Source of the DNA: a virus
Direction: 5' to 3' (one strand)
Virus record (IMG/VR): IMGVR_UViG_3300017605_000425
Span: 1 to 52,661 of that record
DNA length: 52,661 nucleotides
The notes under the pieces are model-generated. The model was not told where the DNA came from. It ran no database searches and saw only the letters and a list, made by a program, of their open reading frames with translations. Of this stretch, positions 1-52,661 are shown piece after piece. The position numbers were made by a program, and so were the translations under genes. How positions within the stretch are numbered: position 1 is the stretch's first letter; each line of letters opens with the position of its first letter.

Positions 1-117
1 CAGCGTAAGCAGCAGCGTCAGCAGCGTAAGCAGCGTCAGCAGCGTAAGCAGCGTCAGCAGCGTAAGCAGCGTCAGCAGCGTAAGCAGCGTAAGCAGCGTT
101 AGCAGCGTCAGCAGCGT
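1..117. repeat. 18-bp tandem repeat, left end of window
   Basis: Tandem copies of an 18-bp unit, cagcgtcagcagcgtaag, with small variations. On the minus strand it encodes the hexapeptide Tyr-Ala-Ala-Asp-Ala-Ala inside the alanine-rich protein. The same tract is found at 52504-52661. It is a coding microsatellite, not a CRISPR array, because there are no spacers. Confidence 0.9.
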
Positions 118-430
118 TAGTATTTTCTTTAGTTATTTTCCCATTTAGAAAGTCTTTAGCTGCTTGTATGGCTTTTCTTGGTCTTAAATCATTAGGAAAT
201 GCTTTTTCAAATATATTAATAGCTAATTCAGCAGAATTAATGGCCCATAGTATATTTTGCTCATGAGTGAGAAGCTTATTTAATAACCATTTTGCATAGT
301 CAAAATGTTTATCAATAAGCAAAGCCTTAATAAGATTTGATAGTGTAGTATATTTATATTTTTTAAACCAGTCAATACCTGATTGGCAAGCTTTTAACTT
401 TTTTAATTGGTTTACTGTTATTTTAATCAT
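1..430 (-). CDS. Imm-5-like alanine-repeat protein, N-terminal part (cut by window end)
   Basis: The gene starts at the ATG at 430 behind AGAGG and runs off base 1. Residues 1-100 form a folded domain with KACQSGIDWF, YAKWLLNKLL and FEKAFPNDLRPRKA. This pattern recurs in phage proteins often labelled putative immunity protein (Imm-5-like). A low-complexity tract of Ala-Ala-X units (X is Asp, Tyr or Asn) follows. The C-terminal end of the same protein is at 52437-52661, so the window was opened inside this gene. A direct end-to-end join is out of frame, so the repeat number is unresolved. Function is unknown; the family name is recalled, not searched. Confidence 0.75.
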   Translation of the reverse strand, partial: MIKITVNQLKKLKACQSGIDWFKKYKYTTLSNLIKALLIDKHFDYAKWLLNKLLTHEQNILWAINSAELAINIFEKAFPNDLRPRKAIQAAKDFLNGKITKENTNAADAANAAYAAYAADAAYAADAAYAADAAYAADAAAYA

Positions 431-450
431 TTTAACCTCTTTAAGCTTCC

Positions 451-642
451 TCAAGCTTCTTCTATCTCTTCTGTTAAACAAACCATTCTAATCTTACGCT
501 CTCCAAAGGCCCCGAAGATTAAAAACTTCATAAATTCCTGCGTGTGATTCAATCCATAACACTCTACGGCTTTTTCAGCCTTATAAGGGCCTTTCTCTTT
601 AAGGTTATAAAGTCTTCCATCAATGGCTTCGTTGGCTTTCAT
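451..642 (-). CDS. Hypothetical small protein (63 aa)
   Basis: Not recognised. The 63-residue protein has a basic N-terminal half, a hydrophobic centre (FMKFLIFGAFG) and an acidic tail. It lies 20 bases upstream of the alanine-repeat gene and directly after the DUF7695-like gene on the same strand, so it is probably co-transcribed. No strong Shine-Dalgarno site is visible. Confidence 0.6.
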   Translation of the reverse strand: MKANEAIDGRLYNLKEKGPYKAEKAVECYGLNHTQEFMKFLIFGAFGERKIRMVCLTEEIEEA

Positions 643-649
643 TTCTTTT

Positions 650-859
650 TCACTTCTTTTTCACTTTTGAAAGTTTAAGAACTTGAATTTTATTTAAATC
701 TTTTCCACCACATCGAAGATAATCGCATCCCCCATCAATAAAAGTTTCATTCTTACAGGAGCAGGTTTTAAAATCATGTCGATGGAAACTGACTAAAACA
801 ACCCCACACCCTAAACACTGAAGCGCACCAGGATATTTAGTTTGTTTTTTAGTAACCAT
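650..859 (-). CDS. DUF7695-like zinc-binding phage protein
   Basis: The protein has CLGC, then FHRHDFKTCSC, then FIDGGCDYLRCGG. This HRHDF...C-x-C...DGG signature belongs to a small phage family I recall as DUF7695. The Cys pairs suggest a zinc ribbon. The start at 859 (MVTKKQ) is preferred over the longer frame to 910, because conserved sequence begins just after it and the longer N-terminus is unlike the family. The role is unknown. Confidence 0.7.
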   Translation of the reverse strand: MVTKKQTKYPGALQCLGCGVVLVSFHRHDFKTCSCKNETFIDGGCDYLRCGGKDLNKIQVLKLSKVKKK

Positions 860-1001
860 ACTTTTTGACCCTTGGATTTCTTGATTCTGCTCTCTTACGT
901 CTAGCCCCATCTCCTAATCGATTACTCCAAAAGATTTCCTTCCGTTTAGACTTACGTTGTTTACGGGAAGGCATATCCTTGCTAGTAGGGTAAGCCAACA
1001 T
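849..1001 (-). CDS. Small basic protein (50 aa)
   Basis: A very Lys/Arg-rich protein (RKQRKSKRKE, RRKRAESRNPR) that could bind nucleic acid; this is inference from composition. The ATG at 1001 sits 8 bases after AGGGA. It shares its first base with the TAA stop of the preceding gene (TAATG), a common translational-coupling arrangement. Its 3' end overlaps the next gene by 11 bases. Confidence 0.6.
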   Translation of the reverse strand: MLAYPTSKDMPSRKQRKSKRKEIFWSNRLGDGARRKRAESRNPRVKKYGY

Positions 1002-1249
1002 TATAGGTTCCCTACCTTTTCTAACATAGTGGCCAAACAATCAAGTTTAGTTATATGAGGCTCATTCCAAAACTTAAAACTCATATCTTGAACCTCTGGG
1101 GGACAGAATGGATAATCAAATCCCTCTGGATCTTTTGGAAAGTACCCGTATCTCATGGCAAAGGAATTAATATGTTCATCCAACTGGAAAATATATTCCT
1201 CAAATAACTCTCGAATGGTTTGATTTGTCTCTCTTGTCTTTTTGCCCAT
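1001..1249 (-). CDS. Hypothetical protein (82 aa)
   Basis: Not recognised. It starts at the ATG at 1249 with AGAGG seven bases upstream. It is acidic and aromatic-rich, with a helical N-terminus (IRELFEEYIFQLDEHI) and a YPFCPPEVQDMSFKFW segment. It is the first gene after the structured leader at 1250-1409 and the promoter at 1410-1438. Confidence 0.65.
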   Translation of the reverse strand: MGKKTRETNQTIRELFEEYIFQLDEHINSFAMRYGYFPKDPEGFDYPFCPPEVQDMSFKFWNEPHITKLDCLATMLEKVGNL

Positions 1250-1409
1250 AAAGCCTCTTTAAAAGTGTGCTGATGAGTGATCGGCTCTTCTTGTCTGTCA
1301 GCGCAGACCTTCCTATGGCTAGTCTTAGCACGTTGAGCATAGGACTAATCGTGCTTACATTAGAGAATTACTCTAAAATCTTTAAAATTCTTTTAAATTG
1401 TCTCTAGTA
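1250..1409 (-). ncRNA. Structured untranslated leader or small RNA
   Basis: This is a gene-free stretch just downstream of the minus-strand promoter at 1410-1438. Read on the minus strand it has a 6-bp hairpin (TTAGAG/CTCTAA), then three interleaved complementary word pairs at 1311-1355, then a 5-bp hairpin (GTCTG/CAGAC). The word pairs are TCCTATG with CATAGGA, TAGTC with GACTA, and AGCACG with CGTGCT. Because the pairs are in ABC-A'B'C' order they cannot all form as simple hairpins. It could be a regulatory leader for the gene at 1001-1249 or a free small RNA; no known class is recognised. Confidence 0.45.
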
Positions 1410-1438
1410 AGTATATCAGAGATAACTCTATAAATCAA
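1410..1438 (-). promoter_or_regulatory. Sigma70-type promoter, leftward
   Basis: On the minus strand, TTGATT (1433-1438) is followed after 17 bases by TATACT (1410-1415). Both boxes match the bacterial housekeeping consensus at most positions with the ideal spacing. The predicted start point is near 1403, which gives a leader of about 150 bases before the first start codon. Confidence 0.65.
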
Positions 1439-1444
1439 TACTTT

Positions 1445-1597
1445 TTAAGCTATTTTTAAGAATTGCTGATCCTCTGGAAGTTCTTGAGCCTCAATCGGAA
1501 GCAATCCTGTCCTATGGCCCTCTTTACATTCGTATAACTGAATGTCTTGATAGACCTCTGAAGGTTGGGCCTCTAGGCTACAATAGAGGCAGTTCAC
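1445..1597 (-). CDS. Zinc-ribbon mini-protein (50 aa)
   Basis: The GTG start at 1597 overlaps the TGA stop of the preceding gene (GTGA) and has GAGG about nine bases upstream. The protein carries CLYC near its N-terminus and YECKEGH about 18 residues later, a likely four-ligand zinc site. It resembles short phage zinc-ribbon proteins in which a C-x2-C knuckle is followed by C-x-x-G-H. Function unknown. Confidence 0.6.
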   Translation of the reverse strand: MNCLYCSLEAQPSEVYQDIQLYECKEGHRTGLLPIEAQELPEDQQFLKIA

Positions 1598-1749
1598 TGG
1601 GGCTTTGCCTCTGGATTAAGCCATTTGCCGTCAATTTTAATGGCCAATTTCTGTCCTGTCTTAAGATCCATTAAATACTCTATCCCAGACTCACTATCCA
1701 CAACCCACTGGCCCTCTAGGGTTGTTTCCATTGCGTTGTCAAGGTTCAT
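1594..1749 (-). CDS. Small hypothetical protein (51 aa)
   Basis: The ATG at 1749 overlaps the upstream stop by four bases (ATGA) and has GGAGGAAGA just ahead of it. The predicted fold is a compact beta-rich module (WVVDSESGIEYLMDLKTGQKLAIKIDGKWL). Not recognised. Coupled to the zinc-ribbon gene that follows. Confidence 0.55.
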   Translation of the reverse strand: MNLDNAMETTLEGQWVVDSESGIEYLMDLKTGQKLAIKIDGKWLNPEAKPQ

Positions 1750-1862
1750 AGTTCTTCCTCCTCAAAATTTGTTAATTCATCCTCTTCATTTAATCTATTT
1801 TCATCCACAATCAAATCTTCCATCAATTCATGAAGCTGTTCATTCTTAACTTTGGGGTCCAT
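1746..1862 (-). CDS. Small acidic protein (38 aa)
   Basis: It has a very strong ribosome site (GGAGGAAAT) directly before the ATG at 1862. The peptide is almost entirely helical and acidic (HELMEDLIVDENRLNEEDEL, then a run of Glu). Such peptides can be DNA mimics or interaction tails, but no function is assigned. Confidence 0.55.
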   Translation of the reverse strand: MDPKVKNEQLHELMEDLIVDENRLNEEDELTNFEEEEL

Positions 1863-1933
1863 ATTTCCTCCCTTTCTTTTCTTTTTGACTCAATTTAATA
1901 ATTACCGTCCACATCATTATACATCCTAAGAAT

Positions 1934-2110
1934 TCAATTATCAACATTATTTATGTCCTCCCCACACTCATCATAACACATCCAACACCCATCTTCTGCC
2001 CATTCTTGAGTATCTTCATGCTCTCCCAGGGTGTGGCAATCTTCACAAGGATCTAATTCATGTCCAGTCTTGGGTTCATACCACCAATTAGGGGGACCAT
2101 TGGTACTCAT
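1934..2110 (-). CDS. Small acidic Cys-rich protein (58 aa)
   Basis: The ATG at 2110 overlaps the upstream stop (ATGA) with GGAG five bases ahead. The protein has CEDCHTLGEH and GCWMCYDEC, so six Cys and two His could form one or two zinc sites, in a very acidic, Trp-rich background. Function unknown. About 70 bases after its stop hold no convincing gene before the next start at 1862. Confidence 0.6.
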   Translation of the reverse strand: MSTNGPPNWWYEPKTGHELDPCEDCHTLGEHEDTQEWAEDGCWMCYDECGEDINNVDN

Positions 2111-2367
2111 ACCCACTCCTTTAATAGGCTACTATCCCATTTATTGATACTCTTTAAGAACTTTTCACATCTGACTGTACATTTATGTAAAGGAAAATGT
2201 CTCTTTTCTCTGAGACAACGAGGGCATCGAACATATTCCATTATTGGATCTCGATCATAACTTGCCTGAGTCTTAGATTGTTCTGCCCAATCCCCTATAA
2301 AGAAGGCTATACAACATTCGGGGATATTTGAATGTCTTCCGAATAAGATGTGTTCTTTATTAGTCAT
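2107..2367 (-). CDS. Cys/His-rich phage protein (86 aa)
   Basis: The start at 2367 (MTNKEHILFGRHS) has AGGAG five bases upstream. The order ILFGRHSNIPECCIAFFIGDW, then YVRCPRCLREKRHF, then HKCTVRC is familiar from short phage proteins of unknown role. The two CxxC-type pairs plus His suggest zinc binding. Confidence 0.65.
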   Translation of the reverse strand: MTNKEHILFGRHSNIPECCIAFFIGDWAEQSKTQASYDRDPIMEYVRCPRCLREKRHFPLHKCTVRCEKFLKSINKWDSSLLKEWV

Positions 2368-2423
2368 AGATTCTCCTTTCAAATTGTGAGGTTTAAGGAT
2401 GACCTCGAACCATTTAGAACAAT

Positions 2424-3104
2424 TTACCGAATGTCTTTTAAACGCATAGGCTTATCATTAGCTCTATAAGCTCTAAGAGTCTCTTTAAGTTCCTCAATCA
2501 TCTTCTCTTCATAACTTCTACCCAGCTTGAAACCCACCACTAGACCGAATGAGTCATTATGGGACCTCCGAACATCATAGTTATCGAAGGCATGAACTTC
2601 CATCTTACGGGAGTCGAATAGACGAACCGTACCACCCAGGATGGTTTTGGTTTCACCCAAACGATGTACCTCGTCACTAAGACTATCTACCCGACTATTG
2701 GTAGCATTCAAGTTGTCTTGAAGCATTTTGTCTGCGTCAATACGGCTTGTAGTCTCTGTGGTTTGGTTGGTGTTAATGGTATCCAATGTTTGCTGGTCGA
2801 TGGTACCAGTCGCACCTGTCGCTCCAGTGTCTCCCTTATCACCTTGTATGCCCTGTTCACCCTGAACGCCTTGGATACCTTGTTCTCCCTGTTCACCTTG
2901 TGCCCCAGTCAATCCGGGGATAGAACTAGGTTGCGCCCATGTTCCAGCCGTATTCCCTGACACGCCATTGTAGTACAGGATATCACCTTGAACCGGAGAC
3001 TGCCCGGCTGTCAAGGTATCTGTAACGTTGTTGGCATTAACCACGTTTGCTTTTAAAACTAATGAGCCTAAAATTAGGCCCATTATTGCTGTATACTTTT
3101 TCAT
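2424..3104 (-). CDS. Exported collagen-like protein with coiled coil
   Basis: Residues 1-24 form a classic signal peptide ending ANVVNA, so the product should leave the cytoplasm. Residues about 64-101 are Gly-X-Y repeats rich in GEQGIQG and GDKGDTGATG, which fold as a collagen-like triple helix. A coiled-coil region follows (residues about 105-150), then a beta-rich segment (GGTVRLFDSRKMEVHAF, FGLVVGFKLG), then a charged helical tail. The plan recalls trimeric surface proteins or adhesins. AGAGGAG precedes the ATG. Collagen repeats are common in virion fibres, but this gene is in the leftward arm and has a signal peptide, so it may alter the host envelope. Inference. Confidence 0.75.
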   Translation of the reverse strand: MKKYTAIMGLILGSLVLKANVVNANNVTDTLTAGQSPVQGDILYYNGVSGNTAGTWAQPSSIPGLTGAQGEQGEQGIQGVQGEQGIQGDKGDTGATGATGTIDQQTLDTINTNQTTETTSRIDADKMLQDNLNATNSRVDSLSDEVHRLGETKTILGGTVRLFDSRKMEVHAFDNYDVRRSHNDSFGLVVGFKLGRSYEEKMIEELKETLRAYRANDKPMRLKDIR

Positions 3105-3162
3105 TTTTTACGCTCCTCTTAACTTTTATTAGCTTCTATTAGTTTATTTCTATTTTAAATGT

Positions 3163-3345
3163 TTATTCTATCCACTTATCCAATGTTGTTTCGGCTGATT
3201 CATGGAAGACTTTTTTACCCTCCACATCTAAGTAAAAATACTCCCCTTCAGGTAAGGCCCTGAGATTCCAACCAATATCTTTTGGCTCGACATTAAATAT
3301 GACTGGTTTATGCTTTCCAAATAATCCTTTTTTAAATATTTCCAT
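3163..3345 (-). CDS. Hypothetical protein (60 aa)
   Basis: The start at 3345 (MEIFKKGLFGKHKPVIFNV) is chosen because GAGG lies five bases upstream; the longer frame begins with a TTG inside the neighbouring gene. It has a beta-rich centre (EGEYFYLDVEGKKVFHES). Not recognised. Overlaps the preceding gene by 14 bases. Confidence 0.55.
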   Translation of the reverse strand: MEIFKKGLFGKHKPVIFNVEPKDIGWNLRALPEGEYFYLDVEGKKVFHESAETTLDKWIE

Positions 3346-3538
3346 TATAACCTCGTTCAATTTCAATTTTCTGGCCTAAAATGAACGGTTGTTCCTCTTG
3401 ATATACTTCTCGTAGTTTCTTCTTAGTCCAGGTTTTCATATGGGGTTCATCCAAGTACCAGAATTGATGGGCCATAACAACCTTGACAAACTCTTCCTCT
3501 GTTTTAACTGTTTTAATTAATCGTTTTAGTTTATTCAC
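3332..3538 (-). CDS. Hypothetical protein (68 aa), GTG start
   Basis: Starts at GTG 3538 with GGAGG about nine bases upstream, overlapping the end of the 35-codon gene at 3531-3638. It is a basic, helical protein with an LDEPHMKTWTKKKLREVYQ segment. Not recognised. Confidence 0.55.
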   Translation of the reverse strand: MNKLKRLIKTVKTEEEFVKVVMAHQFWYLDEPHMKTWTKKKLREVYQEEQPFILGQKIEIERGYNGNI

Positions 3539-3638
3539 CTGGTTCCTCCATTTGAACTAGATATATATCTCTCCAAGCTTCAAAGTCCATCGGGTCGCCG
3601 GATAGAAGATACTCTAAGAATAATTCTGTCTCGTTCAT
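3531..3638 (-). CDS. Small acidic protein (35 aa)
   Basis: ATG at 3638 overlaps the stop of the 15-codon frame before it (ATGA). The translation MNETELFLEYLLSGDP then MDFEAWRDIYLVQM is acidic and amphipathic. It overlaps the next GTG start by eight bases. Support comes from the overlap chain and a GGA upstream. Confidence 0.45.
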   Translation of the reverse strand: MNETELFLEYLLSGDPMDFEAWRDIYLVQMEEPGE

Positions 3639-3682
3639 GAGATTTCCAACAAAACCCAGATTAAGATAGCTAATTCAATCAT
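3635..3682 (-). CDS. Possible 15-residue hydrophobic peptide
   Basis: ATG at 3682 and stop at 3635 overlap both neighbours by ATGA. The peptide MIELAILIWVLLEIS is entirely hydrophobic with two Glu. It may serve mainly as a translational-coupling link. Weak on its own because of its length. Confidence 0.3.
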   Translation of the reverse strand: MIELAILIWVLLEIS

Positions 3683-3777
3683 ATACCTAAACTATCAAGG
3701 AAGGCTATGTAAAGCAATCCAATGGTACCAAGAGCAAAGTATAAACCTAAGTAAGATAAGATTAGTTGTTCAAACAT
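3679..3777 (-). CDS. Single-pass membrane peptide (32 aa)
   Basis: The ATG at 3777 has GGAAGGG four bases upstream. The translation is one long hydrophobic segment (LILSYLGLYFALGTIGLLYI). It overlaps the preceding gene by eight bases and the following frame by ATGA. Function unknown. Confidence 0.5.
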   Translation of the reverse strand: MFEQLILSYLGLYFALGTIGLLYIAFLDSLGI

Positions 3778-4006
3778 AAAACCCTTCCTTTTTAATTCGA
3801 TATGCAAAACAATCGTATCCAGTTCCAGGCCAACCAAAATATGTTCCTATTGAATCGGTTCCTCTATGTATTCCGAATTGCTTATATTCTGGAAATAAAC
3901 GAAATATTGAGTCCGGAGTTCGAAGTCGTTTTTTAGTTTTTTTATGTTTTTGCTCTAGTAAAAATTTAAAATCAACACTATTCCATATTTCTAAAGTAAT
4001 TTTCAT
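3770..4006 (-). CDS. Hypothetical protein (78 aa)
   Basis: Starts at ATG 4006 with AGGTG upstream, overlapping the previous stop by ATGA. It is basic and aromatic (RLFPEYKQFGIHRG, TYFGWPGTGYDCFAYRI). Not recognised. Confidence 0.55.
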   Translation of the reverse strand: MKITLEIWNSVDFKFLLEQKHKKTKKRLRTPDSIFRLFPEYKQFGIHRGTDSIGTYFGWPGTGYDCFAYRIKKEGFYV

Positions 4007-4152
4007 GGCTTCACCTCAACAATATAAGTTTTGTACCCGGTATCAGTTTGCTTAAAGAGCCTGACTAGCACATAATCACTTTTAAAGTCATAATGGATTC
4101 CCTTGGCTGTTACTCCGGCAAACATAAACCAAAGCATGAGTAATGGGGTCAT
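4003..4152 (-). CDS. Small protein with hydrophobic N-terminus (49 aa)
   Basis: ATG at 4152 and stop at 4003 both form ATGA overlaps with neighbours. Residues 1-16 (MTPLLMLWFMFAGVTA) look like a signal or membrane anchor, followed by a charged beta-rich tail (SDYVLVRLFKQTDTGYKTYI). Possibly exported; no family recognised. Confidence 0.5.
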   Translation of the reverse strand: MTPLLMLWFMFAGVTAKGIHYDFKSDYVLVRLFKQTDTGYKTYIVEVKP

Positions 4153-4274
4153 ATTAACTCTTTTTGAAACTCTTTTAATATTTCAATCATTTCTAATTGA
4201 ATATCTTCGTCGGTTATGTTTCTATAATATTTAGATACTAGGCTTTGAAAAGCTAATTCATATAAGGTTGTCAT
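4149..4274 (-). CDS. Small helical protein (41 aa)
   Basis: The start at 4274 (MTTLYELAFQSLVSKYY) follows the TAA of the previous gene by one base, with GGGGAAA in front. The longer frame to 4331 has no ribosome site and lies inside the neighbour. The product is acidic and helical. Not recognised. Confidence 0.55.
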   Translation of the reverse strand: MTTLYELAFQSLVSKYYRNITDEDIQLEMIEILKEFQKELI

Positions 4275-4275
4275 G

Positions 4276-4692
4276 TTATTTCCCCTCGGCTTGGGCAATG
4301 GCTTGTGCCAATAAGTATCCTGCTGTTTCACCTGTCTTTTGATCTGTATCGTAAACTCTAGAACAACGTAAAGCAGCTTTTGCTGCTTCTACCAACGCCT
4401 TAATCGTCGCCTTGTCGGAGTCGTATTCGTTGACGGCGCGGACAATTAGCTCGGCATTGGCTTTGGCAGGAAGATGATCGCCCTTATAATCCAGCATTGA
4501 CAGGCGACAATGTTCGCCGCCATCTGTTTCAATTCCAACGTAACCTGTTCCATAGTTTTCACACCCAGTTCTCCACGGCGTCGGTGTATGACTGACAGTG
4601 TTCATCGGCGTTTCACATAAACATACTCTCGATTCGCCCTTACTCATGCCTTTAAAAACCTCATTGCAATTTTCAGTATGCTTAGTTTTCAT
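4276..4692 (-). CDS. Phage protein with HTPTPWR motif (138 aa)
   Basis: The core SHTPTPWRTG, then ANAELIVRAVNEYD, then an Ala-rich helix (ATIKALVEAAKAALR) matches a widespread, uncharacterised phage family usually beginning HTPTPW. About 30 extra N-terminal residues carry two Cys pairs. GAGGTG precedes ATG 4692. Third positions are more GC-rich than in neighbours, hinting at recent acquisition (visual impression only). Confidence 0.65.
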   Translation of the reverse strand: MKTKHTENCNEVFKGMSKGESRVCLCETPMNTVSHTPTPWRTGCENYGTGYVGIETDGGEHCRLSMLDYKGDHLPAKANAELIVRAVNEYDSDKATIKALVEAAKAALRCSRVYDTDQKTGETAGYLLAQAIAQAEGK

Positions 4693-4883
4693 TATTTCAC
4701 CTCTTTACTGTCTATATAGGACGCTTCGCAAGATTTATATTTATTATTCCAGTGACCGTTTAAAGTTTTAATTCCATTAAATTCAAACACCGCTTCATAC
4801 GACCCGCATTTACATTTCCGAATTTCAGTGGTCCGACGCGGCCAGTTTTCTGCTATCTCATTTAGAAATTCTTGTGGTTTCAT
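4692..4883 (-). CDS. Small Cys-containing protein (63 aa)
   Basis: Has IRKCKCGSYEAVFEFNG, a C-x-C-G turn, and a later Cys, giving a possible incomplete zinc knuckle. GAGGTGAAATAAT directly precedes the ATG. TAATG overlap with the next gene. Not recognised. Confidence 0.55.
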   Translation of the reverse strand: MKPQEFLNEIAENWPRRTTEIRKCKCGSYEAVFEFNGIKTLNGHWNNKYKSCEASYIDSKEVK

Positions 4884-4884
4884 A

Positions 4885-5133
4885 TTATTTCACCTCATTT
4901 AAAAGATTATCAAGACTGTCTTGACTAACTTTTGCGTCTTCGTCACCTTTACGAAGTCCCATAGAATCGAACCATTTCGTTATATGTCGGCTAGTGGTAC
5001 GTGACCAGAATTTATCCGTAACATATACGTTTTCGCCATCTAGATATGCGACTGGCGTCTTATAACTGAATAAAACTAGTTTGTTTCCAATTTCTACTTC
5101 TGTCATGTTTGATGCCAACGGTTTAAGGTTCAT
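4885..5133 (-). CDS. Conserved phage protein (82 aa; LFSYKTPVAY family)
   Basis: The start at 5133 (MNLKPLASNMTEVEIG) has AGGAG about nine bases upstream. The residues VLFSYKTPVAYLDGENVYV, then TDKFWSRTTSRHITKWFD, match a very common short phage protein (recalled as a DUF8033-type family). The upstream extension to 5274 covers a separate gene. Molecular role unknown. Confidence 0.75.
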   Translation of the reverse strand: MNLKPLASNMTEVEIGNKLVLFSYKTPVAYLDGENVYVTDKFWSRTTSRHITKWFDSMGLRKGDEDAKVSQDSLDNLLNEVK

Positions 5134-5161
5134 TGTAGGTTTCTCCTTTTCTATTCTAAGT

Positions 5162-5287
5162 CTAGCAGACTTTGCACCAAAGTTCCACACTATTTTCCTT
5201 CCAAACCAAAGTAAAGCCTTCCTGTTCAAGATTGTTGATAACAAGGTCGCTAATATGTGATATGTCAATTTCACGTAAGAACTTCAT
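5162..5287 (-). CDS. Small hypothetical protein (41 aa)
   Basis: GGGAGAGTAAT directly precedes the ATG at 5287. Translation MKFLREIDISHISDLVINNL, then EQEGFTLVWKENSVELW. It lies between two genes in the same operon, and the 28 bases to the next start contain that gene's ribosome site. Confidence 0.55.
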   Translation of the reverse strand: MKFLREIDISHISDLVINNLEQEGFTLVWKENSVELWCKVC

Positions 5288-5288
5288 A

Positions 5289-5528
5289 TTACTCTCCCTT
5301 ATAAACTTTTATCTCATGCGTATGATAAGCGGCGCGTTCTTTTTTACCATTTACAATAAAATCAACACAATTAAATGTTTGACATTTATCACCTATCATC
5401 ATAACTCTTGGCACCTTAACAGCACCGACAATGCCAACACTATGTGCTGGTATAATCTTATCAAATTGCCTCATTCCCGAATAATTTGGCTTATCGACTA
5501 ACGTCAAAACTTTATCGCCTAGTTTCAT
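5289..5528 (-). CDS. Hypothetical beta-rich protein (79 aa)
   Basis: Begins MKLGDKVLTLVDKPNYSG, a small barrel-like beta pattern (GDKVL...GIVGAVKVPRVMMIG). Its ATG overlaps the stop of the previous gene (ATGA). Not recognised. Confidence 0.55.
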   Translation of the reverse strand: MKLGDKVLTLVDKPNYSGMRQFDKIIPAHSVGIVGAVKVPRVMMIGDKCQTFNCVDFIVNGKKERAAYHTHEIKVYKGE

Positions 5529-5656
5529 GATACATACACCGCATAACGGTCCTTATCGGCTTTAAGAAGTACTCCTAGGAAGCGTACGATGAAACCTAGA
5601 TGAGTCAGCTCACGGGCTTGATGTGTCGTTAGGTCCATATTTCTGATAAGTCTCAT
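5525..5656 (-). CDS. Small basic protein (43 aa)
   Basis: AGAGGTAACTAAT directly before ATG 5656, and stop overlapping the next start by ATGA. Translation MRLIRNMDLTTHQARELTHL, then GFIVRFLGVLLKADKDRYAV. Not recognised, but strong initiation signals at both ends support it. Confidence 0.55.
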   Translation of the reverse strand: MRLIRNMDLTTHQARELTHLGFIVRFLGVLLKADKDRYAVYVS

Positions 5657-5657
5657 A

Positions 5658-5825
5658 TTAGTTACCTCTTAAATTTACAACATTATGACCATTTTCTTCT
5701 AAAATGTCTAATTGCTCATTCCATGTCATTTCGTCTATATTAACCAGCGACGAAACATAGGTTTCCAATAAATGTCTAAATTCACCAATTGAAATGCTTT
5801 CGCCGTCGACTATAAATGTTTTCAT
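5658..5825 (-). CDS. Hypothetical protein (55 aa)
   Basis: The start at 5825 (MKTFIVDGESISIGEFRHLL) is chosen because GGAGGTAAATAAT lies directly before it. Acidic, mostly helical. First well-initiated gene after the promoter at 5944-5972. Confidence 0.6.
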   Translation of the reverse strand: MKTFIVDGESISIGEFRHLLETYVSSLVNIDEMTWNEQLDILEENGHNVVNLRGN

Positions 5826-5826
5826 A

Positions 5827-5937
5827 TTATTTACCTCCAAAGTAGTTACCTAAAATTAGGGCCATATAGAACCCTTCTAAAAACAAGGCACTTAAGACCA
5901 GAAGAAGATGCTCTTGTTTGTGTAATCTCTTTTCCAT
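5827..5937 (-). CDS. Membrane peptide (36 aa), possibly leaderless
   Basis: Translation MEKRLHKQEHLLLVLSALFL then EGFYMALILGNYFGGK has one membrane segment. The ATG at 5937 lies seven bases after the -10 box, exactly where transcription should start, and has no ribosome site. Either it is a leaderless gene or untranslated leader for the gene at 5825. The same geometry at two other genes favours translation. Confidence 0.45.
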   Translation of the reverse strand: MEKRLHKQEHLLLVLSALFLEGFYMALILGNYFGGK

Positions 5938-5943
5938 ACCCAT

Positions 5944-5972
5944 CTTATACCCCCGCACACAGATTTTGTCAA
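5944..5972 (-). promoter_or_regulatory. Consensus sigma70 promoter, leftward
   Basis: On the minus strand, a perfect TTGACA (5967-5972), 17-base spacer and TATAAG (5944-5949). The predicted +1 at 5937 coincides with the A of an ATG. Confidence 0.8.
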
Positions 5973-5989
5973 GAGTTATTTTGACTCTT
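5971..5989. promoter_or_regulatory. Operator-like dyad at -35
   Basis: AAGAGT and ACTCTT form 6-bp inverted arms separated by seven bases. The dyad abuts and overlaps the -35 box of the promoter at 5944-5972. A regulator bound here would block polymerase. It also lies over the stop codon of the upstream membrane peptide. Confidence 0.4.
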
Positions 5990-6074
5990 TTTTGTATAGT
6001 TCAATTAATCTAATTAGTGAAATGATTATTTGCATGGTTGCTACAATTCCAAGAAGTAACAAACTATAGAGCAT
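5976..6074 (-). CDS. Single-pass membrane peptide (32 aa)
   Basis: GAGGAAAAT directly precedes ATG 6074. Translation MLYSLLLLGIVATMQIIISL followed by IRLIELYKKESK is one transmembrane helix with a basic tail. Overlaps the end of the preceding gene by 11 bases. Confidence 0.55.
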   Translation of the reverse strand: MLYSLLLLGIVATMQIIISLIRLIELYKKESK

Positions 6075-6285
6075 ATTTTCCTCTTTTTAGTGCCTTATCT
6101 AAGGCTTCTTTAGAAAAAGCTAAGCATTCGTCCGATTCTTGGTCCATACAATTAAAATTAAGATCTAAATTCTTTTGATTACATCTAGAGGCATGAACCG
6201 TCCTCATGCAAATTGGACAATGAGGATAACGGCGATAGTCTTTTCCTTTAATGAGGGTGCAATAATTAACAATTCTTTTTTCCAT
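6064..6285 (-). CDS. Zinc-ribbon protein (73 aa), probably leaderless
   Basis: Contains CPICMRTVHASRC with more Cys later (FNCMDQESDEC), a likely zinc site. The ATG at 6285 is six bases after the -10 box of the promoter at 6291-6319, so the transcript should begin at or next to the start codon. No nearby Shine-Dalgarno site. Function unknown. Confidence 0.6.
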   Translation of the reverse strand: MEKRIVNYCTLIKGKDYRRYPHCPICMRTVHASRCNQKNLDLNFNCMDQESDECLAFSKEALDKALKRGKYAL

Positions 6286-6286
6286 A

Positions 6287-6784
6287 CTAAGATATAACCC
6301 CAGAAGGTTTATTTGTCAAGGCTACATCATTCTTGCCATTCTGGCCAATTGATTGCCATTGAATTAGATATGCTTCGTTATAAACACCCTTACAACATCG
6401 CCCACAAGCAATCTTAGACCGTCTAAACCGATGGATAGTTTTATTACATCCAGGGCATTGGCCTATATAGTTTTTCCTAGGAATAACTGTATTGGCAGAT
6501 GAATAAGTCCGTTCCCCATCCCCACCTAAAGATAGGCACAGAGCTTTCCAGATTCGATTATGACCACTTTTTGTCAGGGCATGAGCTATTTCATGGATAA
6601 TAGTCAAAAGCATATTTTCAAAAGTATTAAGTTCTGCCAAGGGACGGCTTATGCCTATCTGTTTAACTCCATATCGACATTCGCCCTTGCGTTGTTTGCT
6701 ATGATCCCAGACAAAAGAATAGTCTGGACAATGGTACTTGATTAAGTCTTTGGCCGCCATTTCTATTCGTTCTAAGTGTTCCAT
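6287..6784 (-). CDS. SprT-like zinc metalloprotease
   Basis: The 165-residue protein has HEIAHAL (residues 64-70) and a third His at 75, the SprT/Spartan pattern for catalytic zinc. A C-terminal ribbon, CPGC then CGRC (about residues 113-131), matches the SprT zinc ribbon. The family cleaves DNA-bound or DNA-crosslinked proteins in other systems; the phage role is unknown. It is the first gene of the leftward arm and its ATG at 6784 falls seven bases after a -10 box, so it may be leaderless. Confidence 0.85.
   Translation of the reverse strand: MEHLERIEMAAKDLIKYHCPDYSFVWDHSKQRKGECRYGVKQIGISRPLAELNTFENMLLTIIHEIAHALTKSGHNRIWKALCLSLGGDGERTYSSANTVIPRKNYIGQCPGCNKTIHRFRRSKIACGRCCKGVYNEAYLIQWQSIGQNGKNDVALTNKPSGVIS
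6291..6319 (-). promoter_or_regulatory. Sigma70 promoter, leftward
   Basis: Perfect TTGACA (6314-6319), 17-base spacer, TATATC (6291-6296) on the minus strand. It lies inside the 3' end of the SprT-like gene. Predicted +1 is on the start codon of the gene at 6064-6285. Confidence 0.75.
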
Positions 6785-6790
6785 ACTTGG

Positions 6791-6818
6791 AGTATAAGGG
6801 ACTACGGGATTCTGTCAA
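6791..6818 (-). promoter_or_regulatory. Sigma70 promoter at head of leftward arm
   Basis: Perfect TTGACA (6813-6818), 16-base spacer, TATACT (6791-6796) on the minus strand. Predicted +1 at 6784 is the A of the SprT-like start codon. It is the outermost leftward promoter and probably drives early transcription. Confidence 0.8.
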
Positions 6819-6886
6819 CACCTATTTTTGAACTGATTTACATTGAATATCAAGGATTTATAAGATTTTGTAAAAATAGTTTTAGT

Positions 6887-6898
6887 TTACAATTGTAA
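6887..6898. promoter_or_regulatory. 12-bp perfect palindrome
   Basis: TTACAATTGTAA is a perfect inverted repeat about 70 bp upstream of the -35 box of the first leftward promoter. Candidate binding site for a dimeric regulator; no protein can be named. Confidence 0.35.
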
Positions 6899-6962
6899 CC
6901 GTTGGTTGTTGTTATCCATGCCCTATTGATTATCAATGCTTTTCAAGGGAGTCTTATCTAAA

Positions 6963-6992
6963 TTGAAAACTATTTTAAATTATTTTTATACT
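6963..6992 (+). promoter_or_regulatory. Candidate rightward promoter
   Basis: TTGAAA (6963-6968), 18-base spacer, TATACT (6987-6992). Each box has one mismatch to consensus, in an AT-rich stretch. It would transcribe the structured region and, with read-through, the late arm. Confidence 0.45.
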
Positions 6993-7139
6993 CAAAAGAC
7001 TTGATTATCAAAGAAAAGGATTAATTAAGAGATTGCCCTAAAAGATTATATGACAACAAAATCCTAAATCCCTACCCATGATATGAAGGGGCATTGCTCC
7101 TGTCTTTAAAGTAGTAAAAGGCTATTGAAGGCCTGAATA

Positions 7140-7430
7140 TCTAGATTGTATGTCTGAAGGTTCCTGGTTCACCGCTTGCGCTTCAAAACAGGAAAGGGAT
7201 AGACAAGGTTTCATAACAACGCTCAGAAGGTAACGACTGAGGGCAGAAAAGGGACAATCGAAGAGTTTGAACTTCAATCATGACTGAGGACGTTAAAGCT
7301 TCTTCTATTATATAGAAGGGTTTTAGTTTCTTTTGATTGAAGCTACTTTGAAGGGGGCAATAAAGCCCCCAGATAACTTGCTCGCTGGCTTCACGTTGTT
7401 CAGTTTGTCCAGCTTGCTTTAAAAGAAAAG
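7140..7430 (+). ncRNA. Structured region, possible small RNA(s)
   Basis: Successive hairpins: TTCCTG/CAGGAA (7161-7194), CTCAG/CTGAG (7222-7241), CTTCTAT/ATAGAAG (7302-7318) followed by a T-rich run, GGGGGC/GCCCCC (7353-7370) and GCTGG/CCAGC (7384-7413). No good reading frame. The CTTCTAT hairpin plus T-run could end a plus-strand RNA begun at 6963-6992. No known RNA family recognised. Confidence 0.35.
7353..7370. other. GC-rich hairpin
   Basis: GGGGGC-aataaa-GCCCCC, a six-pair all-GC stem in an AT-rich region. There is no T-run on either side, so it is not a standard terminator. Possible RNA stability element or protein site. Confidence 0.5.
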
Positions 7431-7548
7431 AATTTAAGCTCCTGGGTTTTGCCCATACGCTTTAAGTTTAACTATCGTTTAAATTAAATTAAAGTGAGTT
7501 AAATGATAAGGCGACGTTAAACGGAGCAATTTAACGAACAATTAGTAA

Positions 7549-7608
7549 GTGAGTGTTCACTCACATTCTATCTAGCTTAAGCTTTAACTATCGTATTCAA
7601 ATGAATAC
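7549..7608. repeat. Paired 7-2-7 palindromes
   Basis: GTGAGTG-TT-CACTCAC (7549-7564) and GTATTCA-AA-TGAATAC (7593-7608) share the same geometry but not sequence, with starts 44 bp apart, about four helical turns. Candidate operator, origin or terminase-recognition sites. Confidence 0.45.
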
Positions 7609-7703
7609 ATTTAAGTTTAGTTGAGTATCAAGCCTTTCGGCTAGCCTAAGCTATATCTAAAGTAAGAAGTTCAAGTAAACTTTAAGTATTAACATCGGTC
7701 CCA

Positions 7704-7870
7704 CCCAGTATGGGGTGTTCCCTTTGAGGGTTAGGATTTGGATTATAACTAGTACTAATAGAGACACAGTCTCCCAGTAGCAATCAGTATCAACCATTTT
7801 CACCACTATGCTTTATAGTAAACCATCAACTATAAACTATAGATTAGGGTACCCCCAGTAGTACCCAGTA
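7704..7870. repeat. Iteron-like CCCAGTA repeats
   Basis: Four direct copies of CCCAGTA at 7704, 7773, 7854 and 7864; the last two are 10 bp apart and lie within an AGGGTAC/GTACCCT inverted repeat. Directly upstream of the late arm. Origin, packaging or regulator binding is possible. Confidence 0.4.
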
Positions 7871-7966
7871 CCCTCATTCCCACAGACTAAAGAAGCAAAT
7901 TAAGGGTCCTTTTGGCCCTAAAAACTAACGTCCCATAACAAAGTATAAAATAGAGGAGAACAAAGT

Positions 7967-8287
7967 ATGAATCAAGCAATAACAAACGATTTGAATAAAC
8001 AGGTAGAAACCCTGAAAGAGAAGATCTCTGGCCTCCAGAATGTCAGCCGTCTTATCGGTAACGCCCTAAGTATTATCGGGGATACAGACATCAAGGGTGG
8101 ACACGCCCGCGCTGTTGCGGAAGTCCAGGAATGGTTAGGGGGCTTTGATGCCACCGTCAAGTCCCAACTTCAGGCCCTTCAGTCTATGCTGCCTAAGACC
8201 CCCGAAAAAGACATAAAGATTGCTGCTGCCCCAGAAGTCCCAGTGGTTGACTTGATAGCCGATACGGTTGCTGTTGAGGCTAAATAG
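7967..8287 (+). CDS. Hypothetical protein, first rightward gene (106 aa)
   Basis: GAGGAG lies nine bases before the ATG. An N-terminal coiled coil (LNKQVETLKEKISGLQ) is followed by a helical domain and a Val/Pro-rich tail. Start of the block that leads into the terminase genes. Not recognised. Its stop overlaps the next GTG start by one base. Confidence 0.65.
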   Translation: MNQAITNDLNKQVETLKEKISGLQNVSRLIGNALSIIGDTDIKGGHARAVAEVQEWLGGFDATVKSQLQALQSMLPKTPEKDIKIAAAPEVPVVDLIADTVAVEAK

Positions 8288-8547
8288 TGCTTTCCTTAAA
8301 GCCCTCCTATCTCGGCCACATCATAGCCCTAGGCTTATTTGTAGACAGTTTGGTGAAGTCCTCTGCCTCCCTAGCCGTTTGTAGTGTAGCTGCCTTGGTT
8401 ACCTCCCTGGCCTATGACTTCATTGAACGCCATTATTCGACCAAAGACATCAAATTCTCCCTTCCTGAAGAAGCCAAGAGGAAGATGCAGGATTTGGAAC
8501 AAAGAGTCCAGACTATTGAGTTCGGAATTAAGTCACGCGGCTTTTAG
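8287..8547 (+). CDS. Membrane protein with coiled-coil tail (86 aa)
   Basis: GTG start at 8287 with GAGG seven bases ahead. About two hydrophobic segments (LGHIIALGLFVDSL, LAVCSVAALVTSLAY) precede a charged coiled coil (KRKMQDLEQRVQTIEF). Could be a holin-like or inhibitor protein by topology, but this is not assigned. Confidence 0.6.
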   Translation: MLSLKPSYLGHIIALGLFVDSLVKSSASLAVCSVAALVTSLAYDFIERHYSTKDIKFSLPEEAKRKMQDLEQRVQTIEFGIKSRGF

Positions 8548-8556
8548 GAGGATCAA

Positions 8557-8934
8557 ATGATTTCCTTTAGTTTAGTTGTAGCCTCCAACAACCTCTTAGC
8601 CCTAAAGAACTTCACAGTCTTCCTCAATAACTATAAGATCTTTGAGAAGCCTAATTTTATAGAACGGTGGATGATTGATAAGTCCCAGGTCTGGGTGAAT
8701 AAGAGAGCCATCCAGAACTTCCTAGACATCGTGACTGAGGTCAAGAAATTTGAGACAAATATTGGTTTGAACGACTGTGCTACCAGTCTCTTCACTGTTA
8801 TCTATATAGCCAATGAATATAAGCTTGGAAAGATGGTCATCCATGATGCCCTGGAACTCTTCCAGATTATCTCCACGACTGAGTTGGCCTTTGAGAAGCT
8901 CAAGAAACCCCAGAGTGATGAGAGCTACAAGTAA
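8557..8934 (+). CDS. Hypothetical protein (125 aa)
   Basis: AGGAGG precedes the ATG. All-helical protein, not recognised (LNNYKIFEKPNFIERWMIDK; DIVTEVKKFETNIGLND). It ends six bases before the small terminase start, so it is part of the packaging block. Confidence 0.6.
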   Translation: MISFSLVVASNNLLALKNFTVFLNNYKIFEKPNFIERWMIDKSQVWVNKRAIQNFLDIVTEVKKFETNIGLNDCATSLFTVIYIANEYKLGKMVIHDALELFQIISTTELAFEKLKKPQSDESYK

Positions 8935-8939
8935 GTTCT

Positions 8940-9326
8940 ATGGGTCTTCTAAATCCTTATCGTAAGGGTAACCCTAATTGGAAAGGGAAGAGTGGGAACC
9001 CAGATGGTCGTCCTAAACTTGGAACCACAATGGGGGTCAAACGTACTCTAGCCCGTCTTAAACGTAACCCAGTAGAAGAACTGATTAACCTAGCCGACTT
9101 GTGTAAGGCCAATGAGGACATCACCACGGCCATTAAGATTTGGGAAAAGCTTTATGATGATAGCTTGGATTCAGGTCTGGATGAAAAAGAACAGAAAAAG
9201 AATACTGCAAAACTTTTAGAGGAATTAGAAAATGGACCAACCCCTTCAGGCCGCACAAACCAATCCAGCACTCCAAGCGGCCATAAGACTGAGTTGGGAG
9301 CAGGGCAGACTCAAGCGGCTTCTTAA
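8940..9326 (+). CDS. terS: Terminase small subunit (putative)
   Basis: The N-terminus has KGNPNWKGKSGNPDGRPK, the basic GNP-x-GRPK motif often found at the start of DNA-packaging small subunits. A helical segment (VEELINLADLCKANEDITTA) follows. It sits immediately before the large subunit and its last 95 bases overlap that gene in another frame. It would recognise the packaging site and recruit the large subunit. Confidence 0.65.
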   Translation: MGLLNPYRKGNPNWKGKSGNPDGRPKLGTTMGVKRTLARLKRNPVEELINLADLCKANEDITTAIKIWEKLYDDSLDSGLDEKEQKKNTAKLLEELENGPTPSGRTNQSSTPSGHKTELGAGQTQAAS

Positions 9327-10701
9327 GCCAGTCCAGAAAGAGATTTATGATGCTATTAAAGCATCGACGGAACTTATCTACGTTGTTAATTGTTCTAGGC
9401 GTATTGGTAAAACTACTACTCTGGCTGCCATTGCCCTTGAGATAGCAATCCAGAATCCAGGTGCACAAGTCCACTTTGGTGCTCCTTATCAGAACGCCCT
9501 TAAAGACTTTCTTCTCCCAATTTTTAATCAGCTCCTTTCAGACTGTCCTCCAGATCTTAGACCTAAATGGAAGCCTAATGAGGGCCGTTTTATTGTTTCC
9601 AACGACTCTTCAATCAAACTTTGCGGGGCCAATAATGGACAGTTTGAAAACCTTCGGGGAAACAAATCAGATTTCTTTATCCTGGATGAAGCAGCCCAGG
9701 TAGATGAGTTAGACGCCATCGTCAAAGATGTAGCCCTTCCTCAATTACTTTCTTCTCAATTTCCTGGCAAGAAGATGATCTTGCCCTCTACACCACCTAA
9801 TACTCCTGATCACCCCTTCAAACTCTATGCCGAAAAGGCAAAATCGAGAGGTGCCTACAGTGAGTATGACATTGAGCGTAGTTGGTATTCTAAAGAAGAG
9901 ATAGAAAGATTCATTGAAGAGATGGGGGGTAGAAACTCTACCCGCTGTCAAAGAGAGTTATTCTGTAAGTTCGTTACCGACTCTTCTCTCCAGATAGTCC
10001 CAGAATGGGATTCTAAACTCTACGTCCAAGAAGTCAAGGAAGATGACTACTTCCAATTCTACTACATCCTAGAAGGGATGGATGTTGGATACCGAGACTT
10101 TACGGCTTGGCTTGGAGGGTATTATAATTTCCTGGATGCAAAACTTTATATTAAAAAAGAAATTGCAATGAGGGAAAATGAATTCCGTACTGATCGTTTG
10201 GCCGAACAGATAAAAAAGACTGAAGAAGAGTTTGCCAAGATTAGTGGAATGCAACACCGTATTAGACGGATTGCTGATAATGCCAACCTAAATATCTTGG
10301 CTGATATGTCCAGCATCTATAAACTTCCATTCTCTCCAGTCAATAAAAAGAATGGCAAAGAGTGGATGGTTAATCAGCTTAGACAGGCTGTTAAGGCTGG
10401 TAAGATAGTCATTGACCCCTCCTGTAAGATGCTTATCTCATCCCTGGAATTTGGTATCTGGAAACGAAATCGAGACGACTTTGATAAATCAGCCGATCTT
10501 GGACATTATGACTTTGTGGATGCTTTGATTTATCTTGTGGCTGTCTTACTTCCCACGGTCGTTAATATTAATCCCATTCCCCCACTCTATAAGATTAATG
10601 TCACCAATACAATGTTTCCCAATAATCAAATACCATTTAACAACACACAAGCCGACGTAGATGATGCTGTGCGTAAGATGTTCCCAAATCCATTTAAGTA
10701 A
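9232..10701 (+). CDS. terL: Terminase large subunit
   Basis: Packaging ATPase and nuclease, 489 residues. Walker A SRRIGKTTT (55-63), Walker B FFILDEAAQ (148-156), and the coupling STPPNTPDH (186-194). A C-terminal RNase H-like nuclease has candidate acidic residues D284 (GMDVGYRDF), D349 (IADNAN) and D427/D430 (GHYDFVDA). GAGGAATTAGAAA precedes the ATG inside the small-subunit gene. It cuts concatemers and drives DNA into the prohead through the portal encoded next. Confidence 0.93.
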   Translation: MDQPLQAAQTNPALQAAIRLSWEQGRLKRLLKPVQKEIYDAIKASTELIYVVNCSRRIGKTTTLAAIALEIAIQNPGAQVHFGAPYQNALKDFLLPIFNQLLSDCPPDLRPKWKPNEGRFIVSNDSSIKLCGANNGQFENLRGNKSDFFILDEAAQVDELDAIVKDVALPQLLSSQFPGKKMILPSTPPNTPDHPFKLYAEKAKSRGAYSEYDIERSWYSKEEIERFIEEMGGRNSTRCQRELFCKFVTDSSLQIVPEWDSKLYVQEVKEDDYFQFYYILEGMDVGYRDFTAWLGGYYNFLDAKLYIKKEIAMRENEFRTDRLAEQIKKTEEEFAKISGMQHRIRRIADNANLNILADMSSIYKLPFSPVNKKNGKEWMVNQLRQAVKAGKIVIDPSCKMLISSLEFGIWKRNRDDFDKSADLGHYDFVDALIYLVAVLLPTVVNINPIPPLYKINVTNTMFPNNQIPFNNTQADVDDAVRKMFPNPFK

Positions 10702-10716
10702 ACTTAAGGACTAATA

Positions 10717-12831
10717 ATGATTTCTAATTCCTTCGACTCCTACTGGGCTGCAGAACAAGATGTTCTGAAATTAGTTGGATACCTTGAATCAAAGGTATCT
10801 GACTTTGATCGTCATATTGATATGTCTGGTCGTTGGCTCACATGGCGGGATCTGTATTACAATTATTACTTAGTCAATGAACAGAACTATCTTTTTCCGA
10901 ATTATGGGGCAGATGGATTTAAACGCCTTAATATAAATCATTTCAGAGAAATCCTTAAACATTTACTTTCTTTAGTAACAGCCCAGAGAGTTGTACCTGA
11001 ACCCATTTCTACCAATACGGATGCCAAGTCTCAGGCCCAAACAATATTTTGTAAGAATATTTTAACTTATGAAAATAAAGAAAAACGACTTGATAAAACT
11101 TTTGAATTTGCTTGTGAAACAGCCATACTTCTCGGAGGAGCTTATGTCTCCAGAGAATGGGATGCTCAACTTGGTGATATTTATGGAGCTGACCCAATAT
11201 CGGGACAACAACTCCATAAAGGTGATTATGTAGTCAATATTTATAATCCCCTGGATTGTATTTTTGACTTTGCCCAAAGTGGGTGGGATGTTTCTAATTG
11301 GTGTATCCTTCGTAAATATTATAATCGATGGGATCTGGTTGAGAAATTCCCTCTTCATGCCGATGCCATCAAAGCCATCTCGATTGCTCCTGAAACCAAA
11401 AGACACCGCCTTGGACACATCATCAATGAGAAAAATGATGATTTGATTCCATTGTACACCTTCTACCATAAAAAGACAGCCTCAATGCCCATGGGCCGTA
11501 CTACAATCTTTTTAGATTCCCATACAGCCCTTTTTGATGGATCACTCCCATATAAGCGAGTTCCAGTAGACCGTATTGCAGCCGATGATCAGATTAATAG
11601 TCCCTTTCCCTATTCAGTCTCAATGGACCTTCTGCCCATCCAAAAAGTCTACAATGCTCTTGTATCAGCCGTTTGTACCAACCAAGCTGCCTTTGGTGTT
11701 CAGAATGTTATGATTCCCCGTGAGTGTTCAATTGCTTTAACCCAGTTGACAGAAGGAATGAACGCCATTTATTATGATGCCTCTGTTGCCCAGGGAGCCA
11801 AGCCAGAACCTCTGAATCTTTTAATGACTCGTCCTGAAATCTTTCAGTTCATTGAATATTTGGAACAAAAGATGGCCCAAATTTCAGGAGTCAATGACAC
11901 CATTCAGGGTAATCCAGCAGCCAATCTGAAATCTGGTACAGCCCTGGCCTTTGTTGCTTCTCAGGCTTTAACATTTATTAGCCCACTTTCTCGTTCCTAT
12001 AACTCTCTTCTTGAAGCCACTTGGACCGGAATTGTAGACATCATTAAAGAATTTGCCACGACTCCACGAATGTTAATGATTGCTGGCAAGTCAAATACTT
12101 ATGAAGCCACTCAATTTAGCAATAAAGATGTTGAAGATATTGATCGTGTGATTGTTGAAGCAGGAAATCCGCTGACTCAAACTCTGGCTGGACGTATTCA
12201 AATTGCCCAAGATTTACTTCAAGCTGGTCTTTTGAATAAAGAAGAATATATGACAGTGATTCAAACTGGGCAAATTGAGCCTCTCTATGCCTACGAGACG
12301 GCTGAACTTCTGTGTATTAAGAAATCAACTGAGGATTTACAGGCTGGAAAACCCCATAAAGCCCTCATCACAGATAATCACCCTTTATTCATCCGTGAAT
12401 TTTTAACCATCTTGGCCTCTCCTGATGTTCGATTAGCCCAAGATAATGCCGTCATGGTTAATACACTACAGGCCATTCAACAACATATGGATCTTTGGAA
12501 ACAAGCCACATTAACTAATCCAGCCATTCTTGCCATTCAAAATGTGCCTCCATTTCCAATGCCTCAACCTCCAATGATGCCCGGAGGACCCGGAGGCCCA
12601 ACACCCCCACAAGTAGCTCCAGGTGTAAATACTGGAAAAGAAAATCCAAATGGATCTAAAGTTCCTAAAGCCCCCAATTTACCAGGAGTGGTTCAGTCTA
12701 CTCCTCCTGGATCAGCTCCAAGAGTAGCTCCTCCCCAAGCCCCAAAGCTTCCTCCTGGAACTCCAGCCATTACACAAGAGGCTGCTGTACAATTACAAGC
12801 CGCACAGCCTTCTCAGCCGCCCCTTAGATAA
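10717..12831 (+). CDS. Portal protein
   Basis: 704 residues, the size of P22-type podovirus portals. The wing and crown region has PFPYSVSMDLLPIQKVYNAL and the conserved QISGVNDTIQGNPAANLKSG, then ALAFVASQALTFISPLSRSY, a stretch seen in podovirus portals. The last 100 residues are Pro/Gly-rich (PPFPMPQPPMMPGGPGG) and probably disordered. It lies 15 bases after the large terminase and forms the dodecameric DNA channel. Confidence 0.88.
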   Translation: MISNSFDSYWAAEQDVLKLVGYLESKVSDFDRHIDMSGRWLTWRDLYYNYYLVNEQNYLFPNYGADGFKRLNINHFREILKHLLSLVTAQRVVPEPISTNTDAKSQAQTIFCKNILTYENKEKRLDKTFEFACETAILLGGAYVSREWDAQLGDIYGADPISGQQLHKGDYVVNIYNPLDCIFDFAQSGWDVSNWCILRKYYNRWDLVEKFPLHADAIKAISIAPETKRHRLGHIINEKNDDLIPLYTFYHKKTASMPMGRTTIFLDSHTALFDGSLPYKRVPVDRIAADDQINSPFPYSVSMDLLPIQKVYNALVSAVCTNQAAFGVQNVMIPRECSIALTQLTEGMNAIYYDASVAQGAKPEPLNLLMTRPEIFQFIEYLEQKMAQISGVNDTIQGNPAANLKSGTALAFVASQALTFISPLSRSYNSLLEATWTGIVDIIKEFATTPRMLMIAGKSNTYEATQFSNKDVEDIDRVIVEAGNPLTQTLAGRIQIAQDLLQAGLLNKEEYMTVIQTGQIEPLYAYETAELLCIKKSTEDLQAGKPHKALITDNHPLFIREFLTILASPDVRLAQDNAVMVNTLQAIQQHMDLWKQATLTNPAILAIQNVPPFPMPQPPMMPGGPGGPTPPQVAPGVNTGKENPNGSKVPKAPNLPGVVQSTPPGSAPRVAPPQAPKLPPGTPAITQEAAVQLQAAQPSQPPLR

Positions 12832-12855
12832 AATTTAAAGATTTAGGAGACAAAA

Positions 12856-13467
12856 ATGTTTGATTCAATTAATTCTAATGTAACAACTTATACTGGTTTA
12901 GCCGTCAACCAAAATACAGATTATAATTTTTATAATCCTTACATCCCTTTATATGGTTGTTCTGTCCAAGCCGTTTATACTGATGCCACTCCAGGCGCAA
13001 AAAGTTTTGTTGCTGCCAATGTCACTGTTACTCCAGTAAATACAATTACAATTACTTCCCATGGATTTTTTACTGGCCTTAAAGTTGCTTTGACTGGGAC
13101 CAATCTTCCAGGGGGACTATCGGCCACGAACTATTGGGTGATTGTTGTTAATTCATCGACGATTAAACTTGCTTCTTCATTGGCTAATGCTGTTCTTGGA
13201 ACTCCTGTTACAATTACCACTCAAGGAACTACGGCTGATGCTGCTTTGACTCCTGCTGCTCTGGCTGGTGTGGTAGTTAAATTACAGGCTTCAAATGATG
13301 GAACAAACTTTACCGATATTTCAGGTGATACAGTCACCATTAGTGCTGCTGGAAGTATTCTTTGGGATCTTGGAGTTGTAACCTATCGTGTTCTTCGAGT
13401 TTCTGAAACCGCTTCTACTGGTGCAATCAACTTAACCTTAAACTTCAACGCTATCAACGCTATCTAA
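12856..13467 (+). CDS. Beta-rich virion protein (203 aa)
   Basis: AGGAGA precedes the ATG. A central module (TVTPVNTITITSHGFFTG then LKVALTGTNLPGGLSATNYW) resembles Ig-like or decoration domains of phage structural proteins. The C-terminal half (LQASNDGTNFTDISG...ILWDLG) is another beta domain. Between portal and scaffold, so a head-surface or fibre protein is likely. Confidence 0.6.
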   Translation: MFDSINSNVTTYTGLAVNQNTDYNFYNPYIPLYGCSVQAVYTDATPGAKSFVAANVTVTPVNTITITSHGFFTGLKVALTGTNLPGGLSATNYWVIVVNSSTIKLASSLANAVLGTPVTITTQGTTADAALTPAALAGVVVKLQASNDGTNFTDISGDTVTISAAGSILWDLGVVTYRVLRVSETASTGAINLTLNFNAINAI

Positions 13468-13504
13468 CTTAATTTAATAATTTAATAACTTATTCGGAGA
13501 AACT

Positions 13505-15004
13505 ATGGCCCTTTTACTTAAAGCAATCAATGATTCAGAAACAATTCTCATGTTTTCAACAGGAGATACTAATTTTCCTCAAGATGCAGGAGTAATTCAA
13601 ATTGAATCTGAAATAATTACTTATACGACAATCTATATGGGAACCATGTATGGATGTACAAGAGGTGCCCAAAGCACTACTCCTGCTTCTCATGCTATAA
13701 ATAGTTCGATTTCTCTCATTAATAACTTTAGTGGTGGTTCTGGAGATACTGGAATTATACAATTGACTGGTGATGTTACCGCTGGTCCTGGATCTGGCAG
13801 TCAAGCCGCTACTTTGGCAACCGTCAATAGTAATGTTGGAAGTTTTACAACTGCTAATATTACTGTGGATGCTAAAGGACGAATAACGGCTGCTGCTACT
13901 GGGTCGGGCGGAGCTTCTACAAGCGAACCTTATGTTACCATTGGTAATCCTTCTGGACTAACAGCCGAGAGAGCTTTAACTGGTACTGCTAACCAGATTG
14001 TAATTACAGATAATGGTGCAAATAGTACAGTAGTTCTTTCTTTACCTGCAACTATTCAAACTAATAGGGTTCAATCTACAGGAAGTTTTCCTGCTGGATT
14101 TTTTCTAGATGCTGGTAATGCAATAGGAATGTTACTTGATAGTACAGACATTGCTTTTAATATAGGTGGAACAGGGATTTTAGTCTTGACATCAACAGGA
14201 ACTAAAACTAGTCCCGATAAATCTTTAACGATTCAAAATGATGTTAATGATCTTGGTAAACTATATTTTAATGATGCTGCTCATACAGATAATATTGCTT
14301 ATGCTTGGAGAAATCGTGCAACTGGTAGTTTAGAATTGGTAGCAGCTAGTATGTTACTTAAACCAACTACTCAAGTCAATATAGCTGGAAACATACTCGG
14401 TAATGCAGATGCTACATATGATATAGGTCATGCTGCAGTTGGTTGGCAAGACTTATTTTTAACTCGTAAGGCTATTGTCGGAACAGGAACTTCTGCTGGT
14501 TATGGATTTCAAGGTGATCCCGATACCTTCATTATGCAACGTGCTGATAATTTAATTTCCCTTTCTCTTGGTGGAAGTCAAAAAGTACGTTTTGATGGTG
14601 ACAATGGAGTGATGAATTGTGATCTCACTATTAAACCCCTGACTGATAATACCTATAATTTTGGTGATAGCACACATAGATATAAAGATGCCTTCTTAAG
14701 TGGGACTGCTGTAATTCCTACTGCTACCCCAACAACTAATAATACTGGGCAAGTAGGAACTGATGCTCTTCGATATTCGATTATGTGGTCAGTTTTATTC
14801 GGATTAGATAATACTTCTACGGTTGATTTTATTAGTTCAAGTGATGGACATAATCCACTACGAATTGATGGCAGTCAGTCTACTAATGAAACAGCTTTAT
14901 GGTTATATGATGCAGATTCAGGGGCACTTAATCGCGTTAAAGTTGGTGCCAATAACACTGGTCCTGGTGGATCGGGTCGTGCTCTTTACGTTGCTAATTT
15001 TTAA
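13505..15004 (+). CDS. Fibre-like structural protein (499 aa)
   Basis: The N-terminal part has IESEIITYTTIYMGTMYGCT-RGAQ, a pattern of fibre or capsid-associated beta domains. A repetitive Gly/Thr/Asn-rich beta region follows, with ITVDAKGRITAAATGSG and repeated NFGDSTHRYKDAFLSGTA-like blocks typical of phage fibre shafts. There is no chaperone-type C-terminus. Its place between portal and scaffold is unusual for a receptor fibre, so a head fibre is also possible. Confidence 0.65.
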   Translation: MALLLKAINDSETILMFSTGDTNFPQDAGVIQIESEIITYTTIYMGTMYGCTRGAQSTTPASHAINSSISLINNFSGGSGDTGIIQLTGDVTAGPGSGSQAATLATVNSNVGSFTTANITVDAKGRITAAATGSGGASTSEPYVTIGNPSGLTAERALTGTANQIVITDNGANSTVVLSLPATIQTNRVQSTGSFPAGFFLDAGNAIGMLLDSTDIAFNIGGTGILVLTSTGTKTSPDKSLTIQNDVNDLGKLYFNDAAHTDNIAYAWRNRATGSLELVAASMLLKPTTQVNIAGNILGNADATYDIGHAAVGWQDLFLTRKAIVGTGTSAGYGFQGDPDTFIMQRADNLISLSLGGSQKVRFDGDNGVMNCDLTIKPLTDNTYNFGDSTHRYKDAFLSGTAVIPTATPTTNNTGQVGTDALRYSIMWSVLFGLDNTSTVDFISSSDGHNPLRIDGSQSTNETALWLYDADSGALNRVKVGANNTGPGGSGRALYVANF

Positions 15005-15083
15005 GTAGATTTTTAAATAAGTTTTTACCCACACCACCTACGAGCTATTCCCAACAAAGGCTCATGGTTTAAGGAGAAATACA

Positions 15084-16061
15084 ATGTCTGATGTTCCAGC
15101 CGTACCCGTCGTGCCAGTCATGCCAGCCGCAAATGCCACAAATGTTATCCCCACAACACTCGCAGTTTCTGAAGGTTCTAATAAGGCCCCAAAAGTTGAT
15201 GCTGCATCTGTAAAAGCCTCTGTTCAAACTCCAGTTGATAAAACTGCTGCTGATAAAGTTAAAACTGATACTGCGGCTGAAAAAGCCATCATTCAAAAAA
15301 TTAAACTCGGTGATATGGAATACGATCCAGATACCTTGCAATCAATGATTGATAAATCCAACGGTGCCGATAAGAAGTTTCTTGAAGCTGCAAAAATGCG
15401 TAAAGAATCAATGCGTATTTTTAAAATGGCCAAAGAAAATCCTAAAGAATTCCTTCGTATTACTGGAATGGATGCCGAGAAGTTTAAGAAGTTTGCCTAT
15501 GATGAAGTTGCTCAAGATATCAAAAACAAACTTCGCGATCCTAAGGAAGTTGCTTTAGAAGAGGCTGAAAAACGTATTAAAGCCTATGAAGAAAAAGAGG
15601 CCGAGCAAAAGCGTATTTCTGATGAAGCTAAATTAGAACAGCAAGCTAAATCCTTGGAACAAAAGTTCCATGCAGAAATGATTGATGCCCTCGAAGCCTA
15701 CCCAGAACTACCTAAAAATGGTTTTACTGTAGCCAAGTTGGCCGAAGCCATTGAAACCGTCCGGCAAAAAACTGGAATTCTTTTGACTGCTAAAGAAGTA
15801 GCTCCTAAAGTTGTTTCTGATATGCGCAGACAAGTTGAAGGAGTTGTTAAAGGACTATCTCCTGAACAGTTGATTTCACTCATCGGACAAGAATCAGTTG
15901 ATGCCATTCTTAAACACAGTCTTTCTAAAGTCAAGAATCCCTTGGCTGGAAATTCTGGTGCCCAAGGTTCAGAAACTAAACCAAAGGCAAAAAGATGGAA
16001 TAGTGCAAACGACTTCTGGAAGTCTATTGACAAGGCTGCGAAACAAGAGAGGGGTGAATAA
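15084..16061 (+). CDS. Head scaffolding protein (putative)
   Basis: 325 residues, highly charged and helical. A Pro/Ala-rich N-terminus (VPAVPVVPVMPAANA), a long coiled coil (about residues 130-200, rich in Glu/Lys/Gln) and a short C-terminal basic element (KAKRWNSANDFWKSIDKAAK) fit scaffolding proteins that bind coat through their C-terminus. It lies two genes before the major capsid protein, the canonical position. Confidence 0.7.
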   Translation: MSDVPAVPVVPVMPAANATNVIPTTLAVSEGSNKAPKVDAASVKASVQTPVDKTAADKVKTDTAAEKAIIQKIKLGDMEYDPDTLQSMIDKSNGADKKFLEAAKMRKESMRIFKMAKENPKEFLRITGMDAEKFKKFAYDEVAQDIKNKLRDPKEVALEEAEKRIKAYEEKEAEQKRISDEAKLEQQAKSLEQKFHAEMIDALEAYPELPKNGFTVAKLAEAIETVRQKTGILLTAKEVAPKVVSDMRRQVEGVVKGLSPEQLISLIGQESVDAILKHSLSKVKNPLAGNSGAQGSETKPKAKRWNSANDFWKSIDKAAKQERGE

Positions 16062-16063
16062 TT

Positions 16064-16264
16064 ATGGATACTACGATTAATAAGAAACGGGTTATTCCTC
16101 ATTTGGCCTATCAACTTGAAGAAGCCAATGGTGGATTTCAATTATTTGTCATTAAGTTGGATGATGATCATAAAATGGTATCCAGAGAAAGAATTAGTGA
16201 TCCTGATGCTTGGGACCATATCATTCTGTTGTTGGAAGCAGAACTTGGAAGACAGTTTCAATAA
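16064..16264 (+). CDS. Small hypothetical protein (66 aa)
   Basis: Starts two bases after the scaffold stop with AGAGGGG in front. Acidic (FVIKLDDDHKMVSRERISDP). Not recognised. The 325 bases after it carry a tRNA and several hairpins. Confidence 0.6.
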   Translation: MDTTINKKRVIPHLAYQLEEANGGFQLFVIKLDDDHKMVSRERISDPDAWDHIILLLEAELGRQFQ

Positions 16265-16273
16265 ATTTTAATT

Positions 16274-16314
16274 GGTCATGCCGATGACCCTAAAAGTTAA
16301 ATACTTTATCGGCA
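16274..16314 (+). promoter_or_regulatory. Mutually exclusive hairpins before the tRNA
   Basis: GGTCAT-gccg-ATGACC (16274-16289) is a 6-bp hairpin. TGCCGAT (16279-16285) instead pairs with ATCGGCA (16308-16314), enclosing a second stem AAAGT/ACTTT. The two structures share bases and cannot coexist, a switch-like arrangement. No terminator T-run. Confidence 0.45.
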
Positions 16315-16320
16315 CAATTT

Positions 16321-16395
16321 CGTACCTTAGAGAAACGGTATCTTGCCAGCCTCATAAGCTGGAGACAGTTGGTTCGACTCCAACAGGTGCAACCA
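16321..16395 (+). tRNA. tRNA-Met (anticodon CAT), CCA encoded
   Basis: The 75-base sequence folds as a full cloverleaf. It has an acceptor CGTACCT with AGGTGCA, D arm GAGA/TCTT, anticodon stem CCAGC/GCTGG with loop CTCATAA, variable loop AGACA, and T arm GTTGG-TTCGACT-CCAAC, ending ACCA. Position 1 C faces position 72 A, the mismatch typical of bacterial initiator tRNA. The three stacked G:C pairs of initiators are absent from the anticodon stem (one pair is A:T). So initiator-like Met is favoured, but elongator Met or lysidine-type Ile remain possible. It sits in the late transcript before the capsid gene. Confidence 0.85.
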
Positions 16396-16402
16396 TTTAA
16401 AT

Positions 16403-16481
16403 CTACCTACTTCAGACACAAATTGCTGAAATGGTAGCTAATCGAAAGGTTAGTCTGTAAACTATAGTACACAAATAGACT
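16403..16481 (+). ncRNA. Structured leader of the capsid gene
   Basis: After the tRNA comes a two-part hairpin: CTACC/GGTAG enclosing TTCAG/CTGAA (16403-16437). Abutting it is CTAATC-GAAA-GGTTAG (16438-16453), a GNRA-tetraloop hairpin. AGTCT (16452-16456) can pair with AGACT (16477-16481). A further nested hairpin occurs at about 16498-16525. No reading frame. Likely 5' structure of processed capsid mRNA; no known class. Confidence 0.45.
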
Positions 16482-16589
16482 TGGAATTTATAAGAGGGTT
16501 TAAAGGTTGATAACCCACCTAAACTTATATTGGAAAGGAATGTTTGTTAAAAACTGACACAAAATAAAAACCTTTAATGGAGATACAAA

Positions 16590-17864
16590 ATGGCCGCAAC
16601 AATTCCTTCCTCAATTATCGGTGATTTTAAAGAACGCTATAATACCAAAGGTATTCAAGATGCGATTCCAGAATCCCGTGTAATTCTTAAAAATGTGGAG
16701 TTTGATAAAGCAACCCTCGTTGGTAATGCTTTCCATACTCCCGTCATCCTCAGCGATGAAGCTGGCTTTACTTATGCAGCCAACAACGCTGGTAACTATG
16801 CTCTTAATGGTCCGATCAGCTTGAACGTCCCTGATGCTCAAGTTCGTCCTGCCCAAATCACGCTAGTTTCTCAAATTGCTTATGATGCTCTGTCCCAATC
16901 TCTCGGATCGGGTGCAGCTTTCTTGTCCGCAACGAAGCTCATCACGAAACGTATGATTGATTCTATGTCCAAACGAGTTGAACTCGCTGCCCTTTACGGT
17001 GGCGTTGGTCTTGGCACAACTGCCTTGACTGGTTCTTCTGCTTCCGGTAGCGACGAAATTGTTGCCTTCACGCAACAGTCTTGGAGCGATGGTATTTGGG
17101 CTGGTACAGTTAATAACCAAGTCCAGTTCTACAATGGCTCGTCCCTTGTATCAACTGGAGCTGATTCAGTCTTCACGATCAAAGCCGTTAATCCGACTTT
17201 GCATACGCTGACTGTTTCTGGTTCTTCAACTGGTATCGCTGCCCTTCATGCCCTGGTTGTAACTTCTCCGGCTGCTCTTACCATCTACTTCAATAGTGCT
17301 CATGGTAATGAAATGTTCGGTATTGACTACATTCTGAATAACACTGGAATGCTCTTCAATATTGATGCCGCAGTCTACGACTTGTGGAAATCAAATGTTA
17401 TCAACAACAGCAATGGAAAACTCACCTTCCTTGCCTTGCAGAATGCCGTTGCCGTGGCCGTTGGCCGTGGTTTGGATACTGCTGTTGATGCCGTTATCAA
17501 CCCCAAAGTTTGGGCCAACCTCGTTACCAGCCAGTCTGGTGCTCGTCGGTTTGACTCAAGCTACAAGAAAACCATGATGGAGAATGGGGCTGAGAAGCTT
17601 ACGTTCTACTCCCAGAATGGCGTTATGAACATCACCCCTTCACTTTATGTGAAAGAAGGCGATTGCTTCATTCTTCCGTTTGATACTTATCAACGGATTG
17701 GGTCTATGGACATTGAGTTCATGCCGCAGGTTATGGGTTCTGATGAGTTCTTTCAATACGTTCCGGGCTACAATGCCTATGAACTTCGCCTTTGGACGAA
17801 CCAACAGATCTTCTGTACTCTTCCGGCTCGCTCAGTCAAGATCTATAATATTGCATTGAGCTAA
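16590..17864 (+). CDS. Major capsid protein (putative)
   Basis: 424 residues, the size of HK97-fold coats. It follows scaffold and tRNA, and its codons look more C-ending than those of neighbours, as expected for a very highly expressed gene (visual impression). The N-terminus (MAATIPSSIIGDFKERYNTK) is followed by an N-arm (IPESRVILKNVEFDKATLVG). A helix rich in Ser/Ala (SQSLGSGAAFLSATKLITKR) and a long C-terminal domain with MENGAEKLTFYSQNGVMNI follow. No other gene in the window fits coat. GGAG lies eight bases upstream. Confidence 0.8.
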   Translation: MAATIPSSIIGDFKERYNTKGIQDAIPESRVILKNVEFDKATLVGNAFHTPVILSDEAGFTYAANNAGNYALNGPISLNVPDAQVRPAQITLVSQIAYDALSQSLGSGAAFLSATKLITKRMIDSMSKRVELAALYGGVGLGTTALTGSSASGSDEIVAFTQQSWSDGIWAGTVNNQVQFYNGSSLVSTGADSVFTIKAVNPTLHTLTVSGSSTGIAALHALVVTSPAALTIYFNSAHGNEMFGIDYILNNTGMLFNIDAAVYDLWKSNVINNSNGKLTFLALQNAVAVAVGRGLDTAVDAVINPKVWANLVTSQSGARRFDSSYKKTMMENGAEKLTFYSQNGVMNITPSLYVKEGDCFILPFDTYQRIGSMDIEFMPQVMGSDEFFQYVPGYNAYELRLWTNQQIFCTLPARSVKIYNIALS

Positions 17865-17902
17865 GTCTTAAGCTAACCCCTTTACGGTTAAAGCAAACTA
17901 AC

Positions 17903-17955
17903 AGACTAAGAGTTTCTAAAGACTTCGGTCGTCTTTCAATAGTCTATCTTTTTCT
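17903..17955 (+). terminator. Intrinsic terminator after capsid gene
   Basis: Outer stem AGACTA/TAGTCT (17903-17908, 17940-17945) and inner stem AAAGAC/GTCTTT (17918-17923, 17931-17936) with a TTCG-containing loop are followed by ATCTTTTTCT. Probably partial, since the genes downstream read the same way. It overlaps the region just before the next ribosome site. Confidence 0.55.
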
Positions 17956-17968
17956 AGGAGTCATAATT

Positions 17969-18514
17969 ATGTCGTCATTTGTCAAAATCCTTTTACACGT
18001 TCCCGATTCTGCTGAAACAATGAAGAATCTGTTACAACTCAATACTGCTGCCAATCAAGTTGATGTCAATGGCCTTGACAAACTAATTGGTGATATGATT
18101 GATGGTTCACAACTTTCTTTTACTACTGTCTCAACTGGCGCTCTTCAAGCTGCCAGTACTGGTACTTTTACTGGTGCTGCTACTGCTGATCAAACCATGA
18201 CTATTGGTGGAGTTACTTTTACTGCCAAAGCCTCACCTGATGAATCGGCTAATGAGTATCTTGTTAGTGCCACTGTTGCTCTTGAAGCTGCCTCACTTGC
18301 ACGTTCTATTAATGCTTCTACTGGTTTAGCTGGTGTTGTTACTGCCGACTCTGCCCTTGGTGTGGTTACAATTACTGCTGTGAATCCTGGAACTGCTGGA
18401 AATGCCGTGGGTACAGTTAATATTGATACATCTAACTTTACTTTTGCTCATGCAACCCTGGTTGCTGGTTCTGAGGGAACTGAAGTTACAACTGACTTTG
18501 GATTGCCTTCTTAA
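17969..18514 (+). CDS. Beta-sandwich structural protein (181 aa)
   Basis: AGGAG precedes the ATG. Residues about 60-150 hold a module TMTIGGVTFTAKASPDESAN, then AASLARSINASTGLAGVV, then TADSALGVVTITAVNPGTAG. The same IGGV-x-YTA pattern recurs in the nozzle-like protein at 21298-23793, so it is a shared virion domain. Its place after coat suggests a head-decoration or neck role. Confidence 0.6.
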   Translation: MSSFVKILLHVPDSAETMKNLLQLNTAANQVDVNGLDKLIGDMIDGSQLSFTTVSTGALQAASTGTFTGAATADQTMTIGGVTFTAKASPDESANEYLVSATVALEAASLARSINASTGLAGVVTADSALGVVTITAVNPGTAGNAVGTVNIDTSNFTFAHATLVAGSEGTEVTTDFGLPS

Positions 18515-18548
18515 GTATTAAGATCATTTAGTTAACTGGAGTTTTATT

Positions 18549-19955
18549 ATGTCAATTCTGGTCCCGTTTAACGGTTCCACTTACATTATTCCTACGCCCA
18601 ATGAAATTGGTTGGGGTACGAATTTAGATAATTATTTTGTTGCTATTGCTCAAGGGTGTCTTCAAAACATTGGAGGCAGTTTTACTCTATCGGCTGAAAC
18701 TGATTTTGGTGGGGCCTTTGGATTAAAGTCACTTTACTATAAATCGAGAAGCACGAATCCAGCTAGTACTGGGCCTATTCGGTTAGCTAATAATGTAGAC
18801 GGAATTTACTGGCGTGATTCGACTAACATGGGAGATCATGTTCTTACTGTCAGTAATGCAGACGTATTGACATTTGATGGAGTTCCTCTTTCAACTGGTG
18901 GAAGTGGTACTGTATCTCCTGGGTTGGCGAATACACTGGCTTATTATCCTTCTAGCAGCAATCTCGTTGATAGTCTTACAGCCATCACAGCCAGCAAAGC
19001 CCTCGTAAGTGATTCTAATGGACTTCCAGTAGCTTCTTTGACTACGGATACTGAAGTGGGTGCAATTCATGGATTGACTGCATCGAAGGCCCTTGAAACT
19101 GATGGAGCAGGGTTAATAACTACTTCAGCCGTGACATCGACTGAATTGGGCTATGTTTCAGGAGTAACATCATCGATTCAAAATCAATTTGCTTCAATTA
19201 TGCAAGGTGGAATACCAATTTGGGATTCTTTAGTAACCTACTCTATCGGAAGCTATGTTAGAAAGACTGGGACAGTAGAATTATACGCTTCCTTAGTCAA
19301 TAGCAATGTAAATAACGCTTTGCCTAATCAAGTCAGTGATTCAAATTGGCTTTATATTCAACAAGGAAATCCAACAGGCACGATTTTAGATTTTGGTGGA
19401 ACTGCGGCTCCTGCTGGATACCTTCTTTGTGATGGAAGTGCTGTAAGTCGTACTACTTATGTAAATCTTTTTAATGTCATCGGAATTGCCTTTGGTCCTG
19501 GTGATACTACAACTACCTTTAATCTTCCTGATGGACGAGGCACTGTCTTGGCAGGAAAAACTTCTGGTGGTTCATTTCCAACTTTGGGTGCAACTGTTGG
19601 CTCTGAAACGCATACCCAAACACAATCAGCCCATTCTCATACTGTAGATAGCCATACTCATACGATTGCACATCGTCACCCAAGTCCAGCTTGTGGAGCA
19701 AATCCAGCCAATGTAGCTAATGCTAGAACTGATGGAGCGGGTTGGTCATTTGGAACTTCATCTATTGGAAGTAATCAGGTAGGTTCGGTATCAGCCACGG
19801 CCACAACTACTGAAACTGTATTTTTAAACACTGGAGACAGTTCAGCCCCAGATTCAGGCTCAGCTACGCCTGGAACTGACTCACAAACCCCTTCTATTAC
19901 TAATGGATCTAGTATTCAGCCTACGTTAGTTGTAAATAAGATTATAAAATTTTAG
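18549..19955 (+). CDS. Tail-collar domain fibre protein (468 aa)
   Basis: The N-terminus begins with a particle-binding beta domain. The C-terminal part has PAGYLLCDGSAVSRTTYVNL-F, then FNLPDGRGTVLAGK, the phage tail collar domain (Pfam Tail_Collar type). A run of His motifs follows (SAHSHTVDSHTHTIAHRHP), resembling HxH metal-binding repeats of T4-type fibre tips. Likely a receptor-binding fibre. GGAG lies upstream of ATG 18549. Confidence 0.8.
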   Translation: MSILVPFNGSTYIIPTPNEIGWGTNLDNYFVAIAQGCLQNIGGSFTLSAETDFGGAFGLKSLYYKSRSTNPASTGPIRLANNVDGIYWRDSTNMGDHVLTVSNADVLTFDGVPLSTGGSGTVSPGLANTLAYYPSSSNLVDSLTAITASKALVSDSNGLPVASLTTDTEVGAIHGLTASKALETDGAGLITTSAVTSTELGYVSGVTSSIQNQFASIMQGGIPIWDSLVTYSIGSYVRKTGTVELYASLVNSNVNNALPNQVSDSNWLYIQQGNPTGTILDFGGTAAPAGYLLCDGSAVSRTTYVNLFNVIGIAFGPGDTTTTFNLPDGRGTVLAGKTSGGSFPTLGATVGSETHTQTQSAHSHTVDSHTHTIAHRHPSPACGANPANVANARTDGAGWSFGTSSIGSNQVGSVSATATTTETVFLNTGDSSAPDSGSATPGTDSQTPSITNGSSIQPTLVVNKIIKF

Positions 19956-19976
19956 TCCCTTTAAGGAGAATTAACA

Positions 19977-20321
19977 ATGATGCCTCAAGATAAATCCCAA
20001 GATATGGATATGATTAAAACCGTACTCCAAAAAATCATCGATGAAATGACAGATATGGAATCACAGAGAATGCTTCCCGATGGCCATCCATCTAAACACG
20101 TTGAGATTGCTGCAAAAGTTGAACCTTCAGATAATCCGATGGAAGAATCTATGGAATCTCCTGATATGGAGAGTTCAGAACATGATGATAAGGCTCTTTC
20201 TGGTCTTTTAGATAGATCGGGACAAGCCGATGAAACTGGAGCACTTCCTGAAGATCATGAAGAAGACTTGCCTCCTGAAATTGCTGCCTTAGTTGCCGAA
20301 AAAAGAAAGAAACTTCAATAA
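19977..20321 (+). CDS. Acidic Met/Asp-rich protein (114 aa)
   Basis: Highly charged, helical and mostly disordered (DMESQRMLPDGHPSKHVE; DHEEDLPPEIAALVAEKRKK). AAGGAG precedes the ATG. Such proteins near the neck genes are often minor virion or assembly factors; no family recognised. Confidence 0.55.
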   Translation: MMPQDKSQDMDMIKTVLQKIIDEMTDMESQRMLPDGHPSKHVEIAAKVEPSDNPMEESMESPDMESSEHDDKALSGLLDRSGQADETGALPEDHEEDLPPEIAALVAEKRKKLQ

Positions 20322-20337
20322 GATTGAATAAGTTAAA

Positions 20338-20355
20338 AAGTCTATTTATAGACTT
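20338..20355. other. Intergenic perfect hairpin
   Basis: AAGTCTA-TTTA-TAGACTT (7-bp stem, 4-base loop) in the 62-base gap before the adaptor gene. No T-run, so more likely an RNA-processing or stability element than a terminator. Confidence 0.4.
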
Positions 20356-20383
20356 ATAGTCTACTAATAGAAGGAAATAAACT

Positions 20384-21301
20384 ATGGCAATTGACTACAG
20401 TGTTACTACACTTTTAGCCTCTGTTAAACAGCGTAGCATGAGTGCTTCAAATCAGAATCTTTTAACAGATCCAGATATGGTACGGATTGCCTCAGAAGAG
20501 GTTCAATCAGTATTAATTCCATATATTGAATCTATTAAAGGAGAGTATTTTGTTAAGAATTTGGATACTCCTTTTATTCAAGGCGTAACAACCTACATCA
20601 TGCCTCAAAGAGCTACAGGCATGAAACTGAGGGATGTTTGCTTGGTTGATAATCAAGGAAGTGAAGTTCTTTTAAATTATATTAATCCTGAAGATCTTAA
20701 ATCTTCTTGGGCCTATGCTCCTTATCAATTTGGATTTTATCCCCGTGATAATTCTATTGTCCTTGTTCTTGGAAATTTAGTCGGATCTGGAAATTACTCT
20801 TTTGTCCGTATGATTTTCTTTCGTCGTCCGAATACTTTGTGCCTACAAGGAGCCGATGGACAAGCGGCTACAATTCTTAATGTTGACTATAATTTAAACC
20901 AAATCACAGTTGATCTTTCTCCTACAGTGTGGGGTACTACAACTACATTTGACATTATTAATAATATGCCTCCTTTTCAGTCATTTGGAGATGATCTTCC
21001 AATTACTTCCTTGGCAGGTAGTGTTGTAACATTTCCCGCTCTTCCAGTAGGACTTTTACCTGGAATGTTTCTTTGTACAGCCAATTTTGCTCCCATCGCC
21101 CAAGTTCCGGTAGAATGCCAACGCTTACTTGAGTCTCTGACTGCTGCCCGAATCCTTCAATATTCTGGTGATCCGTCATTTCAAGTCTTCCAAGCCCAAG
21201 CAGAACAAGAAAAGAAAGATTTAATTAATGTTCTCTCTCCCCGTATTGATGGAAGTCCTAGAAAAATTCCAATTCGTAATCGTTTATGGGGACCTTGGTG
21301 A
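20384..21301 (+). CDS. Head-tail adaptor protein (putative)
   Basis: 305 residues. Begins with helices (VTTLLASVKQRSMSASNQNL-LTD; VRIASEEVQSVLIPYIESIK) and ends with another helical block (ECQRLLESLTAARILQYSGD), flanking a beta domain. This plan fits podovirus adaptors or tail-tubular A proteins, which sit below the portal. The following gene is a nozzle-type protein, which supports this. Confidence 0.6.
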   Translation: MAIDYSVTTLLASVKQRSMSASNQNLLTDPDMVRIASEEVQSVLIPYIESIKGEYFVKNLDTPFIQGVTTYIMPQRATGMKLRDVCLVDNQGSEVLLNYINPEDLKSSWAYAPYQFGFYPRDNSIVLVLGNLVGSGNYSFVRMIFFRRPNTLCLQGADGQAATILNVDYNLNQITVDLSPTVWGTTTTFDIINNMPPFQSFGDDLPITSLAGSVVTFPALPVGLLPGMFLCTANFAPIAQVPVECQRLLESLTAARILQYSGDPSFQVFQAQAEQEKKDLINVLSPRIDGSPRKIPIRNRLWGPW

Positions 21302-23793
21302 GTAAAAACTCTCTTCCAATCCAACTCCAAGAAACAGTTGATCTACAACCTGTAGGTCTTTGGACTTACCCAAATCCTCTTTCTGCTGTTCCTAAAGGGG
21401 CTTTAACTGTGGCAGGAAATCTTGTTCTTGATCGTCCTCATGTGTTGGAACCACGAAGAGGGATTAATCCAATTGGGCCAGTCTTTACGGCCAATGTTAA
21501 TAAACTTTATAGTTTTCAAAATCAAGTTATTGCTTCTTATACCAATAAATTAGCCTATTATTCTTCAGATTTTTTAACCCGAACGGATTATTCTGGAACT
21601 TATGCTCCTCCAACTGGGGCTATAACCATTCATTCAACTCTGGCTAATAAAAATATCTACTTTACGACTTCAACAGGCATTAAGAAGTTGGATACGATAG
21701 CAGGAACTCCAATTTTTGCTGGTGCTCCCCCTGGACTAGATGGAAGTGGAACCACTACTGGTTCAGGTTGGTTTGTAGACCAAACTCAAGTTGCCTATCG
21801 AATTCTTTGGACTATTAAAGACGCCAACAATAATACAGATCGTGGAGCACCCTCTCAACGAATTGTTGTTTCAAATAATACTGGTGGTCCAACAAATGTT
21901 TCTTTAACTTTTACAATTCCGGTTGAAATTACAACAACTTGGAATTATGAAATTTATCGTAGTCCGATGTCAGCAAATTTAACAACTGAACCAAATGACG
22001 AGTGTGCTCTTGTATATACTGGTACTCCAACCTCAGGAGAAATCACCGCAAAAGTAATTACAGTCACGGATTCCATCGATGATTCTTTAAAAGGGGCTTT
22101 TATTTATACAGCCTCAAGTCAACAAGGTATTGCTCAGGCCAACTATCAACCTCCAATTGCCACTGACCTGACTACCTTTAAAGATTTTACCTTCTATGGC
22201 AATACTACTTCTCAACAACAATTTTTAGTAACATTAGTGGCAGTTGGTTCTCCAGCCCTGCAAGTAAATGATACAGTCACGATTGGTGGGGTGGTCTATA
22301 CAGCCAAATCATCTGAAACTATTGCTTCTGGATTCTTTCAACTATTTACTGGTGGGACTCCTTCTCAGAATATAACAAATACGGCTAATTCATTAGTTAG
22401 AGTTATTAATCGTTATACTAGTTCAACCGTCTATGCCTATTATCAATCTGGTTATTCTGAACTTCCAGGAAGAATTCAATTAACTGAACGCGGTATCGGA
22501 GGAAGCTCATTTAATGTGGCTTCTTCTCGAACAGGAGCCTTCGTTCCTAATATCGGTCTTACAACTGGAACATCATCGAATGTCAACTCTCCTAATAGAG
22601 TTTATATTTCTAAATTTCAACAACCTGAAGCTGTTCCTCTTCTTCAGTATTTGCCTGTAGGGGCGGCAGATAAAAGTATTTTAAGAATCATAGCTTTAAG
22701 AGACTATGTTTTGATTTTTAAACAGGATGGTGTTTTTCAAATTGTAGGAACAGATACCAACTCATTTCAAGTTGTATTAGTTGATGCGACTACGATTCTT
22801 CGTGGAATTGAAACTGCTGTAGCCCTGAATAATAAGGTTTTTCTTTTTTCACAGCAAACTGTGATTACAATGACTTATAATGAAGGAGCCATTCTTAAGT
22901 CCCAACCCATCAAACAAGATTTACTTATTCTTTCTTCTCCTCAATATACTAACTTTGATACTGCCTCATTTGGAATTGCTTATGAATCAGAAAATAAATA
23001 TATCCTGGGTACTGTTACTAATACTACTGATACCATTGCAACACAATATTTTGTTTACAATTATATAACCGATGCTTGGACTCAGTGGACTTTTCCCTTT
23101 AATATGAAGACGGGATTTGTTAATCCACTGGATAATAAACTTTATTTTGGCTCTGGAGATTCTAGTTCACGCTATCTTTATCAAGAGCGTAAAAATTTTG
23201 CCGTTACTGACTATGCTGATAATTCCTATGCAGTAACTATTACAGGTTCTTCAGGGAAGACAGTTAATTTAACTAGTACAACCAATGTCCAAGAAGGCTT
23301 TACATTGAGTGAGTCGGATACCATTGCCATCGTTACAGATGTGGTAGATGCAACTACAATTACAGTAGATCGAGTGGCTACATGGTCCAATGGAGGGGCT
23401 TTAGTCTATACTCCAATTCCACTGAACATTGAGTTTGTACCTGAATCTTGTGGAAATCCTGGAATGGTGAAGCAATTTAAAGAACTCCAGGCCGTCTTTT
23501 CCCAGGCTGAATTTGTTTCAGTTGAAATAGGTTGTTTAACTGATTTTACTGAACAAAATACGTCCTTTACCCTAATGCCTAGATATACTGGATTTGGTAA
23601 TCAGCCTTGGGGTGATTCACCCTTTGGAAGTGGTAGTTTACAATTACCCAAGATTATCCGAGGATTAGTTCCAATTTCTCAAAGACGAGGACATTGGTTA
23701 ATTATTACTTTGAGTGAAGATGTGGCATTGACTCATTTTGCCCTCGATGGATTTGCAATTTTCTACCAAGAAATGTCTCAACGCTTTCACTAA
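21298..23793 (+). CDS. Tail nozzle / DNA stabilisation protein (putative)
   Basis: 831 residues from the GTG at 21298, preferred because GGGGA lies five bases upstream and it overlaps the previous stop by GTGA. The in-frame ATG at 21286 has no ribosome site. All-beta protein with LVLDRPHVLEPRRGINPIGP, then propeller-like blades (VYISKFQQPEAVPLLQYLPV; YVLIFKQDGVFQIVGTD). This fits P22 gp10-like and T7 gp12-like nozzle proteins. The insert at about residues 330-430 repeats the module of the gene at 17969-18514. Confidence 0.7.
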   Translation: MSKNSLPIQLQETVDLQPVGLWTYPNPLSAVPKGALTVAGNLVLDRPHVLEPRRGINPIGPVFTANVNKLYSFQNQVIASYTNKLAYYSSDFLTRTDYSGTYAPPTGAITIHSTLANKNIYFTTSTGIKKLDTIAGTPIFAGAPPGLDGSGTTTGSGWFVDQTQVAYRILWTIKDANNNTDRGAPSQRIVVSNNTGGPTNVSLTFTIPVEITTTWNYEIYRSPMSANLTTEPNDECALVYTGTPTSGEITAKVITVTDSIDDSLKGAFIYTASSQQGIAQANYQPPIATDLTTFKDFTFYGNTTSQQQFLVTLVAVGSPALQVNDTVTIGGVVYTAKSSETIASGFFQLFTGGTPSQNITNTANSLVRVINRYTSSTVYAYYQSGYSELPGRIQLTERGIGGSSFNVASSRTGAFVPNIGLTTGTSSNVNSPNRVYISKFQQPEAVPLLQYLPVGAADKSILRIIALRDYVLIFKQDGVFQIVGTDTNSFQVVLVDATTILRGIETAVALNNKVFLFSQQTVITMTYNEGAILKSQPIKQDLLILSSPQYTNFDTASFGIAYESENKYILGTVTNTTDTIATQYFVYNYITDAWTQWTFPFNMKTGFVNPLDNKLYFGSGDSSSRYLYQERKNFAVTDYADNSYAVTITGSSGKTVNLTSTTNVQEGFTLSESDTIAIVTDVVDATTITVDRVATWSNGGALVYTPIPLNIEFVPESCGNPGMVKQFKELQAVFSQAEFVSVEIGCLTDFTEQNTSFTLMPRYTGFGNQPWGDSPFGSGSLQLPKIIRGLVPISQRRGHWLIITLSEDVALTHFALDGFAIFYQEMSQRFH

Positions 23794-23806
23794 TATTTAA
23801 CTCACT

Positions 23807-24199
23807 ATGAAGCTCCCACAGACTCCCTCTTTAAACAGACAAGATTTTCAAGAAGCCCCACAATGGGTAAGTAAGCTTATTTACCCTTTGAATCAGTTTA
23901 TGACAGCCGTTAATCAAGTATTAACCAGTCAAATAACTCTTCAAGATAATGTTTCATGTGTAGTCAAACAATTTTCAATTGTTGGTGGAGCTTTGGATAC
24001 TGATAATACCTTCTCCTTCCCTGTTGCATTAGGCAGACAGATCGTTGAGCTAAATGCTTATTGTACAAATGCTGATGGGAGCTATACTCCGGTTTACCCC
24101 CAAGTCTCATGGAATTTCATAAATAATCAAGTTGTTATTAATGGAATTAAAGGCCTTACATCGACTAAAAAATATAACTTTGTAGTCACTGTGAAATAA
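23807..24199 (+). CDS. Tail or fibre-attachment protein (130 aa)
   Basis: Begins MKLPQTPSLNRQDFQEAPQW then VSKLIYPLNQFMTAVNQVLT, a helical N-terminus seen in short phage tail-assembly proteins, followed by a beta domain. Directly after the nozzle gene. Role inferred from position only. Confidence 0.55.
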   Translation: MKLPQTPSLNRQDFQEAPQWVSKLIYPLNQFMTAVNQVLTSQITLQDNVSCVVKQFSIVGGALDTDNTFSFPVALGRQIVELNAYCTNADGSYTPVYPQVSWNFINNQVVINGIKGLTSTKKYNFVVTVK

Positions 24200-24210
24200 A
24201 ACGAACTAAA

Positions 24211-25821
24211 ATGTATATAGAAAATCCAGACGAAGAACAGAATAAAAATCAATCATCTAGTTCTCCTGCCATTGGAGCTGGAGGTGGTGGTGCAGCCAGT
24301 CCTACAACTACTGCAACCACTCCTGCTACTGGTAATCCTTCTACCATTCAGCCTGTTCAAACTAATCAACCTAACCAATCATTTGCTACGATTCAAGATT
24401 ACCTTGGGGCCAATAAACCTCAAGGAGAGACTCTTGGTAATCAATTTGTAGGTACAGTAGGTCAAGGACTTAATACTGCAAAATCAGCCATTGATACATC
24501 GGCTCAGAATGCCCAAAATCAGATTACTTCTGGTACTGTGAAGCAAAATACGGATTTAACTAATGAAGCCCTTAAAACGCCTACAGCCGTCACTGGGGAT
24601 GCTGGAAAACTGGCCGAATTTCAAAAAGAGTATAATGCGCAATATTCTGGTCCCTCTTCTTTAGAGTCTTCGGATCAATATGAGAATGCATCGAAGGCGG
24701 CTAATGAAGCCTCTCAAACAGGAGAAGAACTAAAAACTACGGGTGGTCGCGAGCAAATTCTTCAAGATAAGTTTGGAGTTTATGGTCAAGGGAATAAAGG
24801 ACTTGATCAAGGGCTGTTACAAAATTCATCTGCTTATTCAAATGTTGCTCCTCTTCAGCAAGGATTTCAATCAGTTCAGGATTATCTCAAAGCTGCTTCC
24901 GGCTCTACAGCCGATGCAGCTAAACAGGCCCGTGAAACGACAGAGGCAACGAAGGCCAATACCCAAAAAGCTTTTGCAGGAAATCTTTCATCTTTTCAAG
25001 ATAAACTAAATTCTGAAGTCTCGGTGGCTCAACAAGCAGCTCAGACGGCTGGAAGTAAGATTCAAACGGATATTAAATCTGGCAATCTGGATGCTCTTTC
25101 AGAAGATTTACAAAAGGCTGGAGTTTCACCTGAAAATTTAACTACAATTTCTCAGTATCTTCAAACACTGAGTAAAGACTATGGGCAAAATCCTGAGATT
25201 TCTAATTACTTTACACAAAATCCAATAACGGCTGCCAACGTGGCCTCTCCAGAAGAATATGCCAATGCTCAGGCCTATAAACAATTGACTGGAACTGATT
25301 ACAGTGGAGTACTTAATCCAGCCGATGCAGCTAAGGCTGGAACTGCGAATCCTAATGCCAGTGTTAATCCTCAAGAATTAACATCATATTTAAAACAATC
25401 TGTAGATACTCAAGATAAATCTTTAGTCAACACAAATCCGACATTAGATTGGAATGCTATTAATGCAGGAAAAGTATCTTCAGATGAAGCTGTTCATTCT
25501 ATCCAAAAGATTATTGATGCAGGTAAACGGCAAGGGATTGATCCAGCAAATAATCCAGCCCTTCAATCAATGGAATCAAATGCTTTTCAAGCCGTCCAAG
25601 CCGTGGTTCAAGGAAGAGGGGATTTAACCAGTAAACCTTTCCAAACCTATATGAATGTTGCTAAGGCTTCCTTAAAAGCAAAAGGACAATCTGAAGAGCA
25701 AGCTCATGCCTTGATGGATTCATGGATTCAAGCTTTACAACAAAAGATGAATGAGCATCATAAGACTAATCGTGGGCTTGATCCGGCTATTCCAGTTGCA
25801 GCTTCGACTCTCGGCATATAA
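24211..25821 (+). CDS. Large helical internal virion protein (536 aa)
   Basis: Gly/Ala/Thr/Gln-rich N-terminus (GAGGGGAASPTTTATTPATG), then long coiled-coil-like helices with many Ala and Gln. First of four long helical proteins after the tail genes. In podoviruses this location holds pilot (ejection) proteins that leave the virion with the DNA. No enzymatic motif seen. Start lacks a strong ribosome site (ACTAAAATG). Confidence 0.6.
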   Translation: MYIENPDEEQNKNQSSSSPAIGAGGGGAASPTTTATTPATGNPSTIQPVQTNQPNQSFATIQDYLGANKPQGETLGNQFVGTVGQGLNTAKSAIDTSAQNAQNQITSGTVKQNTDLTNEALKTPTAVTGDAGKLAEFQKEYNAQYSGPSSLESSDQYENASKAANEASQTGEELKTTGGREQILQDKFGVYGQGNKGLDQGLLQNSSAYSNVAPLQQGFQSVQDYLKAASGSTADAAKQARETTEATKANTQKAFAGNLSSFQDKLNSEVSVAQQAAQTAGSKIQTDIKSGNLDALSEDLQKAGVSPENLTTISQYLQTLSKDYGQNPEISNYFTQNPITAANVASPEEYANAQAYKQLTGTDYSGVLNPADAAKAGTANPNASVNPQELTSYLKQSVDTQDKSLVNTNPTLDWNAINAGKVSSDEAVHSIQKIIDAGKRQGIDPANNPALQSMESNAFQAVQAVVQGRGDLTSKPFQTYMNVAKASLKAKGQSEEQAHALMDSWIQALQQKMNEHHKTNRGLDPAIPVAASTLGI

Positions 25822-25844
25822 ATTTAATTTAAGAGGTAATTACG

Positions 25845-27557
25845 ATGGGAATGTTTTCAAGTCTCTTTGGCAGTTCAGGTTCAGATAAAGCCGACAAAAT
25901 GAGGCAATCTGCACTTGACGCTTTTAATTCTATTAAAACTCCAGCTCTTGCAGATTTACAAGTTCAATTGGATAAAGAAGTTAGTGCTGGAACATTGACT
26001 CCAGCTCAGGCTGAAGCCCAACTTTTACAATCTAATGCCTTCAATGATATTGCAACTGATCCTTCTTTGACTGGTGCGGCTAAACAAGCCCTCGTTCAAT
26101 TACAACAAATTGGGACACAGGGTGGGATGACTGCCATCGATAAGGCCCAATTACAGGACATTACTAATCAAACTAACCAACAGGCCAAGAGTCGTAATGC
26201 CTCAGTCCTCCAAAATGCACAAGAACGTGGAGTAGGTGGATCAGGTCTGGAAATGGCAAACACTCTCATGAGTGAGCAAGCTGCGGCTGATAGGGCATCA
26301 CAGGCTGGTACAGATGTGGCTGCCAATGCACAACAACGCGCTCTACAAGCAATTCAAGCTGCTGGTGGACTTGGACAATCTCTTGAAGGACAGGAATTTG
26401 GAGAGAAGGCTACAAAAGCCAATGCCCAGAATGCTATTGACCTTTTTAATGCCCAGACGGGCAATGAAACTAATCGTTATAATACAGGTACGGCTAATCA
26501 AGCCCAAGCAGCCAATCTTGAAAATGCCCAGAATATTTCTAATGCAAATACGGGTATTGCGAATACCAATAAAACCTATAATGCTGCTCAAAATCAGACA
26601 GTCTTTAATGACGCATTACAAAAAGCTCAAGGAATTGCTGGACAATATGATCAATGGGCGAAGTCGGCTGAAGACCAAAAGAAAGCCGAACAAGGGGCTG
26701 ATTTAGCTTTAACTGGTGGACTTATACAAGGTGGAGCAACGGCTGGTAGTTACATGATGGGTGGTCCTGCTGCTGGAGCTGTGACTTCTGGAGCCACGAA
26801 AAAAATAGGTCCACAATTTCCGGGACAGGGTGTTGGATATTCAGAAGGTGGAGAAGTAACACCTGAAGAGAATAAAGCCATGTCTCCTGACCATGCTGAA
26901 CCAGAAAATCGGTATTCTCATGAATGCTTTGGTCAATTCTGTTCACATCCTGAACATAGTTTAGATATTGCTCCTCCTTTGAATGAGAATAAAGGACTTT
27001 CAAGGGAAGAAGCTGAACCTGAGAATAAATCATTGGAAGATGCCTATAATGACTTTGTAAAACAGTTTGCCTACGGTGGATCTGTTAAGATGGCCAATGG
27101 TGGAATGGTAACAATTAAACCCGGCAAGGCTCCTTTAGGGTATGATGAAGGTGGAGTTGTCTCTTCAACTGAGCCTGTACATCCTCCTATACCTGAAGTT
27201 AAGAAAGAAGAACCAAAGGATGATAGAAGTTGGGCTGAAAAGTTGGGAGAATTACTTGGTAGTCATGCAACCAAGGCCAACGAATATGCCGACTTAGATA
27301 AAGCCAATGGTGGCATGATTAATGCCCCTATCCATGACTTTAGAGCAGGTGGACAAGTTCCTGGAACTCCTGAAGTTTCTGGAGACAGTCCTAAAAATGA
27401 TGTTGTTTCGGCTAAATTAAGTCCTGGTGAAATCGTTCTGCCTCGAACTGTGGTGCAACATCCTCAAGAAGTTCCTAAATTTGTGGATAAAACATTGGCT
27501 AAAGAAGATCCTATGACTGTGGCACTTCGTCGTCTTCGACAACCTAAAGGAGTCTAA
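25845..27557 (+). CDS. Internal virion protein with PGEIVLPRTV motif (570 aa)
   Basis: Ala/Gln/Asn-rich helical N-terminal 280 residues, then a membrane-like Gly/Ala patch (TGGLIQGGATAGSYMMGGPA). The C-terminal half has GG-x-V units (YSEGGEVTP, FAYGGSVKMANGGMVT, GYDEGGVVS, FRAGGQV), a duplicated ENK...AEPEN segment, and AKLSPGEIVLPRTVVQHP. The last motif is widespread at the C-terminus of phage virion proteins. Probably an ejection protein. AAGAGG precedes the ATG. Confidence 0.65.
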   Translation: MGMFSSLFGSSGSDKADKMRQSALDAFNSIKTPALADLQVQLDKEVSAGTLTPAQAEAQLLQSNAFNDIATDPSLTGAAKQALVQLQQIGTQGGMTAIDKAQLQDITNQTNQQAKSRNASVLQNAQERGVGGSGLEMANTLMSEQAAADRASQAGTDVAANAQQRALQAIQAAGGLGQSLEGQEFGEKATKANAQNAIDLFNAQTGNETNRYNTGTANQAQAANLENAQNISNANTGIANTNKTYNAAQNQTVFNDALQKAQGIAGQYDQWAKSAEDQKKAEQGADLALTGGLIQGGATAGSYMMGGPAAGAVTSGATKKIGPQFPGQGVGYSEGGEVTPEENKAMSPDHAEPENRYSHECFGQFCSHPEHSLDIAPPLNENKGLSREEAEPENKSLEDAYNDFVKQFAYGGSVKMANGGMVTIKPGKAPLGYDEGGVVSSTEPVHPPIPEVKKEEPKDDRSWAEKLGELLGSHATKANEYADLDKANGGMINAPIHDFRAGGQVPGTPEVSGDSPKNDVVSAKLSPGEIVLPRTVVQHPQEVPKFVDKTLAKEDPMTVALRRLRQPKGV

Positions 27558-27558
27558 T

Positions 27559-29208
27559 GTGGCTGATATTCTAACTGCTCTTAAAACACTCTTAAAAGGA
27601 GCCAATCCTGATGCTACGGATGAGGATATTAATTATCAATTAAAGAATTACTCTCAAGATCCGAATCTTAAAGAGGCAATGAAAGATTTAGTCCCTCCAG
27701 AGACACAACCAGAAGCCCCCTCTTCTGACACGTCTAAACCGTCAGATACCTCTGAACCGTCTGAACCTATCTCAGGAGATTCTGGTCTTTTAGATTTTAA
27801 ACTGCCTTCTGCAAATTCCACTCCTTCGTCTTTTGATATGAAGGAATCATCTTCTCCAGTCACAATGAATGGCGCAATGCCTTCAATGCCTACAGGAGAT
27901 ATCTCTAAAGTTAACCCGAATTTACCTGATGCAACTCCCATAACTTCTGTTCCTTCTGGAACTCCAGCTATTCCGGCTACTCCTGTATCGTCTATAGCTC
28001 CTTCAGAAGCGGCTAAATCTAAAACTGCCCCTTTAGTCTCTAAAACTCCTGTGAATCCAATGGAGGCTTTATTAGCCAACAGCACATCTGATGATGAACG
28101 TCGGAAGCAAATGCTGGATGAAGAAGCAAAGAAACGTAAATTAGGTATTCTTCCTATTTTGGCTGGAGGAGCTGGTGATGCAATTAGTCGTGCTGGTACT
28201 GCCTTCGGTGCTCAAGCAGGTACTCCTGTCACTGGTGAGATTGTTAAGGGGCTGGAAAAAGGTTCTGAAGATCGTAAGAAAGCTTTTGAAGATAAGATGA
28301 AGAATGATCCACAATCTGATATCTCTAAAGCCTATAGACAAATGGTTCTTCAAATTGCTCCAGACTTGGCTAAAAATGCTAATTTTACTCAAATGTCGGC
28401 TATGGCCATCGGGGATAAACTCCCATTAATTGATACCATGATGAAGTCACAGGCCATGAAAGATAACAAGGCTATGCAAATGGAAGCCCTTAAAATCAGT
28501 CGTCAAAATTCTGCTGATTCTAAAGCCTTAGCCCTATCAGAAAAAGAAGATCAATTTAATCAAAGACGTTGGGAACGCTTTGCTGCTGCTGTTAATCCCA
28601 TCAATGCTGGTTCTCGTAAAGCTTTAGGTGTTGCAGCCGTTAATAACATGAGAGCTGATCGATTGTTAGCCACGGCCTCTAATAAAGTATTAACATCACA
28701 AGATTATTCTTCTTTGGTATCAGACCTCCAAGGTATTTATAAAGGCGGAGTGCCTGACCAAGAAATGATGAAGCATGGAGACTATAGAAGTATTCAAAGG
28801 GCTGCTGGACAACTATTGGGACAAATTATGGGTAAACCCGAAGCCATCAATACTCCTGAAATTCGTGATCATTTAGTTATGTTGACTAGAGAACTTAAAG
28901 ATGTTGATAATAAAGCCATCAATGATAATCTTGGCTTTAATCGAGTCATATTTGATGAATTGGAAAAGAATGATCCAGCTAAATTTCAACGTGCAATGTC
29001 GGCCTTGAGTGAAATGACAACTGCTGCTCATGATATGGCTCCTGGGGCTAAAGAGCCTCTTGGAACCCCCTCACCTACTCCTACAACCTCTGTCAGTCCT
29101 GCAGGTCCTAAACAACTAACTTCTGAAGATCAAGAAGCCATCGATTGGGCGAATGCCAATCCTTCTGATCCTAGAGCTGCCAAAATTCTTGCCCTCCATA
29201 AGGTATAA
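27559..29208 (+). CDS. Internal virion protein (549 aa), GTG start
   Basis: GTG at 27559, one base after the previous stop, with GGAG six bases upstream. Residues 45-180 are Pro/Ser/Thr-rich and probably disordered. A small Gly-rich hydrophobic patch (LPILAGGAGDAISRAGTAFG) is followed by a helical domain. Part of the ejection-type block by position and composition; no enzyme motif. Confidence 0.6.
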   Translation: MADILTALKTLLKGANPDATDEDINYQLKNYSQDPNLKEAMKDLVPPETQPEAPSSDTSKPSDTSEPSEPISGDSGLLDFKLPSANSTPSSFDMKESSSPVTMNGAMPSMPTGDISKVNPNLPDATPITSVPSGTPAIPATPVSSIAPSEAAKSKTAPLVSKTPVNPMEALLANSTSDDERRKQMLDEEAKKRKLGILPILAGGAGDAISRAGTAFGAQAGTPVTGEIVKGLEKGSEDRKKAFEDKMKNDPQSDISKAYRQMVLQIAPDLAKNANFTQMSAMAIGDKLPLIDTMMKSQAMKDNKAMQMEALKISRQNSADSKALALSEKEDQFNQRRWERFAAAVNPINAGSRKALGVAAVNNMRADRLLATASNKVLTSQDYSSLVSDLQGIYKGGVPDQEMMKHGDYRSIQRAAGQLLGQIMGKPEAINTPEIRDHLVMLTRELKDVDNKAINDNLGFNRVIFDELEKNDPAKFQRAMSALSEMTTAAHDMAPGAKEPLGTPSPTPTTSVSPAGPKQLTSEDQEAIDWANANPSDPRAAKILALHKV

Positions 29209-29210
29209 CT

Positions 29211-30836
29211 ATGGCCTTTAATCCAGATGCTTATTTAGCTAAGGCATCAAATCCCTCTTCATTTGATCCCGATGCTTACCTAGCAAGTCAGGCCTCACAA
29301 ACTCCCCAAGAAGACCTTGGAATGCTTAAATCAGGGGCTATGGGCCTTATGAGTGGCCTTCCTGGGGCTGAAACAGCTATTGCCGGAGTTAAGTCTGCTT
29401 TAGGCCCTGAAACCTATGATGTTGAACACCAAAAACTAGAAGATCTTAAAGATAAAGCTTGGGAACAACATCCTGTAGCCTATGGTACTGGAAAGACGGC
29501 TGGAATGGTTGGAACAGGCGTTGTAGCTCCGGAAGGGTTGGCTGGAATGGCCCTGACGGGTGCTGGCTATGGAATAGACGCAGCCAAGAAGGTTACAGAC
29601 ATTCCTAAAGAAGCCCTAATCGGTGGTGGGACTGGAGCAGTATTTGGGACAGCCGTTAATAAAGTTTTAGAACCTTTACTTGGGACAGCTGCTTCTAGTT
29701 TAGAATCCAGTGCTAAAGGTGGATTGGCTGCCCTGGGAAAGAAAACCTCTCTCTCTGATATTGAGAAGTATTTACAAAATCCTGATATTGTTAATTCTGC
29801 TATGTCTAAAGAGCAGATTGCTACTAAACTAGCCAACCTAACTAACGATATTGGAAGAGCTTCTGGACATCTAAGTGAAGCTGCGCGAAATGAATTAAGT
29901 TCTACAACCTCTCCTCTTCTTTCCTATCCTAAAGGAGCTGAAAATCTTTCTGATAATCTTAAACAACTATTTCAAGATGAAGCCAGTAAGTATTTAACCA
30001 ATGGTGTTCCTGCCACAGCAGCAGATGAAATTGCCATCAAAACACTTGAAGGGCAATATGGACGATTAGCTGAGATTGCAAAAGCTAATAATGGACAAAT
30101 TCCTGAAGATGTTCTTCGTGGAGTCATTGATAGAATTCAAGCCTCTACAAAAGCCAGTGTTTATGGCAATCCTGAAGCTGGTGCTGCTCAAGGAGCTTTA
30201 AAAGATGTTGGTGGGAAGTTAAACTCAGTCCTCAGAGAAACTAATCCAACCTATGCAGAAAAGATGGCTCCTTCGGCTGAAGCTGCTGACCTATCATCTA
30301 AACTACAAGATTTATTTGGAATTGAAAAGGGCATACCGACGGATAAAACTTTTGGGAAGGTTGGAAATCTTCTTAAAGAAGGCAAACCAGAAGAAATGAC
30401 CTTGGCCCAAAAATTAAAAGATTTAACTGGTATTGATATCTTGACCGAACTTCAAAATGCCCAAACTAAGGAAAATTTTGGTGCCGAGGGTCCAGGAGGA
30501 GCATTAAAGCTTCTGATGACAGGGTTGGGATTTGGTGCAGGACATATGACAGGAATTCCTGGTGGTGGTATCGGTGGAGCTGCTATAGGGCGTTATACGG
30601 CTGAAAGTATTGATGGTGGACATTTGGCTGGACGAATTCTTGATGGATATTTGAATATGAAAAACTTTTCTGCTGACGCAGGAATTACAAAGGCCCTTCA
30701 AACTTATGGGCCAATGCTTATTAATGCTGCTAAGCAAGGTGGTAATAATCTGGCTGCTACACACTTTGTGTTGGCAACATCACATCCTGAATATCAAAAG
30801 GTCATGGATCATTTTCAAGGTCAGGTAGCAGAATAG
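29211..30836 (+). CDS. Internal virion protein with FxPDAYLA repeats (541 aa)
   Basis: Two N-terminal copies of an F-(N/D)-PDAYLA motif (residues about 3-10 and 18-25), a short linear motif common in phage ejection-type proteins. Gly/Ala-rich membrane-like stretches follow (GMALTGAGYGIDAAKK; GGGTGAVFGTAVN; GGGIGGAAIG), then helical domains. Such amphipathic patches suit proteins that form a channel across the host envelope. Starts two bases after the previous stop. Confidence 0.65.
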   Translation: MAFNPDAYLAKASNPSSFDPDAYLASQASQTPQEDLGMLKSGAMGLMSGLPGAETAIAGVKSALGPETYDVEHQKLEDLKDKAWEQHPVAYGTGKTAGMVGTGVVAPEGLAGMALTGAGYGIDAAKKVTDIPKEALIGGGTGAVFGTAVNKVLEPLLGTAASSLESSAKGGLAALGKKTSLSDIEKYLQNPDIVNSAMSKEQIATKLANLTNDIGRASGHLSEAARNELSSTTSPLLSYPKGAENLSDNLKQLFQDEASKYLTNGVPATAADEIAIKTLEGQYGRLAEIAKANNGQIPEDVLRGVIDRIQASTKASVYGNPEAGAAQGALKDVGGKLNSVLRETNPTYAEKMAPSAEAADLSSKLQDLFGIEKGIPTDKTFGKVGNLLKEGKPEEMTLAQKLKDLTGIDILTELQNAQTKENFGAEGPGGALKLLMTGLGFGAGHMTGIPGGGIGGAAIGRYTAESIDGGHLAGRILDGYLNMKNFSADAGITKALQTYGPMLINAAKQGGNNLAATHFVLATSHPEYQKVMDHFQGQVAE

Positions 30837-30844
30837 GTAGCATT

Positions 30845-31093
30845 ATGCTTGCAAATCCATCTGGAGCAACATTTACTGCTTATAATGGGTTTATTGTAGA
30901 TGCTTTCACTGTTACATCAAAAGAATTCTTAATCTCTGATTCAATGGCCCTTGGAACAGAGATTGTTAGTTGGAATGGGTTGGTGCAAAGTTCTTCTACT
31001 TATAAGATTCAAAATGGTAAAGTAATCTTTAATTTTGATACTCCTCTTACAATTGGGGATGAAATTGGAATTAAATACTTTCTTGGAGATTAG
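30845..31093 (+). CDS. Small beta-rich fibre-associated protein (82 aa)
   Basis: Contains FIVDAFTVTSKEFLISDSMA then NGKVIFNFDTPLTIGDEIGI-KYF, a short beta sandwich of the kind found on phage fibres. Two bases separate it from the next gene. Role inferred. Confidence 0.5.
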   Translation: MLANPSGATFTAYNGFIVDAFTVTSKEFLISDSMALGTEIVSWNGLVQSSSTYKIQNGKVIFNFDTPLTIGDEIGIKYFLGD

Positions 31094-31095
31094 AT

Positions 31096-31464
31096 ATGTC
31101 AACACAAATACGAGCTTCTACACAAATTAATTGGGATGCAGACATTAGCATTGGGCATAAGCTCACTAATGTTACTGACCCAACTAACCCACAAGATGTA
31201 GCAACAAAGGCGTATGTTGATTCAACTGGTGGTGGAACCCTTACTCCCTCAAATTTTGTTTTTAATGAAGTTCCAAGTGGAACAGTAGATGGAGTGAATG
31301 TAACTTTTACTCTAGCAAATACTCCAACTGTAGGAACTGTCCAACTGTATTTAAACGGATTACGCCAAAAAGTAACAGTTGATTACACAATTACTACTGA
31401 TACGATTACTATGACTACGGCCCCTTTAACCAATGATCTGTTAATTACAGATTACATGAAGTAA
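31096..31464 (+). CDS. Fibre-domain protein (122 aa)
   Basis: N-terminal IGHKLTNVTDPTNPQDVATK-AYVD is a common coiled-coil-like linker of phage fibres. C-terminal VPSGTVDGVNVTFTLANTP then QLYLNGLRQKVTVDYTI is a small beta module. Probably a fibre tip or adaptor. Confidence 0.65.
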   Translation: MSTQIRASTQINWDADISIGHKLTNVTDPTNPQDVATKAYVDSTGGGTLTPSNFVFNEVPSGTVDGVNVTFTLANTPTVGTVQLYLNGLRQKVTVDYTITTDTITMTTAPLTNDLLITDYMK

Positions 31465-31473
31465 AGTAACTAA

Positions 31474-31686
31474 ATGGCGACTAGAATAACAGGAAGACAA
31501 TTAATTATTGATGAGGTGGTTGTAGATCCTGTATCGCCACTACTAAATCAAATGTGGGTACTTAAAACTAGTTATATAGGACAACCCATAGGTCTTCTTC
31601 TTTCTTTGACACAGGCTTCTTTAATGACATACCAACTTTCTTATAAAACCACGGAAGGAACAATTATAAGACAGAGTTTAGGATAA
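31474..31686 (+). CDS. Small structural protein (70 aa)
   Basis: MATRITGRQLIIDEVVVDPV then SPLLNQMWVLKTSYIG. Resembles short phage fibre modules, no family recognised. Lies between two fibre-domain genes. Confidence 0.5.
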   Translation: MATRITGRQLIIDEVVVDPVSPLLNQMWVLKTSYIGQPIGLLLSLTQASLMTYQLSYKTTEGTIIRQSLG

Positions 31687-31702
31687 GGCTTAGGATAAAT
31701 TT

Positions 31703-32554
31703 ATGAGTGACAACGTAAGCATCACTCCAGGTGCGGGGAATGTAGTTGCAGCCGATGAAGTAATTGATGGAACATTAGGCACTGTCAAAGTCCAGTATGT
31801 TAAGATCATGGATGGGACTTTAGATGGTACATCTAAAGCCACTGTCGGAGCTAATGGGCTTCAAGTTTCTGAATTAGCAACTACAAACGGAACTCAAAAA
31901 TCCCAAATTGTTAATTCAAGTGGCACACCTGTTGATGCCAGAGTAATTGGTGGCACTCCAGTTGATACAGATGTTGGTCTTGTTACCAATTCAATTATTT
32001 ATGGGCATACGACGGCAGGTGGAGGCTCTTATGTTGAAGTTAAAGTTACTCCTTCTGGAGCTTTGAATGCAGATGTAAGTGGTTCATCGGTTTCAGTCTC
32101 AAATTTTCCAGCCACACAGCCCATATCAGGAAGTGTCTCAGTTTCAAACTTTCCTGCTGATCAACTAGTCTCAATTGACCGAAGTGGGCGAACCCCTGTC
32201 CTTAAAACAGGCACTTTAGTAACAACGGCTACTACAGCCGACCAAGTTATTTTAACGTATACTGTAACAGCAGGGAAAACTTTATGGCTTGAATACTACG
32301 GATATGATACTCGGCTTACTATTTTATCAGCCACAGCCTCTATTCTTGGTACTGCTAGTTTAGAAATGCCATCTGGAACTAAAGTTTTTACCTCTACAGA
32401 AACAAATCCTACTACGTCACAAACAGGAATGAGGATAGTTACATTCTCAGAGCCAATTCCAGTTACAGCCGGAACAGTTATCCGAGTCGTATGTACTCCT
32501 GCTGCCAACACAAGTATGACTTGGATTGCAAATTTTGGAGGTTACGAGAGCTAA
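31703..32554 (+). CDS. Virion protein with VSNFPA repeats (283 aa)
   Basis: N-terminal beta domain (VVAADEVIDGTLGTVKVQYV-KIMDGT), then SVSVSNFPATQPISG and SVSVSNFPADQ repeats, a shaft-like motif frequent in phage virion proteins. A C-terminal beta sandwich (YTVTAGKTLWLEYYGYD; TVIRVVCTPAANTSMTWI) resembles receptor- or carbohydrate-binding domains. Last large structural gene of the late arm. Confidence 0.65.
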   Translation: MSDNVSITPGAGNVVAADEVIDGTLGTVKVQYVKIMDGTLDGTSKATVGANGLQVSELATTNGTQKSQIVNSSGTPVDARVIGGTPVDTDVGLVTNSIIYGHTTAGGGSYVEVKVTPSGALNADVSGSSVSVSNFPATQPISGSVSVSNFPADQLVSIDRSGRTPVLKTGTLVTTATTADQVILTYTVTAGKTLWLEYYGYDTRLTILSATASILGTASLEMPSGTKVFTSTETNPTTSQTGMRIVTFSEPIPVTAGTVIRVVCTPAANTSMTWIANFGGYES

Positions 32555-32555
32555 A

Positions 32556-32723
32556 ATGCCATTTGAATCAAAAAGTCAGCGCAGATTTATGTATTCTCAA
32601 AAACCCGAACTTGCAAAAGAGTTTGAAAAGGCAACACCTAAGGGAACCAAACTTCCAGAGAAGAAAAAGAAGTCCTCTAGCACATCTGGCCCTTTGCATG
32701 AATACCTTAAAAAACATGCTTAA
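32556..32723 (+). CDS. Small basic conserved phage protein (55 aa)
   Basis: Starts at ATG 32556: MPFESKSQRRFMYSQKPELA then KEFEKATPKGTKLPEKKK. The MPF-x-S-x-x-QRR start and the ATPKG-x-KLPEK segment are hallmarks of a tiny widespread phage protein of unknown role. GGAGG lies about 14 bases upstream. Confidence 0.7.
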   Translation: MPFESKSQRRFMYSQKPELAKEFEKATPKGTKLPEKKKKSSSTSGPLHEYLKKHA

Positions 32724-32756
32724 GTAACTTCAATTTAATAGGTCTGGCGGTCTACT

Positions 32757-32843
32757 GGCAGGTTGAGACTACGAACTCCTCGTCGTATTTTCAGTTTCTC
32801 TGTGGGGGAAACAAAAACCGCTTTAAAACAAATACCTCCTGCC
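32757..32843 (+). other. Structured intergenic element
   Basis: The 154-base gap holds a long-range stem GGCAGG/CCTGCC (32757-32762, 32838-32843). It encloses two hairpins, TACGA/TCGTA (32770-32787) and GTTTC/GAAAC (32794-32812), giving a three-way junction before the holin-like gene. No reading frame. Possible regulatory leader. Confidence 0.4.
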
Positions 32844-32877
32844 GAATTTTACAAGTCACAAAACTAAAGGAACTCTA

Positions 32878-33057
32878 ATGTCAAAACCAAAAGATGTACA
32901 AGATATAATTCTTGATGAACTTCGTCTAGTTCAAGCCGATGTTAAAACTATTAAAACTAGTGTTGATCAGCTTGAAGTGAAGGCTGGTATTTGGGGTACT
33001 TTATCTGGAGCATTGGCGGCTGTAGCAATTATGCTTGGCTTTCCAAAGTCACACTAG
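32878..33057 (+). CDS. Holin-like membrane protein (59 aa)
   Basis: AAGGA seven bases before ATG 32878. Translation begins with a charged coiled coil (VQDIILDELRLVQADVKTIK then TSVDQLEVKAG) and ends with one hydrophobic segment (IWGTLSGALAAVAIMLGF). This topology matches XhlA/haemolysin-type holin-associated proteins. It is near the end of the late arm, a usual place for lysis genes. Holin role is inferred. Confidence 0.6.
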   Translation: MSKPKDVQDIILDELRLVQADVKTIKTSVDQLEVKAGIWGTLSGALAAVAIMLGFPKSH

Positions 33058-33071
33058 GGTATGAGTATTTT

Positions 33072-33305
33072 ATGTTCCCCAAAAAAATACAATATTGCCC
33101 CGTCTGCCCGAAGTCAGAAGGTCAACTAGGATACTACACTCCTGGAATGGCTCGTAGTTTTGTTTGTAAAGATTGTCAATTTGTGTACTCATGGGATAGG
33201 GAAGGAAAGATGCTTCCTCCTGTTAAGTACGTTCCTCCCAAAAGAGGAAAGAAATGCGGATGTCCAAGTTGTAGAGTACGAGATGGTCTTATAGACGTAG
33301 ATTAA
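33072..33305 (+). CDS. Double zinc-ribbon protein (77 aa)
   Basis: Starts at ATG 33072 (MFPKKIQYCPVCPKSEG). Cys pairs CPVC...CKDC form one ribbon; CGCPSC near the C-terminus adds a second site, after a basic Pro/Lys linker. Last gene of the late arm, ending about 45 bases before the terminator. Function unknown; nucleic-acid binding plausible. Confidence 0.6.
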   Translation: MFPKKIQYCPVCPKSEGQLGYYTPGMARSFVCKDCQFVYSWDREGKMLPPVKYVPPKRGKKCGCPSCRVRDGLIDVD

Positions 33306-33350
33306 ATTTTATTTGTTATTAACAAATAATCAACATAATATTTAAAAGAG

Positions 33351-33390
33351 AAAGCCTCAAGTCGAATTAAATCGGCCTGAGGCTTTTTTA
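33351..33390. terminator. Bidirectional intrinsic terminator
   Basis: AAAGCCTCA (33351-33359) pairs with TGAGGCTTT (33378-33386), with a second inner stem (GTCGA region at 33361-33365). It is followed by TTTTTTATTTT on the plus strand. On the minus strand the same stem is followed by a pyrimidine run. It lies where the rightward and leftward arms converge. Confidence 0.85.
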
Positions 33391-33472
33391 TTTTAGGCCC
33401 AACCCTAACCAAGTGGCCCATAAACTCTTTGAGACGGTGACTGGAGCGTAGGAGGTGAAGCAAATTAGTTAT

Positions 33473-33676
33473 TTAGTTTATCCATTTAATCCCATCTTGA
33501 TAAAGCTTATCAAGGTCTATATCAATACCATAGTTTGTTTGAAGATATACTTGAAATACTCGATTACAAACTTGGGCTTTATATAATTCATAACGTAATT
33601 GAAAGATAAATAAGACTTGAAAAGTTACAAGTCCAAGAAGGATTAATTGTTTGACTAATAGATATGTTCGAGTCAT
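33473..33676 (-). CDS. Membrane-anchored small protein (67 aa)
   Basis: N-terminal membrane helix (LLVKQLILLGLVTFQVLFIF), then a soluble tail of about 40 residues (VFQVYLQTNYGIDIDLDKLY). Last gene of the leftward arm. Topology resembles small lysis or inner-membrane accessory proteins; not assigned. Confidence 0.55.
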   Translation of the reverse strand: MTRTYLLVKQLILLGLVTFQVLFIFQLRYELYKAQVCNRVFQVYLQTNYGIDIDLDKLYQDGIKWIN

Positions 33677-33677
33677 C

Positions 33678-34112
33678 TTAATCCCAAAGATTTTGGTAGT
33701 ACTGGCTAAATAGTCTAAGTCCTTCGTGCATTTGTCTTTGTAAAGTGTCTAGTTCTGTGGCCCCATCAAATTCAAAAGCACTGATCTTAGCAGCGGCCTC
33801 AAATCCTTGAGCCATACTCTCCAATATCTCATGCCAATGAGCATGAGCCAAAGTAGAGTGTATGGGGTCCATATTCATCCAATCTTCGTTGGGATATAGT
33901 GTAAGATAGACATCAACAGGATACCCAGAACCGGATTTAAGGCTACGAATGGCTTGTGGGAGCCAGGAATTTAGATAGTCATCCAGACTCCAACTATCAT
34001 TGTCTCCATAGCCTCTCCAAGCTCTTTGGAAGAACCATTTAAGTTGGTAGTAGGCCCTTTCCATCCCTTTCCAAGGATGTAGGAGTAAATACTTGTTATT
34101 ATATCCAAACAT
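33678..34112 (-). CDS. Conserved phage protein (144 aa; YNSWL / HWHEIL type)
   Basis: Trp/His-rich: ERAYYQLKWFFQRAWRGY, DDYLNSWLPQAIRSLKSG, AHAHWHEILESMAQGFEAA. I recall similar proteins in unrelated phages, without known role. Starts immediately after the stop of a 23-codon membrane peptide (TAAATG). Confidence 0.6.
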   Translation of the reverse strand: MFGYNNKYLLLHPWKGMERAYYQLKWFFQRAWRGYGDNDSWSLDDYLNSWLPQAIRSLKSGSGYPVDVYLTLYPNEDWMNMDPIHSTLAHAHWHEILESMAQGFEAAAKISAFEFDGATELDTLQRQMHEGLRLFSQYYQNLWD

Positions 34113-34184
34113 TTAATACCCTATTACCCGAAATAATAGTGAAATACTCAACCCTACAGCCATACCCAACAAAAAATTGTCCAT
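34113..34184 (-). CDS. Membrane peptide (23 aa)
   Basis: AAGGAG six bases before ATG 34184. Translation MDNFLLGMAVGLSISLLFRV then IGY is a single membrane helix. Stop abuts the next start. The strong ribosome site supports it despite its size. Confidence 0.45.
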   Translation of the reverse strand: MDNFLLGMAVGLSISLLFRVIGY

Positions 34185-34259
34185 TTAATTCTCCTTAGAA
34201 GAAAGTTTAAAAGAAGCTGGCATAAACCCAAAGAATAAAACGTCTCCAAATTTTATAAA

Positions 34260-34355
34260 TCATCGGAGTAATTGATATAGAATTAAAATAGGGACGGCTA
34301 CAATAATCAAAACCAGTACTCCACAAACTAAGGCTCCAAGAATATCAATTACCAT
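34260..34355 (-). CDS. Membrane peptide (31 aa)
   Basis: Translation MVIDILGALVCGVLVLIIVA then VPILILYQLLR is one or two hydrophobic helices. Overlaps the preceding gene by seven bases. Weak ribosome site. An 18-codon frame follows by ATGA overlap (stop near 34207), too short to call. Confidence 0.4.
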   Translation of the reverse strand: MVIDILGALVCGVLVLIIVAVPILILYQLLR

Positions 34356-34555
34356 TGTGTCCCATCAAAGTCTATATGGGGTATAAATGGGTCCCCATTC
34401 TTCCAGCTTTGTCTATCTAATTTCCAAGCAAATTCTTGCATCTTGTAATTTTCTTCCAAAATATGGGCACGTCGGCTATAAATAAATGTAGCCAAACCTA
34501 AAAGAAAATTCAGTCCAAGTGAAACCATAAGTATAATACGTAAGTTAGTGCTCAT
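34349..34555 (-). CDS. Membrane-anchored protein (68 aa)
   Basis: AAGGAG precedes ATG 34555. N-terminal membrane helix (IILMVSLGLNFLLGLATFIY), then a charged soluble tail. Could be a spanin-like or inner-membrane protein; no motif supports a specific role. Confidence 0.55.
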   Translation of the reverse strand: MSTNLRIILMVSLGLNFLLGLATFIYSRRAHILEENYKMQEFAWKLDRQSWKNGDPFIPHIDFDGTQW

Positions 34556-34625
34556 TGTTTCTCCTTAAGTAAATCCAAAATAGACTTTGAAAACTGCTGT
34601 GGATGAATAATACAGTCATTGTCAT
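34545..34625 (-). CDS. Possible 26-residue peptide
   Basis: ATG at 34625 overlaps the previous stop (ATGA), and the frame covers the otherwise empty 66-base gap. No ribosome site and no recognisable sequence. Low confidence. Confidence 0.25.
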   Translation of the reverse strand: MTMTVLFIHSSFQSLFWIYLRRNNEH

Positions 34626-34816
34626 GGCTTTAATTTTAAGCAATTTTTACAGGTTACCTTTTTCCAGTGATACGTTTCTATCTCCTTAAAATCATTTGGT
34701 GCACATAAAGGGCCTTTCCATCCAGTCCCCATTTTATGGGATTTAGCTTTGTACGATTTTGATACCCCTGGCTCTGATGGACTTGTACCATATTGATCTC
34801 TACAATCTTGACACAT
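34622..34816 (-). CDS. Zinc-ribbon mini-protein (64 aa)
   Basis: AGGAGG six bases before ATG 34816. CQDCRDQYG at the N-terminus and VTCKNCLKLKP at the C-terminus form a likely four-Cys zinc ribbon, with a central SHKMGTGWKGPLC loop. Function unknown. Confidence 0.6.
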   Translation of the reverse strand: MCQDCRDQYGTSPSEPGVSKSYKAKSHKMGTGWKGPLCAPNDFKEIETYHWKKVTCKNCLKLKP

Positions 34817-34817
34817 T

Positions 34818-35111
34818 TTAAACCTCCTTTTTGTCCTTACCAAGCACTTCTGATTCGAGAAGAGAGTAAATTTTGTCTATAACAATTGCTACACCAGAAG
34901 CCATAAAAGCATTAGAGTCAAAATAAGGTCTTGCTTCATTTAATTCTGTGCAATAATTATCAGCGACTTTTATATCCTCTCTCCGCGTTTTCTCTTGGAC
35001 TTTGAGAAGGGCTGAATAAACATGGTCAACAAGGTCAGGTTCGTGGCGATCCCCTGGAGTTTTGATTATTAAATCCATGGTTATTTCTGCCAATTTCCTC
35101 AAATCTATCAT
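34818..35111 (-). CDS. Hypothetical helical protein (97 aa)
   Basis: Starts at ATG 35111 (MIDLRKLAEITMDLIIKTPG), with GGGGAGG upstream and an ATGA overlap with the previous gene. Not recognised; helical, acidic. Confidence 0.55.
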   Translation of the reverse strand: MIDLRKLAEITMDLIIKTPGDRHEPDLVDHVYSALLKVQEKTRREDIKVADNYCTELNEARPYFDSNAFMASGVAIVIDKIYSLLESEVLGKDKKEV

Positions 35112-35326
35112 TTTTGGCCTCCCCAATCCATGGGTTCTGACGTTTCAGTTGTTTCTTCGATCATATTTCCTCCAGAAACTTGAGGAATTGTGCGTTTAGT
35201 CGTCTTTGTACGTTTTTGTTTCTTGGCATCATCCTTGGCCTTATCATAATAAAACTCGGCTATAAGGATTCCAACAATAAGCCACTCAGCAACCCACATT
35301 GTCCATTCTCTTAGTTCAGTCAACAT
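35108..35326 (-). CDS. Membrane-anchored protein with charged tail (72 aa)
   Basis: N-terminal membrane helix (MWVAEWLIVGILIAEFYY), then Lys/Thr-rich tail ending in an acidic segment. It lies two genes downstream of the endolysin, a position typical of inner-membrane spanin subunits, but the tail is short and not a clear coiled coil. Unassigned. Confidence 0.5.
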   Translation of the reverse strand: MLTELREWTMWVAEWLIVGILIAEFYYDKAKDDAKKQKRTKTTKRTIPQVSGGNMIEETTETSEPMDWGGQK

Positions 35327-35585
35327 AAGTTTTTGACTTTTTCCAGCCCTTTTTGATATGATAAGTAGAATTACTTGTTTTCATCACTATCAAGGACTTT
35401 CTCGGAATAACCTCTGTAACTAATGAAGTGTGCCAAGCTCCCCAACCTAAATGATCAAAGAAGATAGTGACATTTTGCCCAGGTTCAGGAAAGGTAGCAA
35501 CCGCACCATTCACAAATCGAGAATCAATTCGATTGTACTCATAATAAGTTGATCTTTTGACTCGTTTAATTTGAATTTTAACCAT
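35316..35585 (-). CDS. Hypothetical beta-rich protein (89 aa)
   Basis: ATG at 35585 overlaps the endolysin stop by eight bases (MVKIQIKRVKRSTYYEYN). Beta-rich with FPEPGQNVTIFFDHLGWGAW. Not recognised. Confidence 0.5.
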   Translation of the reverse strand: MVKIQIKRVKRSTYYEYNRIDSRFVNGAVATFPEPGQNVTIFFDHLGWGAWHTSLVTEVIPRKSLIVMKTSNSTYHIKKGWKKSKTYVD

Positions 35586-36018
35586 TATAGTTTTTGTAGT
35601 CTGGAATTTCAATATGGGGCCAATCTTTTATCGACTTCCAGGCTCCTCCTGACTCCAACCCGACTCCTTTAGCAATTTCCAACAGGCAATGATAGCTGCC
35701 TTCCTCCCATATAGGCTTTCCAGTCTGATTATCGAAAACCGTAACATCCACAGCCCTAGCTGGCATATAGTTATGTGCAGAAAAAACTTTATGCCCATCC
35801 ACATTAGTGACCACCTGCTCTGGATGCTGGACAACCCACTTCCCTTGAGTATCCATTGTTCGTCCTTTTTTAAAGAGTTCAAATTGTTCTTCAACCGAGC
35901 GATACACGCAGCTAAGGCTAAGATATTTTCCTGGGTTACGACTGATATACTCATTAGTTATAAGCTCCCAGACATCTCGAATAGGTTTAGCAGCATCTTC
36001 AATCCTTGGAACCATCAT
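35578..36018 (-). CDS. M15-family peptidase, probable endolysin
   Basis: 146 residues. SAHNYMPARAVDV (80-92) and WPHIE (133-137) give the H-D-H zinc set (H82, D91, H135) of VanY/T5-type L-Ala-D-Glu or D-Ala-D-Ala peptidases. It also has the conserved VYRSVEEQFELFKKGRT region upstream. It would cut peptide cross-links or stem peptides of peptidoglycan at lysis. No signal peptide, so it would need a holin. AGAGG precedes the ATG pair at 36018. Confidence 0.82.
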   Translation of the reverse strand: MMVPRIEDAAKPIRDVWELITNEYISRNPGKYLSLSCVYRSVEEQFELFKKGRTMDTQGKWVVQHPEQVVTNVDGHKVFSAHNYMPARAVDVTVFDNQTGKPIWEEGSYHCLLEIAKGVGLESGGAWKSIKDWPHIEIPDYKNYNG

Positions 36019-36280
36019 TATCCTCTTTAGATAGTATATCAGTAGTTCCGTCTTCTTTCAAGTACATAATCTTCCCAAAATTCTTCACAGAGTCCCGAAT
36101 TATCTCCTCTTTTGTTCGATTTGTCTCCATTACTGAGTCTACATACCCCATTTTAGCCATTTCAGCCAGGATTATGACTCTTTCTTCCTCAGTTATGGGT
36201 CTTCCATACCAAGACTCTAATTCTCGGACCATCTCAAAGAACACAATGGCAGCCTCACTATTCATTGTAAAGAGATACAT
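35999..36280 (-). CDS. Hypothetical protein (93 aa)
   Basis: Start at ATG 36280 (MYLFTMNSEAAIVFFEMVRE), two bases after the previous stop; a start five codons later is also possible. The earlier TTG lies inside the neighbour. Helical; has a WYGRPITEEERVIILAEMAK segment. Not recognised. Confidence 0.5.
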   Translation of the reverse strand: MYLFTMNSEAAIVFFEMVRELESWYGRPITEEERVIILAEMAKMGYVDSVMETNRTKEEIIRDSVKNFGKIMYLKEDGTTDILSKEDNDGSKD

Positions 36281-36282
36281 GA

Positions 36283-36459
36283 CTAAAGAACGCAATCCTC
36301 ATGTTCAATGACAACGATCTCACAATCACTCTTATTACATACCCAAACACTTTGATGAACACTTGAATGGATGGCAGAATACTCAAGTTGACATTTATGG
36401 GGTCTTTCTTTAGTTTTTGTTTTACGTCTTTTATTTTTTAATTGTTTTGGCTTTTTCAC
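36283..36459 (-). CDS. Basic Cys/His protein (58 aa), GTG start
   Basis: GTG at 36459 overlaps the stop of the zincin gene (GTGA) and has GGAAGG eight bases ahead. N-terminal 20 residues are almost all Lys/Arg. Then come HKCQLEYSAIHSSVH, WVCNKSDCEIVVIEHEDC, a likely zinc-binding nucleic-acid protein. Not recognised. Confidence 0.5.
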   Translation of the reverse strand: MKKPKQLKNKRRKTKTKERPHKCQLEYSAIHSSVHQSVWVCNKSDCEIVVIEHEDCVL

Positions 36460-36764
36460 TTTCTTACCTTCCTTTCAAGAATTAGTCCTGTACGACTTAG
36501 AATTCGGGGTATGGCTTCTTCCAACACCTCATGTTGTTCTTTTTCAGATAGCTTCTTTGAGGATATGGAGCCTATAATAAAGAACCAAAGATGAAGGAGT
36601 TCATGAAGGATGGTTTCAGAGAAGATATAGCCATCTTCCATAGCACTTTCTGATAAATAGATACTAAATTTACCTCGATTAGCCCTAGTAATCCCATAGC
36701 ACTCTTGCCTACCATAATGGATTCTCTTCCGACTCTTTATAGTACCTGAAAGGTTAATCTTCAT
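36456..36764 (-). CDS. Zincin metalloprotease-like protein (102 aa)
   Basis: Contains HELLHLW (residues 54-60), the HExxH zinc site, in a helix after ESAMEDGYIFSETIL, with a following acidic helix (EKEQHEVLEEAIPRIL). Resembles minimal SprT- or M48-like phage zincins. Coupled by ATGA to the secreted serine protease. Substrate unknown. Confidence 0.65.
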   Translation of the reverse strand: MKINLSGTIKSRKRIHYGRQECYGITRANRGKFSIYLSESAMEDGYIFSETILHELLHLWFFIIGSISSKKLSEKEQHEVLEEAIPRILSRTGLILERKVRK

Positions 36765-37504
36765 TTTTGTATAGTAGGACGTAGATTTGGTGATAAAGTA
36801 TGAAAAATAGGAGACATATCATACTCAGATAAAGCTTTTCTATTTTTTCTTAAAAAGAACCGAATTGAGTCCGGCCCTTGAGCTTGGGAAAGATGTGTCA
36901 GACTTGGCCCGACAACAGCTATTGAAATTGCACATCCAACCATTTCACCATTTTTATTGAAGACAACTCCGCCTGAATTACCAGGAAGAACGCTTTCATC
37001 CATAAAAATTAAGTCCCCAGAAAGACGAGCTACTTTCCCCCAAGATTGGGTTCCAGTTAAAGCCAAAGGCGACCCAAATGTAGAGATTTCTTCTCCTTGA
37101 CTAACTGAGGAGGCCATAACAAAATAAGGTGTACCAAGTCGATCAATATGAATTAGGGCCAAATCCTGCAATTCAGAAGAACTAATAATCGTGCCTTTAT
37201 AGGATTGATTATCTGATGTTAAAACTGTTACTGTGGCAGCTTCTTCAATACAATGTTTTGCTGTTATTAAATCCCCAACCCCGTCAATAAATCCAGCAGA
37301 GCAGACAAAATTCGATGCCGTTACTATAGGTTGGGAAGAAGTCTCGATATTTAAGTATTCCATAGGAGTTGTTTCTTCAGCTTCAACTTTAGTAATTCTT
37401 AATTCTGCAACTTTTGAACTAACATCTGCATAAGTTAAAGGAACCATTCCAAATAATAGAACAAATAATAATTTTTTAACTGATTTCTTCACTAAATTCT
37501 TCAC
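36761..37504 (-). CDS. Exported trypsin-like (S1) serine protease
   Basis: GTG at 37504 is chosen because AAGGAG lies six bases upstream; it gives a classic signal peptide (MKNLVKKSVKKLLFVLLFGM then VPLTYA). The mature domain has the S1 triad: TAKHC (H84), LQDLALIHID (D114), LPGNSGG (S177). Cys68 and Cys85 are placed to form the disulfide beside the catalytic His. The order matches HtrA/trypsin proteases without a PDZ domain. It would act in the periplasm or outside. Secreted serine proteases are rare in phages; it may process envelope or virion proteins. Confidence 0.85.
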   Translation of the reverse strand: MKNLVKKSVKKLLFVLLFGMVPLTYADVSSKVAELRITKVEAEETTPMEYLNIETSSQPIVTASNFVCSAGFIDGVGDLITAKHCIEEAATVTVLTSDNQSYKGTIISSSELQDLALIHIDRLGTPYFVMASSVSQGEEISTFGSPLALTGTQSWGKVARLSGDLIFMDESVLPGNSGGVVFNKNGEMVGCAISIAVVGPSLTHLSQAQGPDSIRFFLRKNRKALSEYDMSPIFHTLSPNLRPTIQK

Positions 37505-37514
37505 TCTATTCTCC

Positions 37515-37643
37515 TTATTTACTTTCGTCATTAAACATATCTAAAATTTTATCCACAGTCTCAACAATCAAAGAACTACAAACTAATAATACTAAACAAA
37601 CAAAACCACAGGCCACAGCTAACCCAAAGAGTCCATCCAGCAT
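37515..37643 (-). CDS. Membrane peptide (42 aa)
   Basis: ATG 37643 overlaps the previous stop (TAATG) with AGGT eight bases ahead. A single hydrophobic segment (LFGLAVACGFVCLVLLVCSS) and an acidic tail. Overlaps nothing downstream; the protease start follows within 11 bases. Function unknown. Confidence 0.5.
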   Translation of the reverse strand: MLDGLFGLAVACGFVCLVLLVCSSLIVETVDKILDMFNDESK

Positions 37644-38362
37644 TAGATCTTACCTGAAACATCGACTAAGACTTCTTTGGTTTGGGTATTAAGCTGAAGA
37701 ATGGCAAAACCCTTACGTTGAGGGGCATAATAAGCCTCATCCGCATATGATGGGAAGTCTAATAAACTGCCTGTATTGACAAGAGTCACATCATGCCGTA
37801 CTCTTTTACCTTGCTTATTAATATCCCAATATCCACGATTGGTTGTTGCTAACTCATGGGTATGAGAACAAGCACAAATATCGGCTGAAGGAAATTGACG
37901 CATAAGTGTAATAGCATTACCGAAGGTATTTGATCCCACTCCTGTTCCGTGCTTATAAGCAACTCCGTAATTAATTTTACCTGCTTTTACAACTGTAAAT
38001 CCTTGATTGGGATTATACAGCTTTTTAAGTCCTAAATTTTTAGCCAATTCATAGTCCATATCAATACCAGCTTCATGACGAGTACGATTTGAATGATTTC
38101 CTTGAACTAAGCCAAGGATCTTCTTTCTGATAGGGTAGAACAATTCTTCTCCATAATCCAACTGCTCTTGGGGAGTAAGAACTTGATCAAACATCATATG
38201 GCCTTTCTTTGGAATTACATTCTCGAAGTTATCAGATAGAAGAAGAGCAGCAGCATCATTCTCCTTAACAAAATCAACATATCGTTGAGCCATCTTGAGG
38301 TCTGCATTTCTATGTCCAATATGGACACACCCAAAAATAACTAAGGATTTATAGTTTTTCAT
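37643..38362 (-). CDS. Metallophosphoesterase-like protein
   Basis: Start at ATG 38362 (MKNYKSLVIFGCVHIG), with GGAG seven bases upstream, rather than the earlier ATG at 38383. Calcineurin-like motifs: GCVHIG (11-16), SDNFEN (near 43-48), GNHSNR (near 87-92) and CSHTHEL. In the first motif the usual metal-binding Asp of D-x-H is Cys, which could alter metal use. Related phage proteins are phosphodiesterases or phosphatases. Its proximity to RNA ligase and kinase-phosphatase suggests a role in RNA-end processing, by inference. Confidence 0.75.
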   Translation of the reverse strand: MKNYKSLVIFGCVHIGHRNADLKMAQRYVDFVKENDAAALLLSDNFENVIPKKGHMMFDQVLTPQEQLDYGEELFYPIRKKILGLVQGNHSNRTRHEAGIDMDYELAKNLGLKKLYNPNQGFTVVKAGKINYGVAYKHGTGVGSNTFGNAITLMRQFPSADICACSHTHELATTNRGYWDINKQGKRVRHDVTLVNTGSLLDFPSYADEAYYAPQRKGFAILQLNTQTKEVLVDVSGKI

Positions 38363-38615
38363 TATTTTTCTCCAAAAGAGCACTCACAACTTGCTCGGCA
38401 ATTTTAATTGAAAGTGCATTAATAATCACCTTCGGATCAACTTCGGCTAAAATTTCTTGTTGGTGCTGCTCAACATACTCTTTTGCCATAAAGTCAGCAA
38501 CAGAATTAACTATTTTAGAAATGACTTCAACCTTATTCACTCCACAAAGAAGATCGTCTGTAATACGGAGGATGAAATCTGTGGATGCTGTCTCGCGACT
38601 AACTGAGATTGCCAT
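38349..38615 (-). CDS. Hypothetical helical protein (88 aa)
   Basis: GAAGGAG precedes ATG 38615. Fully helical (LLCGVNKVEVISKIVNSVAD; FMAKEYVEQHQQEILAEV). Not recognised. Overlaps the phosphoesterase start by 14 bases. Confidence 0.6.
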   Translation of the reverse strand: MAISVSRETASTDFILRITDDLLCGVNKVEVISKIVNSVADFMAKEYVEQHQQEILAEVDPKVIINALSIKIAEQVVSALLEKNNEKL

Positions 38616-38653
38616 TTGTAACTCCTTCTAATTGAAACATTGATTCTGCGAGT

Positions 38654-39007
38654 TTAGTTTTTCTTATGTGGACATTTTCCATAAAACCCCTTTGCCATAT
38701 TACAATTATGGCATAGCACTTGAAAACCTTTTGGATATTTATGCTGCTTAAGCCAGCTAAGCAAATAATTTGTTTTTAGTCTCCTACGTTGTTTTGCGCC
38801 ATTACCATTTATGTGGTCTAAGCACATAAATTCATAGGTCTTTTCTTTACAACAGTTACACTGTAATTTTCCCTTGCTATAGTGTAATAAAACTTCAAGT
38901 CTCTGAGATTTCCAGTAACTACGCTTACCTTCTAAAACTGCTTTTCTATTTACTCGTTGATAGCGTTTTAGATACTCTAATCGTTTCCAACGAAATCTAT
39001 ATGGCAT
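38654..39007 (-). CDS. HNH endonuclease
   Basis: 117 residues. CNCC and CHNC flank MCLDHINGNGAKQRRRL, the HNH core with a structural zinc site, and the protein is very basic. It resembles free-standing phage homing-type HNH enzymes. It overlaps the RNA ligase stop by 11 bases. Confidence 0.8.
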   Translation of the reverse strand: MPYRFRWKRLEYLKRYQRVNRKAVLEGKRSYWKSQRLEVLLHYSKGKLQCNCCKEKTYEFMCLDHINGNGAKQRRRLKTNYLLSWLKQHKYPKGFQVLCHNCNMAKGFYGKCPHKKN

Positions 39008-39896
39008 TTTCGAACATACTTTTTGCTAACTGCTCTTTGTAAAATTGGGGAAAGCCACCTGTAATGCCTCTACTAATCTGAGGCCATGCTTGTTTGAATA
39101 GTTCCTCTTTAATTTCCTCAGCCCTTTCTTTAAAGACATCTTGGCTAATCTCTTTAAGAAGAGGACCGATATCTTGGGGGGAGTTTGTAAGCTTCCCATC
39201 ATCTCGAAGATGCTGTATGGCCTTATTCCAGGTGGCTTCAGTTTTGTACATCAAGATTATGTTCTGCACACAGTCTTTATTACCTGGATTTGACTTCTTC
39301 CATTCAGCTCTATGATCTTCTTTAAACTTCTCACTAACCCATTTACCCATCAGGGTCTTTTTGTCCACAGCAAACTGATCATAGGCTTTGATCACGAAAC
39401 CCTCAATTTTACTTCCACCGAGGTACGAATCTTTTTCAAAAAATTCTCTAAGCTGATTGATATCTGTTACTTTACCTTGAAAGAAAGATGGCACAACTTC
39501 CAAATCTAAAGTTTCAGCGAGTTTCACTTTTTCCGCATAACTCACGTAATTCTGATCACCCTTATCAACATCAAAGATAACAATGTTATGTCGTGGAACC
39601 CGGCCATAGGTTATCGTATTATGATGTTCTCTAAAGAGTACTTCCCCTCGAAAAGTATAGTTTAGGGGCAGTAAGTGTCGAATTGACATTATATACTCAC
39701 AAGCCGCCTTGAATAGCTTATTTTCAATGGGTGGATATAGTCTAGCTCCTTTTGACTTCATTATCAAGCCCTCAGTTTCATACATACCAAAAGAGAATTG
39801 CGAACCATCCACTTTTTCTTCAATCAGCACTTCTGAATTAAAGAGTGTTTCTACACTCTTGTGGCCTAAATTATAAATAGACGAATAACTATGCAC
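38997..39896 (-). CDS. RNA ligase (Rnl2/RNA_ligase family)
   Basis: 299 residues from GTG 39896 with GGAGG about ten bases upstream. Nucleotidyltransferase motifs in order: EEKVDGSQFSFG (motif I, adenylated Lys 28), FRGEVL, KIEGFVIK (motif IV) and MGKWVSEKF (motif V). With the kinase-phosphatase at 40714-41571 it forms the T4-type end-healing and sealing pair that repairs cleaved tRNA. Joining of 3'-OH and 5'-phosphate RNA ends is expected. Confidence 0.83.
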   Translation of the reverse strand: MHSYSSIYNLGHKSVETLFNSEVLIEEKVDGSQFSFGMYETEGLIMKSKGARLYPPIENKLFKAACEYIMSIRHLLPLNYTFRGEVLFREHHNTITYGRVPRHNIVIFDVDKGDQNYVSYAEKVKLAETLDLEVVPSFFQGKVTDINQLREFFEKDSYLGGSKIEGFVIKAYDQFAVDKKTLMGKWVSEKFKEDHRAEWKKSNPGNKDCVQNIILMYKTEATWNKAIQHLRDDGKLTNSPQDIGPLLKEISQDVFKERAEEIKEELFKQAWPQISRGITGGFPQFYKEQLAKSMFENAI

Positions 39897-40230
39897 TTTG
39901 AGGTTCCTCCTGTTCTAGTTTCATTTTTTCAATCTGATTGATTTTATAAGTATCCCCAATGTCTGAGAATTCAAACTTTAAGTATTTGGCTACAGCTTCA
40001 GTTTCCTTAGTTCCCAAGAGAAGGTCATTAAACATTACTGCCCAAATTGTAAACTCTCCATCTTCAAAATCCCCATACACCGTAACTTCTTCTTGACAGA
40101 AAGCAGCTAAGCTATCAAATACTCGTTCTCTTTCTGTTTGAGTCATTCCAAGTCCTTTTAATTCCAATGGAGTATTATCTAAGAAGTTCTCTTTAAGAAC
40201 TCCATTTTTATATTGAAGATAATTTAACAT
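39889..40230 (-). CDS. Hypothetical acidic protein (113 aa)
   Basis: Lies between kinase and ligase genes; ATG 40230 abuts the previous stop. Helical and acidic (TQTERERVFDSLAAFCQEEV; EDGEFTIWAVMFNDLLLG). Not recognised. Overlaps the ligase start by eight bases, so the two are coupled. Confidence 0.6.
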   Translation of the reverse strand: MLNYLQYKNGVLKENFLDNTPLELKGLGMTQTERERVFDSLAAFCQEEVTVYGDFEDGEFTIWAVMFNDLLLGTKETEAVAKYLKFEFSDIGDTYKINQIEKMKLEQEEPQSA

Positions 40231-40404
40231 TTAATAAGACCCCATATAGATATCATAATTTGCACAAGCTGTATCCTGCTCAAAAAAGTAAACTTCTTTA
40301 GAGTCTTTTGGTTTTTCTCCATAGACCCTTTCTTTTACAACTGTACAATGTCCACACATAGGACATTCTACATGAGTAATTTTATACCAATATTTCTCTT
40401 TCAT
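40231..40404 (-). CDS. Zinc-knuckle mini-protein (57 aa)
   Basis: ATG 40404 overlaps the previous stop (ATGA). HVECPMCGHCTVV is a Cys/His zinc knuckle near the N-terminus. The rest is acidic and aromatic (KEVYFFEQDTACANYDIY). Not recognised. Confidence 0.5.
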   Translation of the reverse strand: MKEKYWYKITHVECPMCGHCTVVKERVYGEKPKDSKEVYFFEQDTACANYDIYMGSY

Positions 40405-40466
40405 TTTGAATGACTAGCCAAGAAAACCATTATGGCTGCTATGATATTAGCGCCAAGACCAATCAT
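40401..40466 (-). CDS. Membrane peptide (21 aa)
   Basis: ATG 40466 and stop 40401 both form ATGA overlaps. Translation MIGLGANIIAAIMVFLASHS then K is one hydrophobic helix. A start six codons earlier (40484) is possible. Low to moderate support. Confidence 0.4.
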   Translation of the reverse strand: MIGLGANIIAAIMVFLASHSK

Positions 40467-40714
40467 AGTTCGCAACTGAACCATATATTTTTTGGTTTCT
40501 TGGATGCTTTGTCTTTCCATCCATTCGTGTATGCTTCTCGTCTTACTTTGGTTACTTTTTCCTCAAAAACCTGAAATAACACACTATAGAGTAATTGAGC
40601 GTCATGTTCAGAATTACATTCATGAGTAAAATCCGTGGCCCAATCTCCAGCAAAAGGGATATGGTAAGAAACTTTGAATGTGACAATACTGCCTTTTTGT
40701 GTAATTTCAAACAT
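40463..40714 (-). CDS. Hypothetical protein (83 aa)
   Basis: AAGGAG eight bases before ATG 40714, which shares bases with the kinase stop (TAATG). Beta then helix pattern (GSIVTFKVSYHIPFAGDWAT; QLLYSVLFQVFEEKVTKVRR). Not recognised. Confidence 0.55.
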   Translation of the reverse strand: MFEITQKGSIVTFKVSYHIPFAGDWATDFTHECNSEHDAQLLYSVLFQVFEEKVTKVRREAYTNGWKDKASKKPKNIWFSCEL

Positions 40715-41571
40715 TAAAAATCTCCTTCAGCAACTTGTAAGCACGTCAATCCAAGATTACGCCACATCTCAACAACTCGATTTCTGTCATCAAATACACA
40801 GAAGATGTTGTACTTGCCTAGAATTTTTTCATTATAAATTTCTTGCTTGACAATGGAATCCTCTCGATGATCCCCAGTGGGCCTCATCCATAGAAAATCT
40901 CCATGAATTTTGCTGTCCTCAAACCATTGGAGAGTCATTCCCCTGTATGTTTCTTCGCGGCCAGAGACAAAGAGTATGACATAACCCTGACTGGATAGCT
41001 CATTAACCAAGGACACAATGGGCCGATTGGGTTTATCTGTATTGCATTTTTCCACATCATATGGCCCCCTAGCGACATGTAAAGCAACTGTCCCGTCAAT
41101 GTCCACAATGACAGCTTTCGGCAAACCAATAGTCCAATTCTGGACTTCTTTCTTTGGAGCTAGGAATTCTCTCCACATTTTCTTAATGACTTTCTCTCCA
41201 ACTGATTTCGGACGTTTTAAATCATTTTGAATGCACTCTTTTAATGGAGTATCAATAAACTTTGTTTCAAATTGAACAGGGAAAAGCATATCACATTGAG
41301 CAACAATCTCTTTAAGTCGTTTTTCATGCTTTGGATGAAAATTTGTATCATCCACTATGACGTTCCTATCATTATTTAAACAGTTAAAGATCAGAGCATC
41401 TCTCCAAATAAGAATTAACTGCTCATCTTTACCATTACGATAATGCCCCATCATTTCTCGAAGAATATCTTTATTAATACGGACCCATCCAGGATTCTCT
41501 TTACAGAATTGGATAGCCCATTTGCTCTTGCCAGAGCCAGGAAGACCTTTAAGCATGATTACTTTACTCAT
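40714..41571 (-). CDS. pseT: Polynucleotide kinase / 3'-phosphatase (T4 Pnkp-type)
   Basis: 285 residues, the T4 architecture and near the T4 length. N-terminal P-loop kinase: GLPGSGKS (9-16) and VIVDDTNFHP (71-80). C-terminal HAD phosphatase: VDIDGTVALH (156-165, nucleophile Asp157), VSGREETYRG (202-211), FDDRNRVVEMWR (260-271). It phosphorylates 5'-OH ends and removes 3' or 2',3'-cyclic phosphates, so that RNA ligase can rejoin broken tRNA. Overlaps the HNH gene before it by ATGA. Confidence 0.92.
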   Translation of the reverse strand: MSKVIMLKGLPGSGKSKWAIQFCKENPGWVRINKDILREMMGHYRNGKDEQLILIWRDALIFNCLNNDRNVIVDDTNFHPKHEKRLKEIVAQCDMLFPVQFETKFIDTPLKECIQNDLKRPKSVGEKVIKKMWREFLAPKKEVQNWTIGLPKAVIVDIDGTVALHVARGPYDVEKCNTDKPNRPIVSLVNELSSQGYVILFVSGREETYRGMTLQWFEDSKIHGDFLWMRPTGDHREDSIVKQEIYNEKILGKYNIFCVFDDRNRVVEMWRNLGLTCLQVAEGDF

Positions 41572-42236
41572 AAATTTATAGTAGTCCCACTATCAAATGT
41601 CTGGGTTTCTCTCTTTTCAATGTACTTAAAAGTCCATCCTTTTGAACTTTTTCGCTTACCTTTACAAATAGTAGTAATATTACCAACACTAAGATTTAGA
41701 ACCTTAGCAGCTTCGCTTAAACTTTCAAATACTCTAGATTGCCCAATTTTCAAATTAGTGCCTAATATTTGTCTTCGTCTAAAACTAGGGAGTAAGGCTA
41801 AATTCGTTGGAATTCTCCCTTTTTCACTTTGAGAGATTTTATCTTTTTGCTCTTGTGGCATAATTCGACCTAATTTATATACTCCAGTTTTAGCTGCTTT
41901 TCGTTCTAAACGCTCTTTATCTGTCTTTTTATCATGGCACAGTTTGCACAAAAGTTGTAAATTTGAAGCTAAACAAAATAATCGAGAAATATAGGTATCC
42001 CAATTAGTAAAACCAGTGGCAGGTTCAACTACTGGTGAAATATGGTCTATGTGCATTCCTTTAATTTTAGAAATTTCTTTACAACTAGCACATTGATATA
42101 GTCCACGATCTATTCGTGCTGCTTGAATTGCTTTAGTCCGTTCCCAAAAGCGGAAGAAAGCTCTACGTAAAGTGTTTTTCATCCACTCTCTAAATTGTTT
42201 TACTGGATCAAGTGGCTTTTTTTCTTTTTTACTCAT
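41568..42236 (-). CDS. HNH endonuclease with NUMOD-type tail
   Basis: 222 residues. HNH core: CASCKEI...HIDHISPVV...NLQLLCKLCHDKKT (residues about 48-105). C-terminal modules: a NUMOD3-like stretch (SQSEKGRIPTN) and a DNA-binding NUMOD1/IENR-like repeat (SLSEAAKVLNLSVGNITTIC then KGKRKSSKGWTFKY). This is the plan of free-standing phage homing endonucleases. It lies immediately before the kinase-phosphatase and is coupled to it by ATGA. Confidence 0.83.
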   Translation of the reverse strand: MSKKEKKPLDPVKQFREWMKNTLRRAFFRFWERTKAIQAARIDRGLYQCASCKEISKIKGMHIDHISPVVEPATGFTNWDTYISRLFCLASNLQLLCKLCHDKKTDKERLERKAAKTGVYKLGRIMPQEQKDKISQSEKGRIPTNLALLPSFRRRQILGTNLKIGQSRVFESLSEAAKVLNLSVGNITTICKGKRKSSKGWTFKYIEKRETQTFDSGTTINL

Positions 42237-42435
42237 GTTGGCAGCATCCTTTACATTTTCGTTTATTAATGACTACATTATTAAACCGTAATGCTGTTGG
42301 GCCTTTATCATAAATGCGAGTAAGTACGGCTTCATCCTCTAAAATTTTATAATAAGTAGGTGAAACAGTCACTTCATTTACTTCAATATTATTACATTTT
42401 GCGAGGTAAATGATTTCTCTTAATGGGTTATTCAT
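42229..42435 (-). CDS. Hypothetical protein with CxxCC tail (68 aa)
   Basis: AAGGG precedes ATG 42435. Central VTVSPTYYKILEDEAVLTRI and C-terminal KRKCKGCCQHE. The Cys cluster may bind metal. Overlaps the HNH start by eight bases. Not recognised. Confidence 0.5.
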   Translation of the reverse strand: MNNPLREIIYLAKCNNIEVNEVTVSPTYYKILEDEAVLTRIYDKGPTALRFNNVVINKRKCKGCCQHE

Positions 42436-42436
42436 A

Positions 42437-42790
42437 TTACCCTTGTCTCAATTCTATCTTTGCCGTCATAATTCGCTCTTTAGTATATTCAGCTCCGAAC
42501 AAATTAAAGATACATCCAGCCATATGATCTTCATCAATGTCACCAATAAACCATTGCATAAAATGGCGATAAGCAGAGGCTTTAAATCTCTCTAATTCTT
42601 CCAAAGTTGAAGCTTTCTCCCAATTCCTGGCCGTATACTTTTCTGCGCCCCTAGCCATTAGTTCTGCCAATCGTTTAAGCCCTGGTTGCCAAATTAAATC
42701 ATAACGGGGTTTATTATTCTGGGTATCTCTCACCATTCCAGTTGAGAAACTTTGTCTTTCTCCTGAATCTTTTGTTAAAAATTCACTCAT
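42437..42790 (-). CDS. MazZ-like dATP/dGTP diphosphohydrolase domain protein
   Basis: 117 residues: SGERQSFSTGMVRDTQNNKP-RYD, LKRLAELMARGAEKYTARNW-EK, RFKASAYRHFMQWF, DEDHMAGCIFNLFGAE. This order matches the N-terminal domain found in MazZ (Pfam dGTP_diPhyd_N). In Z-genome phages MazZ makes dGMP for 2-aminoadenine synthesis. Here no PurZ or DatZ is seen, so a general nucleotide-pool role is more likely. Confidence 0.72.
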   Translation of the reverse strand: MSEFLTKDSGERQSFSTGMVRDTQNNKPRYDLIWQPGLKRLAELMARGAEKYTARNWEKASTLEELERFKASAYRHFMQWFIGDIDEDHMAGCIFNLFGAEYTKERIMTAKIELRQG

Positions 42791-43194
42791 TTTATTTCCT
42801 TTGGAGCATAATAATCTGCCACCATTTGTTCCAGTTGTTTTATAGCTTGCTTGTATTCTACTAAATCTCCATTCTTAATTCGAGCCAGTCGTTCATAAAA
42901 TGACCCAATTCGAGCATAAAATTCAGTAAAAGCTAATGCCCTAGCTATCATCCGATCATTTGGATAGACGCCTTCTGAAACTAGTCTTTGCTCGACCAGA
43001 GCAACTTCAGGAACTTCCTCTGGAAATACAGAGGCTTTAGCAAGTTTATGGATAGTATGATATCGTTGATTTCCTTCTGCATTCCAAAAGGCTAAATATG
43101 CCTGACTAAAAAGAAAATTCCAATCACCTGCTTTATCAGGAAAGGTCGAAGGTTTTGCAAGCTCAACTTTGTGTTCATCAGGAAGATATGGCAT
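42787..43194 (-). CDS. DUF6899-like phage protein (135 aa)
   Basis: Start at ATG 43194 (MPYLPDEHKVELAKPSTFPD) with GGAGG about ten bases ahead. MPY(I/L)P start, GDWNFLFSQAYLAFWN, and FYERLARIKNGDLVEYKQAI recall a widespread small phage family (MPYIPQ-type, DUF6899). Function unknown. Confidence 0.55.
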   Translation of the reverse strand: MPYLPDEHKVELAKPSTFPDKAGDWNFLFSQAYLAFWNAEGNQRYHTIHKLAKASVFPEEVPEVALVEQRLVSEGVYPNDRMIARALAFTEFYARIGSFYERLARIKNGDLVEYKQAIKQLEQMVADYYAPKEIK

Positions 43195-43360
43195 TGTCAA
43201 GTGCCTCCTTAGTCTCAATCTGCGCTCTCAAAGTAAGTAAAGTACCCCTAAGAATCTCTTGTCTTTTCTTCATTTGATCAATCCGATAGTCATATTTATC
43301 AATCAACTTCATACACTTTACAACAGTCATCTTAATTTTAGAAAGTTTTGATCTTGACAT
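43178..43360 (-). CDS. Coiled-coil protein (60 aa)
   Basis: Basic, all-helical: KIKMTVVKCMKLIDKYDYRI then DQMKKRQEILRGTLLTLR. Overlaps the next start by 17 bases. No family recognised. Confidence 0.5.
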   Translation of the reverse strand: MSRSKLSKIKMTVVKCMKLIDKYDYRIDQMKKRQEILRGTLLTLRAQIETKEALDNAISS

Positions 43361-43370
43361 AATTAATTAC

Positions 43371-43496
43371 TTATCCAATCCTTTTAAATAAAAGTTTGTA
43401 TAAAAAATTTTTAGTATCTTGCTTAAAATCAGCCCAAAAGTCTTCCCAAATTACTACAAAGAAAGCTCTTACAAATCCTTTGGGACAAAAACTCAT
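43371..43496 (-). CDS. Small aromatic protein (41 aa)
   Basis: ATG 43496 overlaps the previous stop (ATGA), with AGGAT upstream. MSFCPKGFVRAFFVVIWEDF then WADFKQDTKNFLYKLLFKRI. Amphipathic, Phe/Trp-rich. Not recognised. Confidence 0.45.
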   Translation of the reverse strand: MSFCPKGFVRAFFVVIWEDFWADFKQDTKNFLYKLLFKRIG

Positions 43497-43636
43497 ATTT
43501 TTATCCTAAATTTATTATCTAAAATGACTCTTCCAAATAAGGCAAAAATATAGGCCAGAAGAGGCATTTTAATCGTGTTTCTCATAAAATCTAGCTCATA
43601 CTCATCTTTCTTTAGATAAAGATAAAATGATTTCAT
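43493..43636 (-). CDS. Small protein with hydrophobic segment (47 aa)
   Basis: AGGATTGTTTAG precedes ATG 43636 just after the previous stop. A charged N-terminus (MKSFYLYLKKDEYELDFMRN) then MPLLAYIFALFGRVIL. Possibly membrane associated. Not recognised. Confidence 0.45.
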   Translation of the reverse strand: MKSFYLYLKKDEYELDFMRNTIKMPLLAYIFALFGRVILDNKFRIKI

Positions 43637-43906
43637 CTAAACAATCCTTGTATGCTCTGATAATTTGTAATACTTTTTTCTTGCTTCTTTTGAATCATAT
43701 TTCTTTAAATATGAGGATAAAAATCTACCCAGTTTTCTAACTTCTGAAATCGGGATCACTCCTCCAGGCTGATCAATGTATTGAAAAAATGAGTTACTAA
43801 TTTTCATTGGTAAGCCATATTCCAGGTGTGTATCGTCCTTTTTTCCACACATATGAATGCTGTTTTCTAATTTAAAATAATAGGAACCATTTACTCTTAC
43901 AATCAT
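43637..43906 (-). CDS. Hypothetical protein (89 aa)
   Basis: Start at ATG 43906 ([20 protein letters not shown]), ATGA overlap with the transferase-like gene and GGAG eight bases ahead. Beta N-terminus and basic helical C-terminus (LGRFLSSYLKKYDSKEARKK). Not recognised. Confidence 0.55.
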   Translation of the reverse strand: MIVRVNGSYYFKLENSIHMCGKKDDTHLEYGLPMKISNSFFQYIDQPGGVIPISEVRKLGRFLSSYLKKYDSKEARKKYYKLSEHTRIV

Positions 43907-44433
43907 CGAAATAACTCCTTCATCTTTAACCAATTATCTTTAACCATTGATTGTAACCAAAATCTAAGTCTCCAAAGAATTCGTAAATAGCGAGTTTTAT
44001 GGGTTTTCAAGGCATCATCAATGGCTAATTCCAAGCTGTCTGTAACAAAGTCATCTTCATAATAGCAAACTGCGGCCTTGATTGGAAGTTGTCCTTTTGG
44101 AAACACGCTAATTACTTTTTTCCATAAATGGTACCGAGCATAGCCGTATTCCCGAATAACGCCTAATGAGGGAAGATGGGGGGACATATTAAAGACTACA
44201 TTAGCTTCTCGGATCATTGCTTTATCTCTCGGCCAATACTGATCCATCGCCTTTTTTGACGAACGAAGAACTTCCTTCGTAGAAGGAACATTTTCTTCAC
44301 TTACAGGGCAAAGAACTTCAAATCCTGCTTTTTCCAGGAGTTCTTTATCTCGAAGGGCTTCGGCAACGACTTCTTCTTTAATCCGGCCAGTCATTGCTCT
44401 AGCAACGTAGCATTTTGGTTTATTTAATGGCAC
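43903..44433 (-). CDS. Nucleoside 2-deoxyribosyltransferase-like protein
   Basis: GTG at 44433 is chosen: CGGAGA lies six bases before it and the protein then begins at the conserved fold ([18 protein letters not shown]). The upstream ATG at 44511 would overlap the HNH gene by 92 bases. Motifs: YVARAMTG (substrate pocket), [11 protein letters not shown] and [10 protein letters not shown], where Glu in REYGYA fits the catalytic Glu. The family swaps bases on deoxynucleosides or hydrolyses nucleotides. Likely nucleotide-pool enzyme. Confidence 0.68.
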
Positions 44434-44956
44434 GATTTCTCCGATTATTGGCTTGTTGCTTAGCTGTTGCCCATCTACAATTTGAAGGCCCATAATTTCC
44501 ATTATTATCAATCCTATCTATAGAGTAGTTTTTTCCAGGTTTTCTTCCCATATCTCTCAGAAAATTAGAATAAGATGTTAACCATTGTTTACAAACCCTA
44601 ATTCCGCGACCCCCATAGAATGAGAAAGCTTTTGTTTTTGAATTATAACAACGCTTTTTCATTCCAATCCAAGTCTGATATTCAGGAGTCTGCTGTTTTC
44701 GTTTAGCTTCTGAATGTTTTGTACTACGAGCAATATGCTGATTTCTATTTTCTTCTTCTAAACAACCACAAGAACGAGTATGCCCATTTTGTGCGTTATA
44801 AGCTAATATATCAACTCTATTTCCACAATCGCATAAACAACCTAGCACTGCTTGGCCATTTCGATAATACTGTACTAAAACTTTTAATCGGCCAAAAACT
44901 TTATCTACTAGGTAAACTTTCTGCATAATAGTAAGTATATCAGTCTTTGTCTTCAT
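44420..44956 (-). CDS. HNH-type endonuclease (GGRGI / IDNNGNY family)
   Basis: Signature of a common phage HNH/AP2-like family: [59 protein letters not shown], plus an N-terminal CLCDCGN...[10 protein letters not shown] zinc-like repeat. Start is uncertain: ATG 44956 or ATG 44926 ([17 protein letters not shown]), neither with a strong ribosome site. It abuts and overlaps the transferase-like gene, as a mobile insertion might. Confidence 0.78.
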
Positions 44957-45098
44957 TTTCAAGACTTTCTTTAGTAATGTCTTTGTCTTTATAATTCATA
45001 AGACGTTCAAAATTAACCCCAAATAAGGCCCCACAGAAAAAGGCCATAAGATTTAACAAAATCAACTCATACATTAACCATTGGGTTGCATCATTCAT
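44940..45098 (-). CDS. Membrane-anchored small protein (52 aa)
   Basis: GGAGG precedes ATG 45098. One membrane helix ([20 protein letters not shown]) and an acidic tail. Overlaps the previous gene by eight bases. Not recognised. Confidence 0.5.
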
Positions 45099-45255
45099 GA
45101 AATAGTTCCTCCAAATATACCCTTATCCAAATATAAAGAAACACAGCCTTTTTACCTATTGAATAATAACATAATTTTTCAGCAAAAGGGAAAAAATAGC
45201 TCTTACCTTCACAAAATTCTTCAGGATTGGAGATTTTTGAAAAGTAAATTTTCAT
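45091..45255 (-). CDS. Hypothetical protein (54 aa)
   Basis: ATG 45255 shares a base with the polymerase stop (TAATG), GGGG seven bases ahead. MKIYFSKISNPEEFCEGKSY then FFPFAEKLCYYSIGKKAVFL. Not recognised; coupled to the polymerase. Confidence 0.5.
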   Translation of the reverse strand: MKIYFSKISNPEEFCEGKSYFFPFAEKLCYYSIGKKAVFLYIWIRVYLEELFHE

Positions 45256-47204
45256 TATTTCCCCTTGGCTAAAGCCCAATTCTTACCAATACCGAGTTCT
45301 GCCACCAAAGGGATTCTTAAACTCACCACATTCTCCATAACATATTTAATCCTATCCCTGGCTTCTTCTACCTGGCTATCGGCTACTTGGGTATTAATTT
45401 CATCGTGAACAAGTAAATTTGGCACATATCCATACTCTTTATAAAGCCTCAAGGCAGCCAATTTACACATAGAGCTGGCTGTACCCTGCACTAGAATACT
45501 CATTGCACTTCGCTCGGCCTCTTCCCTCATGAAGCATTGCCTACAAAACTTACCACTTTTTGCACAATTCCAGTTTCCACAGGTAAGGACTAATTGAGGG
45601 AGAGACACCCATCTACCGAACCAGTCTGTAACCCCTAAATTAGACCTAGCCCTTCGTTTCTCCTCTTTAAGCCAATTGGCTAAGATGGGATAGCCCTCCC
45701 AGAACTTCAAATAAAGCCCCTCAGCCTCGATTTCAGGCACATTTAACTCATTTGCTAGCCTAGAGGGAGTACCTGAGTTAGTTAGAAGGAAATTACAGGT
45801 TTTGGCTATGGCCCTCTTAGCTTTAAAATCACTTCTGGATTCTACGTCTGGTCCAAAGATGAGTTTGGCCGTGACTTTATGCACATCCCCACCATCCTCT
45901 TTTAAGAACTCATTTACAAGCTTTGGCTCATTGGAAAAATGGGCCGGAAGACGAAGTTCAATATTACTCCAGTCGGCATTGATAAACTTGGTTCCTGGAT
46001 CAGATATGAATGCCTCACGGACTTCAGGTGGCTGATTCTGAAGATTTATAGGGTCTGAACTACTTAAACGTCCTGTTATCGTATTTTGAGAAAAACGAGC
46101 ATAGATGTGGTTGTTATTATCCTTTATGGCATTGAAATAAAGGGGAGTTGTGTAAGTTGAGGCCAATTTTTGGTACCCTCGATATTCCAAGAGAGAAGCA
46201 ACAATTGGATTCTTATTATACCGCTGTAAAACTCCTTCTGAAGTACCTTTAACCCCCAATCCATTCACTTGTAAGACTTCAAGAACTTGAGAAGGCGAAT
46301 TTAAATTACATTCACTAGTAAAATTATTCCTTCGTTGTTCTAATAACAATTTCTTTTTTTCATCTTTTTCTGCTAAAATACAAGTATCTAAATAAGAAAG
46401 CATTACTGGAGTAGCTTGATTGAAAAATTCTTTCTTATATTTTCTACGAGACTGGCTAAATTGCTTATGAAGCTCTCGAATCTTCACAGTATCAATCTTA
46501 ATCCCCTGTCTCTCTGTGTGGTAGAGTAAACGATTAAGAGGCATTTCGATGGTTTCAAAGAAGTTCTTTTGGGCCACTGAGAAATTGGCTTCCAACCATT
46601 TCCATAATTTGTATTGAAAATACACGTCACAGGCATTGTACGCTGCAACATACTCTTTAGGCATTTTACTTAAGTCTAATTCTTTAGGAAGTTTATTATT
46701 TCCTTTTTTATCTTTTAAATAAAGACTTATAGGAGAGTCATCAAGAAGACTTTCTTGACAAGCCACATCAATCATTTCTTTATTACTTATCATCTCTTCA
46801 TAAGTGGGATACTCCACTCCAAAGATATCTTTAATAAGGGGCTTAAGAGAGTAGTTTTTACGGGCAGAATCCATAACATATGCACCAATTTTAGTATCGA
46901 AGAATAATTGATCAATTGTAATACCATATGGAGCGAGCCAAGGTACCTCTGCGCGTTTTCCGTCTTGAGCTACGAACATGACTTTACGAAGGTATTCAAA
47001 CAACTGGGGCCGAAGATCAAAATAAATATAACAATCCTGACCATTCCCACAGATGCCTACACACACGATTTTAAACTCAGGATCACCGATTTCTTTTCCG
47101 TTTGTCTCCAAATCAATAGAAGCTATAGTTTCAGTCGGAAAGTGCTTATAATCGTCGATGTGGATTACACCGCCGTATTGCTCAATTCCCCAGGGGTATG
47201 TCAT
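45255..47204 (-). CDS. DNA polymerase, family A, with 3'-5' exonuclease
   Basis: 649 residues from ATG 47204 (MTYPWGIEQYGG), eight bases after the helicase stop. Exonuclease: SIDLETNG (DxE, 31-33), FDTKIGAYVMD, YNACDVYFQYK, so proofreading looks intact. Polymerase: motif A INADWSNIELR; motif B RAIAKTCNFLLTNSG; motif C LVHDE (H600, D601). Motif B lacks the near-universal Tyr (Taq Y671; here Asn476) and following Gly (Ser477). A Cys4 knuckle, CGNWNC...CRQC, is inserted before the ERSAM helix (residues 542-557). Replicative polymerase. Confidence 0.92.
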   Translation of the reverse strand: MTYPWGIEQYGGVIHIDDYKHFPTETIASIDLETNGKEIGDPEFKIVCVGICGNGQDCYIYFDLRPQLFEYLRKVMFVAQDGKRAEVPWLAPYGITIDQLFFDTKIGAYVMDSARKNYSLKPLIKDIFGVEYPTYEEMISNKEMIDVACQESLLDDSPISLYLKDKKGNNKLPKELDLSKMPKEYVAAYNACDVYFQYKLWKWLEANFSVAQKNFFETIEMPLNRLLYHTERQGIKIDTVKIRELHKQFSQSRRKYKKEFFNQATPVMLSYLDTCILAEKDEKKKLLLEQRRNNFTSECNLNSPSQVLEVLQVNGLGVKGTSEGVLQRYNKNPIVASLLEYRGYQKLASTYTTPLYFNAIKDNNNHIYARFSQNTITGRLSSSDPINLQNQPPEVREAFISDPGTKFINADWSNIELRLPAHFSNEPKLVNEFLKEDGGDVHKVTAKLIFGPDVESRSDFKAKRAIAKTCNFLLTNSGTPSRLANELNVPEIEAEGLYLKFWEGYPILANWLKEEKRRARSNLGVTDWFGRWVSLPQLVLTCGNWNCAKSGKFCRQCFMREEAERSAMSILVQGTASSMCKLAALRLYKEYGYVPNLLVHDEINTQVADSQVEEARDRIKYVMENVVSLRIPLVAELGIGKNWALAKGK

Positions 47205-47211
47205 ATAAATC

Positions 47212-48831
47212 TTATATAAACCTCTCTCTAAATTCTGGAATCTCTGTATCAAATTCCAACTGAAAACGTACCTCTCTCCTTCCATGACGATTCTTAGGAA
47301 TATACCCTGTTACTTTTTGAATCTTCTCTCCAGTCCATTCATCAGGAGGACAAAGAAGTAAGCACACTCCAGCTTTATTTTCAATTCCACCACTTTCTTT
47401 AAAATCGTGCATTGTATAAACAGGGGGTTTGCCATTAAAGCCTTCTTTACGTCTTAATTGGGCTGTAACAACACAAGGGATATTCTTTTCCAATATCAAT
47501 TTCTTAAGACCGGAAATAAAATCATCGATATCAGTACGTCGATTATCACTTTTAAATTTAATCTCATGAATATGATCGAGGAATATAATATCAGGATTAG
47601 CCTCATTAACTGCCATCCGTATTGTCTCAATCGAAGGAGCATCTTCTGGAGAAATAATAAAGTTTGATACATCGAGAGAATTTAAGTACGTTATTAGTTT
47701 GGCCTTATTTTCTCGATGTAAAAATCCGGTACGAAGCTCATCCAAGGGTATGTGGGCTCCTATGGCATTGAAACGGTCTTTAATTTCATTCTGGGGCATT
47801 TCTGTGCTAAAGTAAAGAACTCGTTTGCCTGTCTTTAAAAGTTCATGTATGCTAGAGAGTACAAATTGAGTTTTACCCCCATTTGTAGGAGCACCAATGA
47901 CAAAGATATTTTGTCTCTGAAAGCCTCTTGTTAGTCTATCTAAGTACTTAAATCCGGTTTTAAATTCTGGTTCTAAGAATTTAGTCCTTTCTTGAATTTC
48001 TTCCAGATATTTGTTCGTATCAACTTTGACCGACACAAGCTCAGTCCGAATGGGTTCGATATATCCTTCTCCTAAATGATGTTGCTCTTTACCTTGATAA
48101 AGACCCCATATACTCTCAATCCTTTCCCAAATATCTTCATCTTTAACTCCTACTTCCCTTGTATAAGGAGAGACAAAAGCAAAGGCTGTCTTCTTGGTAT
48201 AATTATCATGTCTTAGGCGACCAAGAACAGAAACAATTTGATCATGTTTAGTACCGTCGGTTAAATTTTCAAGGGCCTCTGCAATCCAATCAGCTTCTTT
48301 AGACTCTTTATTATCAAAAGTACCAATTTTTGGTTTACTTAGAAGATCAATATACCATTGAGGAGCTTCAGCTAAAGGTAGATTCATATCTGTAAGCCAC
48401 TCATAGCGTGTACCATCTGAACAAAGTGAAGGAGGAAGAAGGGCTATTCCCCCTTCTCCTCTAGTGTCGATTTCTTCTTCAATTCCAACATCAGTGGTTT
48501 TGACATTCTCAGGAAGTCCATCCGGCCAGTTAAAATGATGTTGCGTTCCTTTTCGAGTGCGAACAGATGGCGTGGAAGGTATTCCTCGGCTATTACTATA
48601 CTGTCGTCCTTTATCTCCATCAATGTCCAACACAAGCCGTCTTGATATAGGGCCTGTAACCAATCCAATATCTGCTTCTGGAAATTGCTCCCACCACTTT
48701 CTGATTTCATCTTCTGTTGCCTTCCTTGTTTGAAACTCTTTCCATTTTACGCAAGCCACCTTCCCTTTAGTGGGGATAATACTTAATCCCATTTGTTGAT
48801 AGAGCAAAGCCCAATCCATCATTGAAGACAT
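47212..48831 (-). CDS. PrimPol-type primase fused to DnaB-like helicase
   Basis: 539 residues. N-terminal archaeo-eukaryotic primase-like domain (prim-pol family): YQQMGLSIIPTKGK, IGLVTG, LVLDIDGD (D69, D71) and GTQHHFNW (H98-H99). C-terminal RecA-fold helicase: Walker A GAPTNGGKT (313-321), STEMP, Walker B DIIFLDH (414-420), VTAQLRR. It unwinds DNA and makes primers in one protein, analogous to T7 gp4 but with an unrelated primase domain. AAAGGAC precedes the ATG. Confidence 0.88.
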   Translation of the reverse strand: MSSMMDWALLYQQMGLSIIPTKGKVACVKWKEFQTRKATEDEIRKWWEQFPEADIGLVTGPISRRLVLDIDGDKGRQYSNSRGIPSTPSVRTRKGTQHHFNWPDGLPENVKTTDVGIEEEIDTRGEGGIALLPPSLCSDGTRYEWLTDMNLPLAEAPQWYIDLLSKPKIGTFDNKESKEADWIAEALENLTDGTKHDQIVSVLGRLRHDNYTKKTAFAFVSPYTREVGVKDEDIWERIESIWGLYQGKEQHHLGEGYIEPIRTELVSVKVDTNKYLEEIQERTKFLEPEFKTGFKYLDRLTRGFQRQNIFVIGAPTNGGKTQFVLSSIHELLKTGKRVLYFSTEMPQNEIKDRFNAIGAHIPLDELRTGFLHRENKAKLITYLNSLDVSNFIISPEDAPSIETIRMAVNEANPDIIFLDHIHEIKFKSDNRRTDIDDFISGLKKLILEKNIPCVVTAQLRRKEGFNGKPPVYTMHDFKESGGIENKAGVCLLLCPPDEWTGEKIQKVTGYIPKNRHGRREVRFQLEFDTEIPEFRERFI

Positions 48832-48996
48832 TTAAAGTCCTTTTAAATCTTTTTTAGTTAAAACACCATATTTGGCTAAATGAAGTATTTGGTTCTTTTT
48901 AGATAATTTTTTAAACTCAGAATTAAGAATTACTATTTTTCGGCATATTCCATCATAATAAACTTTAGCAAGATAATTAAGAGATTGCTTTTTCAT
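48832..48996 (-). CDS. Small basic protein (54 aa)
   Basis: ATG 48996 overlaps the nuclease stop (ATGA); its own TAA abuts the helicase ATG. MKKQSLNYLAKVYYDGICRK then IVILNSEFKKLSKKNQILHL. Lys-rich, helical C-terminus like a DNA-binding or helicase-accessory peptide; not assigned. Confidence 0.5.
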   Translation of the reverse strand: MKKQSLNYLAKVYYDGICRKIVILNSEFKKLSKKNQILHLAKYGVLTKKDLKGL

Positions 48997-49637
48997 TTAA
49001 CTTTACGCCATTTACCTTTACCCTTGAAGTACTGGCAGACCTCTAGGGCAGCTAAAAATACAGGCAAATACTTCTCTTTAAGTTTATGTACTTCTATAGC
49101 CTCAAATTGAGGCATAACATTCGGATCGTTTGGAGTACGAAGGATTGCCCCATCATTAGCTTTAATTTTATACATCTCTTCTAACATCATTGAGTAAGCT
49201 GCAAGTTGTAGAGCATAATCTGGTTTAAAAGCCTTGCTTGTTTTCCAATCCAAAAGCCAAGGAATTGTAGAATCATTAAAGGTTACCACGGCATCTGGAT
49301 GTCCTTTAAGTTTATACTTTTCACTCACCAAATCAAGCTCGACGGCTTTTTTTCCTTCAATCTCTAAAACCTTAGCCCTGGATTGTTTAACCCATTCAAT
49401 CATAAGGTTCCCACAAAACTTTTGACGTTCTGTAAAAAAATAAGCTAAAGGAATGTCAAGTAAATAACCCTCAATGATTTTATGAACGCTCGTACCAAAG
49501 GAAGCACTTTCCTTTCCAATACGTTCGCATTCATCATATGAGCCTGTAGACTTAATCCACCACTTAAACCATTCTGAGTTTACGAATCCAATAACCTCGG
49601 TTACACGCAAAAACTCAGAGGCAGGTTTACGAGGCAT
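48993..49637 (-). CDS. PD-(D/E)XK nuclease, RecB/Cas4-like exonuclease
   Basis: Start at ATG 49637 is preferred over TTG 49655. Motifs: FGTSVHKIIEGYL (conserved His/Glu helix), KLKGHPDAVV (catalytic Asp), PWLLDWKTSKAF (D-x-K) and DYALQLAAYSMMLEE (Q-x-x-x-Y). This set is typical of phage recombination or replication exonucleases. It is upstream of helicase and polymerase, so probably part of the replication-recombination module. Confidence 0.82.
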   Translation of the reverse strand: MPRKPASEFLRVTEVIGFVNSEWFKWWIKSTGSYDECERIGKESASFGTSVHKIIEGYLLDIPLAYFFTERQKFCGNLMIEWVKQSRAKVLEIEGKKAVELDLVSEKYKLKGHPDAVVTFNDSTIPWLLDWKTSKAFKPDYALQLAAYSMMLEEMYKIKANDGAILRTPNDPNVMPQFEAIEVHKLKEKYLPVFLAALEVCQYFKGKGKWRKVK

Positions 49638-49788
49638 TTTTTTTAGCTTCTTCAAGAAGCAATCGAACTAATTGCCCAATAGCACTCTTATCATCTAAAG
49701 CCTCTAATTCCCATTGAATTAGTGTTGGTGTACCAACTAAAGATGTGTGGCAAGATCCATCAAAAATACTAATAACTAATTCAACCAT
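49627..49788 (-). CDS. Small hypothetical protein (53 aa)
   Basis: ATG 49788 has AGGGG five bases upstream; the ATG at 49812 lies inside the previous gene. MVELVISIFDGSCHTSLVGT, then LDDKSAIGQLVRLLLEEAKK. Overlaps the nuclease start by 11 bases. Confidence 0.55.
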   Translation of the reverse strand: MVELVISIFDGSCHTSLVGTPTLIQWELEALDDKSAIGQLVRLLLEEAKKNAS

Positions 49789-49795
49789 ATTACCC

Positions 49796-50332
49796 CTATT
49801 TTTTAGAGTCATAAAGATTTAAAGCAAACTCAAATAAAGCATGAACATTTTGTAAAGTCTCTTCGAATCTCTTACCCACAGCCAATTGAGCTAACATAGG
49901 ACTTTCAAGTGTTGATTTCATGATGGCCTGAAGTTCAATTGTACGATTACGATCAGCCCAATCAGCCTTCGTCATTTTATCGTCGGAAGACCCCTCTGGG
50001 CGACGCTGTGCTGGCGTCACTGGAGCAACGCCTTTAGGAGCTACTGTTTCATGAGTAGCCGTCGTAGGTAGCGAGGGAACAGCAGGGACGGCTGGAACTA
50101 AAAGTCGCATATCTACAGCAGTTCCACTTATAAGACTAAAAGAGTTAATACTACGTCCACCTTTTGGACCAATATAAAGCTCAATCTCATATTGACTTCC
50201 AACATTGAAGGAATTAGGCTCAATACCTTTTTCTTTCAATCGTGGGCTAATCCCATAATTAACTCCGTTGGCTCTCACGCCATATTGAGTCACTTTTTCT
50301 ACTATGATCTTTTCCATTACTGTATTTGACAT
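49796..50332 (-). CDS. Putative ssDNA-binding or recombination accessory protein (178 aa)
   Basis: AAAGGAG precedes ATG 50332. N-terminal small beta barrel (KIIVEKVTQYGVRANGVNYG, VGSQYEIELYIGPKGGRSI), OB-fold-like; Pro/Ala linker; C-terminal helical module (MTKADWADRNRTIELQAIMK, TLQNVHALFEFALNLY). The MTK-x-DW...R segment occurs in phage single-stranded-DNA proteins. Position before exonuclease and helicase supports this. Not proven. Confidence 0.5.
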   Translation of the reverse strand: MSNTVMEKIIVEKVTQYGVRANGVNYGISPRLKEKGIEPNSFNVGSQYEIELYIGPKGGRSINSFSLISGTAVDMRLLVPAVPAVPSLPTTATHETVAPKGVAPVTPAQRRPEGSSDDKMTKADWADRNRTIELQAIMKSTLESPMLAQLAVGKRFEETLQNVHALFEFALNLYDSKK

Positions 50333-50361
50333 TATTTTCTCCTTTAAATTACTAAATTAAT

Positions 50362-50517
50362 TTAAAAAGTATTTAGCATATGGTTACATCTTACACATAA
50401 AGGCCAGCACATATTTGCTACATGGATACAAAATCCCTTTTTATACTTATGCCCAAATTTACAAAATCCTGGTCTTTTTAATCGCTCTTTAATTAAGTAC
50501 CAAATAAAACTAAGCAT
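50362..50517 (-). CDS. Cys/His-rich small protein (51 aa)
   Basis: ATG 50517 abuts the previous TAA. FCKFGHKYKKGFCIHVANMC then WPLCVRCNH carries six Cys and three His, enough for two zinc sites. Not recognised. The remaining 30 bases to the next start hold that gene's ribosome site. Confidence 0.5.
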   Translation of the reverse strand: MLSFIWYLIKERLKRPGFCKFGHKYKKGFCIHVANMCWPLCVRCNHMLNTF

Positions 50518-51084
50518 TTAAAACTTAACTCTCAATCCTGTTTGTATTGACTTTCTTGTGTTGTAGCCCACATAAACAGATGTGTTTCTAAAATGTGCGA
50601 ATGGGAGTCTATATCCCAGATCCAAATGACCACAGAAGTGTTTTAATCCTCCATCTGTCGATAGACCACTAATTAACCCAAAGTTTTTATAGTAAGCAAA
50701 GCGTATATCGGGACCCAAAAAGAACTGATTGGAGTCAGCCCCAAGATCAATCCCGATGTTAAATCCTGGCTCTAAGAGAAGACCGAAGGTTTTTGTCTGG
50801 TAAAGGACAGTACCATCATCTTTAATAATCAATTCTACCTTCTCTGAACCCGTATCTATCTTTTCAGTCTGAGTCTTTCCATCCTTGCCTCTCTTAATCC
50901 TCTTTACGTCCCCATTGGAGTCAATGATGATCTTTTCTCTTTCATCCTCTTTAAGTCGATCAGACATTGAAGGGGGAACCTTTAGAAACAATTCTCTAAG
51001 CTCTCTCCAGCCCTCATAAAGAATTCCTGCCACTGTTAATGCACCAACAAATATTAAGCCCCATTTAAGTTTATTCATTTTCAT
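50518..51084 (-). CDS. Anchored envelope protein with beta-barrel-like end (188 aa)
   Basis: N-terminal membrane anchor (LKWGLIFVGALTVAGILYEG), then a periplasmic segment (VKRIKRGKDGKTQTEKIDTG), then alternating beta strands (FNIGIDLGADSNQFFLGPDI, GHLDLGYRLPF, GLRVKF) ending in Phe, as outer-membrane proteins do. Similar phage proteins combine an inner-membrane anchor with such a tail. It could bridge both membranes. Start may be ATG 51084 or 51078. Role unproven. Confidence 0.6.
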   Translation of the reverse strand: MKMNKLKWGLIFVGALTVAGILYEGWRELRELFLKVPPSMSDRLKEDEREKIIIDSNGDVKRIKRGKDGKTQTEKIDTGSEKVELIIKDDGTVLYQTKTFGLLLEPGFNIGIDLGADSNQFFLGPDIRFAYYKNFGLISGLSTDGGLKHFCGHLDLGYRLPFAHFRNTSVYVGYNTRKSIQTGLRVKF

Positions 51085-51326
51085 CAATCCTCTGCTACCG
51101 GATGCCCAGATTTACCGTTGACCATTTTGGCTCCAAGCCGGGTTAATCCATATGTCCCGATGACTGTACCATAAACTGTTAAAGAACCAGATGTATAATC
51201 AGCACTATGGAAAAAGCAAACTGCTACAAGTTTAGCCAACATAATGGCGGTAAACCATCCTGTCCAAACCCCACCCTTAAGATTAATAGTGGTTGAGTTT
51301 AAAAATGTTCTTAGTTGTTTTGTCAT
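51084..51326 (-). CDS. Small membrane protein (80 aa)
   Basis: ATG 51326 (MTKQLRTFLNSTTINLKG) has AGAGG seven bases ahead and an ATGA overlap. One or two hydrophobic segments (WFTAIMLAKLVAVCFFHSA; SGSLTVYGTVIGTYGLTRLG). Possible holin by position near a 3D-domain protein; not assigned. Confidence 0.55.
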   Translation of the reverse strand: MTKQLRTFLNSTTINLKGGVWTGWFTAIMLAKLVAVCFFHSADYTSGSLTVYGTVIGTYGLTRLGAKMVNGKSGHPVAED

Positions 51327-51541
51327 TCTAGTTCCTCTAAAGTGGGGCAGTAGATAGAACCATCCTCCCATACTTCACAAGGCCATTTAGTATACTTTCC
51401 TCCCATGGCTTGAGCATCTTCTAATGTAAAGTAATAACCAACAGACAAAACAAATTCGTGTGGTAAATTGATTTCACTATCTAAAAGTGGAGGAAATAAG
51501 GCTTTAAAACCAAATTCCCCTGGAAGTTTATTTACCTTCAT
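51323..51541 (-). CDS. Hypothetical protein (72 aa)
   Basis: GAGGAAG precedes ATG 51541. MKVNKLPGEFGFKALFPPLL, then FTLEDAQAMGGKYTKWPCEV. Acidic end. Overlaps both neighbours. Not recognised. Confidence 0.5.
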   Translation of the reverse strand: MKVNKLPGEFGFKALFPPLLDSEINLPHEFVLSVGYYFTLEDAQAMGGKYTKWPCEVWEDGSIYCPTLEELE

Positions 51542-52052
51542 TTCTTCCTCTCTTTCCGGCCTTCTTTTTACCCTCTTTACGTCCCTCTTTTAGTTCTGGA
51601 TGTTCTTTATAAAATCCTTCGATCTCTTCTTTATGTTGGTCTAGCCGTTCTTGAATCAGGGGCTCTATTTCTGTTTGTCCTTTAACTTCTATCCGGGTTT
51701 GAAAGCCAGCCAGATTCCTATGATTAGAAAATTTCTTGGCCCTCTCTCTTTCACAAATTACCTTAAGTTTATCAATGGCACTTTGCAAAGTACGACTTAC
51801 GGTTGATTTATTTAATCCTAAATGTCGGGCCATTCGAGTTACAGTATATCCTTTTAAAGCAAATAATTCCCATATTACTTTTTGTTGGGTTGAAAAGTCT
51901 ACTATTTCAATAGCATTTAAATAAATCTCATACTGATCCTCTTGCTGAGGAGTCAAAAGGGCTTGGGGAAAAAGATTTTCTAAATCGGTTAATAAATCTG
52001 AATTAGTTGTTTTGTTTGTTTTGTCTTTTTTGTCTTCTTTGTTTTCACTCAT
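51528..52052 (-). CDS. Sigma-region-4-like HTH protein
   Basis: 174 residues. The helix-turn-helix (QQKVIWELFALKGYTVTRMA then RHLGLNKSTVSRTLQSAIDK) matches sigma70 region 4 or LuxR-like domains: recognition helix NKSTVSRTLQSA. Both flanks are highly charged (Lys/Asp N-terminus; Lys/Arg/Gly C-terminus). It lacks a region 2, so a regulator or co-sigma role is likelier than a complete sigma factor. Candidate activator for the late arm, which lacks a clear consensus promoter near 7967. Confidence 0.7.
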   Translation of the reverse strand: MSENKEDKKDKTNKTTNSDLLTDLENLFPQALLTPQQEDQYEIYLNAIEIVDFSTQQKVIWELFALKGYTVTRMARHLGLNKSTVSRTLQSAIDKLKVICERERAKKFSNHRNLAGFQTRIEVKGQTEIEPLIQERLDQHKEEIEGFYKEHPELKEGRKEGKKKAGKRGRNEGK

Positions 52053-52440
52053 AACTATCCTTTAAATGTCGTGTCAATAAATATACCGCTCGATGGCGTC
52101 TGCCTATTCTCTTTTCTTCATCATATGAACTGACCCAAATATCGATGTGTTGCTTAATCTTAAATCGTTTATGGGCCACTCTATCATATTCCGTCTCACC
52201 CATACAATCGTTCACTTTATAAATACCAAATCCTTCCACTAGAATATAATCCCCATAGTTTAACTTTCCTCCCCATCGAGAGAGAAGATCACGACTCACA
52301 GCGCAGCCGCCCTTATGGGTTCTTTCACCGATGCTAGTATAATTAGGACTTCCATCTGTTTGGCTTGCAATGCTTCTGTAGGAAGTTATCGTCATAGATG
52401 AATTTAAAAGCAAGCCTATAAAAAGGATTAGTTCATTCAT
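52045..52440 (-). CDS. 3D-domain protein with signal anchor (cell-wall active?)
   Basis: Hydrophobic N-terminus (MNELILFIGLLLNSSM), then TITSYRSIASQTDGSPNYTS, GGCAVSRDLLSRWGGKLNYGDYI, GIYKVNDCMG and QHIDIWVSS, the pattern of a 3D domain (double-psi barrel as in MltA). The family includes lytic transglycosylases. Export suggests action on the wall from the periplasm, complementing the M15 peptidase. It overlaps the repeat-protein stop by ATGA. No ribosome site, so coupling is likely. Confidence 0.72.
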   Translation of the reverse strand: MNELILFIGLLLNSSMTITSYRSIASQTDGSPNYTSIGERTHKGGCAVSRDLLSRWGGKLNYGDYILVEGFGIYKVNDCMGETEYDRVAHKRFKIKQHIDIWVSSYDEEKRIGRRHRAVYLLTRHLKDSYE

Positions 52441-52661
52441 TTATTTTCTTCTATATTCTCGCCTAAAAGAATTAAAGCAAATTGACAAATTTGTAATTTA
52501 ATGTCAGCGTAAGCAACGTTAGCAGCGTCAGCAGTGTAAGCAGCAGCGTCAGCAGCGTAAGCAGCGTCAGCAGCGTAAGCAGCGTCAGCAGCGTAAGCAG
52601 CGTAAGCAGCAGCGTCAGCAGCGTAAGCAGCGTCAGCAGCGTAAGCAGCGTCAGCAGCGTA
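52437..52661 (-). CDS. Imm-5-like alanine-repeat protein, C-terminal part
   Basis: Continues the gene at 1-430. From 52661 leftward the frame is (Tyr/Asp-Ala-Ala)n, then a non-repetitive end (NVAYADIKLQICQFALILLG then ENIEENK) with stop at 52437. The stop overlaps the 3D-domain gene start (ATGA). The non-repeat C-terminus is helical and hydrophobic. Confidence 0.75.
   Translation of the reverse strand, partial: YAADAAYAADAAYAADAAAYAAYAADAAYAADAAYAADAAAYTADAANVAYADIKLQICQFALILLGENIEENK
52504..52661. repeat. 18-bp tandem repeat, right end of window
   Basis: Same 18-bp unit as at 1-117, more divergent toward 52504. Both tracts encode the same alanine repeat in the same orientation, which links the ends of the window. 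Confidence 0.9.

Follow-up and report, generated by a model that had tools for sequence, protein, structure and literature searches.

Organization of the leftward gene block

The window (the whole stretch analysed here, 52,661 bases of a soil-phage record, G+C 38.9%) is divided into two divergent gene blocks. The rightward block, which begins at 7967, contains structural genes, those for terminase and portal among them. The leftward block runs from 6784 through small genes to the left end of the window, and resumes at the right end with genes for a primase-helicase and a DNA polymerase. A close relative, G010, is colinear with the window but opened elsewhere, and it spans the window's ends, which makes it probable that the leftward genes form a single long unit with the promoter P1 (Table 1) at its head. 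From position only, we infer that this unit is expressed early. The roughly 1 kb between the divergent blocks (7000-7960) has no obvious genes and contains inverted repeats such as GTGAGTGAACACTCAC; the contigs of several relatives stop in or near the region that matches it.

The first gene of the leftward block (gene 1) was assigned to the SprT-like metalloproteases on the basis of a match to Pfam PF10263 above the cut-off (35.1 bits, cut-off 25.6) and of an HExxH motif, which reads HEIAH in the window and in the relative L195, and HEISH in G011. The start codon of gene 2 lies one base past the stop codon of gene 1, the two together occupying 6289-6283 (UAGUAUG). The product of gene 2 has no confident Pfam match and no PHROGs match, and neither gene 2 nor ORF 3 has a homolog among the loci searched. 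Behind ORF 3, a gene starting at 5825 is led by a strong Shine-Dalgarno (SD) site (energy -10.6). ORF 3, with a putative 36-aa product, may itself be a leaderless gene of small size, or else an upstream ORF at the 5' terminus of the message for that gene.

Two other leftward genes are listed in Table 1. The small left-arm protein has no Pfam match; its relatives occur in 118 candidate viral stretches, in cyanophages and in Cronobacter phages. The helix-turn-helix protein shows a weak similarity to sigma-70 region 4, under the cut-off, and is a possible phage transcription factor.

Table 1. Promoters, genes and tRNA genes of the window, with the tRNA(CAT) genes of other clade members
Feature	Source	Position	Strand	Remarks
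P1 promoter	window	6791-6818	(-)	TTGACA 6818-6813, N16, TATACT 6796-6791; preceded by AAAAATAGGTG
P2 promoter	window	6291-6319	(-)	TTGACA 6319-6314, N17, TATATC 6296-6291
P3 promoter	window	5944-5972	(-)	TTGACA 5972-5967, N17, TATAAG 5949-5944; GGGGG ahead of the -10 box
Gene 1, SprT-like metalloprotease, 165 aa	window	6287-6784	(-)	no SD site
Gene 2, 73-aa protein	window	6064-6285	(-)	
ORF 3, 36 aa	window	5827-5937	(-)	
Small left-arm protein	window	4888-5133	(-)	
Helix-turn-helix protein	window	51528-52052	(-)	
tRNA(CAT), initiator type	window	16321-16395	(+)	C1xA72 unpaired, A11:U24; lies among the structural genes of the rightward block
tRNA(CAT)	L031	9524-9598		
tRNA(CAT)	L063	12535-12610		
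tRNA(CAT)	L059	2838-2912		
tRNA(CAT)	L027	487-560		
tRNA(CAT)	L037	752-825		
tRNA(CAT)	L029	8093-8163		

Promoter geometry

All three promoters lie exactly where a first-pass annotation had placed them, and its description of each, a perfect TTGACA, a 16-17 base spacer and a TATA box, is correct. They conform to the sigma-70 type (TTGACA, a 16-18 base spacer and a TATAAT-like -10 box), with -35 boxes that match at 6/6 positions in every case, -10 boxes that match at 5/6, 4/6 and 5/6 positions for P1, P2 and P3, and spacers of 16, 17 and 17 bases. A strict promoter scan returns P1 only, because TATATC and TATAAG lack the final T of the -10 box (at -7). To call the three near-identical, as that annotation did, is an overstatement: TTGACA and GTATGGAA are all that they have in common, and otherwise they are dissimilar. 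P2 is located within the 3' end of gene 1.

At each promoter the -10 box is followed, as had been described, after five or six bases by an ATG, which in all three cases lies within GTATGGAA. The gap is six bases at P1 (CCAAGT, to the ATG at 6784, which opens 165 codons), five at P2 (TTAGT, ATG at 6285, 73 codons) and six at P3 (ATGGGT, ATG at 5937, 36 codons). A -10 box ending at -7 and a six-base gap place +1 on the A of the ATG; after a five-base gap this A comes one position early, which is possible, if less usual. With starts predicted in this way, the A is the seventh base past the -10 box at P1 and P3, and the sixth at P2. The view that standard initiation falls on the A in all three thus agrees with the geometry of P1 and P3 and not with that of P2, where initiation at the G of the ATG would cost the message its start codon.

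The pattern TTGACAN{15,19}TATAN{6,10}ATG has three matches in the window, namely P1, P2 and P3, and none elsewhere. In shuffled sequences the mean was 0.04, and 0 of 100 shuffles reached three.

The element AAATAGG-NN lies ahead of TTGACA at 6818-6832 in the window and recurs in the relatives L031, L061, L063 and L024. It is found in both leadered and leaderless promoters of the clade, as well as in many other phages, and may be an upstream promoter element.

Shine-Dalgarno sites and first codons

Most other genes of the window do have SD sites, as the earlier annotation held, with a strong site in 67 of 94. The P1 gene has none: its SD duplex energy is +1.0, whereas the 94 window genes average -6.1. 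The statement that none of the three genes has a good SD site is accurate for P1 but does not hold literally for the P2 gene (-5.4) and the P3 ORF (-9.9), both with a G-run, GGGG(G), that precedes the ATG by 12 bases. These G-runs are upstream of the predicted +1. Since several relatives, including some with leadered promoters, also have a G-run just ahead of the -10 box, the run looks like a promoter element. The G-runs at P2 and P3 might still serve as weak SD sites on RNA that reads through from P1. No SD site falls within the three transcripts as predicted, a statement that hinges on the start points. The codons that follow leaderless-type starts are A-rich (51% vs 37%, p = 7e-5). Weak structure in the first 40 bases was also considered as a mark of these genes and was discarded, as the effect was not significant (p = 0.18).

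Recurrence in related phages

Relatives were gathered via the portal, the terminase and the small left-arm protein, and the heads of their leftward arms were then read. In a scan of 450 kb of this clade, distances of 0-60 bases were recorded between the -10 box of a TTGACA promoter and an ATG opening at least 25 codons. Distance 5 occurred in five cases and distance 6 in six, 11 in total, and any other single distance in no more than three. Shuffles (n=60) gave a mean of 0.2 at distances 5-6 and a maximum of 1. The spacing noted in the window is therefore a recurrent one in its relatives; the 11 cases are in the window (3), G011, G013, G015, G016 (2), L194, L195 and L198. As the ORFs downstream are mostly unrelated, the 5-6 base spacing recurs independently of the gene.

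The SprT-like gene is present in the window, G011 and L195, and the latter two proteins are 44-45% identical to that of the window. All three start at the same aligned methionine, each with an ATG 5 or 6 bases past a promoter-like -10 box, although the promoter in G011 is weak (TTGAAA, AATATT). The ATG of the P1 gene thus lies at a conserved protein start.

Leaderless heads are not general in the clade. In G012, G014, L230 and L259 the same arm begins with an ordinary SD-led leader, and in G014 the same promoter type has AGAAAACAAA at +1 in place of ATG, followed by an SD site. The promoter class of P1-P3 is also found ahead of leadered genes in G014 and G007. The leaderless trait is frequent in the clade but not fixed, and the "consistent selection" proposed in the first-pass annotation is too strong a term in view of the four SD-led arms. 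The heads of G010 and G007 are ambiguous, having a weak -10 or -35 box; G010 has a competing TTGACA upstream, and G007 has GGAGG 12 bases ahead of the ATG. The arm head of G010 contains a TTGACA-spacer stretch almost identical to that of P2, and has no SprT gene. In G011b an ATG at +1 is followed by GGGAGG and an in-frame ATG. Tandem short repeats (GGCGAAGCGCGGGTGT...) occur in the left arm at L022 9560-9759, the end of contig G007.

Beyond the clade, viral contigs were scanned with the pattern AAATAGG-NN-TTGACA-N16/17-TAT. Among the 81 promoter matches listed, distance 6 was found in seven cases, distance 5 in none and distance 7 in one; in L080, one of the seven, a further in-frame ATG with its own SD site follows downstream. 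Distance 6 likewise had seven cases in the 80 loci retrieved with the left-arm protein; near-identical contigs account for three of these, and clade members already included above for two. These figures suggest that leaderless promoters are a minority mode in many phages, and that the clade of the window seems to use them more often than other phages, in samples that were chosen differently.

Searches of viral contigs with the SprT protein alone or with the DNA polymerase found no relatives, nor did alignment of portal and terminase to bacterial genomes, and a nucleotide search of named phages gave no match to the window. Judged by portal and terminase, the nearest named phage is Silvanigrella aquatica phage CP017838, which is only 27-28% identical, too distant to be taken as a pointer to the host, and in which the distance scan found no leaderless site.

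Probable leaderless transcripts and alternative explanations

The geometry of the three sites occurs more often than chance predicts and recurs in relatives, and the SprT start is conserved. These results point to leaderless transcripts from P1, P2 and P3, with a start at or within one base of the A of the ATG, and we consider this prediction probable. The three would act as ordinary sigma-70-type promoters, and the AUG at the 5' end would itself be recognised by the ribosome, without SD pairing. P1 would open the leftward block with the SprT-like protease, and P2 and P3 would act within the block to boost the small ORFs that follow them. Read-through RNA from P1 may be a second template for the translation of these ORFs, with stop-start coupling in the case of gene 2. 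The proposal that these are leaderless genes gains from the 5-6 base peak in the clade, from the shared SprT start and from the six-base peak in other phages, to a different degree for each promoter. It is strongest for P1, where it is likely. For P2 and P3 it is plausible and weaker, in the case of P2 because of the five-base gap and the stop-start arrangement with SprT, and in the case of P3 because the ORF is short and possibly a 5'-terminal upstream ORF. Points that weigh against the prediction are the five-base gap and incomplete -10 box at P2, the G-runs at P2 and P3, the leadered genes behind this promoter class in G014 and G007, the leadered heads of relatives, and, for the P3 ORF, the lack of a homolog in the loci searched.

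In an alternative account, P1 alone gives rise to a leaderless mRNA that functions, coupling to the SprT stop sets the start at P2, and the AUG at P3 belongs to a 5'-terminal upstream ORF that recruits ribosomes to the SD-led gene downstream. The single base between the stop of gene 1 and the start of gene 2, the strong SD site of the gene behind ORF 3, the similar layout in G011b, and the ribosome-binding 5'-uAUGs of Escherichia coli (PMC4965119) all speak for this account, and we hold it to be a serious possibility, though not the one we expect. Coupling alone does not explain the P2 start, since G010 has nearly the same TTGACA-spacer stretch without an upstream SprT gene.

It seems unlikely that transcripts starting elsewhere, or at promoters further upstream, have short or long leaders and that the position of the ATG is incidental. 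There are weak promoter-like sites 30-60 bases upstream of P1, and the G-runs before the ATGs of P2 and P3 could be read in this sense, but the peak at 5-6 bases over unrelated ORFs, the lack of an SD site at P1 and the geometry of lambda cI (see below) argue otherwise. Nor is it credible that strong promoters of an AT-rich genome merely happen to precede an ATG. Words like GTATGGAA are short, and TATAN{6,9}ATGGAA by itself is expected about once per window; the counts for the full pattern (3 vs 0.04) and for the clade (11 vs 0.2) contradict a chance origin.

Comparison with known systems

Leaderless translation is a known but minority way of starting a gene. Leaderless phage genes are already known, and further published cases in phages may have been missed. 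According to one paper, phage transcripts are often leaderless (PMC5312081), and the cI mRNA of lambda, transcribed from PRM, is an established example (PMC4965119). The sequence at cI is TAGATT-TAACGT-ATG, and, as at P1, the -10 box is followed by six bases and the ATG, with no SD site in the transcript and with A-rich first codons. The cI gene encodes the lysogeny repressor and has a regulated promoter, whereas the promoters of the window are near consensus, occur in several copies and head a long leftward block.

In the leaderless genes of Deinococcus-Thermus the -10 box adjoins the ORF (PMC12340547), and the start point lies on or near the start codon, as is predicted for the window. There it is a host-wide habit built on the -10 box, whereas in the window most genes have strong SD sites and TTGACA is perfect in the promoters. 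Some E. coli mRNAs with 5'-terminal AUG upstream ORFs bind ribosomes (PMC4965119). In these, an AUG at the 5' end and an SD-led gene share one mRNA, an arrangement which P3 and G011b fit; P1 differs, since the AUG there opens a conserved protein of 165 aa and is not followed by an SD-led start.

If confirmed, the leftward-block heads would represent a recurrent leaderless design in an uncultured phage clade, as opposed to a single case like lambda cI. Short genes of this kind can be missed or misplaced by gene callers that depend on ribosome sites. The distance from -10 box to ATG provides a simple test for phage collections, with a six-base peak in one limited sample.

An initiator-type tRNA gene

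According to a review (PMC9031893), leaderless translation is strongly boosted by extra fMet-tRNA, and ordinary translation to a mild degree only; the window contains an initiator-type tRNA(CAT) (Table 1). Such tRNAs do not track the leaderless heads: no tRNA(CAT) was found in G010 or G013, and one is present in each of the leadered G012 and G014. Because of this mismatch, and because the gene is located in the structural block, no link to leaderless starts is claimed. That the lineage favours its own leaderless messages at initiation, aided by its own initiator-type tRNA, is very unlikely.

The marks of an initiator tRNA are an unpaired 1-72 position, A11:U24 and three G:C pairs ending the anticodon stem; they were read by eye from the ARAGORN cloverleaf. 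The tRNA of the window has the unpaired C1xA72 and A11:U24 (GAGA/TCTT), and is not classed as a true initiator, as it lacks the three G:C pairs of the anticodon stem (CCAGC/GCTGG). Among 159 other loci (1.37 Mb, a few of them clade relatives) there are five CAT tRNAs, 0/5 with C1. In the clade, C1 is present in the tRNA(CAT) of L059, L063, L031, L027, L037 and L029; in those with a resolved 3' end it is unpaired, opposite A72 or U72. A11:U24 is absent from those of L027 and L037, the three G:C pairs are present in L031 and L027, and the tRNA of L031 has all three marks.

Follow-up and report, generated by a model that had tools for sequence, protein, structure and literature searches.

Gene content of the locus

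The window, our term for the whole 52,661-nucleotide stretch of viral DNA analyzed here, an IMG/VR record of an uncultivated phage, carries at positions 36761 to 37504 (minus strand) a gene for a 247-residue S1 (Trypsin_2) serine protease that is predicted to be exported. Its stop codon overlaps the start codon of the next gene as ATGA, and this coupled gene (36456 to 36764, minus strand) encodes a SprT-like zincin of 102 residues with an HELLH motif and no signal peptide. Farther downstream on the same strand lie a 98-residue open reading frame (ORF; 35999 to 36295) and an M15-family endolysin gene (35578 to 36018), which is 742 bp from the protease gene. The endolysin scores above the cutoff for Peptidase_M15_4, matches PHROG endolysins, and resembles endolysins of Thermus and Bacillus phages. 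Directly upstream of the protease gene is a 42-residue ORF with a single transmembrane segment (37515 to 37643, minus strand), whose stop codon overlaps the protease Shine-Dalgarno sequence, followed by genes for a calcineurin-like phosphoesterase (37643 to 38383, minus strand; "DNA repair exonuclease" in PHROG) and an RNA ligase (38997 to 39896, minus strand).

The protease-to-endolysin genes form the end of a leftward operon that includes a primase/helicase, a DNA polymerase, a polynucleotide kinase-phosphatase (PNKP), the RNA ligase, and the phosphoesterase. This operon converges on a rightward terminase-portal-capsid-tail operon, so that the protease sits at the end of a replication-type operon and outside the structural one. 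A scan for promoters and terminators gave background levels, and a crude lipobox and transmembrane scan of the window revealed neither an Rz/Rz1-type pair nor a convincing lipobox spanin. The last gene of the rightward operon is a 59-residue ORF with a C-terminal hydrophobic helix (32878 to 33057, plus strand), which is XhlA/holin-like by eye and could be the holin. The RNA ligase and the nearby PNKP (HAD_PNKP and AAA_33; 38997 to 41571, minus strand) share one operon and form an RNA-repair pair like that of T4.

Three other features of the window were recorded. A 226-residue collagen-repeat, tail-fiber-like protein with a signal-peptide-like start (MKKYTAIMGLILGSLVLKANVVNA) is encoded at 2424 to 3104 on the minus, non-structural strand and is possibly a second exported protein. 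Within the structural operon, a lone tRNA-Met (CAT) gene (16321 to 16395, plus strand) immediately precedes the major head gene. The two ends of the window (1 to 100 and 52560 to 52661) are made of one and the same short repeat in tandem (CAGCGTMAGCAG...), with an identical end overlap of 64 bp that may reflect assembly through the repeat rather than show that the genome is circular or complete.

The protease and its coupled zincin

A sequence-only reading had called this gene an exported S1 serine protease with a catalytic triad, a well-placed cysteine pair, and a clear signal peptide, coupled to an HELLH metalloprotease-like gene and about 0.7 kb from an M15 endolysin. Our analyses bear out each of these assignments at the level of sequence. 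The GTG start at 37504 used in that reading is also favored, because it is preceded by a strong Shine-Dalgarno sequence (TAAGGAG); it is therefore a better start than an ATG 27 bases upstream (37531), which would give a 256-residue protein. Residues H84, D114, and S177 (in GNSGG) occur in the order expected of an S1 triad. The match to Pfam Trypsin_2 (PF13365; E = 6.3e-16, 59.8 bits against a cutoff of 27.6) places homology to this family far above chance. The NCBIfam Do-family profile also matched (E = 2e-16), but its 60 bits are far under the family cutoff of 416 because the protease domain alone is present.

Among proteins with solved structures, phmmer matched the protease to HhoA, DegS, and DegQ, and a profile built from five phage relatives matched HTRA1, DegQ, and DegP at E values of 1e-20 to 1e-24. 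The protein shares with these HtrA/Deg (S1C) enzymes the order of the triad, the GNSGG motif, and predicted export. It differs from them in scoring far under the HtrA family cutoffs, in carrying a cysteine pair around the catalytic His, and in lacking a PDZ domain, for which no match was found in the protease and for which only about 55 residues lie beyond the protease-domain match. For the double beta-barrel fold typical of S1 peptidases, an AlphaFold2 model built with five sequences as input gave a pLDDT of 41.

Residues 1 to 26 (encoded at 37427 to 37504, minus strand) have the features of a Sec signal peptide, with a basic n-region, a hydrophobic core at residues 13 to 23, and small residues at -3 and -1 (T-Y-A). 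The predicted cleavage site, TYA|DVSS, aligns with MKKLVGILLFLGAIQMAKA|DVT in a related phage described below, where the equivalent AKA|DV site ends a short classic signal peptide. Cys68 and Cys85, both kept in that relative, correspond to Cys42-Cys58 of chymotrypsin and would form a disulfide in a periplasmic enzyme.

The zincin carries the motif HELLHLW (H54-E55-H58), with the third metal ligand unproven. The HELLH motif and a short SprT-like match are shared with SprT-like metallopeptidases, but the protein has only 102 residues and its match to the Pfam SprT-like family (E = 2.3e-5, 24.7 bits) falls 0.9 bit short of the gathering cutoff of 25.6. It had no significant phage match besides the relatives of the window. 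Because it has no signal peptide, the zincin is probably not in the same compartment as the protease and probably acts in the cytoplasm.

Conservation of the cassette in related phages

Relatives were retrieved through terminase and portal searches, which gave one 50.7-kb phage and related fragments. In this phage and a near-duplicate contig of 19 kb, the protease, zincin, and endolysin are 66, 67, and 74% identical to those of the window and occur in the same order. The common arrangement runs from the phosphoesterase (92% conserved) through a similar small transmembrane ORF, the protease, and the zincin to the endolysin; the 98-residue ORF and the ATGA overlap are also kept. The relative's protease retains the triad, both cysteines, and the A|DV cleavage site. 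Since dS was saturated, we compared the protease pair by codon position and found differences of 0.65 at third positions versus 0.30 at first and 0.18 at second positions. Identity was also higher near the triad (34/39 residues) than elsewhere (112/182; P = 0.002). This pattern indicates that the protein is under selection and its active site is kept, and conservation of the cassette in a second phage indicates that it is inherited and selected.

G003, a more distant member of the group (portal 65%), encodes an exported HtrA-type protease in the same slot after the RNA ligase, and searches with two endolysin families recognized no endolysin there. Scans of IMG/VR and GTDB with the protease as a single sequence found no relative, nor did an alignment scan of GTDB, and megablast of the window against phages gave no match. 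The window terminase weakly resembles that of a Silvanigrella phage (27%).

S1 proteases across phage lineages

Profile and tblastn searches identified S1 homologs in about 12 phage lineages, several of them already annotated as "protease" or "trypsin-like". The sequence-only reading had described exported S1 proteases as rare in phage genomes; they are indeed uncommon among the 50,697 phage records searched, but they recur, so that rarity holds only in the sense of low frequency. We aligned 17 phage S1 proteins representing about 12 lineages, and every one begins with a hydrophobic export segment.

These proteins fall into those with a Cys...TAKHC-like arrangement (the window, L023, L027, L028, L030, Microcystis, Sulfitobacter, and RHph_I3_11), among which the triad residues are invariant, and those without the cysteine pair (the Rhizobium 16-3 type, T4-like Rhizobium phages, KZY1, LP.1, and G003). 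The size of the former group is biased, since TAKHC itself served as a search pattern, the first Cys lying outside that pattern. In NV1.1.1 and 16-3, GQSGA replaces GNSGG and the aligned Asp is not kept; therefore, not every phage S1 homolog need be a classical enzyme.

The S1 proteases of PHROG 9683 and 11383 (Rhizobium 16-3 p036, Sulfitobacter pCB2047, RHph, phiM9, and P10VF) resemble the window protein in being phage-encoded, 200 to 300 residues long, and equipped with an export segment and an S1 domain. They differ in their neighbors and in sequence (about 31% identity or less), and most Rhizobium members lack the cysteine pair. Also comparable are XAI96534 of Microcystis phage Mae-JY35, a "hypothetical protein", and the protein of the IMG/VR contig L030, both exported members of the Cys..TAKHC subfamily encoded shortly after an endolysin and an Rz-like spanin. 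Neither has a coupled zincin, however, and the L030 protein is only about 25% identical to that of the window.

Other phages were searched for a recurrent protease-zincin pair; Rhizobium phage RHph_TM3_3_14B has a coupled partner, but this is a membrane protein and not a zincin. In three Rhizobium phages (L032, L038, and L042), an ORF of 141 to 158 residues overlaps or abuts the protease stop codon; it encodes a multi-helix membrane protein in RHph_TM3_3_14B and is possibly a conserved partner. An exported S1 gene adjoins thyX in L051 (4177 to 5657; thyX by eye) and L034 (3905 to 5411; thyX annotated), making this a second recurring neighborhood. Unlike the exported proteins, a 333-residue S1 protein of L029 (5638 to 6639) lacks a signal peptide, lies beside an apparent type I restriction-modification gene, and matches RT-Protease_XI, making it a defense-type S1 protease.

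Proximity to lysis genes

Several of these genes lie in or near lysis clusters, in phages unrelated to that of the window. The gene order is amidase, Rz-like spanin, and exported S1 protease in Mae-JY35 and endolysin, Rz-like spanin, and protease in L030, the genes being consecutive or nearly so in both; in Sulfitobacter phage pCB2047-C, it is endolysin, holin, a holin/hemolysin-like gene, and protease. In the Rhizobium TM3/X2_25/NV1.1.1 group, 2 to 3 kb separate protease and endolysin. The S1 gene was within 1 kb of the endolysin in four of 11 lineages (Microcystis, Sulfitobacter, L030, and the window phage), with 0.63 expected at random (P about 0.0025), and within 3 kb in five (1.4 expected, P = 0.007), in a post hoc test of 11 lineages under a simple random-placement null.

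In the other seven lineages, the gene was not within 1 kb of the endolysin. S1 genes elsewhere were next to thyX, near head genes on the opposite strand (T4-like Rhizobium phages), or near unrelated genes. L051, found after the lysis idea arose, has its gene beside thyX and does not fit a lysis placement, and the same is true of RHph_I3_11. A role in lysis or at the envelope is leading but unproven, because four lineages near an endolysin exceed chance while seven others lie away. Of the roles suggested in the sequence-only reading (aid to lysis, degradation of surface proteins, and superinfection block), lysis thus draws partial support from where the gene lies in other phages. The protease is also not simply a substitute for a spanin, as two of the three lysis-cluster examples outside the window already have spanins.

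Possible roles of the protease

Sequence comparison assigns the protease to its fold family and shows that its catalytic residues are intact, that it carries an export signal, and that its cassette is conserved; its periplasmic location and disulfide, when it acts, on what substrate, and how it may contribute to lysis are inferred. In our leading reading, to which we give a probability of about 0.45, the protease would cut host envelope proteins during infection, weakening the envelope and aiding endolysin-driven lysis. Expressed along with the M15 endolysin from the far end of the leftward operon, this single-domain serine endopeptidase of the S1/HtrA type would cross the host cytoplasmic membrane via its N-terminal signal peptide. 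The mature enzyme would start near D27, be stabilized outside the cytoplasm by a Cys68-Cys85 disulfide, and be active there without PDZ control. Counted against a role in lysis are the replication-type rather than structural operon, the probably cytosolic zincin partner, the HtrA-type gene in the same slot of G003 with no recognized endolysin, and the scattered relatives.

Some of these same observations bear on an alternative that we rank next and consider somewhat unlikely, in which the protease mimics HtrA/DegS at a time when infection overloads protein export, and either clears misfolded proteins from the envelope or cleaves a regulator of envelope stress. Such an enzyme would work throughout infection and not at lysis. 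The nearest sequence relatives of the protease (DegS, DegQ, DegP, and HTRA1), the clearly HtrA-like gene in the equivalent slot of G003, and the replication-type operon all favor quality control or host takeover, but the protease lacks the PDZ domain through which HtrA enzymes are regulated and sense their substrates, and the lysis-cluster position recurs in other phages. Ranked third, and quite unlikely in our view, is a superinfection block through cleavage of a surface receptor or of an incoming phage's proteins, which is consistent with a soluble exported enzyme encoded by an accessory gene in scattered phages.

The sequence-only reading had named homology to a virion maturation protease with a retained hydrophobic segment as grounds for abandoning the export proposal. 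Maturation proteases are common in phages, and the S1 gene is close to head genes in T4-like Rhizobium phages, so a virion-associated or maturation enzyme whose hydrophobic segment is retained or serves as a membrane anchor was considered. We found homology to exported HtrA/S1 enzymes and none to prohead protease families, and the gene lies outside the head operon, on the strand opposite to the terminase-portal-capsid genes. The relative's short classic signal peptide (AKA|DV) argues against a retained segment, and phiM9 has a separate gp21-type prohead protease annotated beside its S1 gene; this role is very improbable. Least credible is a phage-borne anti-phage defense module of the RT-protease or Avs1 kind. 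PADLOC profiles for RT-Protease_XI and LmuA do match the protease domain, and the zincin is coupled to it, but these matches span the common S1 domain only, no reverse transcriptase or ATPase gene neighbors the protease, and the signal peptide argues against cytosolic sensing, the lone relative in a defense-like context (L029) having none. We therefore rejected this reading.

Envelope proteolysis that aids lysis thus ranks as most likely, ahead of HtrA-like quality control or host takeover and of a superinfection block. A broader proposal, which we regard as rather unlikely, is that exported S1 proteases are an unrecognized accessory class of phage envelope-breaking proteins that were gained several times into lysis clusters and would work alongside endolysin and spanin by cutting proteins of the host envelope. 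Part of this task may fall to the protease in the window phage, which shows no recognizable spanin.

Implications for phage lysis

Phage S1 proteases are already annotated in public records, and a survey of alphaproteobacterial phages names "a trypsin-like serine protease" in P10VF and phiM9 (PMC10783043). Our search of the open-access literature turned up no study that addressed what they do or whether they take part in lysis. The window gene is therefore a fresh example of a known, uncharacterized type, whose repeated export and partial placement in lysis clusters merit further attention.

The usual account of lysis in Gram-negative hosts invokes holin, endolysin, and spanin. A contribution from exported proteases, if real, would add one more enzymatic activity. 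The question is approachable in culturable phages, among them Sulfitobacter pCB2047-C, Microcystis Mae-JY35, and the Rhizobium RHph phages. Even if the role in lysis proves false, the recurrence of the export signal still suggests that extracytoplasmic proteolysis has repeatedly benefited phages.
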